A stretch of DNA of 50,268 bases from a virus, in the IMG/VR virus record IMGVR_UViG_3300009000_000007, positions 1-50,268 of that record, one strand, 5' to 3'. Shown piece after piece: positions 1 through 50,268 of this stretch. Made by a program: the position numbers and the translations under genes. The first letter of the stretch is position 1. Each line of letters opens with the position of its first letter. Under the pieces are notes generated by a model. It had not been told where the DNA came from. It did not search any database and saw nothing but the letters and a program-made list of their open reading frames with translations.

Positions 1-708
1 ACCGACGCTGTTACTCTCCAGCTGCAGTTCGGTAACCTCGCTACCCGTGCTTACCCAGAACTGATTGCTCGCCACAACGAGCTCGGTCTGATTCAGCACG
101 CTCGTGAGGCAGAGCAGTACCTGCTTGGCAAGATTGCCGCTGGCTCGACAGCCGTTACCACCACAAGCCTCATTGGCTTCGGTCGTGACATGCTCGTCCA
201 GATGGGTCGTGCCGCTTCTGCGTACCGCTCCCGTCACCGTCTTGAGGCCGACGCTCCGCTTCGTGCCATCCTCCCCTCGTGGGTCAAGGATGCCATGGCT
301 GCGGACCTCGCTCTCTCGATGCCCGGTGACAGCACACTCAACGCCTACGCCGAGATTGAGGGCTACATGGCAGCTCGTGGAGTTGTCGTCAGCTACTCAC
401 TCGACCAGAACGTGGCAGCTGCCCAGAGCGCTGGTGCCCTCAACGAGTTTGCTGACTCGTTCGTGTGGTACCTCTTCGCTGAGGGTACCTTCCTGTTCCT
501 CGACGGCGGCACACTGGACCTCGGAATCATCCGTGACTCCAGCCTTGTTGGTACCAACGACTACAAGATGTTCGTTGAGACCTTCGAGGGTGTTGCCAAG
601 GTCGGCATTGAGGGCCTCGCAATCACCAGCACCATCAGCGTGAACGGTGTGGCTGCTGCCCTGCGTGACACCACAGGTGGCGCAACCGCAGCGGCTATCG
701 AGTACTAA
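1..708 (+). CDS. Major capsid protein, HK97-type (5' partial)
   Basis: The reading frame is open from the first base of the window to the TAA ending at 708, so 235 C-terminal residues are visible and the N-terminus is missing. The end of the protein, with NDYKMFVETFEGVAKVG followed by a hydrophobic beta stretch, resembles the C-terminal part of actinophage major capsid proteins of the HK97 fold. Two internal methionines could be mistaken for starts, but the open upstream frame (TDAVTLQLQFGNLATRAYPE) continues the same protein. It would form the icosahedral shell. It lies directly upstream of another structural gene and of tail genes, as expected in a late operon. The family call rests on sequence style and position, not a database search. 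Confidence 0.7.
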   Translation, partial: TDAVTLQLQFGNLATRAYPELIARHNELGLIQHAREAEQYLLGKIAAGSTAVTTTSLIGFGRDMLVQMGRAASAYRSRHRLEADAPLRAILPSWVKDAMAADLALSMPGDSTLNAYAEIEGYMAARGVVVSYSLDQNVAAAQSAGALNEFADSFVWYLFAEGTFLFLDGGTLDLGIIRDSSLVGTNDYKMFVETFEGVAKVGIEGLAITSTISVNGVAAALRDTTGGATAAAIEY

Positions 709-770
709 GCCGATAACCACTAATCAGTTCACACCGGGCGACGTTCAGAAAGCTAAAGGAGAGTAAGAAC

Positions 771-1688
771 ATGGCAAAATTCCAAGGAGTCTTTCCTGCG
801 AATGAGTTAGTTCCAGCTCCCTGCGGTCTACTGAGCGTCGCCCGGGTGACTGAGCACACAGCCCGTGACTATGACGAGCGTTGGGTTCGAGGTCTTGACC
901 AAGAGTTCGACTCAATGCCGTCATACGTCCGGCTGCTCACCGTTAATGACGCAACAGTCACTGACGGTGAACTCACCGACAATCAGGCAGACGACCGCTA
1001 CCTGCGGTACGTGCCGTTTTACATTGACGTTGAGGACTTTGCTTCGACCTTCAGCCTTCCGGGGCAGGACCGGTTTGAGCGAGTCAAGAAAGAGCTTAAA
1101 GCAGTAACCCAAAAGGCCGTCGAGTACGAGTTCTGGACAGGTTCTGCTGCCCGGGGTGTTGTGAGCGCTGGTCCGCCGATTGACTATGACGCTGGTGAGA
1201 ACAACATGTATCTCACCAAGACAGGTGCTTCAACAATTCCTCAATCAGGAGCATTTGCACCGCAGATTGCTCTGATGTATCTAGAAGAGGCGATTTCAGA
1301 TTCTCCAACAGGAGAGAACGCAGTCATCCACATGACTCGTGACGTTGCCTCGATTTTGGGTTCCCGTCTCGTCTACAAAAAGGGCGAAGACGGAAAGCCC
1401 GGTCGGGCAATGACCCGCTTGGGCACCGAAGTTGTTATTGGTTCCGGGTACACCGGTACAGGACCTGTTGGTGACCAGAACGCTGCTGCGTCTGCTACCA
1501 ACAAGTGGATTTACGCCACAAGCAAGGTTGACGTTCACCTCGGCAAGATTGAGGTCGTAAACGAAGACTTGGCTCAGGGCGCAGATGTTACAATAAACAA
1601 CATGAGGATTAAGGCGTACCGGCCTGCCGCTGTGTACTCCGACCCCTCAATGCATTACGCAATGCGAGTGACACTCCCGACATCATAA
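771..1688 (+). CDS. Putative capsid-associated structural protein
   Basis: This 305-residue protein starts at an ATG preceded by a strong AAAGGAGAG site. It lies between the major capsid and major tail genes. No signal peptide or membrane segment is visible. The central stretch (AVIHMTRDVASILGSRLV, then LGTEVVIGSGYTGTGP, then a KWIYATSKVDVHLG strand) has the order of elements seen in the P-domain half of HK97-like capsid and related actinophage structural proteins, where a conserved helix is followed by a loop and a strand. It may be a second capsid-like protein, a minor capsid protein or a decoration protein. I do not recognise a specific family. The structural role is inferred mainly from position and general sequence character. 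Confidence 0.5.
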   Translation: MAKFQGVFPANELVPAPCGLLSVARVTEHTARDYDERWVRGLDQEFDSMPSYVRLLTVNDATVTDGELTDNQADDRYLRYVPFYIDVEDFASTFSLPGQDRFERVKKELKAVTQKAVEYEFWTGSAARGVVSAGPPIDYDAGENNMYLTKTGASTIPQSGAFAPQIALMYLEEAISDSPTGENAVIHMTRDVASILGSRLVYKKGEDGKPGRAMTRLGTEVVIGSGYTGTGPVGDQNAAASATNKWIYATSKVDVHLGKIEVVNEDLAQGADVTINNMRIKAYRPAAVYSDPSMHYAMRVTLPTS

Positions 1689-1728
1689 CGACTAAGCCTA
1701 AGTAATAACTTTTAAGGAGCACACTGGA

Positions 1729-2778
1729 ATGGCTACACAAGACTATGCGGCTAGCGTCCAAGGTGTGGCGATTCGAGTCACTCGACTGGACGCCGCTGGT
1801 AACCTCCTCAACGGAGCAGGGGACAGCTACACCACCTCGGCATTTTTGCGAGCCTCATTTACCCCCGAATATGAAGAGGGTGACGAAATCGTTGAGAAGT
1901 CTGCGGACGGCACAATCTGTGTCTCCTACAAGGCTCCTGACACCCTCAAGCGAATCACAATGGAGATTGCGATTTGCGAGCCCGACCCCGAACTGACAGC
2001 TCTTATGTCAGGTGGTCTGTTGCTTCGCAAGAACTTCGGTTCATTCGCTTCGCCAGACAACAAGAGCGTTGGTTGGGCTTCCCCCGGCGTTGGTGACGAC
2101 CCCTCCGGTAACGGTGTGTCGATTGAGGTTTGGTCCTTTGCTGTCAAGGACGGCAAGCGGGACACCACACTCCCATACTTCTACTGGGTCTTCCCCTACG
2201 CACGCCTCCGCCAGAGCGGTGACCGTGTGATTGAGAACGGCCTCCTCGCCAACACCTTCGAAGGCTACGGCCTCGGGAACGTTCAGTTCCAGAGCGGCCT
2301 CGACGGACGCTGGGAGTACCCCGTTGGTGCAGAGCGCCCCTACAGCTACGCCCGTGCAACATGGGCTCCTGAGGGCCTCAAGGGCTTCTACCGCTGGTTC
2401 GATGTTGCTAGCAACACCGTGACCAACAAGTCCATCACCTCGGAGGTCGGCACAGTGACCACTGGCACAGCCCACGGGTTTGAGGTCGGACAGTCAGTCA
2501 CCATCGCTGGTGTTGACGGCGACTTCAACGGAACCCACACAATCACAGCGGTGCCAAGCACCACCAGCTTCCGTGTCTCACTGACCGGTGCAGCTGACGT
2601 TGCTTCGACACCTGTCAGCCCAGCTGGTGACGTTGTTCGTAACCGTGGCTACCTCGCAGTCTCTGACTTCGAGAGCCAAGGCTCCACAGAGAACTACAAC
2701 GTTCCGGGTGCGGATGACTACAACCCCGACTTGGCGACTGACTTCATCATCGCCTCTTCGGAGGACCCCACTTCCTAA
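1729..2778 (+). CDS. Major tail (tube) protein with inserted FCCH-like beta module
   Basis: This 349-residue protein begins AIRVTRLDAAGNLLNGAGDS and continues with an acidic EYEEGDEIVEKSADGTICVSY stretch and a DPELTALMSGG segment. That is the usual N-terminal half of actinophage major tail proteins, which stack as hexameric rings around the tape measure. Residues about 228-300 hold one copy of a small beta module (HGFEVGQSVTIAGVDGDFNG, then THTITAVPSTTSFRV). The same module recurs in four other virion proteins here and probably projects from the tube surface. The final residues (about 305-349) look like a return to the tube domain. An aaggag site precedes the ATG. The gene comes before the neck genes rather than after them, an unusual order. 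Confidence 0.65.
   Translation: MATQDYAASVQGVAIRVTRLDAAGNLLNGAGDSYTTSAFLRASFTPEYEEGDEIVEKSADGTICVSYKAPDTLKRITMEIAICEPDPELTALMSGGLLLRKNFGSFASPDNKSVGWASPGVGDDPSGNGVSIEVWSFAVKDGKRDTTLPYFYWVFPYARLRQSGDRVIENGLLANTFEGYGLGNVQFQSGLDGRWEYPVGAERPYSYARATWAPEGLKGFYRWFDVASNTVTNKSITSEVGTVTTGTAHGFEVGQSVTIAGVDGDFNGTHTITAVPSTTSFRVSLTGAADVASTPVSPAGDVVRNRGYLAVSDFESQGSTENYNVPGADDYNPDLATDFIIASSEDPTS
2413..2628 (+). repeat. FCCH-like module, single copy in the tail tube gene
   Basis: Residues about 228-300 of the major tail protein match the module repeated in the distal tail, tail-tip and fibre proteins. The order is a hydrophobic strand with TVTTGTAHGF, then VGQSVTIAGV, then F-N-G-T, then ITAVPSTTSF. The copies are clearly related as protein but diverged as DNA, so they are not recent tandem duplications. 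Confidence 0.7.
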
Positions 2779-2785
2779 GTTAGAA

Positions 2786-2838
2786 GGGGCGGGCAGAGTG
2801 CCATGGGTGTTGCTTAGCGCTCAGGCCCTGCCCGCCCC
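2786..2838 (+). promoter_or_regulatory. Long GC-rich hairpin between tail tube and adaptor genes
   Basis: Eleven bases at 2786-2796 (ggggcgggcag) are the exact reverse complement of 2828-2838. The stem can extend outward through AGAAG/CTTCT across a small bulge. The 31-base loop can pair again (agtgc with gcgct, one G-U). It follows the major tail stop codon within a few bases. No T-run follows, so it is not a canonical intrinsic terminator. An attenuator, an mRNA-stabilising stem or an RNase processing site that keeps tail-tube expression above that of the downstream neck genes would fit. Confidence 0.6.
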
Positions 2839-2865
2839 AACTTCTATGTAGAGAGGCGAGACGTA

Positions 2866-4005
2866 ATGAGCAATCTGTGGGTAGACACTGATGACTTAGG
2901 TGTCTATGCGGATTCTGATTACGCTTACGAGGCGGTAAAGACTGCTTCTTACCTCCTCTGGGCCATGTCGGGCCGCAAGTTCTCGGGGACAACCCGAGTT
3001 ACGGAGCGTTACGTCTCTGCCTACGACCCCTATCTCCGCTCCGGGTCTTCTCGCCTCACCTACACGCCGCAACTTATTGATGGTCAGGTTGAGAACGTTG
3101 CTTCCGGAGGCTTCGGTCGTTACTCCAATAGAGATTTCCTTGGAGATGGAACGAATGCTCTAACTCGGGTTCGTCTCCGGGGTCGTAAGGTCGTCAAGAT
3201 TCACGCTCTCCGTGACCAAGACGGCAACGTCATCGACCCCGATACTTACTACCTTGCCGACCACTCAACGGTCTACGGCACTTCTAACGCTAGCTGGAGT
3301 GCGACAAACGTAGAGGTGACCTACACCTATGGAACACCTCCACCCACAGCCGGTAAGGCTGCTGCAAGGCTTCTAGCGACCGAACTAGTCAAGCTTTACG
3401 AAGGTGACGAAGAGTGCGGTCTGCCTCAGCGTGTGACATCTGTGGTTCGTCAAGGTGTTACATACACCATTCTCGACAACCAAGACTTTGTTGACGAACT
3501 GCGTACAGGGATGTACGCCGTTGACCTCTTCCTCAAGACAGCCAACCCAGACAAGGCTCGTGCCCGCTCCCGGGTCTTCAGCCCCGACCAGCCTCGTGCT
3601 CGTCGCATTCAGGGTGAAAGCCCGGTCTTCGAGTTGAGTGCCTACGACCTCTACTTCAACACCGAGGGCGGCACCAACGTCTACTACCTCAGTGAGTTTG
3701 GTGGAGACTTCTTGCTCAACGATTCTGCGTGGGATGTCTACGCAGTCATCTCCAGCTACAACAACTCCAAAACTTTGACACTTGAAGGAGCTGCTGACCT
3801 AGACAGAACAGAAGAAACTATTCGACTAAGCGCAAGCTATTCGGACCTTCTTTCTGTTCTCGGCCCTCGGGACCCCGGAATCTTGGACTTGTATGCAACT
3901 CGTCCAAGTTTGGGTAACCCCTCGGTCAACGAGGTAATCCATATGCTGACCAGCAATGTGGTTTACCAACTCGGTGACAGGGTTACACCGATTGCAATTG
4001 TGTAA
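2866..4005 (+). CDS. Head-to-tail adaptor with extra C-terminal domain
   Basis: The first 250 or so residues match the pattern of actinophage head-tail adaptors. They begin with a helix containing ASYLLWAMSGRKFSG, then TERYV, a VEVTYTYGTPPPTAGKAAAR segment, and then LPQRVTSVVRQGVTYTILD and a RTGMYAVDLFL helix ending in NPDKARARSRVFSPD. These proteins sit under the portal and link it to the neck. The usual family length is about 200-260 residues, but this protein has 379. The extra ~120 residues at the C-terminus (FELSAYDLYFNTEGGTN onward) look beta-rich and are of unknown role. The start is ATG after gagaggcgagacgta. Confidence is good for the N-terminal part; the extension is unassigned. Confidence 0.6.
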   Translation: MSNLWVDTDDLGVYADSDYAYEAVKTASYLLWAMSGRKFSGTTRVTERYVSAYDPYLRSGSSRLTYTPQLIDGQVENVASGGFGRYSNRDFLGDGTNALTRVRLRGRKVVKIHALRDQDGNVIDPDTYYLADHSTVYGTSNASWSATNVEVTYTYGTPPPTAGKAAARLLATELVKLYEGDEECGLPQRVTSVVRQGVTYTILDNQDFVDELRTGMYAVDLFLKTANPDKARARSRVFSPDQPRARRIQGESPVFELSAYDLYFNTEGGTNVYYLSEFGGDFLLNDSAWDVYAVISSYNNSKTLTLEGAADLDRTEETIRLSASYSDLLSVLGPRDPGILDLYATRPSLGNPSVNEVIHMLTSNVVYQLGDRVTPIAIV

Positions 4006-4029
4006 TAAAGACGAGAGGAAATAAAAGAC

Positions 4030-4539
4030 ATGGCAACGTTCGCTGATGTATCAGGCGTAGATGACGGGGCAAAAAACCTCGCAAACTTTCTTCAGGATGT
4101 TCTAGACCGAGTTGTCAACACTTACGACTCCTACTCCATGCCGCTTCCTTCAAAGCGGTACTGGAACCTTGCCCCGCCTGCGGTTGATTGCGAACAGCTA
4201 GTTGTCTCTCTTATTCAGATGTACATTGGCGCTCCCGGCGATGAAGCCACAGAGCCTCGCCGTTGCCACGACCCCCGTAGCGCAACACTCAACATCACGG
4301 TTTCTCGTGCCGTCCCCATTGTTGGACAGAACGGTCAGCCCCCAAGCGCAGAAAACATCGAAAAAGGCGCAACAGTCTCCGCTTACGACGCATGGATTTT
4401 GATGGAAAGCGTTCAGCAGTTTGATTCATGGGCCGGTAATGGGGCATTTGGTTTGGGAGTTATTGCCACGGTTGATGTTGAGGGCCCAGAAGGCGGATTC
4501 CAAAACACTCGAATGACCATCACAATGGCGGTTCCGTAA
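4030..4539 (+). CDS. Putative tail terminator / neck protein
   Basis: This 169-residue protein starts with ATG after a gagaggaaataaaag leader. Its features are a helical N-terminus (LANFLQDVLDRVVNTYDSY), an LPSKRYWNLAPPAVDCEQLV segment with a short loop, and a beta-rich second half ending in RMTITMAVP. Actinophage tail terminators and other neck proteins have this general pattern, with an N-terminal helix, a DCEQL strand, a Cys-containing R-R-C-H-D segment and an R-A-V-P strand. The gene lies between the adaptor and the gp10-like neck gene and its stop overlaps the next start by one base (TAATG), showing translational coupling. It could equally be a head-closure protein; sequence alone does not separate these. 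Confidence 0.45.
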   Translation: MATFADVSGVDDGAKNLANFLQDVLDRVVNTYDSYSMPLPSKRYWNLAPPAVDCEQLVVSLIQMYIGAPGDEATEPRRCHDPRSATLNITVSRAVPIVGQNGQPPSAENIEKGATVSAYDAWILMESVQQFDSWAGNGAFGLGVIATVDVEGPEGGFQNTRMTITMAVP

Positions 4540-4925
4540 TGGGAAACGTAATTTTTTATGAACCAGCTCTAGACCGATTTCTTCGTCAACCCGGTGGAAC
4601 AGTCGGGCGGTTTTTAAAGAGAAAAGGTTTGCTTGTTAAAGCAGCCGCAAAGCGTCAAGTTGGCGTGCAGACAGGGGCTTTGAGAGCCTCCATCCACATG
4701 CGTCACTTCCGTGACCCCCGGGGTCAGTATGTAAAAATCGGGTCTTCCTTGCCCTACGCAAGGATGCACCACGAGGGGACTCGGCCTCACCTTATTAGGC
4801 CGACTAACCCGGGTGGTGTTCTGAGGTTCCAAACTAAGGGACAACTAGTGATTACACACCTAGTCCGGCACCCCGGAACTAAGCCAAATCGCTACCTTAG
4901 TGACAACCTCAGATTGATAAAATAA
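4539..4925 (+). CDS. HK97 gp10-like neck / tail-completion protein
   Basis: This small basic protein of 128 residues contains KAAAKRQVGVQTGALRASIH followed by YVKIGSSLPYARMHHEGTRP and HLIRPTNPGGVLRFQ. That is the hallmark layout of HK97-gp10-like proteins: a V-x-T-G-x-L-x-x-S-I segment, then a Y-A-x-x-x-H-x-G-T segment, then a short beta hairpin. Members act in the neck of siphoviruses, joining the completed head to the tail. Start and upstream stop overlap by one base. The protein ends with a basic HPGTKPNRYLSDNLRLIK, as is common at the end of this family. Assignment is fairly secure from motif order and neighbours. Confidence 0.65.
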   Translation: MGNVIFYEPALDRFLRQPGGTVGRFLKRKGLLVKAAAKRQVGVQTGALRASIHMRHFRDPRGQYVKIGSSLPYARMHHEGTRPHLIRPTNPGGVLRFQTKGQLVITHLVRHPGTKPNRYLSDNLRLIK

Positions 4926-4986
4926 CAAAGAAAAAATGAGCTTTTACAAACCCGTAAATGCTCAACGACACAGATAAGGAAGAAAG

Positions 4987-5343
4987 ATGACAAACCGATT
5001 CAAGGACTTCGGTGCCGGAGGAGACGGTGTTAATAAAGACCCGCTCTCTTTCAAGCTATATGACGAAGAGTTCCATTGTCGCCCAGCTATCCAAGGAAAA
5101 ACTCTTTTGGACATGGTTTCTGGTGCAGAAGAAGGGGAGCTTGGTTCAGGTGCAGCAAAGGTCATTAATGACTTTTTCTCCACCGTCTTGCTTGATGAGA
5201 GCTACGAGCGTTTTGACACTCTTCTTCAGGACCCAGAAAAGATTGTCACGGTTGAGACCCTTGGTGAAATCACCGCATGGCTCGTGGAGGAGTACACGGG
5301 CCGCCCTACGCAGCAGCCAGAGCCTTCCTTGAGTGGGCAATAG
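4987..5343 (+). CDS. Tail assembly chaperone (short, zero-frame product)
   Basis: A 118-residue acidic protein with ATG after aaggaagaaag. Its position just before the tape measure gene and its size fit the first of the two tail assembly chaperones made by siphoviruses (lambda gpG). These bind the tape measure protein and help tail tube proteins polymerise around it. The end runs TAWLVEEYTGRPTQQPEPSLSGQ and then TAG. The longer product is probably made by a -1 frameshift into the overlapping frame that is open from 5268. The acidic N-terminal half (DPLSFKLYDEEFHCRP) is typical of the family. Confidence 0.6.
   Translation: MTNRFKDFGAGGDGVNKDPLSFKLYDEEFHCRPAIQGKTLLDMVSGAEEGELGSGAAKVINDFFSTVLLDESYERFDTLLQDPEKIVTVETLGEITAWLVEEYTGRPTQQPEPSLSGQ
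5268..5343 (+). other. Probable -1 programmed frameshift window
   Basis: The zero frame of the first chaperone and the -1 frame of the second overlap here. The -1 frame has stops at 5253-5255 and 5265-5267, so any shift must occur between 5268 and 5343. No perfect X-XXY-YYZ heptamer is present. The best single slip is C-CCT at 5304-5307, where a proline tRNA on CCT can re-pair with CCC. The inference rests mainly on the conserved chaperone arrangement of siphoviruses. Confidence 0.5.
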
Positions 5344-5753
5344 ACCTCTGGCCTTTTGTAAACGGTAAAGCCCTTATGAGCGGACTGAGATTGATGGAAA
5401 TGGAGGCAGAAGAGATGACAGATGTCTTGCACTATCTGTTTGAAGACGACCTCCTACATTCCACTCCAGAGCAAGCCGAAGCTCAGTCTCGGTCTAGGAC
5501 CGTGGTCTACGAGTCCCTTTATGGGAGGGCTTACAAGTACAAGATGAAGGGAACTTCTGGCTCTGGTAGCGGCAATTACCAGACATACGCAGACGGTTCT
5601 CATGTTCCATCTGATGGGTTCTATGGCGGTCAAGATGTGGATGAGTTTGACCCCACAGCGCAGATGGTTTCCAAACCCTACGTACCACCAACAGAGTTCA
5701 ACCCCGAAAGTCCTCTGCCATTCGGTAGAGACCTAGACGCACCGCTTAATTAA
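5277..5753 (+). CDS. Tail assembly chaperone extension (frameshift product)
   Basis: The frame encodes RAFLEWAIDLWPFVNGKALM, then MEMEAEEMTDVLHYLFEDDL and a Gly/Ser/Asp-rich tail. This resembles the C-terminal part of frameshifted tail chaperones (gpT part of lambda gpGT) in actinophages, where a helical V-L-H-Y-x-x-E-D segment binds the tape measure. The ATG at 5277 has no convincing ribosome-binding site and lies inside the upstream gene, so I read this frame as a -1 extension of the previous gene rather than a free-standing protein. The fused product would span 4987-5753, about 255 residues. The stop precedes the tape measure start by 25 bases. Confidence 0.6.
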   Translation: MARGGVHGPPYAAARAFLEWAIDLWPFVNGKALMSGLRLMEMEAEEMTDVLHYLFEDDLLHSTPEQAEAQSRSRTVVYESLYGRAYKYKMKGTSGSGSGNYQTYADGSHVPSDGFYGGQDVDEFDPTAQMVSKPYVPPTEFNPESPLPFGRDLDAPLN

Positions 5754-5778
5754 GACTTAGACAGGAGGTGATGGCACA

Positions 5779-8700
5779 GTGGCAGTTGTAGGTGAAGCGC
5801 ATGTAATTGTTCGTGCCATCACCAACCGTGTAAAGCCGGACATTGAGCGTGCGTTCTCTGGTATTGACCGAATCGGAGAGCGTGAGGGAGCAAGAATCTC
5901 TGACGCCTTCGACCGGGGGTTGAACTCTGGCGGTGGCGGTAGGGGAAGAATCTTCGGAGGCAAGTTTGCTGATGAAGCAGAGGCCGCTCGAAGAAAGTTC
6001 CAAAGACTTGTTCAAGTTGGTTACTTCCTCGGACCAGTCATTACCGGTCTTGTTGGGGCAATCGGCTCTTTAGGTGCTGGTCTTGTAACTCTCTCTACGA
6101 TTCTCAGTAGAGCGACCCCAGCGGCTATTGCTTTGGGTGGAGCCCTTGCGGCCCTAGCTCAGGGTGCTCTCACTGCTGTTCTGGCTTTTGGTGGAGTCGG
6201 GAAAGCCATTTCTGCGGGAAATAAAGCAACTGCATCTGGTGTAAACAACACAAGAGCGCTAGAGAGGGCTCAAAAACGTCTTGCTGAGGCTATAAAAGCT
6301 AAAGAAGATTTTGAAGCTGAAATCACTGACAGAAACATCGAGCGTCAGCGAAGACTTCAAGATGTAAATGATGCTCTTGCCGATGCGCAGATTAATCTTC
6401 AAAGAGTTGGCAGGAACTACCTGAGAGCGCAGAAGAGAAGTCTTGATGCGCAGGAAGCTGTTACAAAGGCCAGAGAAGACGCTAAAGAGGCAATTCAACA
6501 GCTTCGATTTGAACTTGAGGGCGGTGCTATTTCGGAGAAGAAAGCACGCCTTGAGTTTGAAAAGGCTCGTGACTCTCTCCAGCGTGTTCAGGACCTCCCA
6601 CCAAACTCTCGTGCTCGGCAGGAGGCAGAACTTGCTTTTGCCGAAGCAGAGCTCAACTTGCGCAAGGCCATTGACCGCAACCAAGACCTTAAGAAAGAAG
6701 AAGCTGCTGCCACAAAAGCAGGAGTAGAAGGCTCTAAAGCTGTCAGGGATGCTTCATACGCAGCTGCTGAAGCTAAGCAGGCAGAAGAAGACGCTCTTGT
6801 TGACCTGTCTAGAGAGCAGCGAGACTTTGAAAAGCTCACTATTGATACTGCTAAAGCACGTAAAGAGCTTTCGTATGGAGAGTTCAAGAAGCAGATTAAG
6901 GAAGAGCGCCAAGAGCTTAAAGATGCTATTAAAGAGGCCAGAAAAGACCTAGAAGACCTAAAGAACAATGCCGGTGGCGCTGCCTCTGCTTACCAAAAAG
7001 CCCTGCAAGAGCTGTCCCCCGAGGCCCGCAAATTTGTTGAGTTTATTGTTAGAAATAGGGACGAGTTCCTAAAACTTCGAAATGCTGCAGCAAAAGGACT
7101 ATTCCCCGGGCTAGAGGTAGCAATTCAAAAGCTTATAGACAAACTCTTCCCCGTTCTAATCCCCCTTCTAGAGGGAACCGGTGGTGCACTAGCCAATGTT
7201 GCCAACAAGATTGCAGATGTTGTTACAGAAGAGACAAACCTTGAGCGTCTTGAGAGAGTTTGGAAGACCGGAGACAAACTTATTGAGAACTTCGGCGGGG
7301 CTGTTGCAAACCTTATTGACCTGTTCTTAACTCTTCTCGACGCAGGTCGTCCAGTTATCGAAGAGTTTGGTCAGTGGATTGAGGACCTAACTGGCGGCTG
7401 GGCTAAAGATGCTGAAGGAAACTTCAGCACTATTCAAACAAGAATGGAAGAAGCCGCAACTATTGTTAAGCGGCTAGCCGGAATTTTTGGAACGCTGTTT
7501 GACGCTTTCGGGTCTATCGGAGAGTCTGTCGTAAATGGTGGAGCCCTAGACCGACTACTTACTTACTTCGAAGAAGCATCAAGCGATTTTGCCACCCTCA
7601 TGGAAAACATGAATGGTGATGGCTCTCTAGGTGAATACTTCCTCAAGGCAACAGAGAATGCCACCAAGGTTTTGGACCTCTTGGGCAACATTATTGGTGA
7701 GATTCTTAAACTTGGTGCAGGAGAAGGTGTAGGAAGTTTCATTGACAGTCTCAATGAGGCAGTTGACATCTTTGGTGAGATTGGCGAAGAAATTGATGGT
7801 GCACTGCCAGCTTTCGGAGATTTCATCGTTGAGTTTGCCAAAGTTATTAAGACATTCACTGAAAGCGGTTCTATCAAAACCTTCTTCGAGATTTTGACTG
7901 GCGGTCTAGAGGTAGTCAATAAAGTCTTTGGAAACGAGACAGTCAAGAAAATCTTCTTGTTTGTTGCTCCTATTTTTGCTGCTACTCGTGCTTTTGCCCT
8001 ATTCGGTAAAGTCGGATTCTTTGCTTTCAAGGTGTTTGCTGGTGGAATTTTATTCCCCCTGAGAGCAATGGATAAGCTGACAGCTGCTCTTCTAAAAGTC
8101 CCCGGTGCTGGCGGAAGACTTGTTGGGAGATTCAAAGCGTTTGGCAGTGCATTTAAAGGGGCAGCAGCTTCAATCCTAAAACCAATTGCAAAAGTATTGG
8201 GTAAGCTTAAGGGCTTCTTTGCAAAAATTTTGACCATTGTGGGTAAGTTCCTCCTTACCCTTGGCAGGCTCTTGATGGCTAACCCGTGGATTTTGCTTAT
8301 CGTTGCTTTGATTGCCATTGTCACGTTAGTTGTTATGAATTGGGACAAGATTAAGGAAATCGTTGGCAACGCAATGGCGTGGATTTCTGAAAAAGTCTCG
8401 GCGGTGTGGAACGCAATCGTAGAATTCTTCAAAACTGTTGGTGGAAAAATTATTGGTGCAATTGGCGACTTTGCTACGTCAGTTCTCGAATTCATCAATA
8501 AATACCACCCAATTATGGTGATATGGAGACTTATCTCTGAAAACTGGGAAGCGATTAAAACGTGGTTTGTTGAACTGCCCGGAAAAGTTTTAGATTTTAT
8601 TAAAGAATTCGGGGGTAAAGTCCTAGAGTTTATTAATAAGTATCACCCGGTTATGATTTTGTGGCGTCTCATTACAGAAAACTGGGACAAGATTAAGGGC

Positions 8701-9348
8701 TGGTTTACTAGCCTACCCGGAAGAGTGAAGGACGCAGTTGTCGGCCTTTCTACCAAAGTTGCTGAATTTATTAGGAAGTACCACCCAATCCTCATTTTGT
8801 GGAACAAAGCAAAAGAGCTCTGGCCCACTGTTTATCAGTTCTTCAAGGACAAGCTTGATGCTTTGATTGGCTTCTTCCGTGGACTACCTCAAAGGTTTAA
8901 AAATGCAGCAAGCGGGTTGTGGAACTTCCTAAAAGACGGCTTTGTTGGAATCCTGAACAAGATGATTACTGCTTGGAACAACTTCAGCTTGAGACTAGAA
9001 GTTCCAAGCAACGCAGTAACAGACTTCTTCAGAATTGGTGGTAAAGGTTTCACCATCAACACCCCCGATATTCCGACAATTAACTTGGCATCTGGTGGTG
9101 TCGTCTACCCCCGCCCCGGTGGAACGCTCGCCCGCATCGCTGAGGCAGGTCGTCCAGAGCGTGTCGAACCTCTTGATGAGAACGGTCTATCTAAGAGGGA
9201 TAAAGCCCTTGTTATGGCTCTTGCTGGTGGAGGCGGACCCGGGGGAACAACAATCAATGTCTATCCGTCTGAAGGCATGAACGAGCGTGAACTAGCCAAG
9301 AAGGTTTCCACCGAGCTCGCCTCAATGATGCGAAGGGGTGCTGCGTAA
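5779..9348 (+). CDS. Tape measure protein
   Basis: At 1189 residues this is the longest plus-strand gene and lies between the chaperones and the distal tail gene. It sets tail length and may help DNA entry. Translation starts at GTG 5779, eight bases after AGGAGGTGA; the ATG at 5771 is out of frame and soon hits a stop. A hydrophobic Gly/Ala-rich stretch lies at about 80-145, a long Lys/Glu/Arg coiled coil at about 158-400, and further hydrophobic segments at about 723-763 and 835-855 (NPWILLIVALIAIVTLVVM). Three KYHP repeats start at residues 908, 954 and 1000, exactly 46 apart. The C-terminus (GGVVYPRPGG, then a Ser/Met/Arg tail) is typical of the family. No peptidase or transglycosylase domain is obvious. 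Confidence 0.88.
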   Translation: MAVVGEAHVIVRAITNRVKPDIERAFSGIDRIGEREGARISDAFDRGLNSGGGGRGRIFGGKFADEAEAARRKFQRLVQVGYFLGPVITGLVGAIGSLGAGLVTLSTILSRATPAAIALGGALAALAQGALTAVLAFGGVGKAISAGNKATASGVNNTRALERAQKRLAEAIKAKEDFEAEITDRNIERQRRLQDVNDALADAQINLQRVGRNYLRAQKRSLDAQEAVTKAREDAKEAIQQLRFELEGGAISEKKARLEFEKARDSLQRVQDLPPNSRARQEAELAFAEAELNLRKAIDRNQDLKKEEAAATKAGVEGSKAVRDASYAAAEAKQAEEDALVDLSREQRDFEKLTIDTAKARKELSYGEFKKQIKEERQELKDAIKEARKDLEDLKNNAGGAASAYQKALQELSPEARKFVEFIVRNRDEFLKLRNAAAKGLFPGLEVAIQKLIDKLFPVLIPLLEGTGGALANVANKIADVVTEETNLERLERVWKTGDKLIENFGGAVANLIDLFLTLLDAGRPVIEEFGQWIEDLTGGWAKDAEGNFSTIQTRMEEAATIVKRLAGIFGTLFDAFGSIGESVVNGGALDRLLTYFEEASSDFATLMENMNGDGSLGEYFLKATENATKVLDLLGNIIGEILKLGAGEGVGSFIDSLNEAVDIFGEIGEEIDGALPAFGDFIVEFAKVIKTFTESGSIKTFFEILTGGLEVVNKVFGNETVKKIFLFVAPIFAATRAFALFGKVGFFAFKVFAGGILFPLRAMDKLTAALLKVPGAGGRLVGRFKAFGSAFKGAAASILKPIAKVLGKLKGFFAKILTIVGKFLLTLGRLLMANPWILLIVALIAIVTLVVMNWDKIKEIVGNAMAWISEKVSAVWNAIVEFFKTVGGKIIGAIGDFATSVLEFINKYHPIMVIWRLISENWEAIKTWFVELPGKVLDFIKEFGGKVLEFINKYHPVMILWRLITENWDKIKGWFTSLPGRVKDAVVGLSTKVAEFIRKYHPILILWNKAKELWPTVYQFFKDKLDALIGFFRGLPQRFKNAASGLWNFLKDGFVGILNKMITAWNNFSLRLEVPSNAVTDFFRIGGKGFTINTPDIPTINLASGGVVYPRPGGTLARIAEAGRPERVEPLDENGLSKRDKALVMALAGGGGPGGTTINVYPSEGMNERELAKKVSTELASMMRRGAA
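8500..8830 (+). repeat. Three 46-residue K-Y-H-P repeats in the tape measure gene
   Basis: KYHPIMVIWRLISENW, KYHPVMILWRLITENW and KYHPILILWNKAKELW begin at residues 908, 954 and 1000, a period of 138 bases. Each is followed by a Trp-rich amphipathic helix and a G/K-rich helix. Tape measure proteins often carry Trp/Phe-spaced repeats that set length in steps of the tube ring, although such repeats are usually shorter. Confidence 0.75.
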
Positions 9349-11663
9349 TGGCAACGCAAGAACAAGAGAACTATTACGTAGACAAGGGTCTTACTCCGCT
9401 TCAGCCTGACCCGATTCAAAAGCTAAAACTTCAGGCAAACATTGTTCTTGGTGACTTTATTTTTAACACCATTGACGAGTACGGAGTTGTGTGGGTTATC
9501 TCGGATATCGAGGGTTGGTGGCAACACCCAGAACCTGAAATGCCCGACATCCCAAGAGGTTTTGGAGACGGCTCTTACGATGTTCAAGGTCGCTATCTTG
9601 CTAGAAACTTCGTAATCAAGGGTTCGTTTATCACTCAGAACCCTGCGTTAGTAGAGCTATCTCGGGACAGACTTGTTTCTGCCACCGACCTTGTATATAA
9701 GGGAGTATGGCTAAAAACTGGAAGTAACCCAATTAGGGCAACTTTTGTTCGCCTCAATGGGGAAATTTCTATCAACACTACGAACTCAAGGGGTAGAACA
9801 GACTTTTCTATCGGCCTCCGTGCCGCAGACCCTATCAAATATTCGTGGAATGACCAAGAGCCAGACGGATATGAAATCGTAGAGCTTCCGGCAAGGAACC
9901 TCACTCAGGGGTACACGGGGTCCGTAAATGTTACAAACATCGGTAACTACCCGGTTCCTTGCTATTTAGAAGTTGTAGGAACTCTTGTTTCACCGGCAAC
10001 TATTTTTAACCGAACCACAGAGCAACTCATCATCCTCACTCAGGGACTGAAAGGTAGCAGCTCGGCAAGCGTCGTCAACAAGCAACTGTCTTTTAATGTT
10101 GACCAACTTAAGGATGTTGCAACTTTGACTACAACCAGTCAGCACGGTTTCCGGCAAGGAGATATCGTGTTTGTGTCGAACGTCGGCACCGAGTTTGATG
10201 GTGAGCGCCTCATCACCTCTGTACCAACAAGCACCACATTTACGTTTGATGCAGACGCAGCTGAGGTGCAAGAAGTCGCTTTCAAGAAGCTGCTCAACGG
10301 TGTAGCTACTCTCCAAACAGTAGAAGAGCACGGATTCTCCGCCGGGGACTCAATCACTGTTAGTGGAGTTGACAGCGTGTTCGACGGCAACTACACAGTT
10401 GATTCAGCTCCTACTGTAAACACTTTGACTTTTTCCAAGACTCGTGTTCCGCCACGAACTATTATTTCTAAAGTTCTGGTTTCTAACATTGCAACCCTGA
10501 CTACATCCGAGGCGCACAATTTTATTCTAGGAGAGAGTGTCACGGTGTCGGGGGTTGATACTAACTTTGACGGCACTTACGAAATTATTGCCATTCCGTC
10601 TTCTACGCAGTTCAGCTATGCAGCTACTCGAACAAACGCCAGAGGTATTATCAATAAAGAGATGTCTAATGACATCGTTACTCTGGCTACTTCCGGCCCC
10701 CATGGGTTTGTTCAAGACGAGGGAGTTAACGTCTCTGGAGTAGACCTATCCTTGAACGGTGGCTATTTCATTGACTCACTGACCTCAACAACTTTTTCAT
10801 ACCGAAGAACTCGTGCTACAGAAAAGTCTGTAAGCATCAGGGCTAGGTCAGGAAATGTTGCCACTATCACAACATCTGCTGCGCATAACTTCGTGGTGGG
10901 GGAGCAAGTAACGGTCTCTGGCGTGGGGAGCGGTTTCGACGGGACGCACACAATCACCACTCTCCCAAGCAACACGACGTTTACCTACGCAAACAATGGC
11001 TCTGCTTTAGTCTCTGCTTCAGTGTCTAATGCGACTGTTTTCTCTAAGAGTCGAGTGATTAAGTCTTACCAAGTGACAGGAAATGTTGTCACTATCACAA
11101 CCAACAGTGCTCATGGTGCAATCTTTGGCGAAGAGGTAATTATTACTGGAACTGGAGATGTTGACGGTACATACGAAGTCACGGCGATTCCATCGTCAAA
11201 CACTTTGCAGTATGCCAAGACAATGAGCAATGTCGCCTCCACAGAACCAACTGGTGCGTTTATTGAGATGTCTGGGACTATCCAGTCGGACGCTGTTATC
11301 CCAGACGGGACCGCAACTGTTGCTGGAAGCCTCCCCTCTTCTGCTGCAACTGGAACAGCGGGGGTCTCGGAGGATGTTTCAAGAACAGAAGCATTCGGCT
11401 CAGTCATCAAGAAGAACAACGTGCAATTCACTCCCGGTCTGTCTGGTAATGCTCTTCTCAGCCCCGAGATTTTGGAAATTGACACAAAGAATCGTGAGGT
11501 TGCCTTCAACGGAGAAGTCGTTGGGGCTCGTGGTCGGATTGATGTGCTTGCTGACTTCATTCAGCTAGCTCCCGGTGAGAATATTATTGAGTTCCAAGAC
11601 GAAGGAGCTCCTGAAGGAGAAGCAAACCTAAGGATTTTCTACAGGTCGGGCTGGCTGGCCTAG
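9348..11663 (+). CDS. Distal tail protein with six inserted FCCH-like modules
   Basis: This 771-residue protein is coupled to the tape measure gene (TAATG overlap). The first ~230 residues contain VVWVISDIEGWWQHPEPEMP, an N-F-V-I-K-G-S-F strand and a RTDFSIGLRAADPIKYSW segment, as in Dit-like siphovirus tail proteins that form the ring under the tube. The last ~130 residues (LEIDTKNREVAFNGEVVGAR, then a P-G-E-N-I-I-E-F strand and a final Y-R-S-G-W-L) look like the end of the same Dit C-terminal domain. Between them (about 235-640) lie six tandem FCCH-like modules. They therefore interrupt the C-terminal domain rather than extend the chain, and would radiate from the tail tip. Dit proteins without the insert are about 250-350 residues. 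Confidence 0.65.
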   Translation: MATQEQENYYVDKGLTPLQPDPIQKLKLQANIVLGDFIFNTIDEYGVVWVISDIEGWWQHPEPEMPDIPRGFGDGSYDVQGRYLARNFVIKGSFITQNPALVELSRDRLVSATDLVYKGVWLKTGSNPIRATFVRLNGEISINTTNSRGRTDFSIGLRAADPIKYSWNDQEPDGYEIVELPARNLTQGYTGSVNVTNIGNYPVPCYLEVVGTLVSPATIFNRTTEQLIILTQGLKGSSSASVVNKQLSFNVDQLKDVATLTTTSQHGFRQGDIVFVSNVGTEFDGERLITSVPTSTTFTFDADAAEVQEVAFKKLLNGVATLQTVEEHGFSAGDSITVSGVDSVFDGNYTVDSAPTVNTLTFSKTRVPPRTIISKVLVSNIATLTTSEAHNFILGESVTVSGVDTNFDGTYEIIAIPSSTQFSYAATRTNARGIINKEMSNDIVTLATSGPHGFVQDEGVNVSGVDLSLNGGYFIDSLTSTTFSYRRTRATEKSVSIRARSGNVATITTSAAHNFVVGEQVTVSGVGSGFDGTHTITTLPSNTTFTYANNGSALVSASVSNATVFSKSRVIKSYQVTGNVVTITTNSAHGAIFGEEVIITGTGDVDGTYEVTAIPSSNTLQYAKTMSNVASTEPTGAFIEMSGTIQSDAVIPDGTATVAGSLPSSAATGTAGVSEDVSRTEAFGSVIKKNNVQFTPGLSGNALLSPEILEIDTKNREVAFNGEVVGARGRIDVLADFIQLAPGENIIEFQDEGAPEGEANLRIFYRSGWLA
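10057..11262 (+). repeat. Six tandem FCCH-like modules in the distal tail gene
   Basis: Six copies of about 60-70 residues follow one another. Each has a V-A-T-L-T-T strand, an x-H-G-F or x-H-N-F turn, a G-x-x-V-T-V-S-G-V strand, an F-D-G-T/N turn, an I-x-x-V/I-P-S strand and a T-F-x-Y/F strand. The fourth copy lacks part of the last turn. Copies are diverged at the DNA level. Confidence 0.8.
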
Positions 11664-11684
11664 CAACACAAAGACGGGAAAAAG

Positions 11685-13682
11685 ATGACATTCCAAGAGA
11701 CAGTTGAGTACAGGTACTTTCTCACAGACCTGTTGAGCAACAACATCATCTCTGAAGTTCCTTTTAGAGAGGTGAGTTTCTCTCGTGCAAATCGCCGTGC
11801 TGGTGAGTTCAGCGGAACCATCGCATTCGTTGAGGCAACTAAAGGTCTAGACCTCTACGAAGCAACCATGCCCGGGCGCACCGGCATCTACATCATGCGA
11901 AACGATGTGTGCGTTTGGGGCGGAATGATTTGGAGTAGGAACTACAACGTAAACTCGCAGACCCTTGAAGTGTCTGGCGCTGAGTTCATAAGCTACTTCT
12001 ATCATCGAAACATATGGCAGACAATTCAATACGGGTCAGATTTTGTGGGTGTGGCTGCCTACCAAACATTTAACGGAACAGCCACTATTACTACAGAATT
12101 TCCTCACGGCTTTAGAATTGGCAACAAAGTAAGAATTGGTTTTGTAAACCCAACAGTAGACGGTGTTCAAGAGATTACGGCTGTTACATCCGCAACTACC
12201 TTTGAATTTTCAACCAGTTCAGCCAACTCAAGCGGTCTTAGCACTGCTGGTGCAGTTCGGAGTCTTGTCGATGGCTATGACTTGGCTCGCAATCTCATTT
12301 ATCAAGCCTCAACCGACCTAGGCGGTCTTGCGTTTGCCAACGAAGTAATTAAACCCGCTAAAGAGTATCAAGCTTCCGTTATCTCAAAGGAGCGTTCGTC
12401 AAACGTCGTCACCCTGAGGACCTCTGCTGACCACGAAGCGATTCCCGGGCAAGAAATAGAAGTAGTTGAGGTGGGCTCTGGCTTGGACGGTGTTCACACA
12501 ATCATCGAAGTGCCTAACTCAAGAACGATTCGTTATCAGCTTTCCGGTCCAGACCTTGCTAGGACCTCGCTTTCCGGGATTCGCTCCATCAACGCCATCA
12601 GCAAATCTCTAACAAGCAATGTTGCAACTCTTACTCTTGACCAGCCTCATGGGGCATCAGTCGGACAAACAGTAATCGTTGAAGGCGTAGATGCTTTTTT
12701 CACTGGTCGTCTGGACACCACATTTAATGGGCGATTCACCATTACGGGAACACCGAGCGCAAACAGCTTCACTTTTAGCTCCGGTGGGATTCTTGATGTA
12801 CCAACCGAAGGAGTAGCTGGTGGTCAAGCAACCTTTGGCTCAAAGTTTATCTATGGCGACTACGGAAGCTATACGTCTAACTCAGATATCGGTATCGAGT
12901 TTGAGAACTTTGACCTTAGCGGTTTTTATGGAGATATTCAGATATACCGAGGATTCGAACAGAAAACAGTTGGAGAGATTCTAGAAGAGTACTCCAACAC
13001 TGTCGAGGGCGGATTCGACTATCGCATTGACTGCGACTACGACTACACAACTTCTTCTTTTACAAGAACATTCAAAATATTCCCAATTGAATTAGCCGAA
13101 GCACCTCCCCCCGGGGAGCTTTACGCTGTCTCTGATTTAGGGGCAAATTTAAATGTCTTCGAGTATCCGGGAAACATTGTTGAATTTTCCGTTGAGGAAA
13201 GTGCAGAATCTGCAGCAACAAGATTTTTCGTTGTTGGCAACATTGAAGACTTGACAGACGACGCCAGCCAGCCGTATGCAGGCGCATCTGCAAAAGACAT
13301 GCTTGATAATCCAACTGGCAGGAGCTGGCCTTTGCTGGACCAGAAAGAGCAGCTAGACGAGATTCAAGATGAGCTAACTCTTTATCAGTATGCAGAAGAC
13401 TTCTTATACGAATCACGACCGCCTATCGGAGTTATATCAGTAACAGTGAACGGGACAATTTCTCCGGTTGTTGGGAGCTATTTTCCGGGAGATTGGTGCT
13501 CTCTCATCATTGACGATGAATTTGTTAAGCAGCGTTTGGCGAGCGACCAAGAACCGAGAAGCGACATCTTGGTTCGAAAGATAGACACCTACGAGGTCTC
13601 TGTCCCAGACAACCCGTCTTTTCCGGAAACAGTGACATTAGAACTTATTACAGATTGGAAGGTAGACCAGCGTGGCAACTAG
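11685..13682 (+). CDS. Tail-tip (minor tail) protein with FCCH-like modules
   Basis: This 665-residue protein starts at ATG after gacgggaaaaag. The N-terminus (SEVPFREVSFSRANRRAGEF, then a G-R-T-G-I-Y-I-M-R-N strand and VWGGMIWSRNYNV) matches the tail-tip family found just after Dit in many actinophages, which forms a hub at the distal end of the tail. Three FCCH-like modules sit at about 115-190, 229-295 and 304-380. The C-terminal half (EYPGNIVEFSVEESAESAAT, then a repetitive D-E-x-Q-D-E helix) contains the domain common to these hub proteins. It overlaps the next gene by 11 bases. Its exact place in the hub is inferred from neighbours. Confidence 0.55.
   Translation: MTFQETVEYRYFLTDLLSNNIISEVPFREVSFSRANRRAGEFSGTIAFVEATKGLDLYEATMPGRTGIYIMRNDVCVWGGMIWSRNYNVNSQTLEVSGAEFISYFYHRNIWQTIQYGSDFVGVAAYQTFNGTATITTEFPHGFRIGNKVRIGFVNPTVDGVQEITAVTSATTFEFSTSSANSSGLSTAGAVRSLVDGYDLARNLIYQASTDLGGLAFANEVIKPAKEYQASVISKERSSNVVTLRTSADHEAIPGQEIEVVEVGSGLDGVHTIIEVPNSRTIRYQLSGPDLARTSLSGIRSINAISKSLTSNVATLTLDQPHGASVGQTVIVEGVDAFFTGRLDTTFNGRFTITGTPSANSFTFSSGGILDVPTEGVAGGQATFGSKFIYGDYGSYTSNSDIGIEFENFDLSGFYGDIQIYRGFEQKTVGEILEEYSNTVEGGFDYRIDCDYDYTTSSFTRTFKIFPIELAEAPPPGELYAVSDLGANLNVFEYPGNIVEFSVEESAESAATRFFVVGNIEDLTDDASQPYAGASAKDMLDNPTGRSWPLLDQKEQLDEIQDELTLYQYAEDFLYESRPPIGVISVTVNGTISPVVGSYFPGDWCSLIIDDEFVKQRLASDQEPRSDILVRKIDTYEVSVPDNPSFPETVTLELITDWKVDQRGN
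12030..12840 (+). repeat. Three FCCH-like modules in the tail-tip gene
   Basis: The motifs are TATITTEFPHGFRIGNKV...ITAVTSATTFEF, VVTLRTSADHEAIPGQEI...IIEVPNSRTIRY and VATLTLDQPHGASVGQTV...ITGTPSANSFTF. They are spread through the middle of the protein and separated by spacers, unlike the close tandem array in the preceding gene. The third copy carries a small extra insertion before F-N-G-R. Confidence 0.75.
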
Positions 13683-15030
13683 AAGAAGAGCGAGTAGGCG
13701 GGGACTAACCGGTTCCCTCACAGAGATGCAGAGAAGGCTTAGCTACCTTGAGGGCCGTCCTTCTCCATCACGGTTATCAAACCATGTTGTTACTAGAACA
13801 ACCATCCAGCCTCAGGCTGTAGCAACAGACCAAATTGCTTTTGATGCAGTAACCAATGACCAAGTTGCCGCTGACGCTATTGCTCTTCAGCAAATGCAGA
13901 ACAACTCGGTTGGAACTTCCGAACTTATTGCTGATTCTGTTACTCAAGATGAGTTAGCCACAGATTCGGTGACTAATGATGCAATCGCTGGCGATTCGGT
14001 TGGTGTATCGGAATTGGCAAATGGTGCGGTGGATACGGCTGCCATTCAAAACGATGCAGTAACAGAGGAAAAAATTTCTGCAGATGCGGTTACAGAAAGG
14101 CAAATTGCTTCAGGAGCCGTAGGCAATTCGGAGTTGGCAAATGACGCTGTTGCCACAAACAACATCCAAAATCTAAACATTACAACAGACAAGCTAGCTA
14201 ATGGTGCCGTAACCTCCGCCAAAATTGGCTCTGGTCAAGTTCTAAGTACCAACATAGGTAACAGTCAAGTTGTAACGAATAGTATTGATGACAAAGCAGT
14301 GACCGGCGCAAAAATCGGTGACGGAACAATTGTTGCTAGAAATATGGGCTTTAATAGCGTTACGGAGGCAGCTCTTGCCGGTAATGCTGTCTATACAAAT
14401 GCTATTCAGAATGGTGCCGTAAACTCCGCCAAAATTGCCAATAACAGCATTACTTCTTCAGATGTAAATGGGTCTATCTGTACCTCAGCAGCAGGAATAT
14501 CCCCTGTGATTGCTTATTTAACTGGCAGCGGTCAAGTGAGAGTTAATGCAATATTTGGAAACACCTTTAGCAGTTTCTCTAGAGGAAACCACACTCACAG
14601 CCAGTATGTCCAGACTCACTTTCACTCCTTTACTGTAGATGGTGGTACCCACAATCCCACCGGAAACGGCTACCACGCTCACGCTGGCAGCACTCGACAA
14701 AACACTTATTCTTCTAAAAGATATAAGAAAGAAATCTCTAATCACGAAGTTACTGACGTAAGTAAGCTTCTTGATTTAGAGCTCGTAAAGTTTAAGTACA
14801 AGAATAAGTACAGGGACCTAAACCGTGGACAAAAGTGGCAGTACGGTCTTATCGCTGAGCAAGTAGAAGAGCTCGGGCTGCACGAACTTATTGAGTATGA
14901 TAAAGACGGACAGCCAAATAAAGTGGACTACGCACTTATCGGACTCTTGTCTCTAGAGCTCATTAAGAACCAGCAAGATGAGATAGACTCTCTGAAGGAG
15001 CAAGTACAGCGACTGACGGAGACAAAATGA
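13672..15030 (+). CDS. Tail fibre with C-terminal S74 self-cleaving chaperone
   Basis: This 452-residue protein begins at GTG 13672, overlapping the previous gene by 11 bases. After a basic N-terminus that probably anchors it, residues about 40-300 carry a repeated D/N-A-V-T-x-x-x-I/L pattern (for example DSVTNDAIAGDSV and NGAVDTAAIQNDAV), which suggests a parallel beta-helix or triple-beta-stranded shaft. It then has a His-rich loop and, near residue 345, SSKRYKKEI, the S/D-x-R-x-K-x-x-I signature of the Peptidase S74 intramolecular chaperone. That domain cleaves itself off at the conserved serine after trimerisation. The remaining ~110 residues (K-W-Q-Y-G-L-I-A-E-Q-V-E-E-L) fit S74 and end in a coiled coil. 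Confidence 0.75.
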   Translation: MATRRRASRRGLTGSLTEMQRRLSYLEGRPSPSRLSNHVVTRTTIQPQAVATDQIAFDAVTNDQVAADAIALQQMQNNSVGTSELIADSVTQDELATDSVTNDAIAGDSVGVSELANGAVDTAAIQNDAVTEEKISADAVTERQIASGAVGNSELANDAVATNNIQNLNITTDKLANGAVTSAKIGSGQVLSTNIGNSQVVTNSIDDKAVTGAKIGDGTIVARNMGFNSVTEAALAGNAVYTNAIQNGAVNSAKIANNSITSSDVNGSICTSAAGISPVIAYLTGSGQVRVNAIFGNTFSSFSRGNHTHSQYVQTHFHSFTVDGGTHNPTGNGYHAHAGSTRQNTYSSKRYKKEISNHEVTDVSKLLDLELVKFKYKNKYRDLNRGQKWQYGLIAEQVEELGLHELIEYDKDGQPNKVDYALIGLLSLELIKNQQDEIDSLKEQVQRLTETK

Positions 15031-15386
15031 TAACTTACGAGTTATATAATGTAGAAGGCGAGGAGCCTCATCTACAAAAGGTCATTACAGTTGGTGAAGA
15101 CAGGTATACCACTAATCTGACCTACAACAACACCGATGAACTTGACCTCATTGACGAAGCTGTTGTCAGCCAACACATGGATAATCTTGCGGCATACACG
15201 GCTTTTCTTGGTTCGCAGGTTGAAGTACTGCCCGATGAGGAGGCAGCACACTCCGCCTATCCACTAAGAAATGCCGATGATGTTATTAAATACCTTGACA
15301 TCACCAGCAGGTGGTGGCAGTACTTGTATTACAGAAACGAACCTGACCCGGTGGTGCTTACAACAGGGGGCTCTGTCGATGTATGA
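15027..15386 (+). CDS. Hypothetical protein after the tail fibre
   Basis: A 119-residue acidic protein whose ATG overlaps the fibre stop (ATGA), so it is translationally coupled to the fibre gene. It has a predicted beta-rich start (MITYELYNVEGEEPHLQKV) and a helical C-terminal half with RWWQYLYYRNEPDP. No signal peptide, membrane segment or recognised motif is visible. Because it directly follows the fibre it may be a fibre assembly protein, but that is a guess from position. The stop codon is embedded in the next gene's start region, showing a tight operon. Confidence 0.55.
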   Translation: MITYELYNVEGEEPHLQKVITVGEDRYTTNLTYNNTDELDLIDEAVVSQHMDNLAAYTAFLGSQVEVLPDEEAAHSAYPLRNADDVIKYLDITSRWWQYLYYRNEPDPVVLTTGGSVDV

Positions 15387-15849
15387 GGTAAAAGACGGCT
15401 CTCGAACCCTACAATTCAATGGCAAGTTGCTCGCAGAGTCCTCTTCGTGGCGTAGGGGCTCCACCCGATGGATTGAGTTCCGCCTCTACAAGACAGAAAA
15501 CGGTTCGTACATCCTTTCCCGCATCGGTGTGTCGGTTGTATTCCACGCAGCCACTTGCCCCCTCGTCAAGAGGTACAACCTCATGGAAAAGGGCATCCAA
15601 GAGCTCAAAGACGACGCCACCCCCTGCGAGGAGTGCTACCCCTCTACTGACGTTCCCATGGTCTTCCCCGAGAAAGACCGAACATGGGCTCAAGTCAGCG
15701 AAGACCCCGAGGCAGTGCTGGAAGCCCTTTACAAGTACGACCAAGGTGGGGCAAGATATCTAACGAACGTAGCTCAGCGCCTGCTGGAGCACGCATCAAA
15801 TATTGACGAAAACATCGAGAAGGTCTATAGAATAGAGATGATTCCTTAG
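15379..15849 (+). CDS. Hypothetical protein with paired cysteines
   Basis: I place the start at ATG 15379, after a caggggg site and overlapping the previous stop by 8 bases; this gives 156 residues. A more upstream start exists at 15271, but it would run deep into the upstream gene and encode an unlikely Gly/Cys-rich leader. The middle contains VVFHAATCPLVKRYNL and TPCEECYPSTDVPM, a spaced set of one His and three Cys residues that could bind zinc. The C-terminal part is helical (YLTNVAQRLLEHASN). I do not recognise the family. It sits between the tail module and the DNA polymerase gene. Confidence 0.6.
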   Translation: MYEVKDGSRTLQFNGKLLAESSSWRRGSTRWIEFRLYKTENGSYILSRIGVSVVFHAATCPLVKRYNLMEKGIQELKDDATPCEECYPSTDVPMVFPEKDRTWAQVSEDPEAVLEALYKYDQGGARYLTNVAQRLLEHASNIDENIEKVYRIEMIP

Positions 15850-15867
15850 ACCAACGAAGAAGGAAAA

Positions 15868-17697
15868 ATGACGACTGAAGGACGAACTGACCTCTCCGGG
15901 GTGCAACTGCACCTCGTAGACAACGTTGACAAGGCGCAAGAGTTCTTGCGCTGGCTTGGTGAGCGCCGACCCTATAACGCTATTGGTCTTGATACCGAAA
16001 CCGGGGAACTCCCGGGAGGCAAGCGCAACGATGCCCTCTCTCCATGGCACGGTCGTCTTCGCTTAGTTCAGGTTGGCGACTCTCAGCAGGGATGGTCTAT
16101 CCCATGGGACGAATGGTCCGGTGTCTTCTACGAAGCCATGGAACGCTTCGATGGACCTATCGTCTGTCACAACATTGCTTTCGAGGCTCGCTGGTTCGAC
16201 GTTCAGTCTCGCTGGCAGATTCCTTGGGAGCGTGCCCATGACACAATGATTATGGCGCACATCATCGACCCTCTTGGGTCTGGTGCGCTCAAGACGCTTT
16301 CTTCTCAATACATCGACCCGATGGCTGCTCGACTACAAGAAGGTCTTGACGCTGGTCTCGCTACTAATGGTTGGACTTGGGGGACCGTTCCCATCGACTA
16401 CGAGCCCTACTGGTCTTACGGCGCTCTTGACCCCGTTATCACCATGCGTCTGTGGGAGATGTTCTACGAGAAGTGCGGACCTCAGGGTCCTTACCACCGT
16501 GCCTACGAACTTGAGATGGGGACACGAAAGATTGTCACCCGCATGGAACTCAACGGTGCTCGTGTAGACCTTGACTACTCCAAGAAGAAGTATGAGGAGC
16601 TCATTGACTACACCGAAAAAGTGAAGTTGTGGGCATACAACACCTACGACACTTCCATCACGAGCAACGTCCAGTTGGCAAAGCTCATAGTGAAGCTTGG
16701 TGGCGAGATTACGGAGTTCACTCCTTCAGGTCAGATGTCCGCCAACAAAGACCAACTGAAGAAGTTGACGATTGATGGAAACCCCGAAGTCAAGAATTTG
16801 GCAGAGACCGTCCTCAAGCAGCGCAAGGCAGACAAGCTCGCTACGACCTACTTCCTCAACTTCATGGAGAAGCACGTTGATGGTCTCCTCCACCCCTCTG
16901 TGAAAACTCTTGGTGCTCGCACTTCTCGCATGTCAATCACAGACCCTGCCCTGCAGACCCTCCCGAAGGGCGACGAGACTGTGCGTCGAGCCTTCATCCC
17001 CAAAGACTCAGACCACGTAATCATCACATCGGACCTTGACCAAGTTGAGTTCCGCATGTTCGCCTCGCTGTCGAAGGACGAGAATCTCATCAGCCTGTTC
17101 CACCGAGCAGACGCTGAGGGCTCTGACCCGTTCACCGAGATTGGTCGTCAGGTCTATCAAGACCCGTCTATGCAGAAGTCCGACAAGCGACGCAATCTCA
17201 TCAAGGGTGTTGTGTACGGACGACTGTATGGGGCTGGCGTAGCAAAGCAGGCAGTTACAGCTGGTGTCCCAGAAGCCCAGATGCGTGCTGTTTCTGATTC
17301 TTTCGATGTTAACTATCCGGGAATGGCGAAGTTCCAAAAGGAAGTAGACAACCTCGGGCAACAGCGTCTTCGCTCAGAGGGACAGGGCTATATCCACACT
17401 TGGACTGGTCGTCGTATCCCCTGCGACGAAGAGCGCACCTACACCTTGGTCAACTACCTCATTCAGGGTGGTGCAGCCGAAGTCTTCAAGAGCAATCTCA
17501 TCAAACTGGACCAAGCTGACCTGACCGACTACCTCATTGTCCCGGTGCATGACGAGATTGTTCTGCAGGCTCCTCGCAGTGAAGCCGAGGAAATCAAACA
17601 ACTTGTGAAACAATGCATGACTACCACCGAAGGCTGGGCCGTCCCTCTCACAGCCGATGCTGATGGCCCTCTAGAGAATTGGGGAGCGAAATACTGA
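15868..17697 (+). CDS. polA: Family A DNA polymerase with 3'-5' exonuclease
   Basis: This 609-residue protein has an N-terminal DnaQ-like exonuclease with D42 and E44 (GLDTETG), an N-x-x-F site (VCHNIAFEARW) and a Y-x-x-x-D site (YGALDPVITM). It lacks the 5'-3' exonuclease, as in phage replicative PolA enzymes. The polymerase motifs are A with D389 and E394 (SDLDQVEFRMF), B with K446 and Y450 (KRRNLIKGVVYGRLYG) and C with H561-D562-E563. Tyr450 occupies the place of Phe762 of E. coli Pol I, as in T7 polymerase. It would be the main replicase. The ATG follows gaagaaggaaaa. It is followed within three bases by the deaminase gene. Confidence 0.93.
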   Translation: MTTEGRTDLSGVQLHLVDNVDKAQEFLRWLGERRPYNAIGLDTETGELPGGKRNDALSPWHGRLRLVQVGDSQQGWSIPWDEWSGVFYEAMERFDGPIVCHNIAFEARWFDVQSRWQIPWERAHDTMIMAHIIDPLGSGALKTLSSQYIDPMAARLQEGLDAGLATNGWTWGTVPIDYEPYWSYGALDPVITMRLWEMFYEKCGPQGPYHRAYELEMGTRKIVTRMELNGARVDLDYSKKKYEELIDYTEKVKLWAYNTYDTSITSNVQLAKLIVKLGGEITEFTPSGQMSANKDQLKKLTIDGNPEVKNLAETVLKQRKADKLATTYFLNFMEKHVDGLLHPSVKTLGARTSRMSITDPALQTLPKGDETVRRAFIPKDSDHVIITSDLDQVEFRMFASLSKDENLISLFHRADAEGSDPFTEIGRQVYQDPSMQKSDKRRNLIKGVVYGRLYGAGVAKQAVTAGVPEAQMRAVSDSFDVNYPGMAKFQKEVDNLGQQRLRSEGQGYIHTWTGRRIPCDEERTYTLVNYLIQGGAAEVFKSNLIKLDQADLTDYLIVPVHDEIVLQAPRSEAEEIKQLVKQCMTTTEGWAVPLTADADGPLENWGAKY

Positions 17698-17699
17698 CC

Positions 17700-18020
17700 A
17701 TGAACAAGTACCTCGAAAAGGCACTTGAAATAGCGGAGACGAGCAAGTGCCGATACAAGCACGGCTGCGTTGTAGTTTCCCGAGGTCGTGTCATTGCTCA
17801 AGCTACAAACAAAAAAATTGGTGACCCATCAACAGAGTGGCGTCGCTCCCACATCCACGCTGAGATTGCGGCTGTAATCGCCGCTGGCTCAAACGCCAAG
17901 GGCTCGAAGGTTTACGTTGCCCGAATCACCAAGGGCGGTGCCCCAGCGATGTCTAAGCCTTGCAAAAAGTGCGAGAGGTATCTGAAGAGATACGGAGTAT
18001 CGGAAGTGGTGTGGACATGA
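17700..18020 (+). CDS. Cytidine/deoxycytidylate deaminase-like protein
   Basis: A 106-residue enzyme of the zinc-dependent cytidine deaminase superfamily. Zinc ligands are H53 in HIHAEIAAV, with E55 as the proton shuttle, and C88 and C91 in SKPCKKCERYL. This is the H-x-E...P-C-x-x-C signature. It is shorter than typical dCMP deaminases and lacks an allosteric dCTP loop that I can see. It could act on free nucleotides, on a nucleotide-sugar or on modified bases. I set the start at ATG 17700, two bases after the polymerase stop, in preference to a TTG at 17679 inside that gene. Its stop overlaps the RuvC-like gene start (ATGA). Confidence 0.75.
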   Translation: MNKYLEKALEIAETSKCRYKHGCVVVSRGRVIAQATNKKIGDPSTEWRRSHIHAEIAAVIAAGSNAKGSKVYVARITKGGAPAMSKPCKKCERYLKRYGVSEVVWT

Positions 18021-18490
18021 AGACGCTGGTGATGGCAGTTGACCCCGGAAAGACGACAGGATTCGCCCTCTTGGCGTATGACTCACATGCATTGACCGTG
18101 GAAGTGCAGGAGTCTTCAGAGCTGACTGCTGAAGAATTTGGACAAAGAGTCGAAGAAATTCTGAAGTTGGAGTCCGACCAGAGCGAGCTTTTGGTCTGCT
18201 GTGAGAGTTTTATTATTAACGCTCAAACTGTCCGAAACTCTCAAGCCCCCTACTCTCTAGAGCAGATTGGGGTCCTCAAGTATCTCTGCCACCGCTACGG
18301 CTACGACCCCTCTCAAATAGCCTTTCAAGCCCCTGTAAACGCCAAAAATATGTTTCCCAACCCCGTACTCAAGGAACTGGGAACGTGGCACAGAGGCGGT
18401 GCTGGGCACGCTAACGATGCCATCCGGCATGGTCTGCTAAGGCTGGTCAAGGAAGGCTGGGTTCCTAGGGCCCTCCTGAAAGATGCCTAA
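18017..18490 (+). CDS. RuvC-like RNase H-fold nuclease
   Basis: This 157-residue protein starts at ATG 18017, overlapping the previous stop. The AVDPGKTTGFALL strand-turn carries D9, and acidic residues E63 (LVCCESF) and D134 (GHANDAIRHG) complete a D-E-D set like RuvC and its phage relatives. Members are Holliday-junction or other branched-DNA resolvases used in phage recombination and packaging. A second catalytic Asp after D134 is not obvious, so specificity is uncertain. Its stop codon falls within the left arm of the inverted repeat described separately. It belongs to the replication block. Confidence 0.75.
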   Translation: MKTLVMAVDPGKTTGFALLAYDSHALTVEVQESSELTAEEFGQRVEEILKLESDQSELLVCCESFIINAQTVRNSQAPYSLEQIGVLKYLCHRYGYDPSQIAFQAPVNAKNMFPNPVLKELGTWHRGGAGHANDAIRHGLLRLVKEGWVPRALLKDA

Positions 18491-18529
18491 CAGAAAAAAC
18501 TAAAAAACTCCGCACAAGCTGTTAGGCAT
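18483..18529 (+). promoter_or_regulatory. Perfect 11-bp inverted repeat, candidate operator
   Basis: ATGCCTAACAG at 18483-18493 is an exact inverted repeat of CTGTTAGGCAT at 18519-18529, with 25 bases between. The left arm includes the RuvC-like stop codon. There is no T-run after the right arm, so it is not an ordinary terminator. The right arm ends one base before an extended -10 element, which makes a regulator-binding site plausible. Confidence 0.55.
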
Positions 18530-18530
18530 G

Positions 18531-18539
18531 TGCTACACT
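18531..18539 (+). promoter_or_regulatory. Candidate extended -10 promoter for the helicase gene
   Basis: TGC-TACACT fits the extended -10 pattern TGN-TANNNT. No clear -35 is seen at a spacing of 17. A transcript starting near 18546 would carry the gaaagga ribosome-binding site (18554-18560) before the TTG start at 18569. This could uncouple the helicase and downstream recombination genes from the polymerase transcript. Confidence 0.4.
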
Positions 18540-18568
18540 GAAAGACGTAACGACGAAAGGATGGCAAG

Positions 18569-20377
18569 TTGCCAGTTTTGGTAGACCTCGACAACGACAA
18601 GTCGCACATTCAAATTAACTGCGACTGGCGGTACAAAGAACTTTGTAAGAGCATCCCCGGGTCTTCTTGGTCAACCCAAGAGCAGGTTTGGCGTGTCCCT
18701 CTATCGTGGACAAGTTGTCTAGCCCTGCGCTCGACTTTCACCACCGACCTTGAGATTGGCCCAGAACTAGTTGACTGGGCGACCAAGTATCTCAACAATA
18801 TGGTTGACCCCTCTCTAGCCCTCCGTGAACTTGAAGAGTACGAGGGTGACGAAGACCTTTTCCCCCACCAGCGTGCAGGTGTTGCGTACCTCGCAACAGC
18901 CAAGCGTGCTCTCCTCGCAGACGAGCCGGGTCTAGGTAAGACCGCTCAGGCCATCCGTGCGCTGAAGCGTCTGAAAGAGCAAGGCGAAGATGTTTTTCCG
19001 GCTCTTATTGTTTGCCCCAACACACTGAAGAACAACTGGGCCCGAGAGTTCAACAAGTGGTGGCCTGAAGTGACAACTCAGGTTGTCAAGGGGACAGCAG
19101 CAAAGCGGAAGAAGCAGTTCGAGACAGCAGTAGAAAGCAACATTGATGTCATCATCATCAACTGGGAGTCTCTGCGTACCCACTCACGACTGGCCCCTTA
19201 TGGCTCGGTCGCCCTTACCCGATGCTCAGAATGTGGAGGACATGATGAAGGAGTTAGCACCAACCGATGCGAGGTCCACATCCGAGAACTCAATGAGATT
19301 GACTTCAAGGCCGTCATCGCAGATGAGATTCACCGTTCTAAGGACCCAAAGTCTAAGCAAACTCGTGCGCTTTGGTCAGCGTCGGGCGATGCGAACATTC
19401 GATTTGCGCTCACCGGGACGCCGATAGCTAACAACGTTGTTGACTTGTGGAGCATCCTGCACTGGATTAGCCCTAAGGACTGGCCCAGCAAGACGAAGTG
19501 GATTGAGCGAATGATTGACACGATGCTCAACGCTTTCGGTGGGATGTTGGTTCTTGGAGTAAAGCCTCACATGCAGGACGAGTTCTATCGAAGCATCAAT
19601 CCTCACATGCGACGAATGTTGAAGCAGAAGGTGCTTCCTTGGTTGCCAGAGCAGATTCACGAACGCCGTGACATTGAGATGTCTACGAAGCAGAAGAAGG
19701 CATACGAGCAGATGCGTGACCTGATGCTCACAGAGTTGGAGTCCGGTGACGTTCTCACTGCTCCCAGCATTTTGACGCAGACCACTCGTCTCAACCAGTT
19801 TGCAAACTCTTACGCAACGATGGAAGTCAACGAGACAACAGGAGAGATGAAGGCTGTTCTCGCAGAGCCCTCGTGCAAGGTCGATGCTCTTATGGCGGAC
19901 ATCAAGAGCGGAGACTTCGGTGAAGACTCTGTTGCTGTCTGCGCCGTTTCTCGTCAGCTCATCGAACTTCTTAGCGCAGCGATGACGAAGAACAAGATTG
20001 AGCACGGTCTGATTACAGGAGCGCAAGACGAAGACGAACGTCAGAAAGCTATTGACGACTTCCAAAGTGGTAGGACAAAATGGATTCTGTTCACCGCTCA
20101 AGCAGGAGGTGTCGGTGTGACTTTGACTGCTGCTCGTCGGTTGGTGATGCTCCAACGCCCGTGGTCTCTCGTAGACCACAAGCAGGCGGTGGACCGAGTA
20201 CACCGTATTGGCTCTGAGATTCACGATTCCGTCATCATCACGGACTATGTGACCGAGGGGACTATTGAAGAACGTGTTCTGCAGGTTCTAGAAACCAAAG
20301 CAGACAACTTTGAGCAGGTCGTCCGTGACAAGGACCAACTGCTCTCCATCCTCAAGGCAGATAAGGCAGGTAAGTGA
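18569..20377 (+). CDS. SNF2-family helicase/ATPase
   Basis: This 602-residue protein begins at TTG 18569, eight bases after gaaagga; the ATG at 18561 is out of frame and soon stops. The first ~75 residues (HIQINCDWRYKELCKSIPGS) resemble the HARP-like extension of SMARCAL1-type annealing helicases. Walker A is G121-L-G-K124-T, Walker B is D252-E-I-H, motif III is L-T-G-T-P-I-A-N, motif V is F-T-A-Q-A-G-G-V-G-V-T and motif VI is D542-R-V-H-R-I-G. A Cys-rich insert (TRCSECGG, then C-E-V-H) could hold zinc. The enzyme probably remodels forks or anneals strands during phage replication. It is coupled to the nuclease gene by a TGATG overlap. Confidence 0.88.
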   Translation: MPVLVDLDNDKSHIQINCDWRYKELCKSIPGSSWSTQEQVWRVPLSWTSCLALRSTFTTDLEIGPELVDWATKYLNNMVDPSLALRELEEYEGDEDLFPHQRAGVAYLATAKRALLADEPGLGKTAQAIRALKRLKEQGEDVFPALIVCPNTLKNNWAREFNKWWPEVTTQVVKGTAAKRKKQFETAVESNIDVIIINWESLRTHSRLAPYGSVALTRCSECGGHDEGVSTNRCEVHIRELNEIDFKAVIADEIHRSKDPKSKQTRALWSASGDANIRFALTGTPIANNVVDLWSILHWISPKDWPSKTKWIERMIDTMLNAFGGMLVLGVKPHMQDEFYRSINPHMRRMLKQKVLPWLPEQIHERRDIEMSTKQKKAYEQMRDLMLTELESGDVLTAPSILTQTTRLNQFANSYATMEVNETTGEMKAVLAEPSCKVDALMADIKSGDFGEDSVAVCAVSRQLIELLSAAMTKNKIEHGLITGAQDEDERQKAIDDFQSGRTKWILFTAQAGGVGVTLTAARRLVMLQRPWSLVDHKQAVDRVHRIGSEIHDSVIITDYVTEGTIEERVLQVLETKADNFEQVVRDKDQLLSILKADKAGK

Positions 20378-21306
20378 TGAGTGGCGTTGTTCGACTTTCT
20401 AACTCTGAACTACAAACGTTCAAAGACTGCAGGCGCAAGTGGTGGTTGCAGTACTACCGACGGCTTCAACCCAAGTACAAGGACGTAACTGGTGCCTTGG
20501 CTCTCGGTAGCCGAATCCACGAAGCGCTAGACCAGTACTACTCAAAAGGAGTACCCCTCCTTGAGGCGCACTCAAACCTTGTCAACGCTGAGAAGGCTCT
20601 CCTTCTTGAAGAGTTCAAAGATGTATCAGAACTTGAGAAGGAAGCAGAGCTTGGACACATCATGCTCGACGGCTACCTTCAGTGGGTCGAAGAGAACGGC
20701 ATTGATGCCGAACTGGAAATGATTTCTACAGAGGAACAAATCACAGCACCGCTTTTCAACGGAGAGGTGGAGCTCACAGGAAAGCTCGACATGCGTGTTC
20801 GTCGGAAGCTTGATGGAGTCCGCATGTTCCGAGACTTCAAGACTGTCGGTGGGTCACTTTCCGACTTTGCGAACCTTGCTCCGATGAACGAGCAGATTAT
20901 GACTTACATGCTCCTTGAGTCCACGAAAGAGGACGAGGAGAATCGTTCTGACGGTGGCATCTTCACCATGCTCAAGAAGGTGAAGCGCACCGCCAACGCA
21001 CGGCCCCCTTTCTACGACCAGATTGAGGTCCGTCACAACATCTTCACCTTGAGGTCCTTCTGGGACCGCATCCACGGCACCATTGCTGACCTAATGCGGG
21101 TTCGCAAAGCCTTGGACGAGGGGGAGAGCCCAGCGTTCCATGCGTACCCACGGCCTAGTCGTGATTGCAAGTGGAAGTGCCCTTTCTTCAACGTCTGCAC
21201 ATTGGTTGACGATGGAAGTGCGGCTGAGCAAGCAATTAGCGAAATGTTCGAGGAGGCGGACCCATACGCCTACTACGGAACACAAGAAACAAAAGGAAGC
21301 GAGTGA
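20377..21306 (+). CDS. Cas4/RecB-like PD-(D/E)XK nuclease with Fe-S cluster
   Basis: This 309-residue protein starts at ATG 20377, whose A is the last base of the helicase stop. It has the L-S-N-S-E-L-x-x-F-x-x-C start (C18), GSRIHEALDQYY with H48, D138 in GKLDMRVRR, and D153-F-K155 as the catalytic D...D-x-K core. C264, C268 and C274 (C-K-W-K-C-P-F-F-N-V-C), together with C18, give the four cysteines of the 4Fe-4S cluster seen in Cas4, AddB and RecB-like exonucleases. It is likely a 5'-3' ssDNA exonuclease that makes substrates for the next genes. There are no CRISPR genes nearby, so the role is in recombination. Confidence 0.85.
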   Translation: MSGVVRLSNSELQTFKDCRRKWWLQYYRRLQPKYKDVTGALALGSRIHEALDQYYSKGVPLLEAHSNLVNAEKALLLEEFKDVSELEKEAELGHIMLDGYLQWVEENGIDAELEMISTEEQITAPLFNGEVELTGKLDMRVRRKLDGVRMFRDFKTVGGSLSDFANLAPMNEQIMTYMLLESTKEDEENRSDGGIFTMLKKVKRTANARPPFYDQIEVRHNIFTLRSFWDRIHGTIADLMRVRKALDEGESPAFHAYPRPSRDCKWKCPFFNVCTLVDDGSAAEQAISEMFEEADPYAYYGTQETKGSE

Positions 21307-21309
21307 CGC

Positions 21310-22104
21310 ATGAGTGAAATCCAGCGGTCTCTGACCGTCATGGTGTATGGCGAATCAAAGGTGGGTAAGTCCTCCTTCGCCGTCACAGCTCCCTATCCGA
21401 GACTCATGCTTGACGTTGAGGGTGGGCACAGGTTCCTCCCTATCAACGTGAAGTACTGGGACCCGCTTAGGGAAGAGCCTCCTGTTGCTGATGGCACTTG
21501 GGACACCTGCGTGGTTACGGTTCGTGACTACGACACGGTTCTCAAGACCTACCAGTGGCTTCAGGCTGGCAAGCATCAGTTCAAGTCCTTGATTATCGAC
21601 TCCATCTCGGAGTTGCAGGTCAAGTGCATGGACAGCATCGCAGGCAACGAACAAATGAAGATGCAGCAGTGGGGCGAACTCCTTCGCCACATGGGCGGTC
21701 TTCTTCGTGACCTTCGTGACCTCACGATGCACCCGACCACACCGCTTGAGGCTGTTGTTCTCACTGCGATGTCTCGGGTGACTCAGGACGGAAAGCACCG
21801 TCCTTACCTACAGGGGCAGCTCGCCATTCAGGCACCGTACTTCTACGACATTCTCGGTGCCCTGACTATCGAGAACTTCCCCAACGAAGACCCACTTCAG
21901 CCCCCGCACAAGGTTCGCCGTATGTACGTCGAGCGCACAGCGGACTACGAGGCGGGAGAACGAGTTCAGGGACGACTGGGCTCTGTCGTAGAGCAGCAGA
22001 ACCTCAGTATTGAGGTAATGCTGGACACCATTTTTGGCCCGAGGCAAAGCACTCAGGCTGAAAGCACCAACAACAAAAAGAAGAAGGAAGAGGTATCAGC
22101 ATGA
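21310..22104 (+). CDS. Sak4-like RecA-fold ATPase (single-strand annealing/recombination)
   Basis: This 264-residue protein starts three bases after the nuclease stop. Walker A is GESKVGKSS at residues 14-22, and Walker B is LIIDSISEL with D97. Proteins of this type (Sak4 and related AAA/RecA-fold phage ATPases) sit next to a RecB-like nuclease and a single-strand binding protein in many phages, acting as recombinases. The rest lacks obvious domains. The C-terminus is Lys-rich (NNKKKKEEVSA), which could bind DNA or a partner. It overlaps the next start by four bases (ATGA). Confidence 0.75.
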   Translation: MSEIQRSLTVMVYGESKVGKSSFAVTAPYPRLMLDVEGGHRFLPINVKYWDPLREEPPVADGTWDTCVVTVRDYDTVLKTYQWLQAGKHQFKSLIIDSISELQVKCMDSIAGNEQMKMQQWGELLRHMGGLLRDLRDLTMHPTTPLEAVVLTAMSRVTQDGKHRPYLQGQLAIQAPYFYDILGALTIENFPNEDPLQPPHKVRRMYVERTADYEAGERVQGRLGSVVEQQNLSIEVMLDTIFGPRQSTQAESTNNKKKKEEVSA

Positions 22105-22643
22105 GCACCCTCAACTGGTCCGACCTCATCAAGGATGCAGGCGAGACCAACAACAATTATGAACCGCTCCCGGATGGGGACTACGAACTCGTAGTTGTCG
22201 AGGGAGTCGCCAAGGTCACCCAGTCGGGTAAGACCATGTTCAGCGTCAAGACGCAGGTTGAGGCTGGTCCTCACGCCAAGCGCCTTGTCTGGGACAACCT
22301 CGTTGTCTCTCCCGACAACCCGACGGCGCTCGGCATCTTCTTCCGGAAGATGGCAGCTATGGGTCTTGGCAAGGAGTTCTTCGACTCGAACCCGACCAAC
22401 GCTCAGATTGAGCAGGCTCTTGCCGGTCGTAAGTTCCGTGGTCAGATTGGCTCTCGGACCTACAACGGTCAGAAGCGCAACGAAATCAAGAACTATTACC
22501 CAGTTCAGACGGCTGCTGCTCCGCAGACTGCGGCTGCTCCGGCTGCCTCACCAGCTCCCGCAGCGGCACCACCGCCTCCTGCGGCACCGGCACCGACTAC
22601 GGCTGAGTCGGCTCCGAGCGCAGCACCTGCTGCACCCTTCTAA
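22101..22643 (+). CDS. Phage single-stranded DNA-binding protein (DUF669-like)
   Basis: This 180-residue protein overlaps the Sak4-like gene. The N-terminal ~130 residues (LPDGDYELVVVEGVAKVT, then FSVKTQVEAGPHAKRLVWDN and RTYNGQKRNEIKNYYP) match the OB-fold-like DUF669 phage proteins, which bind ssDNA. The C-terminal 50 residues are Ala/Pro/Thr-rich and end in -A-A-P-F, recalling the terminal -P-F of bacterial SSB tips that bind partner proteins, although here the acidic part is weak. It would protect single strands and feed the annealing protein. It is the last gene of the replication block, just upstream of a strong terminator. Confidence 0.7.
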   Translation: MSTLNWSDLIKDAGETNNNYEPLPDGDYELVVVEGVAKVTQSGKTMFSVKTQVEAGPHAKRLVWDNLVVSPDNPTALGIFFRKMAAMGLGKEFFDSNPTNAQIEQALAGRKFRGQIGSRTYNGQKRNEIKNYYPVQTAAAPQTAAAPAASPAPAAAPPPPAAPAPTTAESAPSAAPAAPF

Positions 22644-22646
22644 GCT

Positions 22647-22669
22647 GTATATACACCCCGTATATACAC
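22647..22669 (+). promoter_or_regulatory. Tandem GTATATACAC direct repeats
   Basis: GTATATACAC occurs at 22647-22656 and again at 22660-22669, 13 bases apart. Each holds the palindrome GTATATAC. They follow the ssDNA-binding protein stop and precede the terminator hairpin. This spacing, near one helical turn, fits a dimeric regulator or a host-factor site. No promoter elements are obvious around them. Confidence 0.45.
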
Positions 22670-22682
22670 ATAACGAATGGCT

Positions 22683-22720
22683 AGAGGAGCCGTCCAGTCT
22701 TCGGATTGGGCGGCTTCTCT
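22683..22720 (+). terminator. Strong hairpin terminator with UUCG tetraloop
   Basis: AGAGGAGCCGTCCAGTC at 22683-22699 pairs with GATTGGGCGGCTTCTCT at 22704-22720. The 17-base stem has three G-U pairs on a stable C(UUCG)G loop. Only a short T-rich stretch (ggttatg) follows, so release may need a factor, but the stem is the strongest hairpin I see in the window. It closes the replication block before the glycosyltransferase-like gene. Confidence 0.8.
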
Positions 22721-22744
22721 GGTTATGAATAGATAAGGACAGAT

Positions 22745-23785
22745 ATGAAGGTACTGATTACAGGTTCCACAGCCTCTCAGACCACTCTCGGTAAACCGAC
22801 TTTTGCAAACTTCCTTTACGAGTCTCTGGTACACGCTGACGCAGACGTTAAGTTCGTATCAAAGCCTTCTATAGACATGTCGATGGAAGAGCTTGAGCAG
22901 TACGACAAAGTTCTCGTAGGCATCGCTCCTCCCACCAGCGTCACTGCTTACAAGGTCTACCCAGCATTTGCCATCGCTTACAGAGCATGGAAACTCGGCA
23001 ATCTTGAGATGTTTATTGACGCCCCGGAGCCGCACAAACTTCAAGCGTCGGTTAACTCTTGTCGTACTGGGAAGTCAGACCTGACGAAGGATTTCTTTAG
23101 CAGAAGGAAAAACTATTCGGACTTTGTAGCTAGCAACCAGCTGCAGAACGAGGTCAACGGTTTTATAGCGTTTCTTCACAGTAAGAAGTGGCCTCACACT
23201 TACCACCCAGCGTTCCCGTGGTCGGAGAGTAGGACTATCTACCAAGACAGCTTGGTCATGGGTGCAAACAGTCTTATCTCTCTTGTTCCAGACAGTTGGC
23301 TGTTTGAAAAGAACTACGTCAGTACGGAGAACGCAACCCAGAGCAACTACTGGACAGCCGACGCAACCAACACGGTTTGGCTTAGGAGCACCAGAGAGCA
23401 GCTGACCCAGAAAGTTGTCCTTGCTCAAAGTAAGAGGTCTGAGACAGAGCAAGACGTAATTGACAGAGTTCGAGGGTCTATTGGTTCTCTCATCTCGGTC
23501 TACCGACAGGGGCAGCCTTGGTGGTCCCCGCTGCTCGCTCAGTCGCTCAGCATGGATGTGCCGGTCATTACGGACTGGAGGCGCACCAGCCACATGGGGG
23601 CAGAGTGGTCTTATTTAGCAACCTCCGTTGAGGAGATGAGCCACACCGAAAGATATGAACTTGCTTCGTTCCAGAAAGAAAGTTATATAAATAACATTCC
23701 GACATGGGATGAGGTCTCCAACGAACTACGAGGGATTTTGAGTGGAGACATTATTGTCTCTTCCTCGAATCCTTTACTTCCATAA
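22745..23785 (+). CDS. Putative GT-B-like glycosyltransferase
   Basis: This 346-residue protein starts at ATG after gataaggacagat. It opens with a Rossmann-type strand and a Gly/Ser/Thr loop (MKVLITGSTASQTTLGKP), and near residue 250 has a segment (ISVYRQGQPWWSPLLAQSLS, then MDVPVITDWR) laid out like the nucleotide-sugar-binding C-terminal domain of GT-B enzymes. No classical E-x7-E pair is certain. Such genes in actinophages are often annotated as glycosyltransferases and could modify phage DNA, which would tie it to the neighbouring small genes. Its stop overlaps a promoter-like stretch for the next gene. The function is tentative. Confidence 0.4.
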   Translation: MKVLITGSTASQTTLGKPTFANFLYESLVHADADVKFVSKPSIDMSMEELEQYDKVLVGIAPPTSVTAYKVYPAFAIAYRAWKLGNLEMFIDAPEPHKLQASVNSCRTGKSDLTKDFFSRRKNYSDFVASNQLQNEVNGFIAFLHSKKWPHTYHPAFPWSESRTIYQDSLVMGANSLISLVPDSWLFEKNYVSTENATQSNYWTADATNTVWLRSTREQLTQKVVLAQSKRSETEQDVIDRVRGSIGSLISVYRQGQPWWSPLLAQSLSMDVPVITDWRRTSHMGAEWSYLATSVEEMSHTERYELASFQKESYINNIPTWDEVSNELRGILSGDIIVSSSNPLLP

Positions 23786-23801
23786 CTGCAACCAGTACAA
23801 T
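23773..23801 (+). promoter_or_regulatory. Candidate promoter for the small accessory genes
   Basis: TTTACT at 23773-23778 and TACAAT at 23796-23801 are separated by 17 bases, matching the sigma-70 pattern at four of six and five of six bases. A start near 23808 would leave a short leader containing aaggag (23811-23816) before the ATG at 23822. The -35 lies in the end of the upstream gene. Confidence 0.5.
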
Positions 23802-23821
23802 TAGACAAGAAAGGAGCCAAA

Positions 23822-24244
23822 ATGGGCAACCTTGATATGAAGTGGATTAAGGAGCAGCTGCAGGCTGCTCGTGTGAGAAAGCCTGTAGGCGACGCAACCA
23901 TAAAGCTCATCGAAGTTTTTGACGAAATGGAACTGACAGATGAGCACCGTGAAAAAGCAATCGAGATGTTCTCTAAGCTGGCCCTAGGTCACGCTTTTGT
24001 AAAGGATAAGAAAGGCGAAGTCTGGATTCCAGCACGCCCGGGAGATATCCGAGTCTCGGAGATTGTTCGTGTTAGAGCAGACGCTTTCTCAGGAGACATA
24101 GGGACTCTCCACAACGGACGCCAAGGCGTAGTTGTGGGTGTTCGCTACGGTGATGTCATCATCAAGAGCAACGACGGAAAAACTCCTACTCTTGATGGAG
24201 CGCACTACCCGCCTGACAAACTGGAGAAACTGGTCTCAGCATGA
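23822..24244 (+). CDS. Hypothetical protein, early accessory region
   Basis: This 140-residue protein starts at ATG after a strong AAAGGAG. The N-terminal half is helical (KWIKEQLQAARVRKPVGDAT, then ELTDEHREKAIEMFSKLALG). The C-terminal half is beta-rich with V-R-V-R-A-D-A-F-S...G-R-Q-G-V-V-V-G-V-R-Y-G-D-V-I-I-K, which looks like a KOW/SH3-type small barrel. It may be a nucleic-acid or protein binder, but I recognise no family. Its stop overlaps the next start by four bases (ATGA). Confidence 0.65.
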   Translation: MGNLDMKWIKEQLQAARVRKPVGDATIKLIEVFDEMELTDEHREKAIEMFSKLALGHAFVKDKKGEVWIPARPGDIRVSEIVRVRADAFSGDIGTLHNGRQGVVVGVRYGDVIIKSNDGKTPTLDGAHYPPDKLEKLVSA

Positions 24245-24501
24245 CCACAACAGCCACGCTGAAGTTTGTAGTTGAGGGTGACAGCTATCAAGAACTAAAA
24301 GAGCGTGCTGATGCAGCCATCTCAAAGTTTCTTGAAATCTCTGACGAGTTTGACTTTGAAGATGATGACGAAGAGTACGAAGAAGACCCTCCAGCACACA
24401 AAATTGATTACGAGCTTGTTGTGTCTGAAAGCTCCGATATCTCTAGCGACCACCAGTACACAGCCGAAGTAATAGCAAGGATAAAAGATGTCAGACGATG
24501 A
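24241..24501 (+). CDS. Small acidic hypothetical protein
   Basis: An 86-residue protein translationally coupled to both neighbours by overlaps (ATGA upstream, 14 bases downstream). It has an N-terminal beta strand, a helix (ELKERADAAISKFLEI) and then a run of Asp/Glu (DEFDFEDDDEEYEEDPP), followed by two strands. Acidic proteins of this size in phages often mimic DNA or inhibit host enzymes; that is only a possibility here. No family is recognised. Confidence 0.55.
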   Translation: MTTTATLKFVVEGDSYQELKERADAAISKFLEISDEFDFEDDDEEYEEDPPAHKIDYELVVSESSDISSDHQYTAEVIARIKDVRR

Positions 24502-24808
24502 CAAAACGACACCAGCACCAGAACCCGTTCTCCCCCGTGTCGAGGCTCTCAGAGAAGCGGCACGGATTATCGCAGGGGATAGAGATGTTCAGTACGGCGG
24601 ACCAGAAGAGAATCTGACAAGGATTGCAAAAATCTGGTCCGTTCTTTTTGAGCGGGAAATAACAGCCGAAGAAGTTGCCATGGCGATGGTCGGTGTGAAA
24701 CTTGCTCGATTTGTTTCTAAGTCAGGGTTCCAACCAGACACTTGGGTTGACATTGCCGGTTATGCCGGTTGCGGTTATGAAGTAGGGAAGCTAGCGACAG
24801 GAGAATAA
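24488..24808 (+). CDS. DUF6378-like phage protein
   Basis: A 106-residue protein. The segment R-D-V-Q-Y-G-G-P-E-E-N-L, then I-W-S-V-L-F, then an M-x-x-V-K-L-A-R helix and D-I-A-G-Y-A-G-C-G-Y is the pattern of DUF6378, a small phage family with a helical core. It is common next to deoxynucleotide or DNA-modification genes and its activity is unknown. It starts inside the end of the preceding gene, so it is part of the same short operon. Confidence 0.7.
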   Translation: MSDDDKTTPAPEPVLPRVEALREAARIIAGDRDVQYGGPEENLTRIAKIWSVLFEREITAEEVAMAMVGVKLARFVSKSGFQPDTWVDIAGYAGCGYEVGKLATGE

Positions 24809-24815
24809 CTTCGTA

Positions 24816-25109
24816 ATGAGGAAGATGCCATGGGAATTCGATGAGGCTAAGTGTCGAGAAGTCGGAGTTGAAATCTTCTTCAACAAAGACGCAGACGACC
24901 CCGAAAGGGTTGGCTTCCCCTCAGACCACTACCGACAAGCGAAGAAAATCTGCAACACCTGCGTCCATCAAAATGATTGCGCACTGTGGGGAATAGAAAA
25001 CGAACTCCACGGTATGTGGGGAGGGCTGACCCCTAGGGAGCGCAGAACAATGCGTGGAAAAAGCAAAATAAACATTCCTAAGACAATCCCATACTCGCCA
25101 AACAGGTAG
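24816..25109 (+). CDS. WhiB-like transcription factor (first)
   Basis: A 97-residue WhiB-like protein with ATG 24816. C13 and a C-x-x-C...C set (C47, C50 and C56 in ICNTCVHQNDCALWG) supply the four Fe-S ligands. The G-M-W-G-G turn and the following R-E-R-R segment are the sigma-factor/DNA-binding parts. Wbl proteins bind the RNA polymerase sigma factor and are sensitive to oxygen or nitric oxide. Phage copies can redirect host transcription or block superinfection, as WhiBTM4 does in mycobacteria. The start could also be ATG 24825. A weak aggag site lies upstream. Host restriction to Actinobacteria follows from this family. Confidence 0.88.
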   Translation: MRKMPWEFDEAKCREVGVEIFFNKDADDPERVGFPSDHYRQAKKICNTCVHQNDCALWGIENELHGMWGGLTPRERRTMRGKSKINIPKTIPYSPNR

Positions 25110-25118
25110 AATATAAGC

Positions 25119-25427
25119 ATGAGCGCAGAACGGGTTATGGCACCACTGCCAACATGTGAAGCGTGTTGGCTTAAAGACCATACTCAGTGGGAACCCGAAA
25201 GCTGCGACGATGATGGGAACATTCTCATGCGTCTAAAGGGTGTAGACATCCCTCAGAAGTACAACACCCAGACCGTAGAAGTTTGCTCTCAGTGCGGGAA
25301 AATCACTATCTCTGGGATTTACGAACTTCGTGACCCAGAAGCAGACTCTTTCACCAATCAAAAAATTTCTACAATGAGCCGAAACACAGAGGCCCACTTC
25401 GACTTAGAAGAGTCAGAAGAAGAGTAG
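25119..25427 (+). CDS. Small zinc-ribbon-like protein
   Basis: A 102-residue protein of a common actinophage type. C13-E-A-C and C-S-Q-C (near residue 57) form two C-x-x-C pairs separated by about 40 residues, so a zinc ribbon is likely. It begins after a gcat leader without a strong SD. The C-terminal tail is acidic (DLEESEEE). The role is unknown; such proteins are often near Wbl genes. It is followed four bases later by the next gene. Confidence 0.65.
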   Translation: MSAERVMAPLPTCEACWLKDHTQWEPESCDDDGNILMRLKGVDIPQKYNTQTVEVCSQCGKITISGIYELRDPEADSFTNQKISTMSRNTEAHFDLEESEEE

Positions 25428-25431
25428 GCAA

Positions 25432-25776
25432 GTGAAAGACGTTCGTCTGGGAGAGTCCCTTTGGTCCCACTGGGAGGGCGAGGGCTACTTCTCGGAGAAC
25501 CATTCAGACCTCGTGTACGTCACCCACGACCACGTTGAATCCGACAACGAAATCGTGCTTAGAGCCCTAGCCTCGACTCTCCAGAGAGACGGTGTAGTGG
25601 ACTCGCTGGGAGACGGTTTTAAAGCCCTAGAAGGGGCTCTGTGGGACTTTGGATACTCAGGGTATGTAGATGGAGACACCCAACTTTTCGCCTGCGATGA
25701 AGATGGCGAAACCGAGTATGGCGACTATGTAGACCAATCTCTACCAACCACTTGGGTGGAAATTATACAAAACTAG
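25432..25776 (+). CDS. Hypothetical protein, acidic, between the WhiB-like genes
   Basis: A 114-residue protein that starts at GTG 25432 without an obvious SD, so it probably relies on coupling from the previous gene four bases upstream. It has LWSHWEGEGYFSENHSDLV, then a helix (RALASTLQRDG), then an aromatic/Asp-rich region (LWDFGYSGYVDGDTQLF). No catalytic or binding motif is recognised. It may be an anti-host factor, but I cannot support a function. Confidence 0.55.
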   Translation: MKDVRLGESLWSHWEGEGYFSENHSDLVYVTHDHVESDNEIVLRALASTLQRDGVVDSLGDGFKALEGALWDFGYSGYVDGDTQLFACDEDGETEYGDYVDQSLPTTWVEIIQN

Positions 25777-25821
25777 TCCAATATCCCGGATTTATCTCGT
25801 CTAATCTACTATTATGGTGGC

Positions 25822-26361
25822 GTGTGGAAACCTGCCGACAACCTGAAGTGGCAGTCGGATGCTTTGTGCTCCAAACCCCAATTTCGTGAGAACCGAGAAT
25901 GGTTCTTCTCGAAAGAAGCCAACGAGCGCACAGAAGCGAAAAACTTGTGCTACTCGTGTCCGGTACGAGCTCAATGTCTGCAGTGGGCGTTAGAGCACAG
26001 ACAGATTTGGGGCATTTGGGGTGGCAAGGATGAAGTTGAAATTCGCAGAGCTCTCTCCGTGTCTTACAAAGGAGAGGAGACTCGTAGGCGTAGATTCCCC
26101 AACTGTCCGTACTGCAGCGCTCGTCCTTCCAAGTTGGAGACTAGCACTCAGGAGCTGAGCGGTGGCGGTCGTTGGACTACCGCCAAGATTGTGTCCTGCA
26201 CTGTATGCCACTTCTCGTGGAAGAGTCGAACTAGCGTCAATGCTGTTCACGCTTACCAGCACGAACGCCAGCAGCGAGAAGAGAAGAAGCAAAAAGAGCG
26301 GGAGCGCAGGGCTCGTGTCAAGGCTCGGGAAAAAGAGCGGGCTAGGAAGTCTAAGAAGTAA
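25822..26361 (+). CDS. WhiB-like protein fused to a zinc ribbon and basic tail
   Basis: This 179-residue protein begins at GTG 25822. The first ~80 residues are a Wbl domain: C16, then C43-x-x-C46-x5-C52 and the G-I-W-G-G turn. After that come CPYC and CTVC (about residues 94-97 and 130-133), a second zinc-ribbon-like pair, and a strongly basic coiled tail rich in Arg, Lys and Glu (KQKERERRARVKAREKER). A Wbl fused to another metal site is unusual. The start lacks a clear SD and is only 10 bases past a TACTAT stretch (25807-25812), so a very short leader is possible. Its 3' end overlaps the convergent glycosyltransferase gene by 11 bases. Confidence 0.75.
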   Translation: MWKPADNLKWQSDALCSKPQFRENREWFFSKEANERTEAKNLCYSCPVRAQCLQWALEHRQIWGIWGGKDEVEIRRALSVSYKGEETRRRRFPNCPYCSARPSKLETSTQELSGGGRWTTAKIVSCTVCHFSWKSRTSVNAVHAYQHERQQREEKKQKERERRARVKAREKERARKSKK

Positions 26362-27424
26362 TATTTGCCCCGGCGGCTTTTTCACAGAAAACGAGATTGC
26401 TTCTCATTCTCTCATTGTCTGGCTCAAGCTCTACAGCGTTGCGAGCGTACTCAGCGGCTTTCTCATACTCTCCAAGGTTGTACGCAGCGATTGCGGCGTA
26501 GTCCCACGGTGCTGCACCCCATGACTCAGCCTCGCAAAGATATTCCAAAGGCTTTTCTTTAATCTCCAAGGCGCTCTCGGCTGCGTCTAGACACTGACGC
26601 CATTCCTGACGACCGTAGTAAAGCTTTGCAAGGTCTACGAACGGCTCTCTGCGGCCCGGGGCTTCGTCTACTGCTTTTCGGAACCAGTGCTCAGCTTCCG
26701 CTGGTAGGGACTTTCCAATAAAGCGCATTGAAGCAGCACGCTCTGGCTTCCAATGGGCTGTAGGAAGCTCTAGATGCCTCTTCAGCTCAGCGGCAGCTTC
26801 AATGTACTGTCCGTAGAAATACAACTCACGACCGTAGTAGAAAGCGTTCCGGTCGTTGTAGGGGTCTTCCTTGACCGAAAGCGCAAGGAGAGGTAGATAC
26901 TGCGACCTGCTCTTTGTGTTGTCGGGGTGGTGATGTGTCTCCAGCCCATCTACCCAACCCTGAACCTCCTCAATTCCGTAGGAGTAAATGCACTCATGTA
27001 CGGGGTGACGCCAGCGGAACCCCTTACGGGCGTGAATGTGGTCGTAGGAGAACTCAAGACCGGGTGTTCCGTCTTCGTTGAATGACCAGACATGCTTATA
27101 GCGGGGACGGTTGATTCCGTTGTTCCACGCTTCTTCGAGAACTTCTTTCCACCCCGGGGTAATTACTTCATCCATGTCGAGCGACACGCACATGTCGATG
27201 TCGAGAGGAAGTGCAGCGAGCGCTGCATTGCGTGCGTCGTCAAATCGCCAAGGACTGACACGCACATCGACAACATTGATGCCCAACTCACGAGCCTTTT
27301 CCACCGTCCCGTCTGTAGACCCCGTATCAGCGATTAGAAGATAGTCCGCATCTTTAGCGGATTCATACCAACGCTCAACAAACTGCAGCTCATTGAGTGC
27401 GATTGTGTAAATAGCTGTTTTCAT
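26351..27424 (-). CDS. Family 2 glycosyltransferase with TPR repeats
   Basis: This minus-strand protein is a fusion. Residues 1-230 form a GT-A domain, IADTGSTDGTVEKARELG being the nucleotide-binding loop and D-M-D (residues 84-86, CVSLDMDEVIT) the metal-binding D-x-D. A helical, TPR-like domain (WFRKAVDEAP, ALEIKEKPLEY, YEKAAEYARNAVELEPDN) follows. Proteins of this type in phages and bacteria add sugars to surface polymers or proteins. I chose the second ATG (27424) because AGGAG lies six bases from it; the first ATG at 27427 is also possible. The substrate is not evident. It ends the adsorption operon and converges with the WhiB-like gene. Confidence 0.75.
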   Translation of the reverse strand: MKTAIYTIALNELQFVERWYESAKDADYLLIADTGSTDGTVEKARELGINVVDVRVSPWRFDDARNAALAALPLDIDMCVSLDMDEVITPGWKEVLEEAWNNGINRPRYKHVWSFNEDGTPGLEFSYDHIHARKGFRWRHPVHECIYSYGIEEVQGWVDGLETHHHPDNTKSRSQYLPLLALSVKEDPYNDRNAFYYGRELYFYGQYIEAAAELKRHLELPTAHWKPERAASMRFIGKSLPAEAEHWFRKAVDEAPGRREPFVDLAKLYYGRQEWRQCLDAAESALEIKEKPLEYLCEAESWGAAPWDYAAIAAYNLGEYEKAAEYARNAVELEPDNERMRSNLVFCEKAAGANITS

Positions 27425-27438
27425 CATTGTCTCCTATG

Positions 27439-29025
27439 TCACGCTTGCCGAACCGGAGCGGCTTTTTTGAGGTCATTAATAAAATTCATATGAAGAAGAG
27501 ATAAATCAAGGTACTCGTTTTGGACTTCCATTAAAAGTTCGTAGTCTGCTTCGATTGTTTCTGGAACTTCATTGTCTTTATAAAGTTGTTTGTACGTCTT
27601 GCTATTAATTTTTGAAACTCCTTTTGAAACAGAAAGCCAGCTCTCAAGGGAGAAAATATCTCCTTCAAAATCTGTGTATCTGGGGAGTCTGTAATCCCAA
27701 GTTGAAAGAATCTTCTTTAAAGGCTTTGGCGCATTTGATTGTGATTGATAGTGCTTCCAAAAATCTGTGTCTTCTCTTCCACCCATATAGTGCAAGTACA
27801 CGAAGTTAAAAATGTTGTCATTAATCCGACAAGAATATTTATTGAACTCATCAATGCTTTTTTGATTCCGATTTTTAACCAAACCAATATCTTTCAAAGC
27901 ATGTGTTAGCTGCAAAATAGTAGCCCAAATTGATGTAGCTTCAAGAGGCTCTATAAACCCACTTGACAGACCTACAGCAAGGCAGTTCTTCACCCATGGG
28001 GTCTTGTAGTAGCCCGGAGTAAACTTAAAAGATTTTTCCCGAGGCCAGACAGGTTCCTCGCCCAAAAACTCAACAATCTCTGCTTTGGCTTCTTCGTCGG
28101 TCAGATAGTTAGAGTCGAAGACGTAACCGCAGCCATATCTATGCTGTAGAGGAATCTTCCACGACCAGCCGTACTTCATGGCTGTAGACTCGGTGTAAGG
28201 AGCTAAATTATTTAGGTCAACTGGAAGAAAATAAGGCATCGCTGAATCAACAGTGAGATAGGGAGAGTGGTCTTCCCATTCGCTTTGGTAGAGACCCCCT
28301 ATAAGTCTTTTTGCAAAGCCAGTACAGTCAATAAAAAAGTCACCTTCGATGGTCTCTCCGGATTCTAAGTGCAGGGACTCAATTTCTCCGACTGAATTAG
28401 TTGACTCGCTGACCACCTTCCCCTCTATACGGGTAATTTCTCTTTCCTCTGTAGCCACCCTCTTGAAAAAATCAGCCAAAGCGATGGCATCAAAGTGAAC
28501 TGCGTAGTTTGCGTTGTATAGATATTTAAATATCGGGTCGGGAATAATCTGATTATCGTACTCAGGGTGGGGAAGAAACGGTACTTTATTGGCCTCGCTC
28601 AATCGGTCTAGATAGTTGTAATTAGAAAATGGCTTACCTGTCGCCTCACCGTGTGCGAAAAGAACCGAGGTGTCGTACAGATACTGATGGCTGTCAAACG
28701 AAGCGAGTCCTACTTCGTCGCTTGCATTAAACCCGTGATAGTAGTAATCATCACTGCCCTGCCAATTAACAAACTTTATTCCATTTTTAATGGTCGAACT
28801 TGTTTCTTTTACAAGTCTTGACAGAGGAATCTTTACCTTATCTAGGAAATCAATAAACGGAGGAGTAGTACCTTCCCCAGCCCCGAGAACCCCAATAGAG
28901 TCTGATTCCACAAGTACAATTTCAGAAGTAGGAGATTTGTAACGCAAATACAAAGCAGAAATCCACCCTGCCGTACCTCCACCAACAACAACAAATTTAT
29001 ACGGCTTTTTCTCTGCCATCGTCAC
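27439..29025 (-). CDS. Flavin-dependent tryptophan-halogenase-like protein
   Basis: This 528-residue protein has all the marks of the family. G-G-G-T-A-G-W near residue 15 is the FAD-binding loop (G-x-G-x-x-G). W-S-W-K-I-P is the W-x-W-x-I-P motif that separates halogenases from monooxygenases. K80 (SSTIKNGIKFVNW) lies at the place of the catalytic lysine K79 of PrnA. F-I-E-P-L-E-A-T-S corresponds to the conserved E-P-L-E-S-T segment. Such enzymes use reduced flavin and halide to chlorinate or brominate tryptophan or other aromatics. Related genes occur in cyanophages. It starts at GTG 29025, overlapping the methyltransferase stop. No flavin reductase is in the window. Confidence 0.85.
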   Translation of the reverse strand: MTMAEKKPYKFVVVGGGTAGWISALYLRYKSPTSEIVLVESDSIGVLGAGEGTTPPFIDFLDKVKIPLSRLVKETSSTIKNGIKFVNWQGSDDYYYHGFNASDEVGLASFDSHQYLYDTSVLFAHGEATGKPFSNYNYLDRLSEANKVPFLPHPEYDNQIIPDPIFKYLYNANYAVHFDAIALADFFKRVATEEREITRIEGKVVSESTNSVGEIESLHLESGETIEGDFFIDCTGFAKRLIGGLYQSEWEDHSPYLTVDSAMPYFLPVDLNNLAPYTESTAMKYGWSWKIPLQHRYGCGYVFDSNYLTDEEAKAEIVEFLGEEPVWPREKSFKFTPGYYKTPWVKNCLAVGLSSGFIEPLEATSIWATILQLTHALKDIGLVKNRNQKSIDEFNKYSCRINDNIFNFVYLHYMGGREDTDFWKHYQSQSNAPKPLKKILSTWDYRLPRYTDFEGDIFSLESWLSVSKGVSKINSKTYKQLYKDNEVPETIEADYELLMEVQNEYLDLSLLHMNFINDLKKAAPVRQA

Positions 29026-29597
29026 ACCATCTTCCGAACCCAGAACTGATACCCATTAACTAAGACTTCTATTCTGTCTATGTAAATTTGGTAGAAAGCA
29101 TCAATTGCTGCTCTAGGTTCTTTAGATACTCCTAGACCGGCAGACCATTGGTAATCATCGAAAGCCAATATTCCGCCAACTTTGAGACAGTCAAAAGCAT
29201 GAAATCCGTCTTTCAAAACAGACGGAGCGGTGTGGTCTCCGTCTACATAGATAAAATCAAAGAACTGTTGATTGTTCTTGAAGAACCAGTCGCTGGTTCC
29301 CTTAAACTTGACAATTTTTCTTTCTTCACGAGCCTTCTGGGTTTTTGCATCGTAGACAGTCTCTACGGAACCCCAGTTCATCCCATGATGTACCGGCTCG
29401 TCTGAACCCTCCCAAGTGTCAACATCAATAAGAACAGAGTCGGGGTTCTTGAGAAGATTTAGGTACATCCACAGGCTTGCATCCCCTGTGTAAGCACCAA
29501 TCTGAAGAGCCCTAACTGGCGAAGAAGACAGGTCACTCAGATGAGCGTGAAAATTTGCTTGTCCATCGCTGGCGAACCAGTTTGGAAGCTGAGTCAT
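29022..29597 (-). CDS. Class I SAM-dependent methyltransferase (MT24-like)
   Basis: This 191-residue protein starts at ATG 29597 with a GAGAG site seven bases upstream; a TTG at 29609 is less likely. RALQIGAYTGDASLW is the motif I SAM-binding loop, with an acidic residue in L-I-D-V-D, and V-D-G-D-H is the strand-IV acidic motif typical of Methyltransferase_24/O-methyltransferase-like enzymes. The target could be a sugar, an amino acid or an aromatic group. It overlaps the halogenase gene and follows a fibre gene in the same direction, so it is co-expressed with both. No DNA-target-recognition domain is visible. Confidence 0.75.
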   Translation of the reverse strand: MTQLPNWFASDGQANFHAHLSDLSSSPVRALQIGAYTGDASLWMYLNLLKNPDSVLIDVDTWEGSDEPVHHGMNWGSVETVYDAKTQKAREERKIVKFKGTSDWFFKNNQQFFDFIYVDGDHTAPSVLKDGFHAFDCLKVGGILAFDDYQWSAGLGVSKEPRAAIDAFYQIYIDRIEVLVNGYQFWVRKMV

Positions 29598-29626
29598 TAT
29601 TTCTCTCAATCTGTCGTAGTGAAACC

Positions 29627-29632
29627 ACTATA
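29627..29632 (-). promoter_or_regulatory. Extended -10 element (TGT-TATAGT) before the modification cassette
   Basis: TATAGT on the minus strand with TG one base upstream fits an extended -10 and is 30 bases from the methyltransferase ATG. It overlaps a 6-bp inverted repeat (atagtg...cactac). This could let the methyltransferase, halogenase and glycosyltransferase genes be expressed separately from the fibres. Confidence 0.4.
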
Positions 29633-29653
29633 ACAGTTTGAGAGCGCTAAAAA

Positions 29654-30768
29654 CTAGATAGAACTCAGAGATTTGTGAGTAATTGTCCCCACCATTGACG
29701 CAGTGTGGATGCTGCACTGGTAACGATACCCGTTTGAAGCAGCGGTAACCGGAACATTCCAATACACAGTTCCAGAAGTCTGCTCCTGTGCGTTCACATC
29801 AACATTTACCGTTCCGTCTGTGTCGATATGAATTAGACCGCTTTCGATATTCGCAAAACCAGCGCCAGTGTCTTCCTGCAACCTAAACGGATGACTGGAA
29901 AGACCGCTTAGTTTAAAGGCAATAGTTGCTCCACCCAAAGCATAGATAGTTGGGTTGTCTCCGCTATAATGGGAATTAAACTGATAACCGTCTGTTCCGT
30001 TAGCGGTTACAACGAGCTGAGCAATTGCTGGAAGAGCCGCTTCATCATAGCCTCTGTTTGAGTTTGTCGGCTCGTCTAGACCAGTGAAGGTCGTGGTTCC
30101 TGCAGGTCCTGTTGGTCCCGTTGGCCCGCCCAATCCTTGCGGTCCAGTAGGTCCAGTTGGGCCTGTAACAGTGCTGTCTGCACCTTGAGCTCCGGTCGCA
30201 CCTGTGGGCCCCGTAGGTCCGGTAGGTCCTTCCGGCCCTGTAGGACCGTCGGATGGTCCCGTTGGACCTGTAGCTCCTGTGGGACCTGTTGGGCCACCAG
30301 ACGGACCTGTAGCTCCTGTAGCTCCTGTGGGACCTAGAATTGAGCCGATGCTGAGGAACTGAGTGGTTGTTGTATCCCAGACATACAGTTCACCATCTGC
30401 TTCGACAACGTAGGCATCACCAGCCGCACCGCTTCCGGGCAGGTCTCCCGTAGTAGCAACCTCCCCCTTGAGATTTACGGCTGTGCCGTCTTCGCCTTGC
30501 GGTCCAGTCGGGCCAGTAGGACCGTCAGAACCAGTAGGACCGGTGGGACCAGTATCACCAACTGGGCCGGTTGCTCCATCGGCTCCCGTAGGGCCAGTAG
30601 GTCCAGTGGGTCCCGTTGGTCCACCGCTGGGCCCGGTGGGTCCAGTCTCTCCGATAGGGCCAGTCGGACCAGTGACCGAAGGACCAGTAGGTCCAGTCGG
30701 TCCTTGGTCGCCAATGGCTACAGCTTCCCAATCAGCTGATGTGGTGTTATATCGCCTGACTACGCTCA

Positions 30769-30769
<1 letters not shown>
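29654..30769 (-). CDS. Collagen-like fibre with cupredoxin-like tip
   Basis: A 371-residue fibre. Residues about 20-95 and 145-225 are G-X-Y triplets, mostly G-P-T, separated by a short globular module ([12 protein letters not shown], then Y-V-V[10 protein letters not shown]) shared with two other fibres. The C-terminal ~140 residues are beta-rich and hold H293 (SSHPFRLQ), C352, H355 and M359 in [12 protein letters not shown], matching the H...C-x2-H-x3-M spacing of a type 1 copper site. I read this as a cupredoxin-fold head, probably binding copper or merely reusing the fold. The protein is not predicted to be secreted by the host. It is coupled to the upstream fibre by a TAATG overlap. Confidence 0.6.
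30099..30712 (-). repeat. G-P-T-rich collagen-like triplets in the cupredoxin fibre
   Basis: Two blocks of G-x-y triplets, chiefly G-P-T and G-A-T, are broken by the non-collagenous module at about 30350-30480. Threonine in the Y position and many G-P-T runs are typical of phage and bacterial collagen-like fibres. The DNA is repetitive (ggtcctacnggtcc), which also creates false open frames on the other strand. Confidence 0.85.
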
Positions 30770-32196
<1,427 letters not shown>

Positions 32197-32240
32197 TAGA
32201 CAGCCACCGTCACTTTCCTGAGAAATCTAGAACCTAGTTT

Positions 32241-32246
32241 ACTATA
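32241..32246 (-). promoter_or_regulatory. -10-like element (TATAGT) before the jelly-roll fibre
   Basis: TATAGT on the minus strand lies 45 bases before the fibre ATG and 25 bases after the subtilase stop. The same hexamer precedes the methyltransferase gene. No convincing -35 is seen. Confidence 0.35.
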
Positions 32247-32270
32247 ATTCATCTCCGCCGACTCTCTTCC

Positions 32271-33836
32271 CTAGGCCACTTCTGAGAAAGAGAATGGTCT
32301 TTGACCAGACATTGGCATGAAAGCGATTCTATTTGGGCCCCCATAAACGCTGTTTGTTGTAGCGTAATCATCGCTAAGGCCGGTGGTGTGGAGAATGGTC
32401 TTGGCATTGCCCTCCATCCAACCGACAACTTGAGCAGGGGTCCAATCTCTATGAGCTTGGAGAAGCAGGGCACACATTCCGGCTACCTGAGGGGTAGCCA
32501 TGGAAGTCCCAGAAAGAATCTGCTGGTAGTAACCATTGTCTAAGTAGTAAGGATTGCTGGCGGAATCTATATTGGTAATGCTGTAAGCACTAATAATTCT
32601 GTCTCCAGCAGCGTAAACGTTTACTCCGGGACCGGCGTCGCTGTAAACAGATTTTGCCTCCACGCCACCGATGAAGTTTGTACCAAATGAGCCGACCTCA
32701 AATCCAGCAGAACCATTTGCTGAAGGAGAGGCACCTCTGTGGTAGTAAAAATCTGGCAGACCTGTGGCTGTTACGTAGTTGTTGTAATCAGCCCCACCGG
32801 ACACATCGTGCTTTAGACCGCCATTGCCAGCAGCGTTGCACACAACAATTCCAGCGCTAATCATTGAGGCAATATCAGCATCTACTGAGGAGACTCTCTG
32901 ATTAAAAATATAAAGCGTTGTGTTAACTTGTTGACCGGTCAAACCTTTAGCAGTGTCTTTTGTTGTATCGCTATGCGATACACCTCGATAGGAACCCCCT
33001 GTTACCGGATAGTAGGTAACCTCGTTGTAAGTAAGTTCGTCGGTTGCTTCATCCCAGTAGATAATGTACGACCAACTATTCACAACGACCGTGGGGTTTC
33101 CATTGGTTTTATTGTTGTGCCACCCAAGGATGCAGTCGAAAGCATCTGCAGCGCTCATGCCTCCCACGGGGTCTGACGCACCCTCAAGACCAGCCAACTT
33201 AATGACATAAATGTTGGCATTTTTTGCCCAGCCGAAAGTTTTGCCTGCCACTGTTCCGGCAACGTGGGTCCCATGACCGTCGTAGTCAACGTAGAACCCC
33301 GATGGCATTGACCCAGAAACTCCGCTGGAGGTATACCAATCAATTTGCTGAACCCTGCTGTTACCTTCAGCATCTTCGAACTCAGGGTGGTCAGCTTGAA
33401 TTCCGCTGTCAACAATTACGACATCTACTCCTGTGCCGTCTAGAACATAATCATAAGTTCCACCGGGGTCAGACGTAGAAGTCCCAAAAACATTTGTTGC
33501 ATTGATGTGGCGCAGCAGTCCCCAGTTCTGCTTTTCTCCGGTCTGGGTGGTCAACTTGTTGAAGTTCCCGTCTAGAAACGCACGCTTTCGAACGGGGATT
33601 TCGGAGACATCCTCTACAGCCTCTACACGAGGGTCTTGACGAAGAGCCTCGGCTTCAGCATCAGTAAGAAAGTAAGAAGTGTTGCGGGGATTGTTTGTAC
33701 GCTCGTTAGCTACTTCTACCGACCTGTCGGGGATTGTGTCGGGAGTTGGCGCATCAGTGAGCAGGTCGTCCCAGATGGAATCTGTGGTATTCATGTCTGG
33801 TGCGGTAACTGTATACTCCCGCAACTCGTCAGACAT
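32271..33836 (-). CDS. Subtilisin-like serine protease of the adsorption operon
   Basis: A 521-residue S8 protease with an intact triad: D143 (VVIVDSGIQADH), H188 (DGHGTHVAG) and S445 (SGTSMATPQ), plus the oxyanion N in N-A-A-G-N-G. Residues about 50-80 (SYFLTDAEAEALRQDPRVEAVE) resemble an I9 inhibitor propeptide. There is no signal peptide or transmembrane segment, so it is likely a virion or assembly protein rather than a secreted enzyme. It is coupled by one-base overlap to the upstream fibre. It could process a fibre during assembly or cut host surface proteins to open a path to the membrane. The presence of an intact triad and propeptide suggests an active enzyme. Confidence 0.88.
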   Translation of the reverse strand: MSDELREYTVTAPDMNTTDSIWDDLLTDAPTPDTIPDRSVEVANERTNNPRNTSYFLTDAEAEALRQDPRVEAVEDVSEIPVRKRAFLDGNFNKLTTQTGEKQNWGLLRHINATNVFGTSTSDPGGTYDYVLDGTGVDVVIVDSGIQADHPEFEDAEGNSRVQQIDWYTSSGVSGSMPSGFYVDYDGHGTHVAGTVAGKTFGWAKNANIYVIKLAGLEGASDPVGGMSAADAFDCILGWHNNKTNGNPTVVVNSWSYIIYWDEATDELTYNEVTYYPVTGGSYRGVSHSDTTKDTAKGLTGQQVNTTLYIFNQRVSSVDADIASMISAGIVVCNAAGNGGLKHDVSGGADYNNYVTATGLPDFYYHRGASPSANGSAGFEVGSFGTNFIGGVEAKSVYSDAGPGVNVYAAGDRIISAYSITNIDSASNPYYLDNGYYQQILSGTSMATPQVAGMCALLLQAHRDWTPAQVVGWMEGNAKTILHTTGLSDDYATTNSVYGGPNRIAFMPMSGQRPFSFSEVA

Positions 33837-34924
33837 TACTGGACCACCGCTCGGTCGGTCACCCTCCGCCAGTCAGTACCGTCATAAAAAGCAAGAACTG
33901 GTCCGCCAGTTTCATCTGTGCAGTAGACGATAGAACCCGCACTTGATACCAAGGTTGACAGCTCAAGGACTGTTTTACTGACCAATTTCATCGGAGCATC
34001 GTTGATGATTTCATCAACTGGGTCCAGAGTGATTGTGGTTGGTGAAGTGAGACTGTATGTACCAGTCAGAGATGACGGAGCGTTGATTGATTCAGTCTCG
34101 ACTGCAGTTACAGCGAGGACTTCTGTGCTGGCATTAAAAGTTATGCCAGAGTTTGTCTTACCACCAATGGTTCCAGTGGCGTCCTCGTAGAGGCCAACAA
34201 AAGTTGTTGCGTCTGTTGTATTAGCAACATCAATTGCACCACCGCCCGGGCCTGTAGGTCCTGTAGCTCCGGTTGGTCCAGTCGGTCCTCCAGAGGGACC
34301 AGTAGGACCTGTGGGGCCAGTAGCTCCGGTTACTGAGGGACCAGTTGGTCCTTCATCCCCCGCAGGTCCGGTAGGACCGGTAGGTCCAGTTGCTCCATCG
34401 CCTGTCCCTGTTCCAACCAGCTCCCACTCTTCCCCGGTGAGAACCTCAAGAGCGCTGTACTCTGTGTTAAATCGAACATAGCCGACCTCAGCGTCTGGCC
34501 TACGGTCAGCAGTTTCACCAACATCTAGATAGAGAGTGTTATCTACGCCTCTAATGACTTTATTTCTAAAGGTAAGCGATAAGTCTCCCTGACCGATTGC
34601 ATCATCTTGAAGAAGACCATAAGCACTGAAAGATACGTTGGCTTGAGTTGTTCTAACAAAGAGTCCATCGCCCGGGTTTACAGCAAATCTAAATGTCTCA
34701 AAACTTTGCCCAAACCCAAGGTCCAAGTTGTTTGCTAGATATACGTAAGAACCTTCAGTCGAAGCTCCCGAAGGAACGATGTAGATAGCTATTCTAGGAA
34801 TAGGAGTTGCCGAAGGCGAGATATTCGTGACAACCACAGACACCAAATAGCTGTCCGTGAATGTGACCATGCCTGTATCGACATTTGATTCTGGCCTTGC
34901 CGCAGCAAGTCTTTGAATAGCCAT
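33836..34924 (-). CDS. Collagen-like fibre
   Basis: A 362-residue fibre that starts 13 bases after the giant fibre stop, with a strong GGGAGAG site. The N-terminus ([15 protein letters not shown], then [19 protein letters not shown]) is a paralogue of the jelly-roll fibre N-terminus, so the two probably use the same docking site. Then comes a beta-hairpin module ([12 protein letters not shown]...GEEWELVG), a short G-P-T collagen block at about residues 175-230 (plus 34240-34400), a beta-rich segment and a final [20 protein letters not shown]. No enzymatic motif is seen. Confidence 0.65.
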
Positions 34925-34937
34925 CTGTATCTCTCCC

Positions 34938-37900
34938 TTACGCCTGAGCCTCGCCCCATGACAGTTTCGCTGAGGCCAATGTTTCTTGACCAGTCAGACG
35001 GGCAACCGCCACGGTGAGGATGTCAGGTCCGTCTGGGAACACTGAGTCACCTCCGAGGATGGAGTTTGAGAGCTCGAACAGGTCGCTCACATCAACGTTA
35101 GTTGACTGCTCAACACCGTTGTTACCAGATGCCTTGAAGTTATACACCTGAATACCACCGGAAACTGTGTCGTTTGATGTGTGCTCCACGACCTGAACCA
35201 GAGAGGGAGATTCCACACCAATGAAGTTCAAGTTGTTGAGTCGTCCATTTAGAAGAATCTTCACATCAATCAACTCGTTGGTCTGGACACCAACTTCCTG
35301 CAGACGCAACTGCATTCGGTTGATAACGTCTCGGTCACCCAAAGCACCCGTCAAACCTTCTGAAACCGAGGGGCTCAGTCGGATAGAAATGAGCGGCTGA
35401 TAGTTAGTACCGGATGTGTTATTCAACGAACCCTGCGGAGACAACTTGTAAGTGGACTGCGAGTTTCCACTGTTGTAGAAGTTGATAATGTTCCGCTGGA
35501 AGAACGAGTTCTGCGGATTGCTAATTCCGCTGCTGCTTCGTTGGTAGCTATACGAGTAGTAGCGGAATGTATTAGCATCAACAATCTGGCTTACTCGGAA
35601 GACCCCGGAGTAAGCAAGGTAGTTGCTGTATTGGGGGTTAATACGAATCAACACGTAATCATTGACCTGTAGTCCATGACTGCCATTCGTATCCACGGTT
35701 ACCAAGTAGTTGCTCTTATTGATGTTGCTAATAGAAACTTCACTACGTGTAGCATCTGTTTCGCTGAAAGCTAGAGCAATATTGTTGTCGTCAACAACCT
35801 TAATGTAATAAGTACTCTCATTAATTAGGTAGTCATACGGGTAGTAAGAACCGATGTACTGAGTACGAGGGTTCTGGTTGTTGCTCTGGGGCAAACCATT
35901 AGAGCCAAGACCCAAGAACTGGACAGCATCTCCATTATCAAAACCGTGAGAAGGAATGTTGATGATGTCAGTAATCCGGTCAACCGCATTAGAACCAAAC
36001 GTCTTCGAGGTCGTACCACCAATGTTGAGCGTCTGGCTCGACTTGGTGAACAAGTACGCCTTGTCGTCATCGAACTCGCCATCCATGATGACCGAAGTAC
36101 CCCAGTGGAACAGCGACGGAATGTATGTCGGATTCGCAAAGGTTGTTACCTCGTAACGAGCTGGCAAGTTACCTGAGCGGAAGTAAGACTCAAACAACTG
36201 GTTGTTGTGAGTGAACTCATGGGTGTACTTAACCTGACCCTCAACGGTCTTGAAGCCGAATCGAATCTTACCGGCACCGTACCATGAGTAGTCCATGTAA
36301 ATCATCTGAATCTTGGACAGGTCTAGGTTGTAACCAGTTGAGCCAGTTCCATTACAGGGGTCAATGCTCCAATCTTCCTGAGGAACCTTGGTATCAACAG
36401 TCAACGTACCAATAATTCCTGTCTTAGCAGGAGTAAATGAGTGAACTGTTGTTGTCCCCTGCGACGAAAGGTTCACCGTGGTTGTAGCGTCCGGGCTTGC
36501 CTTCAACTTGAAGGTGTTGCTTGTCAACACTTCAACGTAGTAGGTACGTCCATTAACAAGACCACCGATTGGTGACCCATCAATCGAGTTGTACACGACT
36601 GGGAGGTCTTGTGTGTAACCGTGACTCAGAATGGTAAACGTGTCGTCTACCGTACTTACCACTGAAGTCGGGTCGAACTCCCTTTCATTTCCGGAAGCAC
36701 CCTTGTACTCGGGCTTGATTGTTAGACGGTCATCAGTTTCGATGTCCGCAACACGATAAGACTGACCACGAAGAACAATGTAGTCACCAACATCGAGCTG
36801 TGTTGTAAAGGCTGTGTTTGTTCCAAAGACTTTTTCAGAACCCTGAAGAGCAGCAAACGTTCCAGCAATCTGCTGAGTCGAGGAGCGACGGACACAGTAA
36901 AGCTTTTGACCGTCAAACTCGTAGAACATACCGTTCTGGAAGTCGAACATACCAGAGCGAATAGCACCGTTTGTCCAAGCATCAACGTGGAGTCTTGGGT
37001 AACCATAAACAACAGGCTCAACGATGGGCTGCTGCGAAATAACAGTAACGTTGAAAGAGTCGATTACCGTAACTTGGAAAGTTCCGTTGTAGACGGGGCT
37101 GTCTACGCCGTACTGGTCCTTGGCGTCGTCAACTCGAATAAACAGACCGTTGATGAGACCGTGCGGGCGTCGAGTACGAATCTGAATAACGTTCGAGGTT
37201 CCAACTCGGTACATTGTTTCAATGTCGATGCTGGGCTTGAAGTTCACAGCTGCCGAGGTTTGGATACCCTTACCAGACTGGTAGCGGAAGTACTTACGAG
37301 TCTGGCGAACAATTGAGCCATACCAAGTCTCTGCACCAGTGGACATCTCAACGCCACCGTCGAACGGACGGTGCAACGAGTAACCCTGAGGACGCACATA
37401 CACGAAGGTTGGATACGAGTAAGAAACATTCTCGTAAGCCGTTGTGTATGGGCGATTCACAGTCACCTGCTCGTCTGAACCGATAGCCGCAATTTCACGA
37501 ATAATCGGAGCAGCTGGTGTGATGTGGTTCAAATAGAGCTGGCTACCAGAACCCTGAGTAGCGATATCAATAGCATTGGTGTCAGCCAAAGCATCTTCGT
37601 AACTTGGATGCAGACTTACTAGGTTGCTACTCGAAGTACTCACGTTACCGGTTACTGTGGCACTTGAAATGTTTCCACCATTTGAGTTGAACTCAAATGT
37701 TGTGCTGGATGGAACCGCAATAATTGTGTGCGTTCCGTTGAACACCTCTGGGCTTACACCAGTAATGCTGTCAATTGTTACAACGTTACCGGGCTGCAAA
37801 TTGTGAGCGGCGCTTGTCGTAATACGGACAACATTGCTTGTTCGATAACGAGAAGTGATTGTTCGAACGGCAGCATCATCAATGCGATTTACATAGTAGT

Positions 37901-40900
37901 AACGGTCGTTAATCAACGGAGCTGGTGCAACTCCATCAAGACCTTCTTGGTCTGCGACTGCTCCCCAGTCTTGGTTTTCTACTCCAAGAGTGAAGCTTTC
38001 AGACGCTGTGTAACGGAACTCTCGGTTTCCGGCATTTACATATGTAATTGTGTATGTGCCTTCAAAGTCTTCAGCATCGTCACTGCTCAAGCCAGAGATT
38101 GTCACTGTGTCACCATTTTGGAAACCGTGGGTCTCGCTTGTGTAGATGTAACGAGTAGTCCCAGAGCTTTGAATACGAGCAATACCAACACGACGACCAC
38201 CAGAGCCAGCGTTAAAGACAACTGACTCACCTGTAGTAAACGGGTGGTTAGCAACAAGAATCTGGTCAGCTGAATCATCAACATCTGATGCTTCAAAGTA
38301 TGACTTCAACTCAACATCGGGCGGGAAGAGGCGGAATACATCGCCAACCTTCAGAATCTTGGAGAAGGTCGTACCTGAACCGTTCACCAGCACCGAATCA
38401 ACTTCGGTACTTACGGTACCGGTACCAGTAATCTGACCGTTGATTTGGGCTGAAGTAAACCGATGCTCAGTTCCTGCTCCAATTGTCAAAATGTGAAGCG
38501 GAACACCAGAAGCAGCGTTTTCTGCTGTATCAGAAATCTTGATGTAATCTTTGTTGACAGCAATTGCGTAGTACACCGTGTCAGCAGTTAGACCACCAAG
38601 AGCAGTGCCTCCGTTGGGGCTGTATGTAATCTTGGTTCCAGTCAAGAATCCGTGAGAAGGAATCTTGATGACATTCTGTTCCAAGTCAACCGTAAATTGT
38701 GGGTCAAAACTCTTTACAATTTCAGGAACTGAACCGTTAGCAGTTACCTCAAAAGTGGTCGGAGTGGGGACATCACTGATGGTGTAAGTGCCGTCTGGAG
38801 TCCTAATCAAAGACTTCAGAGTGTGATTTCCTGTTGGAGTAGTTGCGGTGGTCAAATCAATAGCAACACCGTTGTTTGCATTGGATACAGATGTAGCCAA
38901 CTTCAAAGTGTTTCCATCAACTGGAATAACGTAGTACGGAGTTGCAGTAGTTAGACCACCAATAGCAACCCCACCACCAGTGTCGTACTCAACAAGCTCG
39001 GCTAGCGAGAATCCGTGGTTTGGAATGGTGATTGTGTCATTCTCGTAATCAACTGACTTGTTGATAATAGAGTGGTTGCCAACACCAACACCCTGAATGT
39101 CAGCGATGTTGACAAAACTTGGGTCTTCAGACAAACGAATTGTGTTGTCGTCAACCTTTTGGACGTAGTACGTGTCACGGTTGTTAAGACCCGGAATTGC
39201 GGTGTCAGTGACCATAATGCCGTTGTAGCCATCAGTTGATGTCTCAACTAGGTCTGCAAATCCAGTAATGCCTTGACCAAGACTGTTGTAGCTGTACAGA
39301 CGAATTGTTCCAGAAGAAGCGGCAAAAGGAACTCTTTCAAGTTGGCAGGTTCCGGTTACCGAAGAAGCACCAATAGTTCCGTCGCCACCCAGTGGGTCAG
39401 CAAACTGAATCCTGTTGCTTGCTGGAACACTGGTGATTGTGTGGGTTCCATTAAAGGATTCGATGTTTGTTCCGGTCATGTTTGAGATGACCACGGTGTC
39501 GCCAACTTGGAAGTTGTGAGTCGTGTTTAGCGTCACATCGCACGTTGAACCTGTTCGGCTTCTATTTGTTACTGAGAACTGAGTGACGTTCCCTTGAGTC
39601 GGCCTAGTCAAAGTGAAAGTGTTGTCATCGACAGCAGCAATTACATCGTATGTTCCGTTAAAGACCGATGTGTTATTCCCTGTCATGCCAGAAATGTTCA
39701 CACGCATACCAGCATCAAACCCATGCTCGTACTGAGTCTGAATCTGAATGATGTTGTGCGAAAGCATGTCTCGACCAGAAATTGTAAAGTCATATCGAGG
39801 CTCATCGAAAGCACGAATCTGACGACTGGCCCAGACGGTTCCATCAACGTTCTGCTGGGCAATAGTTCCTGTGTTAGGAGTTACCCACTCGATTTCACGG
39901 TTGCTGGGGGTAGCGGTAATCTGCCACTCACCGTTAAACTCTTCTGGCTGATTTCCTGTGATGTTGGAAATTCGAATCCACTCACCGGGCTTCATGCGGT
40001 GGTCTGTGTCTAAGTACATCCGCACTGTGTTGCCCGAGCGACGACGCCAAGTAATTCCAGTGTTGAAAACGTCGTCAAGGAAGTACGCACGACGGATACG
40101 ACCAGAAACAACGCCAGCTGCTTCGTTTGTGGTGGTCAGACTTGTCCCGGTGTCCACATCATAGTAGAACTCGTTGGCGTTGCTAGTTCCAGCAACAATC
40201 CAATCCCCATTGAACTCATCTTCGTTGTCTTGACCGTCTTCGAAGTTAAATACTCGAACACGATAGTTAGTGCTGAGGCGGTGGGGGTTGTCTGTCGTGA
40301 TGTAGCGACGAGTACCCTCACTTCGGCGGTTAACAATGTTGCACTCAGCAGACCAAAGCTTGTCTGACTGGTCTGAGAAGTCCTTCATCTGGAACCATGC
40401 GTCACCGCCATCGCTCCATCCGTGGGGTTCAGAGAAGTTGATAAAAATATCATTCCACTGATTGGTGTAACCAAGAAGGTCATCACCAAATCGAATGCTC
40501 TCGATTCCCTTGGTGACTGGCTCATCTAGTTGAGCGTAAAGTTCATCTGCGTCAATAACCTGACTTACGAAGAACTGACGATTGAACACATCACGGAAGC
40601 GGTTTTCCATGCTGTTGACCGTGATGCGGTCGCCAACTAGACGGTCGTGGTTGTAATCAAGGTTGAAATAGACACGAGTTCTACGGTCAAGACGACGGCT
40701 TTCTACATAGCCACCACGCTTAGAGACGTAACCGGAAACATCTAGCTCTTCTGCCTGAGTCCGGTCAGCATAGTTATTGCGGTAACGCAAACGTGTCCGA
40801 GAGCCGTTGATTCCAGTCTCAATGTTGTCAATGCGAGCGAAGCCTTGAACGGTTGCGTACACATCGTCTGGCAACTGGAAGTACGGGAACGTGATGTTCT

Positions 40901-43622
40901 CGTCTTCACCGATGGGAGCCGACGCATCATTGAACCAAAAACCGTACTCGTCTCGAATATCTCCAAGAGAGTTGGGGTTCCATGTGGCATCGTCCATGAA
41001 CCATTCGCCGTTGAAGTAGCCACCATAGTTCTCGTCTGGAATCCCCTCAATCTTGATGAGGTAACCAGCATCATGGTAGTGAGGCCGGTCGCAGTAGATG
41101 TAGCGGTTACGTCCAGAAGACTGGATGCCACGAATCTTGACTCGACGCTCGCCAAGGAAGTACTCATAGTCAAGGTCACGCCTAGACGTTGCTCCTTCAG
41201 GGGCGTCGGTTGCGTTTTGAGTAAAGTTTTCCTCTGCTGTGAACGAGAATTCGTTTGCAGACTGAACACCAGTCACACGCCAGAAACCATTCCAACGACG
41301 GTTAATAGCAACACTTGTTGCGGGAAGACCTTGAATATCAACAAACATATTGGTCGAAAGACCGTGGTTAGCGTTTGTCGTGATGTAACGAGTATTTCCA
41401 GATGAGCGGAAGCTTGTGATTCCAAGAGTCGGGTATGCAGCACGCTCCGAAGGACGCTGAACATTGTCAAACAGCAAGAATTGGTTTCCGTCAAAGCCGC
41501 CGTCTGTGTCGATGTCTACATACTTGTAAACACCGCCAGAGTAAAGACGCTTAACCTCATAGTCACGAGATTTGGCGTACTGAACCGTTTGACCAGTGAC
41601 ATATCCATGACTTGGGAGATAGATGCTGTCTTCAAATTCGTTTACAACAGTGAAGATGAAGCTGTGGTTACGACCTTCACCAAGGGCAGTCAAGTCAAGA
41701 ACTGGTCCATCAAGGGACTGGCTAAGAGTGAATCGGTTAGCGTCAATTACTTCCTTGACGTAGTAAGTGGCATTGTCCTGCAGAGGAACAATTGGGTCCT
41801 GCTCGTTTGTTCGATAGCGAACAGGCTGGTTAGCCAAGAACCCATGATTAGGAATAGTAAAGCTATTTGTGTCAAGGTTAACGATGACATCGTTAAATCC
41901 TTCTGATGTTGCTGAAGAAGCAGCAGTCAGATTGACAGTCGTGTAGTCGGGGTCCGGTGTTGTGCTGAGACGGAATGAGTAGTCATCTACAACGTCGATG
42001 TAGTAAACAGAGGTCTCGTTGAGAGTTGAGACAGGAGTTCCAGTGTGGAAGTAGTTAACAGCTTTTCCAGCAAAAAGCCCGTGAGGCTCAGTCAAATGAA
42101 TCTGATTGCTGTCTACATCAATAGTGATTGGGATAAAAGCGTGATATGAACTTCCGGCAGGCTCAACCTCGATGGCATTTAGGTCAGCGGCTGCATCTTC
42201 TGGAGTTTCATGCAGAACAAATCCAAAAACAGTGGATTCAACGAGAGTTACTTCAACGGAACCCGGTTCGTCAGAACCGTTCCAAGCAACTGTTCCGATG
42301 TCTCGACCCAAGAGTTGAGAAGAACCGTTGTATGTTCCTTCCGAGGTTGCAACGTCAGTAGCAGTCGCAATAATCCACGAACCACCGCCACCACACCAAC
42401 GAGAGCCAGAGCGGTTGTTGGTTGCTCCACCGGAGTATCCACCAGCACCACCGGGGCCACCCCAGCTCTGACCGTCAGAGCCTGCGCCACCACCGAAGCC
42501 ACCTTCAGCAGAAGATGAGCCAGCGCTATACCCTCCAGCTAGACCATTGAAAAAGTTCTGACCACCGCCGCCTCGTTCGGAGTTTCCACCACTTGTGTAA
42601 AAACCACCACCAGCTCCACCAGCGGACCGACCAGAACCACCTCTACCTTCGGTTCCAAATCCAGAGTTGTAGTTCTGGGAACGACCACCTTGGTTAGTCG
42701 TCTCACCATTTCCTCGACCCGTGCCACGAGCTGAAGTGGTGTTAGAGGAGGAAGAGCCGCCACCAGCGACAAACAGGGGGATATTTCCATCTTTACGAAC
42801 TACGAACGTTCCACCAGAAGAAGCAGGCCATGTAGTGTTGTTTGGTGGCAAATCACCGACTTGACCAACAACAACAGTAATAGTTTCGCCACGGTTTAGA
42901 CGAACTCGTCCCTTGACTGTGGCCCCAAGACCAGCGTTTGCTCGACCAACTCGACCAGAAGCACCTTTTACAGTGAACTCATAGATACCATCAACTGGAA
43001 CTTCCCAGTCTTGATACCCCTGAAAGTCCCCCTGAGAAAGGTACTGAGAGGCCCAGCTGGCTCCTTCATTTTCATACTCTGTACGAAGTTGTGAAATTGT
43101 TGGTCCGTAACGACCAGTGGAGCCACCAGTTGTAAATGTGTGTGTCGTGAAATTATAGGTAGAAGAGCCGCCTAGACCCGTGAGAAGGTTTTTGACGTAG
43201 TAAACATTTCCTGATGTCAGACCAGTAATTGGCTCTGCGTCTGTAACATATTTGACAGCTTGCTGGTCTGCGTACTTGACCTGAGACAGGTTGAACTGCT
43301 GATTGTAAACATTCGGGAAGTTGAAGGTTACTGTTCCTGCAGCAAAGTTTGTGATGTCAATATTGGCTCCTCCTTGAGTGGAAGAGAAACCAACACTGAA
43401 ATCGTCGGAATTTAAAAAGTAAACAGTGTCAGTGTCAATGCCAACAAGGTCTCCTGTGCCCTCACGGAAAACCCAAGCGCTGTCATCGGTGACATCTGAG
43501 GAGAGAGTGGTAGCGTCGTCACGCCCGGGGAAGTACACAAAATCTTCATCCAGATTGACATTTGTCTTCTGGAGAGTGTGCGTTCCCGCCCCACCCACAG
43601 CAGTGATGTTCAGCAGTGCCAT
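34938..43622 (-). CDS. Giant tail fibre with glycine-rich domain and beta-repeat arrays
   Basis: At 2894 residues this is by far the largest gene in the window. A strong AGAGGAG site precedes the ATG. Residues about 208-470 form a Gly/Ser/Asn-rich domain ([14 protein letters not shown], then [10 protein letters not shown], then [10 protein letters not shown]) like the ALK/LTK-type glycine-rich region (PF12810). The rest is dominated by two kinds of small beta repeat: about eleven FCCH-like copies (H-G-L/F...I-T-x-V) and about nine copies of an I-P-x-H-G-F...I-G-G-L-T...Y-Y-V module. The C-terminus ([19 protein letters not shown]) contains a short helix. It likely forms a long trimeric fibre that contacts the host. 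No catalytic domain is recognisable. Confidence 0.8.
35100..42200 (-). repeat. Interleaved FCCH-like and I-P-x-H-G-F repeat arrays
   Basis: The body of the giant fibre alternates two beta modules. One is FCCH-like (for example [19 protein letters not shown], then [16 protein letters not shown]). The other has [11 protein letters not shown], then [12 protein letters not shown], then D-T-V-Y-Y-A-I. About 11 and 9 copies are visible. The modules share the H-G-F turn and may be distant versions of one fold. Copies are strongly diverged in DNA. Confidence 0.75.
42215..43001 (-). other. Glycine-rich domain of the giant fibre
   Basis: About 260 residues of the giant fibre, residues 208-470. It begins with an E-F-T-V-K-G-A-S-G strand, has several G-G-G and S-G-G runs and ends with a Cys-containing [11 protein letters not shown] strand. 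This layout matches the glycine-rich polyglycine-II-like domain known from ALK/LTK receptors and phage adhesins, where it forms receptor-binding loops. Confidence 0.6.
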
Positions 43623-43655
43623 TTGCTAGCAGCTCCTCTTTCTAGACCTTCTCTT

Positions 43656-43661
43656 ATTATA
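43656..43661 (-). promoter_or_regulatory. -10 element (TATAAT) upstream of the giant fibre
   Basis: A perfect TATAAT on the minus strand lies 34 bases before the giant fibre ATG, with the AGAGGAG ribosome-binding site between. No good -35 at 16-18 bases. It may allow extra transcription of the giant fibre. Confidence 0.45.
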
Positions 43662-43670
43662 CAGCGAGAG

Positions 43671-44513
43671 TTACCTGACGAACACTGCCAAACCAGTGAA
43701 AAGTCGGTAGTTAGTGACGTTTGTATTGAAGCCGTTGTTCCAAAAGTGACCACCAACACGGAATGAATAGTTGGAGGTGTAGTTAAACCCAATTCCACCA
43801 CCAAAGCGCCCAGAAGTGTTGCTCGTACCACCCATACCAATCATTGCAGCACCGTGACCAGTGACGTTGTTTGATGTAATAGTGTCAAACCCACCGGTCA
43901 TGTAGCTGTTGATTGACCCATAGTTGTTGGCTCGGTCAGACAAAATTTTGAATCCATAAACTGTTGGGGTTTGGGCTTGATAATTTCTTGCCCCGGGGAA
44001 AAGCTCCAACTGACGGGTCCACGAGTACTCCAATTGAGATACCGAGGGGAACAGCCACTGGTCTCCGTAAGTTGTTAGGTCAGTTCCACCTGTCACAGAA
44101 CGCATGTTTGCAATCTGAGCGTTGTGCCTCCACCCAAGACGCTTAGTTGTGTCATTAATCGACACAACCATTACATCGTTGAAAGGAAGTTGATAGAACA
44201 ATTTAGAGAAGGAGTCAACATTACTGAAATCAGCATTTGAACTATCACTAAATAGAGTGTCAAAGTCCGAATCTTGATTCCATGCCCACCCATCCCAAGT
44301 TGAGCCATAGGTGTAGGCAGCACCGGAGTGGGTTGCTCCACCGGGACGACCAATATATGGACTCAAAAGAGTGTTGTAGGACAGCTTCATAATTTGCGTC
44401 CAACCACCACCTTCAAGGTCCATATCAACATAAGTCGGGTATGCAACTGTTCCACCGGGGGGCTTAATCCAGTAAGTGCCACTAGTTGCAGCCGGGTTGT
44501 CGTTCAGAATCTG
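43671..44513 (-). other. Fibrinogen-like C-terminal domain
   Basis: This is about residues 545-824 of the 824-residue protein. The S-G-x-Y-W-I-x-P start, the D-M-D-L-E-G-G-G-W-T-Q core and W-x-W-N and G-G-F-D segments are characteristic. Phage fibrinogen-like domains are known but uncommon; they are best regarded as lectins with the same fold. Confidence 0.65.
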
Positions 44514-46145
44514 TTGACCACTCGAAGCAGCACGGGCTTCAGTGCTTCCATCGAGAACAAAGCCTTTAGTGGTTGTTAGACGAATGTGAGTTCCGTCTGG
44601 GTAGACATCCTGAACGTAGTAATAATCTTGAGGTGTCTCTGATGTTGTAAAGGCTCCCCCAGCCGGATACGAATACAAAACCATGTCTGCTTCTTCAAAG
44701 TCATGTCCCGGTACAGCGAGAATGTCTTTATCAAGAGAAACTGATACGGCGGTTAGGGTCTGCGTCCCTGTTCCTCCAGAGATTGCAGTAAGCGTTGCCC
44801 CGTCTGGTGTGTCTGTAATGTTGATAACACTGGCAGATGGGTTTGTGGCTGTCACCCAATAAGTGGTGTTGTTTGTTAGGCCAGTGGCAGCAGCACCATC
44901 TGTGCTGTAGAAAACCATCTGTCCAGCAGGCCAGTTGCTGTCACCGCTCAAAGCAATGTTGCCTAGACCACTAATGCTGTTAATTGTGAATGTGGCACCC
45001 TCAGAATTGTCTGCATCAAACTCGAAAGCGGTACCCCGAGATAGTTCTACGGAAATTTGAGTATCAAAATCTTGGTTATTACCAGAGAACTCTGCAACTA
45101 AATCTGCAATCTGGAATGTTCCAGTCATTGCTGACGTAATATCAATTACATCACCGTTAGGGACCTCGCTGACCGTGAAAGTCGAGAGAGAAGCACCGAG
45201 AGCATCTACTCCCTTAAGGAAGACAACACCACGAGGTTTGTTTGCGAAGTACCCGCTAGAAGCTGTTACATCGTAGTAAAGAGGTGTTCCAATAGTCCGA
45301 CCATCAAAATTTTCAGTCGTATGTCCGACGGTAATTGTGTTGTTTTCGAGGCTCACACCAGCAATCGGGCTCCCAGCCACATCGGCTGGCAAACTAGCCG
45401 TTCTGTTGGAAAAATCGTAGTTTTGAGAGTCTACGGTGTTTGAAGCGTCAAAAATACGAGCAGTTGCGTTATTACTCGAATCGAAAGTGCTAGACGCCGT
45501 ATTCGTTGAATCAAACTCTTGAGAAATCGTAGAGTTTAGGTTCAAAAAATAGAAAGGTGTGTTTACCCCAAACCCGTGAGGGCTTTCTGTTGTAACAGTC
45601 AGAGTAGAGGGGGTACCTGCATCAGTTACAAGACCATGCGAATCAGCAATACGAATCTGCGAGCCTTGGAAGAACTCACCAGTCACAATTGAGGTATACA
45701 AATCCTCAATAGCTGCTGTAAAGAACTGATTCTCTTTGGCTAGATAAGTAAAGGTTCTGGCTGTAGGAACCGAGTTGATGATGTAGGCACCGTCGGCTGT
45801 TAGTGACTTTGTTCCATTTACGTTGATAGGAATACCAACAGAAAGACCGTGGTCAAGGCTTGTTGTAACGGTCACTTCTCGGGAACCTTGAATTGTATTA
45901 ATTGACGAGATATTGGGAATCGTCGTGTCACCCGACTTCGAGAAGAACGAAGGGGTGTTGTTGATTAGCTCTAGAGTCTCCCATTTAGTGGGCTGAAGAC
46001 CATACTCAAAGTCGGTGTCAATGAGGTTGGCTGGCGTGGAGACACGGAGTTTAGTTACCGGGTCAACAAACTCTTTCGGGAACGAGATTTCGCCACCAGT
46101 GCCACCACCAGTGCCCCCGCTACTACCACCAAGAAAACCCGGCAT
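43671..46145 (-). CDS. Tail protein with FCCH-like modules and fibrinogen-like C-terminus
   Basis: An 824-residue protein. After a short Gly-rich start, residues about 25-70 (FVDPVTKLRVSTPANLIDTD, then F-E-Y-G-L-Q-P-T-K-W-E) match a segment common in marine phage structural proteins. Then there are FCCH-like modules (VTTSLDHGLSVGIPINV, VTTESPHGFGVNTPFYF) and I-G-G-L-T-like modules. From about residue 545, SGTYWIKPPGG and then DLEGGGWTQIM are the start of a fibrinogen C-terminal-like domain, a lectin fold that binds acetylated sugars in animals; G-F-K-I-L-S-D-R and a Gly/Asn-rich end complete it. Several aromatic and Cys positions of animal fibrinogens are missing. It likely binds host surface sugars. 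GAAAGAGG precedes its ATG. Confidence 0.75.
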   Translation of the reverse strand: MPGFLGGSSGGTGGGTGGEISFPKEFVDPVTKLRVSTPANLIDTDFEYGLQPTKWETLELINNTPSFFSKSGDTTIPNISSINTIQGSREVTVTTSLDHGLSVGIPINVNGTKSLTADGAYIINSVPTARTFTYLAKENQFFTAAIEDLYTSIVTGEFFQGSQIRIADSHGLVTDAGTPSTLTVTTESPHGFGVNTPFYFLNLNSTISQEFDSTNTASSTFDSSNNATARIFDASNTVDSQNYDFSNRTASLPADVAGSPIAGVSLENNTITVGHTTENFDGRTIGTPLYYDVTASSGYFANKPRGVVFLKGVDALGASLSTFTVSEVPNGDVIDITSAMTGTFQIADLVAEFSGNNQDFDTQISVELSRGTAFEFDADNSEGATFTINSISGLGNIALSGDSNWPAGQMVFYSTDGAAATGLTNNTTYWVTATNPSASVINITDTPDGATLTAISGGTGTQTLTAVSVSLDKDILAVPGHDFEEADMVLYSYPAGGAFTTSETPQDYYYVQDVYPDGTHIRLTTTKGFVLDGSTEARAASSGQQILNDNPAATSGTYWIKPPGGTVAYPTYVDMDLEGGGWTQIMKLSYNTLLSPYIGRPGGATHSGAAYTYGSTWDGWAWNQDSDFDTLFSDSSNADFSNVDSFSKLFYQLPFNDVMVVSINDTTKRLGWRHNAQIANMRSVTGGTDLTTYGDQWLFPSVSQLEYSWTRQLELFPGARNYQAQTPTVYGFKILSDRANNYGSINSYMTGGFDTITSNNVTGHGAAMIGMGGTSNTSGRFGGGIGFNYTSNYSFRVGGHFWNNGFNTNVTNYRLFTGLAVFVR

Positions 46146-46184
46146 TATTCATTACCTCTTTCACGCCAAAACAGCCCTACATGT

Positions 46185-46190
46185 AGAATA
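46185..46190 (-). promoter_or_regulatory. -10-like element (TATTCT) upstream of the 824-residue gene
   Basis: TATTCT on the minus strand is 40 bases from the gene's ATG. It overlaps one side of the palindrome CTACATGTAG (46177-46186), which could be an operator. No -35 is seen. Confidence 0.3.
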
Positions 46191-46236
46191 GCACCGCACT
46201 CGCTGTGCGATTTTGCGAATTTATTGGAAAAATTCA

Positions 46237-46887
46237 TTATACGCCTAGCCACCACGCTGTTGATACGGCGTATGTACTCTGAAGACCTCTTGGACCAGTC
46301 GGTCCAGTCTGTCCACCCTGAGTGCGAACGAAAACTCCGTTGTAATAGACATAAGTAATAGCAGTACTTGTGTCAAACCAAGTGTCACCGTCTGTTGCCA
46401 GACCAATATCAGGCTGCTGGGGACTGGCAATAAACTTACCGACAGGACCAGTAGGTCCAGTAGGACCGGGAACTTCAGACTGAGGACCAGTCGAACCGGT
46501 AGGACCAGTTTGCCCACGAGGCCCAGTGGGACCTTGAGGACCAGTTACGTTTGAATCAGCACCTGTGGGACCTGTTACACCTTGAGGACCAATGTCACCT
46601 TGATTACCTTGAGGTCCAGTGGGTCCTTGAACACCAGTTGGACCTGTGGGTCCCTGCGGACCAGCAACGTCAGAAACGGGTCCTGTAGCACCTTGAATAC
46701 CTTGAGGACCTGTGTCACCCTTAGCACCAGTTGCACCTGTTGGTCCTTGAATACCTTGTGGACCCTGAGGACCAGTGGGAGCAGTGCGCTTTAGCTCCCA
46801 AACAGTGCCTGTCCACACCCAAGTGCTGTTTCCAGCGGTGAACTCTTCACCTACAACTGTGGGGGTTGGGAAATCAATTGCTGCCAC
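46237..46887 (-). CDS. Collagen-like fibre (short)
   Basis: A 216-residue fibre that starts at GTG with a strong AAAGGAGGAG. The N-terminus ([18 protein letters not shown], then [12 protein letters not shown]) is paralogous to that of the 627-residue fibre. The middle (about residues 37-150) is a G-P-Q/G-P-T-rich collagen block, and a [16 protein letters not shown] beta module follows. The C-terminus ([18 protein letters not shown]) is short and lacks a head domain, so it may be a truncated or accessory fibre. A TACAAT -10-like hexamer lies 32 bases upstream. Confidence 0.6.
46435..46775 (-). repeat. Collagen-like triplets in the short fibre
   Basis: About 110 residues of G-x-y, with [12 protein letters not shown] and G-D-T triplets. 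Q and D in the Y position are more frequent than in the other fibres. Confidence 0.85.
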
Positions 46888-46918
46888 TGTACTCCTCCTT
46901 TCTATCCTCTAAATAATT

Positions 46919-46924
46919 ATTGTA
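46919..46924 (-). promoter_or_regulatory. -10-like element (TACAAT) before the short collagen fibre
   Basis: TACAAT on the minus strand, 32 bases before the GTG start, with AAAGGAGGAG in between. No convincing -35. Confidence 0.35.
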
Positions 46925-46928
46925 CTTT

Positions 46929-47096
46929 TTATGGAATAACTGGTTCTGGGATTCCTGCATTTTTTCTCGCAACATAAGCCTCTGCCCAATTGATTGCTGC
47001 TTCAAGACTTTCCCAAGGACCGCACTCGTCAATAACGTTGTCACCGTACATAATCTGTACAAGTGGGCCATCTGGAATGATTACATATTTAAACAT
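46929..47096 (-). CDS. Small hypothetical protein (55 residues)
   Basis: I set the start at ATG 47096, because the minus strand has AGGAG eight bases upstream and longer frames run into the beta-propeller gene. The 55-residue product begins MFKYVIIPDGPLVQIMYGDN and ends with a helix (SLEAAINWAEAYVARKN). The acidic-then-basic layout is typical of small virion or assembly proteins. Nothing more can be claimed. It lies between the short fibre and the beta-propeller gene. Confidence 0.55.
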   Translation of the reverse strand: MFKYVIIPDGPLVQIMYGDNVIDECGPWESLEAAINWAEAYVARKNAGIPEPVIP

Positions 47097-47107
47097 CTTT
47101 ATATCTC

Positions 47108-48025
47108 CTATACCGAATACGCAATCTTTCCGGAGCCCCCGACAGCAATACCGATACTGTCTTGCAGCAAGACAGCATTGATGTTGTCGAGACCGAAATT
47201 TGAAGGCCGCTGGGTCCACCCAACTCCGCTAAGAGAAGTTGCTAGCTTCCCGGCTGTACCGCCAGCAACATAGCTCTCTGAGTTTGCATCTACGGAAGTA
47301 ATCCTAAAAGCACCAAAAGAAGGAGGTGGGTACACCTGAGTCCACGAGGTTCCGTTAGATGATGTAGCAATCTTTCCGGAGTCACCAACAGCAACAAACT
47401 GAGTCCTGCTTTCGTTGGCTACAACATCGTTGATGGTGTCATAAACAAACGAAGAAGTTCTTTGCGTCCAATCAAGACCGTTTGTTGACGTAGCAAGTTT
47501 TCCGTCGTACCCAACAGCGATAATCAAAGTTTCGGTTGCGTAGACCTCATTTATAAAAGAAGTTCCAAAAGAAGAAGTTCTCAGTACCCACTCAATGCCA
47601 TCAATCGAGGTTGCTAGTTTTCCGGAGCCTCCAACAGCAATCCAAAGCGAAGCAGATGGTGCATAAGTTATTCCTAAAACAGCGCTAGCTCCGAAACCAG
47701 AAGCTCTTAAAGTCCACGTAATTCCATCAGTTGATGTAGCAATTTTTCCAGAACTTCCGCCAATCATGTAAAGACCGTCGTAGTACGCAGAAGAGTAAAT
47801 ATTGCTCGTACTGAAGTTCGATGTTCGAGCAACCCAACTAAACCCACTGTCAGTGGAAGTGGCTACTTTGCCTGAGTTTCCGGCAACAATGTATTGACCA
47901 AAACTGTTGGATGTAATTGTATTGATAGTCGTCGTCCCAAAAGTCGAATCGGCAACCAAAGTCCACCCCGCTGCCACAAAGGGCACGGGGAGGGTTGCGT
48001 GCATCGCATGGGTTGAAATAAGCAT
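47108..48025 (-). CDS. Asp-box beta-propeller protein
   Basis: A 305-residue protein built of repeats of about 43 residues. Each contains G-x-x-G-K-x-A-T-S-T-D-G-x-x-W-T-x-R-T-S-x-F, the Asp-box-like S/T-x-D-x-G-x-x-W motif of BNR/sialidase propellers. Seven G-x-x-G-K motifs are visible, the last at the very C-terminus (GKIAYSV), and the N-terminal G-W-T-L-V-A-D-S-T-F would complete the split blade; I read a seven-bladed propeller. No catalytic sialidase residues are evident, so it is likely a binding head. I place the start at ATG 48025, two bases after the fibre stop; a TTG at 48058 would overlap that gene. Confidence 0.75.
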   Translation of the reverse strand: MLISTHAMHATLPVPFVAAGWTLVADSTFGTTTINTITSNSFGQYIVAGNSGKVATSTDSGFSWVARTSNFSTSNIYSSAYYDGLYMIGGSSGKIATSTDGITWTLRASGFGASAVLGITYAPSASLWIAVGGSGKLATSIDGIEWVLRTSSFGTSFINEVYATETLIIAVGYDGKLATSTNGLDWTQRTSSFVYDTINDVVANESRTQFVAVGDSGKIATSSNGTSWTQVYPPPSFGAFRITSVDANSESYVAGGTAGKLATSLSGVGWTQRPSNFGLDNINAVLLQDSIGIAVGGSGKIAYSV

Positions 48026-48027
48026 GA

Positions 48028-49911
<1,884 letters not shown>

Positions 49912-49920
49912 TATCTACCC

Positions 49921-50268
49921 TTACGTCAAATCTGCTTCGTAGATGAACTGAATCAGAATCTTGTCGTTCACATCGAAAAGGAACGGAGTTGACTCGGTGG
50001 CTGCAACACCTTCGTCAATTGTTGCCGTCTGGCTATGCATGTAACACTGAATTGTGTTGGCAATTCCATTAGTTACGCTAGTAAAAATCGCTGTCCCGAA
50101 GAACTGATTTCCCGGTCCTTCGTTACGCATGACCACTTGACCAACTGGCTGATATGTAGCAGCAACAGCGTCAGTCGGTAGCGAAAAACTGTAAGCACCA
50201 GAACCTCTGTTAAACCCGTTAACAGAGCTTCCACCAGTAATTCGAATTTCCCCGATAACAGTTGCACC
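49921..50268 (-). CDS. Tail fibre C-terminal domain (5' partial)
   Basis: The frame is open from the TAA at 49921 to the edge of the window, giving 115 residues with the start missing. It encodes a beta-rich domain (V-I-G-E-I-R-I-T-G-G-S-S-V-N-G-F-N, then Q-F-F-G-T-A-I-F-T-S-V, then I-Q-C-Y-M-H-S-Q) and ends in L-I-Q-F-I-Y-E-A-D-L-T. The order of strands and Gly/Asn loops resembles receptor-binding tips of other fibres. The missing part probably includes a shaft. It is the first visible gene of the minus-strand adsorption operon. Confidence 0.55.
   Translation of the reverse strand, partial: GATVIGEIRITGGSSVNGFNRGSGAYSFSLPTDAVAATYQPVGQVVMRNEGPGNQFFGTAIFTSVTNGIANTIQCYMHSQTATIDEGVAATESTPFLFDVNDKILIQFIYEADLT

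What the first reader, a model, noticed from the sequence alone, without database searches (positions are those of the whole stretch)
26351..29597. Halogenase, methyltransferase and GT2-TPR cassette at the end of the fibre operon
Seen: three tightly packed minus-strand genes encode a class I methyltransferase, a flavin-dependent tryptophan-halogenase-like enzyme with the W-x-W-x-I-P motif and a lysine at the PrnA K79 position, and a GT2 domain with D-M-D fused to TPR-like helices. They follow the fibre genes, and an extended -10 lies before them. Known: halogenase homologues occur in cyanophages without a settled role. Inference: the trio may decorate a small molecule, phage protein or host surface polymer, for example tryptophan/tyrosine residues of the fibres. 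The triple combination in an actinophage-like genome is, to my knowledge, not a described system.
Basis: partly seen in the sequence, partly recalled or inferred. Interest (0 to 1): 0.75.

Follow-up and report, generated by a model that had tools for sequence, protein, structure and literature searches.

The report
Phage fibre-decorating enzyme cassette with halogenase
At the end of the tail-fibre genes of an uncultured actinophage sit a glycosyltransferase, a methyltransferase and a halogenase; comparison with bacteria shows the glycosyltransferase family belongs with collagen-like proteins, so the set most likely decorates the phage's own collagen-like fibres, with the halogenase as an optional, repeatedly recruited add-on.

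Summary
Three tightly packed minus-strand genes (MT 29022-29609, halogenase HAL 27439-29025, GT2-TPR 26351-27427) follow a collagen-like fibre operon and face a convergent whiB.

The GT2-TPR is the anchor. Its predicted fold best matches the peptide glycosyltransferases SunS and ThuS. It is encoded near collagen-like genes in phages and in unrelated bacteria. In a Bacillota sample all 12 genomes with it carry collagen-like genes, against 74 of 380 without it. It has the length, domain order and gene neighbour of C. difficile SgtA, which puts GlcNAc on Thr of GPT collagen repeats. The window's fibres are GPT-rich.

MT often accompanies GT2. HAL is optional: of 48 distinct GT2 loci found by GT2 alone, 30 have MT and 17 have HAL, always with MT. 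Fibre-end HALs are not one clade (AU p = 3e-7), so halogenases were recruited here at least twice. HAL keeps the FAD motif, W-x-W-x-I-P and the PrnA K79/E346 equivalents; the alignment with PrnA stops before its Trp-binding segment.

Best reading: a virion-fibre glycosylation cassette with a halogenating module. Fibre glycosylation is well supported by analogy. Fibre halogenation is plausible but not shown. Activity and substrates are untested.

The parts
26351..27427 (-). GT2-TPR glycosyltransferase, 358 aa, predicted SgtA-like peptide O-glycosyltransferase for collagen-like fibres
   Evidence: Pfam PF00535 + TPR; phrog_13126 E 9e-119; AF2 pLDDT 94.7; Foldseek top hits SunS/ThuS; collagen-gene adjacency in phages and bacteria
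27439..29025 (-). Flavin-dependent halogenase (PF04820), 528 aa
   Evidence: PF04820 E 9e-105; K80/E362 align with PrnA K79/E346; AF2 pLDDT 87, Foldseek BrvH, L11, LooH, PrnA, RebH
29022..29609 (-). Class I SAM methyltransferase (Methyltransf_24), 195 aa from TTG, or 191 aa from ATG 29597
   Evidence: PF13578 E 1e-13; often next to the same GT2 in relatives
29654..30769 (-). Collagen-like fibre protein rich in GPT triplets; likely substrate
   Evidence: PF01391; Thr fraction of Y positions 0.62 in the near-identical L005 copy
30769..32196 (-). Collagen-like fibre protein rich in GPT triplets; likely substrate
   Evidence: PF01391; tail-fibre PHROGs; Thr fraction of Y 0.53 in the L005 copy
32271..33836 (-). 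Subtilase-family (S8) protein in the fibre operon; Asp, His and Ser motifs present
   Evidence: PF00082 E 1e-26; sequence printed
33836..34924 (-). Fibre protein with a short GPT collagen-like segment
   Evidence: tail fibre PHROGs; Pfam collagen only weak, E 0.11
46237..46887 (-). Collagen-like fibre protein
   Evidence: PF01391 E 4e-13
48028..49911 (-). Large collagen-like tail fibre protein
   Evidence: phrog_819, phrog_5073
25822..26361 (+). WhiB-like regulator, convergent with and overlapping the 3' end of the GT2 gene; constant landmark of the locus
   Evidence: PF02467 E 6e-17; synteny
29627..29635 (-). Extended -10-like string TGTTATAGT; function not supported
   Evidence: sequence; promoter scan at chance level

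Best explanation
The cassette is a late, phage-encoded modification island for the phage's own collagen-like tail fibres. Step 1, best supported: the GT2-TPR enzyme binds the Gly-Pro-Thr repeats of the fibre through its TPR domain and O-glycosylates threonines with its GT-A domain, as SgtA does on BclA3 in C. difficile. Step 2, inferred: the methyltransferase acts on the same product, capping the sugar or methylating the fibre. Step 3, inferred and least certain: the flavin-dependent halogenase, using reduced flavin supplied by the host, installs Cl, Br or I on an aromatic residue of a fibre or tail-tip protein, or on an aromatic cap of the glycan. A glycan/halogen coat of this kind would alter fibre stability, adsorption or recognition. 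The halogenase is an exchangeable module of this island.
For: (a) GT2 structure: predicted model pLDDT 94.7. Its best solved matches over most of the chain are the peptide S-glycosyltransferases SunS and ThuS, E 1e-15 to 2e-13; the next hit is 9e-8. By profile the GT-A domain matches GmaR (3e-8), SunS and ThuS. (b) Gene company in phages: 43 of 53 distinct GT2 loci with at least 5 kb upstream have a collagen-like gene there. Thr fills 57% of Y positions (1431 of 2516). (c) Gene company in bacteria: 7 of 12 loci have a collagen-like gene within about 3.3 kb, in most of them the adjacent gene. In 4 of these genomes, including Dongia mobilis (4.2 Mb), it is the only clear collagen-like gene found. 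(d) Survey of 392 Bacillota genomes: 12 have the GT2-TPR and all 12 have PF01391, against 74 of 380 others; Fisher p 3e-8 without the seed genome. (e) Precedent: SgtA, 358 aa, GT-A then TPRs, gene immediately upstream of bclA3, adds beta-O-GlcNAc to Thr of GPT collagen peptides in vitro (PMC7157674). (f) MT often sits with GT2 in tight operons. A distant relative has a TPR-Methyltransf_24 fusion next to GT2 (L088). (g) HAL lineages were recruited to this locus at least twice, which argues for a functional tie rather than hitch-hiking. HAL keeps the residues for hypohalous acid chemistry.
Against: No biochemical data. SgtA's own sequence was not compared, so the SgtA link rests on architecture, length and context. 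Some bacterial GT2-TPR loci have no collagen gene nearby (L181, L183; L173 and L176 are on short contigs). Some phage GT2 loci (L160, L163, L165, L167, L171) show no collagen repeat in the stretch held. Thr is the commonest Y residue in bacterial collagens anyway (48% in Gram-positives, PMC8968730), so the Thr content alone is weak evidence. Most viral HALs found occur in loci without GT2 and without a collagen gene, so HAL has other uses and its tie to fibres is by location only. In DSL-LC01 the HAL has lost the second W of W-x-W-x-I-P, so not every fibre HAL need be a halogenase.
Confidence: 0.62

Rival explanations
1. Split function: GT2 and MT decorate the fibres, but HAL acts on something else, such as a free indole or phenol, a host signal or a lipid, and merely uses the late operon as an insertion site.
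For: HAL is absent from more than half of the loci. Most viral HALs found lie elsewhere, without GT2. They often lie beside a small membrane-like protein, and in L197 beside a sulfotransferase, an APS kinase and an Asp/Arg hydroxylase.
Against: HAL was recruited at least twice to the same fibre-end locus. Within loci found by GT2 alone, HAL always came with MT (17 of 17). The PrnA alignment stops before the free-tryptophan binding segment.
Confidence: 0.4
2. Host-surface remodelling: the enzymes modify a host cell-wall or surface glycan during infection to block superinfection or change host recognition.
For: PHROGs files the GT2 family under moron/AMG as beta-1,4-glycosyltransferase. DSL-LC01 also carries a UDP-galactopyranose mutase and another glycosyltransferase.
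Against: The GT2 model shows a compact GT-A plus TPR protein that resembles peptide glycosyltransferases, and the family follows collagen genes in bacteria outside any phage fibre operon.
Confidence: 0.15
3. Small-molecule tailoring: the trio makes a halogenated, methylated, glycosylated metabolite.
For: Halogenase, methyltransferase and glycosyltransferase are the classic tailoring set of secondary metabolism (established knowledge).
Against: No scaffold-making gene was identified in the cassette or in the proteins annotated around it. The GT is a peptide-type GT2-TPR, not a GT1. MT-GT2 pairs exist without HAL in 25 of 65 flanked loci.
Confidence: 0.08

Closest known systems
SgtA / BclA3 of Clostridioides difficile (O-GlcNAc on Thr of GPT collagen repeats; PMC7157674)
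   Same: 358 aa in both, N-terminal GT-A domain and C-terminal TPRs, gene beside a GPT-rich collagen-like surface protein
   Different: In a phage tail-fibre operon instead of a spore-coat locus; accompanied by MT and a halogenase; donor sugar unknown; sequence homology to SgtA not tested here
SunS / ThuS peptide S-glycosyltransferases (PDB 7msn, 7msk) and GmaR
   Same: Best fold matches of the GT2 model; GT2-type catalytic domain joined to a helical domain; protein or peptide acceptors
   Different: Low sequence identity (15-17%); acceptors are bacteriocin Cys (SunS, ThuS) or flagellin (GmaR)
Flavin-dependent halogenases BrvH, Pseudoalteromonas L11 halogenase, LooH, PrnA, RebH (PF04820)
   Same: Fold over the whole chain (TM 0.77-0.84), FAD motif, W-x-W-x-I-P, catalytic Lys and Glu
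   Different: 26-29% identity; alignment to PrnA stops before its Trp-binding segment; S347 of PrnA is Ala here; native substrate unknown
VirX1 of cyanophage Syn10 and other cyanophage halogenases
   Same: Phage-encoded PF04820 halogenase
   Different: VirX1 is a more distant match (E 2e-45) and the syn9 homologues fall in a different part of the tree. In the cyanophage and pelagiphage records viewed the halogenase is not beside an annotated glycosyltransferase or collagen-like gene
Actinomycetia phage DSL-LC01 (OQ999401; PMC10611076)
   Same: Collagen fibres, then HAL, then GT2, then convergent WhiB
   Different: No MT between them, a YHYH-domain gene instead; HAL only 31% identical with a broken W-x-W; authors reported the halogenase only as an AMG

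Membership tests
Flavin-dependent halogenase (PF04820) | Family profile match over the whole protein | tested here: met
   E 9e-105, residues 10-481
Flavin-dependent halogenase (PF04820) | FAD motif GxGxxG and W-x-W-x-I-P | tested here: met
   GGGTAG at 15-20; GWSWKIP at 286-292
Flavin-dependent halogenase (PF04820) | Catalytic Lys79 and Glu346 (PrnA numbering) | tested here: met
   K80 and E362 align; K80 and E362 conserved among fibre HALs
Flavin-dependent halogenase (PF04820) | Halogenating activity with reduced flavin | not testable with these tools
   needs assay
Free-tryptophan halogenase (PrnA/RebH subgroup) | Trp-binding segment (PrnA 443-455, position from own knowledge) | tested here: inconclusive
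   Sequence alignment stops at PrnA 434, before the segment; not checked structurally
SgtA-like collagen O-glycosyltransferase | GT-A GT2 domain then C-terminal TPRs, about 358 aa | tested here: met
   compared with PMC7157674
SgtA-like collagen O-glycosyltransferase | Encoded beside a GPT-rich collagen-like protein | tested here: met
   window and relatives; bacteria
SgtA-like collagen O-glycosyltransferase | Sequence homology to SgtA itself | not tested
SgtA-like collagen O-glycosyltransferase | Transfers sugar to Thr of GPT peptides | not testable with these tools
   needs assay
Class I SAM methyltransferase, Methyltransf_24 | Family profile and SAM-binding motif I | tested here: met
   PF13578 E 1e-13; LQIGAYTGDAS nearly invariant

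The most novel reading that the evidence does not exclude
Phages of aquatic Actinobacteria carry virion fibres that are enzymatically halogenated as well as glycosylated and methylated: a flavin-dependent halogenase acts on a structural protein, or its glycan, inside a dedicated fibre-modification island, and this has been invented more than once.
Probability: 0.33. Interest if true: 0.88.

Novelty: new variant of a known kind. Interest (0 to 1): 0.62.

Why it matters
The roles of phage-encoded halogenases are an open question, and the characterised viral one (VirX1) has been tested on non-native compounds. Placing a class of them in a fibre-glycosylation island gives a testable substrate. It also proposes a specific acceptor, the GPT threonines of collagen-like fibres, for a widespread phage glycosyltransferase family now filed only as a beta-1,4-glycosyltransferase moron. 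If right, phage collagen fibres are post-translationally modified like spore BclA, which would affect adsorption, stability and recombinant fibre work.

Tried and rejected
HAL linked to the S8 subtilase gene: 16 of 18 HAL loci have it against 4 of 24 others (p 5e-6), but only 3 independent pairs exist on the GT2 tree, so no claim is made. One origin of all fibre HALs: rejected; a first AU test on 90 rows did not finish. Bacterial donor of HAL among Actinobacteria: no match in 296 genomes, but with no positive control. A separate promoter for the cassette: matches at chance level. COL1 C-terminal domain as a cupredoxin: Pfam Copper-bind only E 0.046 and no convincing PDB match. PF04820 in the bacterial GT2 genomes: weak or fragmentary hits in most, none beside the GT2. 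Literature on halogenated phage virions or on this triple: none found in the searches made; the library lacks most subscription journals.
Full report
What is there. The three ORFs are confirmed at the given place. Reading along the minus strand, collagen-like and other fibre genes (49911 down to 29654) are followed by MT (29609-29022), HAL (29025-27439, 4-base overlap) and GT2-TPR (27427-26351). The last overlaps the end of a convergent whiB (25822-26361). The plus-strand half holds a major tail protein, a tape measure protein, minor tail proteins, a DNA polymerase and a helicase. The record is a 50,268-base IMG/VR virus contig. MT, HAL and GT2 match PF13578, PF04820 and PF00535+TPR. All three are under purifying selection where dS can be estimated.

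The halogenase. It matches PF04820 along its length. The closest solved relatives by sequence are a Pseudoalteromonas halogenase (9luq), BrvH (6frl) and LooH, then Xcc4156 and PrnA. The AlphaFold2 model (pLDDT 87) superposes on BrvH, LooH, PrnA and RebH (TM 0.77-0.84). K80 and E362 align with PrnA K79 and E346, and the W-x-W-x-I-P motif is intact. The sequence alignment with PrnA stops before its tryptophan-binding segment, so a free-tryptophan substrate is not indicated; this was not checked structurally. A halogenase fold with the catalytic residues is thus shown; activity and substrate are not.

The glycosyltransferase. This gene is the key to the locus. The model (pLDDT 94.7) has a GT-A domain followed by a TPR-type helical domain. 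The best solved matches over the chain are SunS and ThuS, peptide S-glycosyltransferases. A profile search of the PDB gives GmaR, SunS and ThuS for the GT-A domain. In IMG/VR, 43 of 53 distinct loci with 5 kb of upstream sequence carry a collagen-like gene upstream, with Thr in 57% of the Y positions. In bacteria, 7 of 12 loci found have a collagen-like gene within about 3.3 kb, and whole-genome searches show that in four of these genomes it is the only clear collagen-like gene found. In an even draw of 392 Bacillota genomes, 12 have the enzyme and all 12 have a collagen-like protein, against 74 of the other 380 (Fisher p 3e-8 without the seed genome). In at least six of the 12 the two genes lie within about 2 kb. 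The association holds outside phages, so the collagen-like protein is the natural candidate acceptor. A biochemical precedent exists: C. difficile SgtA, also 358 aa with GT-A then TPR domains and encoded immediately upstream of bclA3, adds beta-O-GlcNAc to threonines of the GPT repeats (PMC7157674).

How the cassette varies. Among 65 distinct GT2 loci with flanks, 46 have MT and 22 have HAL; the order is MT-GT2 (19), MT-GT2-HAL (15), MT-HAL-GT2 (6) or GT2-MT (6). Counting only loci found with GT2 as bait, 30 of 48 have MT and 17 have HAL, always with MT. These counts come from the best 80 matches and lean to close relatives. Contigs of 61-118 kb with an MT-GT2 locus but no HAL there have no HAL elsewhere in the contig. 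A tree of 90 viral HALs places the fibre-end HALs in two places, the window type and the type downstream of GT2; a single clade is rejected (p 3e-7). So the halogenase is a module that has been added to the same island at least twice. In phage DSL-LC01 the island is HAL-GT2 without MT, and its HAL has lost one Trp of the motif.

Mechanism proposed. Shown: gene content, conserved catalytic residues, folds (predicted), association of GT2 with collagen-like genes, repeated recruitment of HAL. Inferred with good support: Thr-O-glycosylation of the GPT fibres. Inferred with moderate support: MT acts on the same glycan or fibre. Inferred with weak support: HAL halogenates an aromatic group of a fibre protein or its glycan. 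Rival placements of HAL (a small molecule or another target) remain open, because most viral HALs lie in other contexts, often beside a small membrane-like protein (61 of 80 loci of that protein have a HAL).

Comparison with the known. By works-like, the GT2 resembles SgtA; by membership, architecture and context are met, but homology to SgtA itself and activity are untested. HAL is a member of PF04820; membership in the tryptophan-halogenase subgroup is not supported. The whole is a new variant of a known kind: collagen-type surface-protein glycosylation, here in a phage fibre operon and joined by a halogenase.

Limits. All structures are predictions, the loci are mostly metagenomic fragments, and the neighbourhood samples were drawn by similarity.

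Noticed in passing
L188:9548-9835 (+), L197:9533-9814 (+), L203:8606-8893 (+) and many more; not in the window: A conserved 94-116 aa small protein that looks like a membrane protein (YWN.PNTVEF.AF ... IIPGLLF ... WWLYIFAL ... PT[IL]IWFNI.W), with no Pfam or PHROG match, encoded next to halogenases: 61 of 80 of its IMG/VR loci have a HAL within 4 kb. A new halogenase-associated family.
   Followed up: partly
L197:5828-9814: A phage gene run of sulfotransferase, Asp/Arg beta-hydroxylase, APS kinase, halogenase and the small membrane-like protein, which looks like another macromolecule-modification island.
   Followed up: no
L118:8906-9649, L065:9077-9787, L145:11320-12024 (-): DUF6065-like proteins (phrog_7084) recur in the same fibre-end locus and near halogenases (42 of 69 hits within 3 kb of a HAL); unknown function.
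   Followed up: partly
window 32271-33836 (-): Subtilase-family protein with Asp, His and Ser motifs inside the fibre operon; co-occurs with HAL, but the link is not established after tree control.
   Followed up: partly
window 29654-30769 (-), C-terminal part: The collagen-like fibre ends in a plastocyanin-like string (SSHPF ... [12 protein letters not shown]) with possible His, Cys, His, Met copper ligands; Pfam Copper-bind only E 0.046.
   Followed up: partly
window 24816-25109 (+): A second WhiB-like gene in the window (PF02467 E 2e-14).
   Followed up: no
L088:6663-7973 (+): A TPR-Methyltransf_24 fusion beside the GT2-TPR in a distant relative, suggesting that the methyltransferase and glycosyltransferase share a peptide target.
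   Followed up: no
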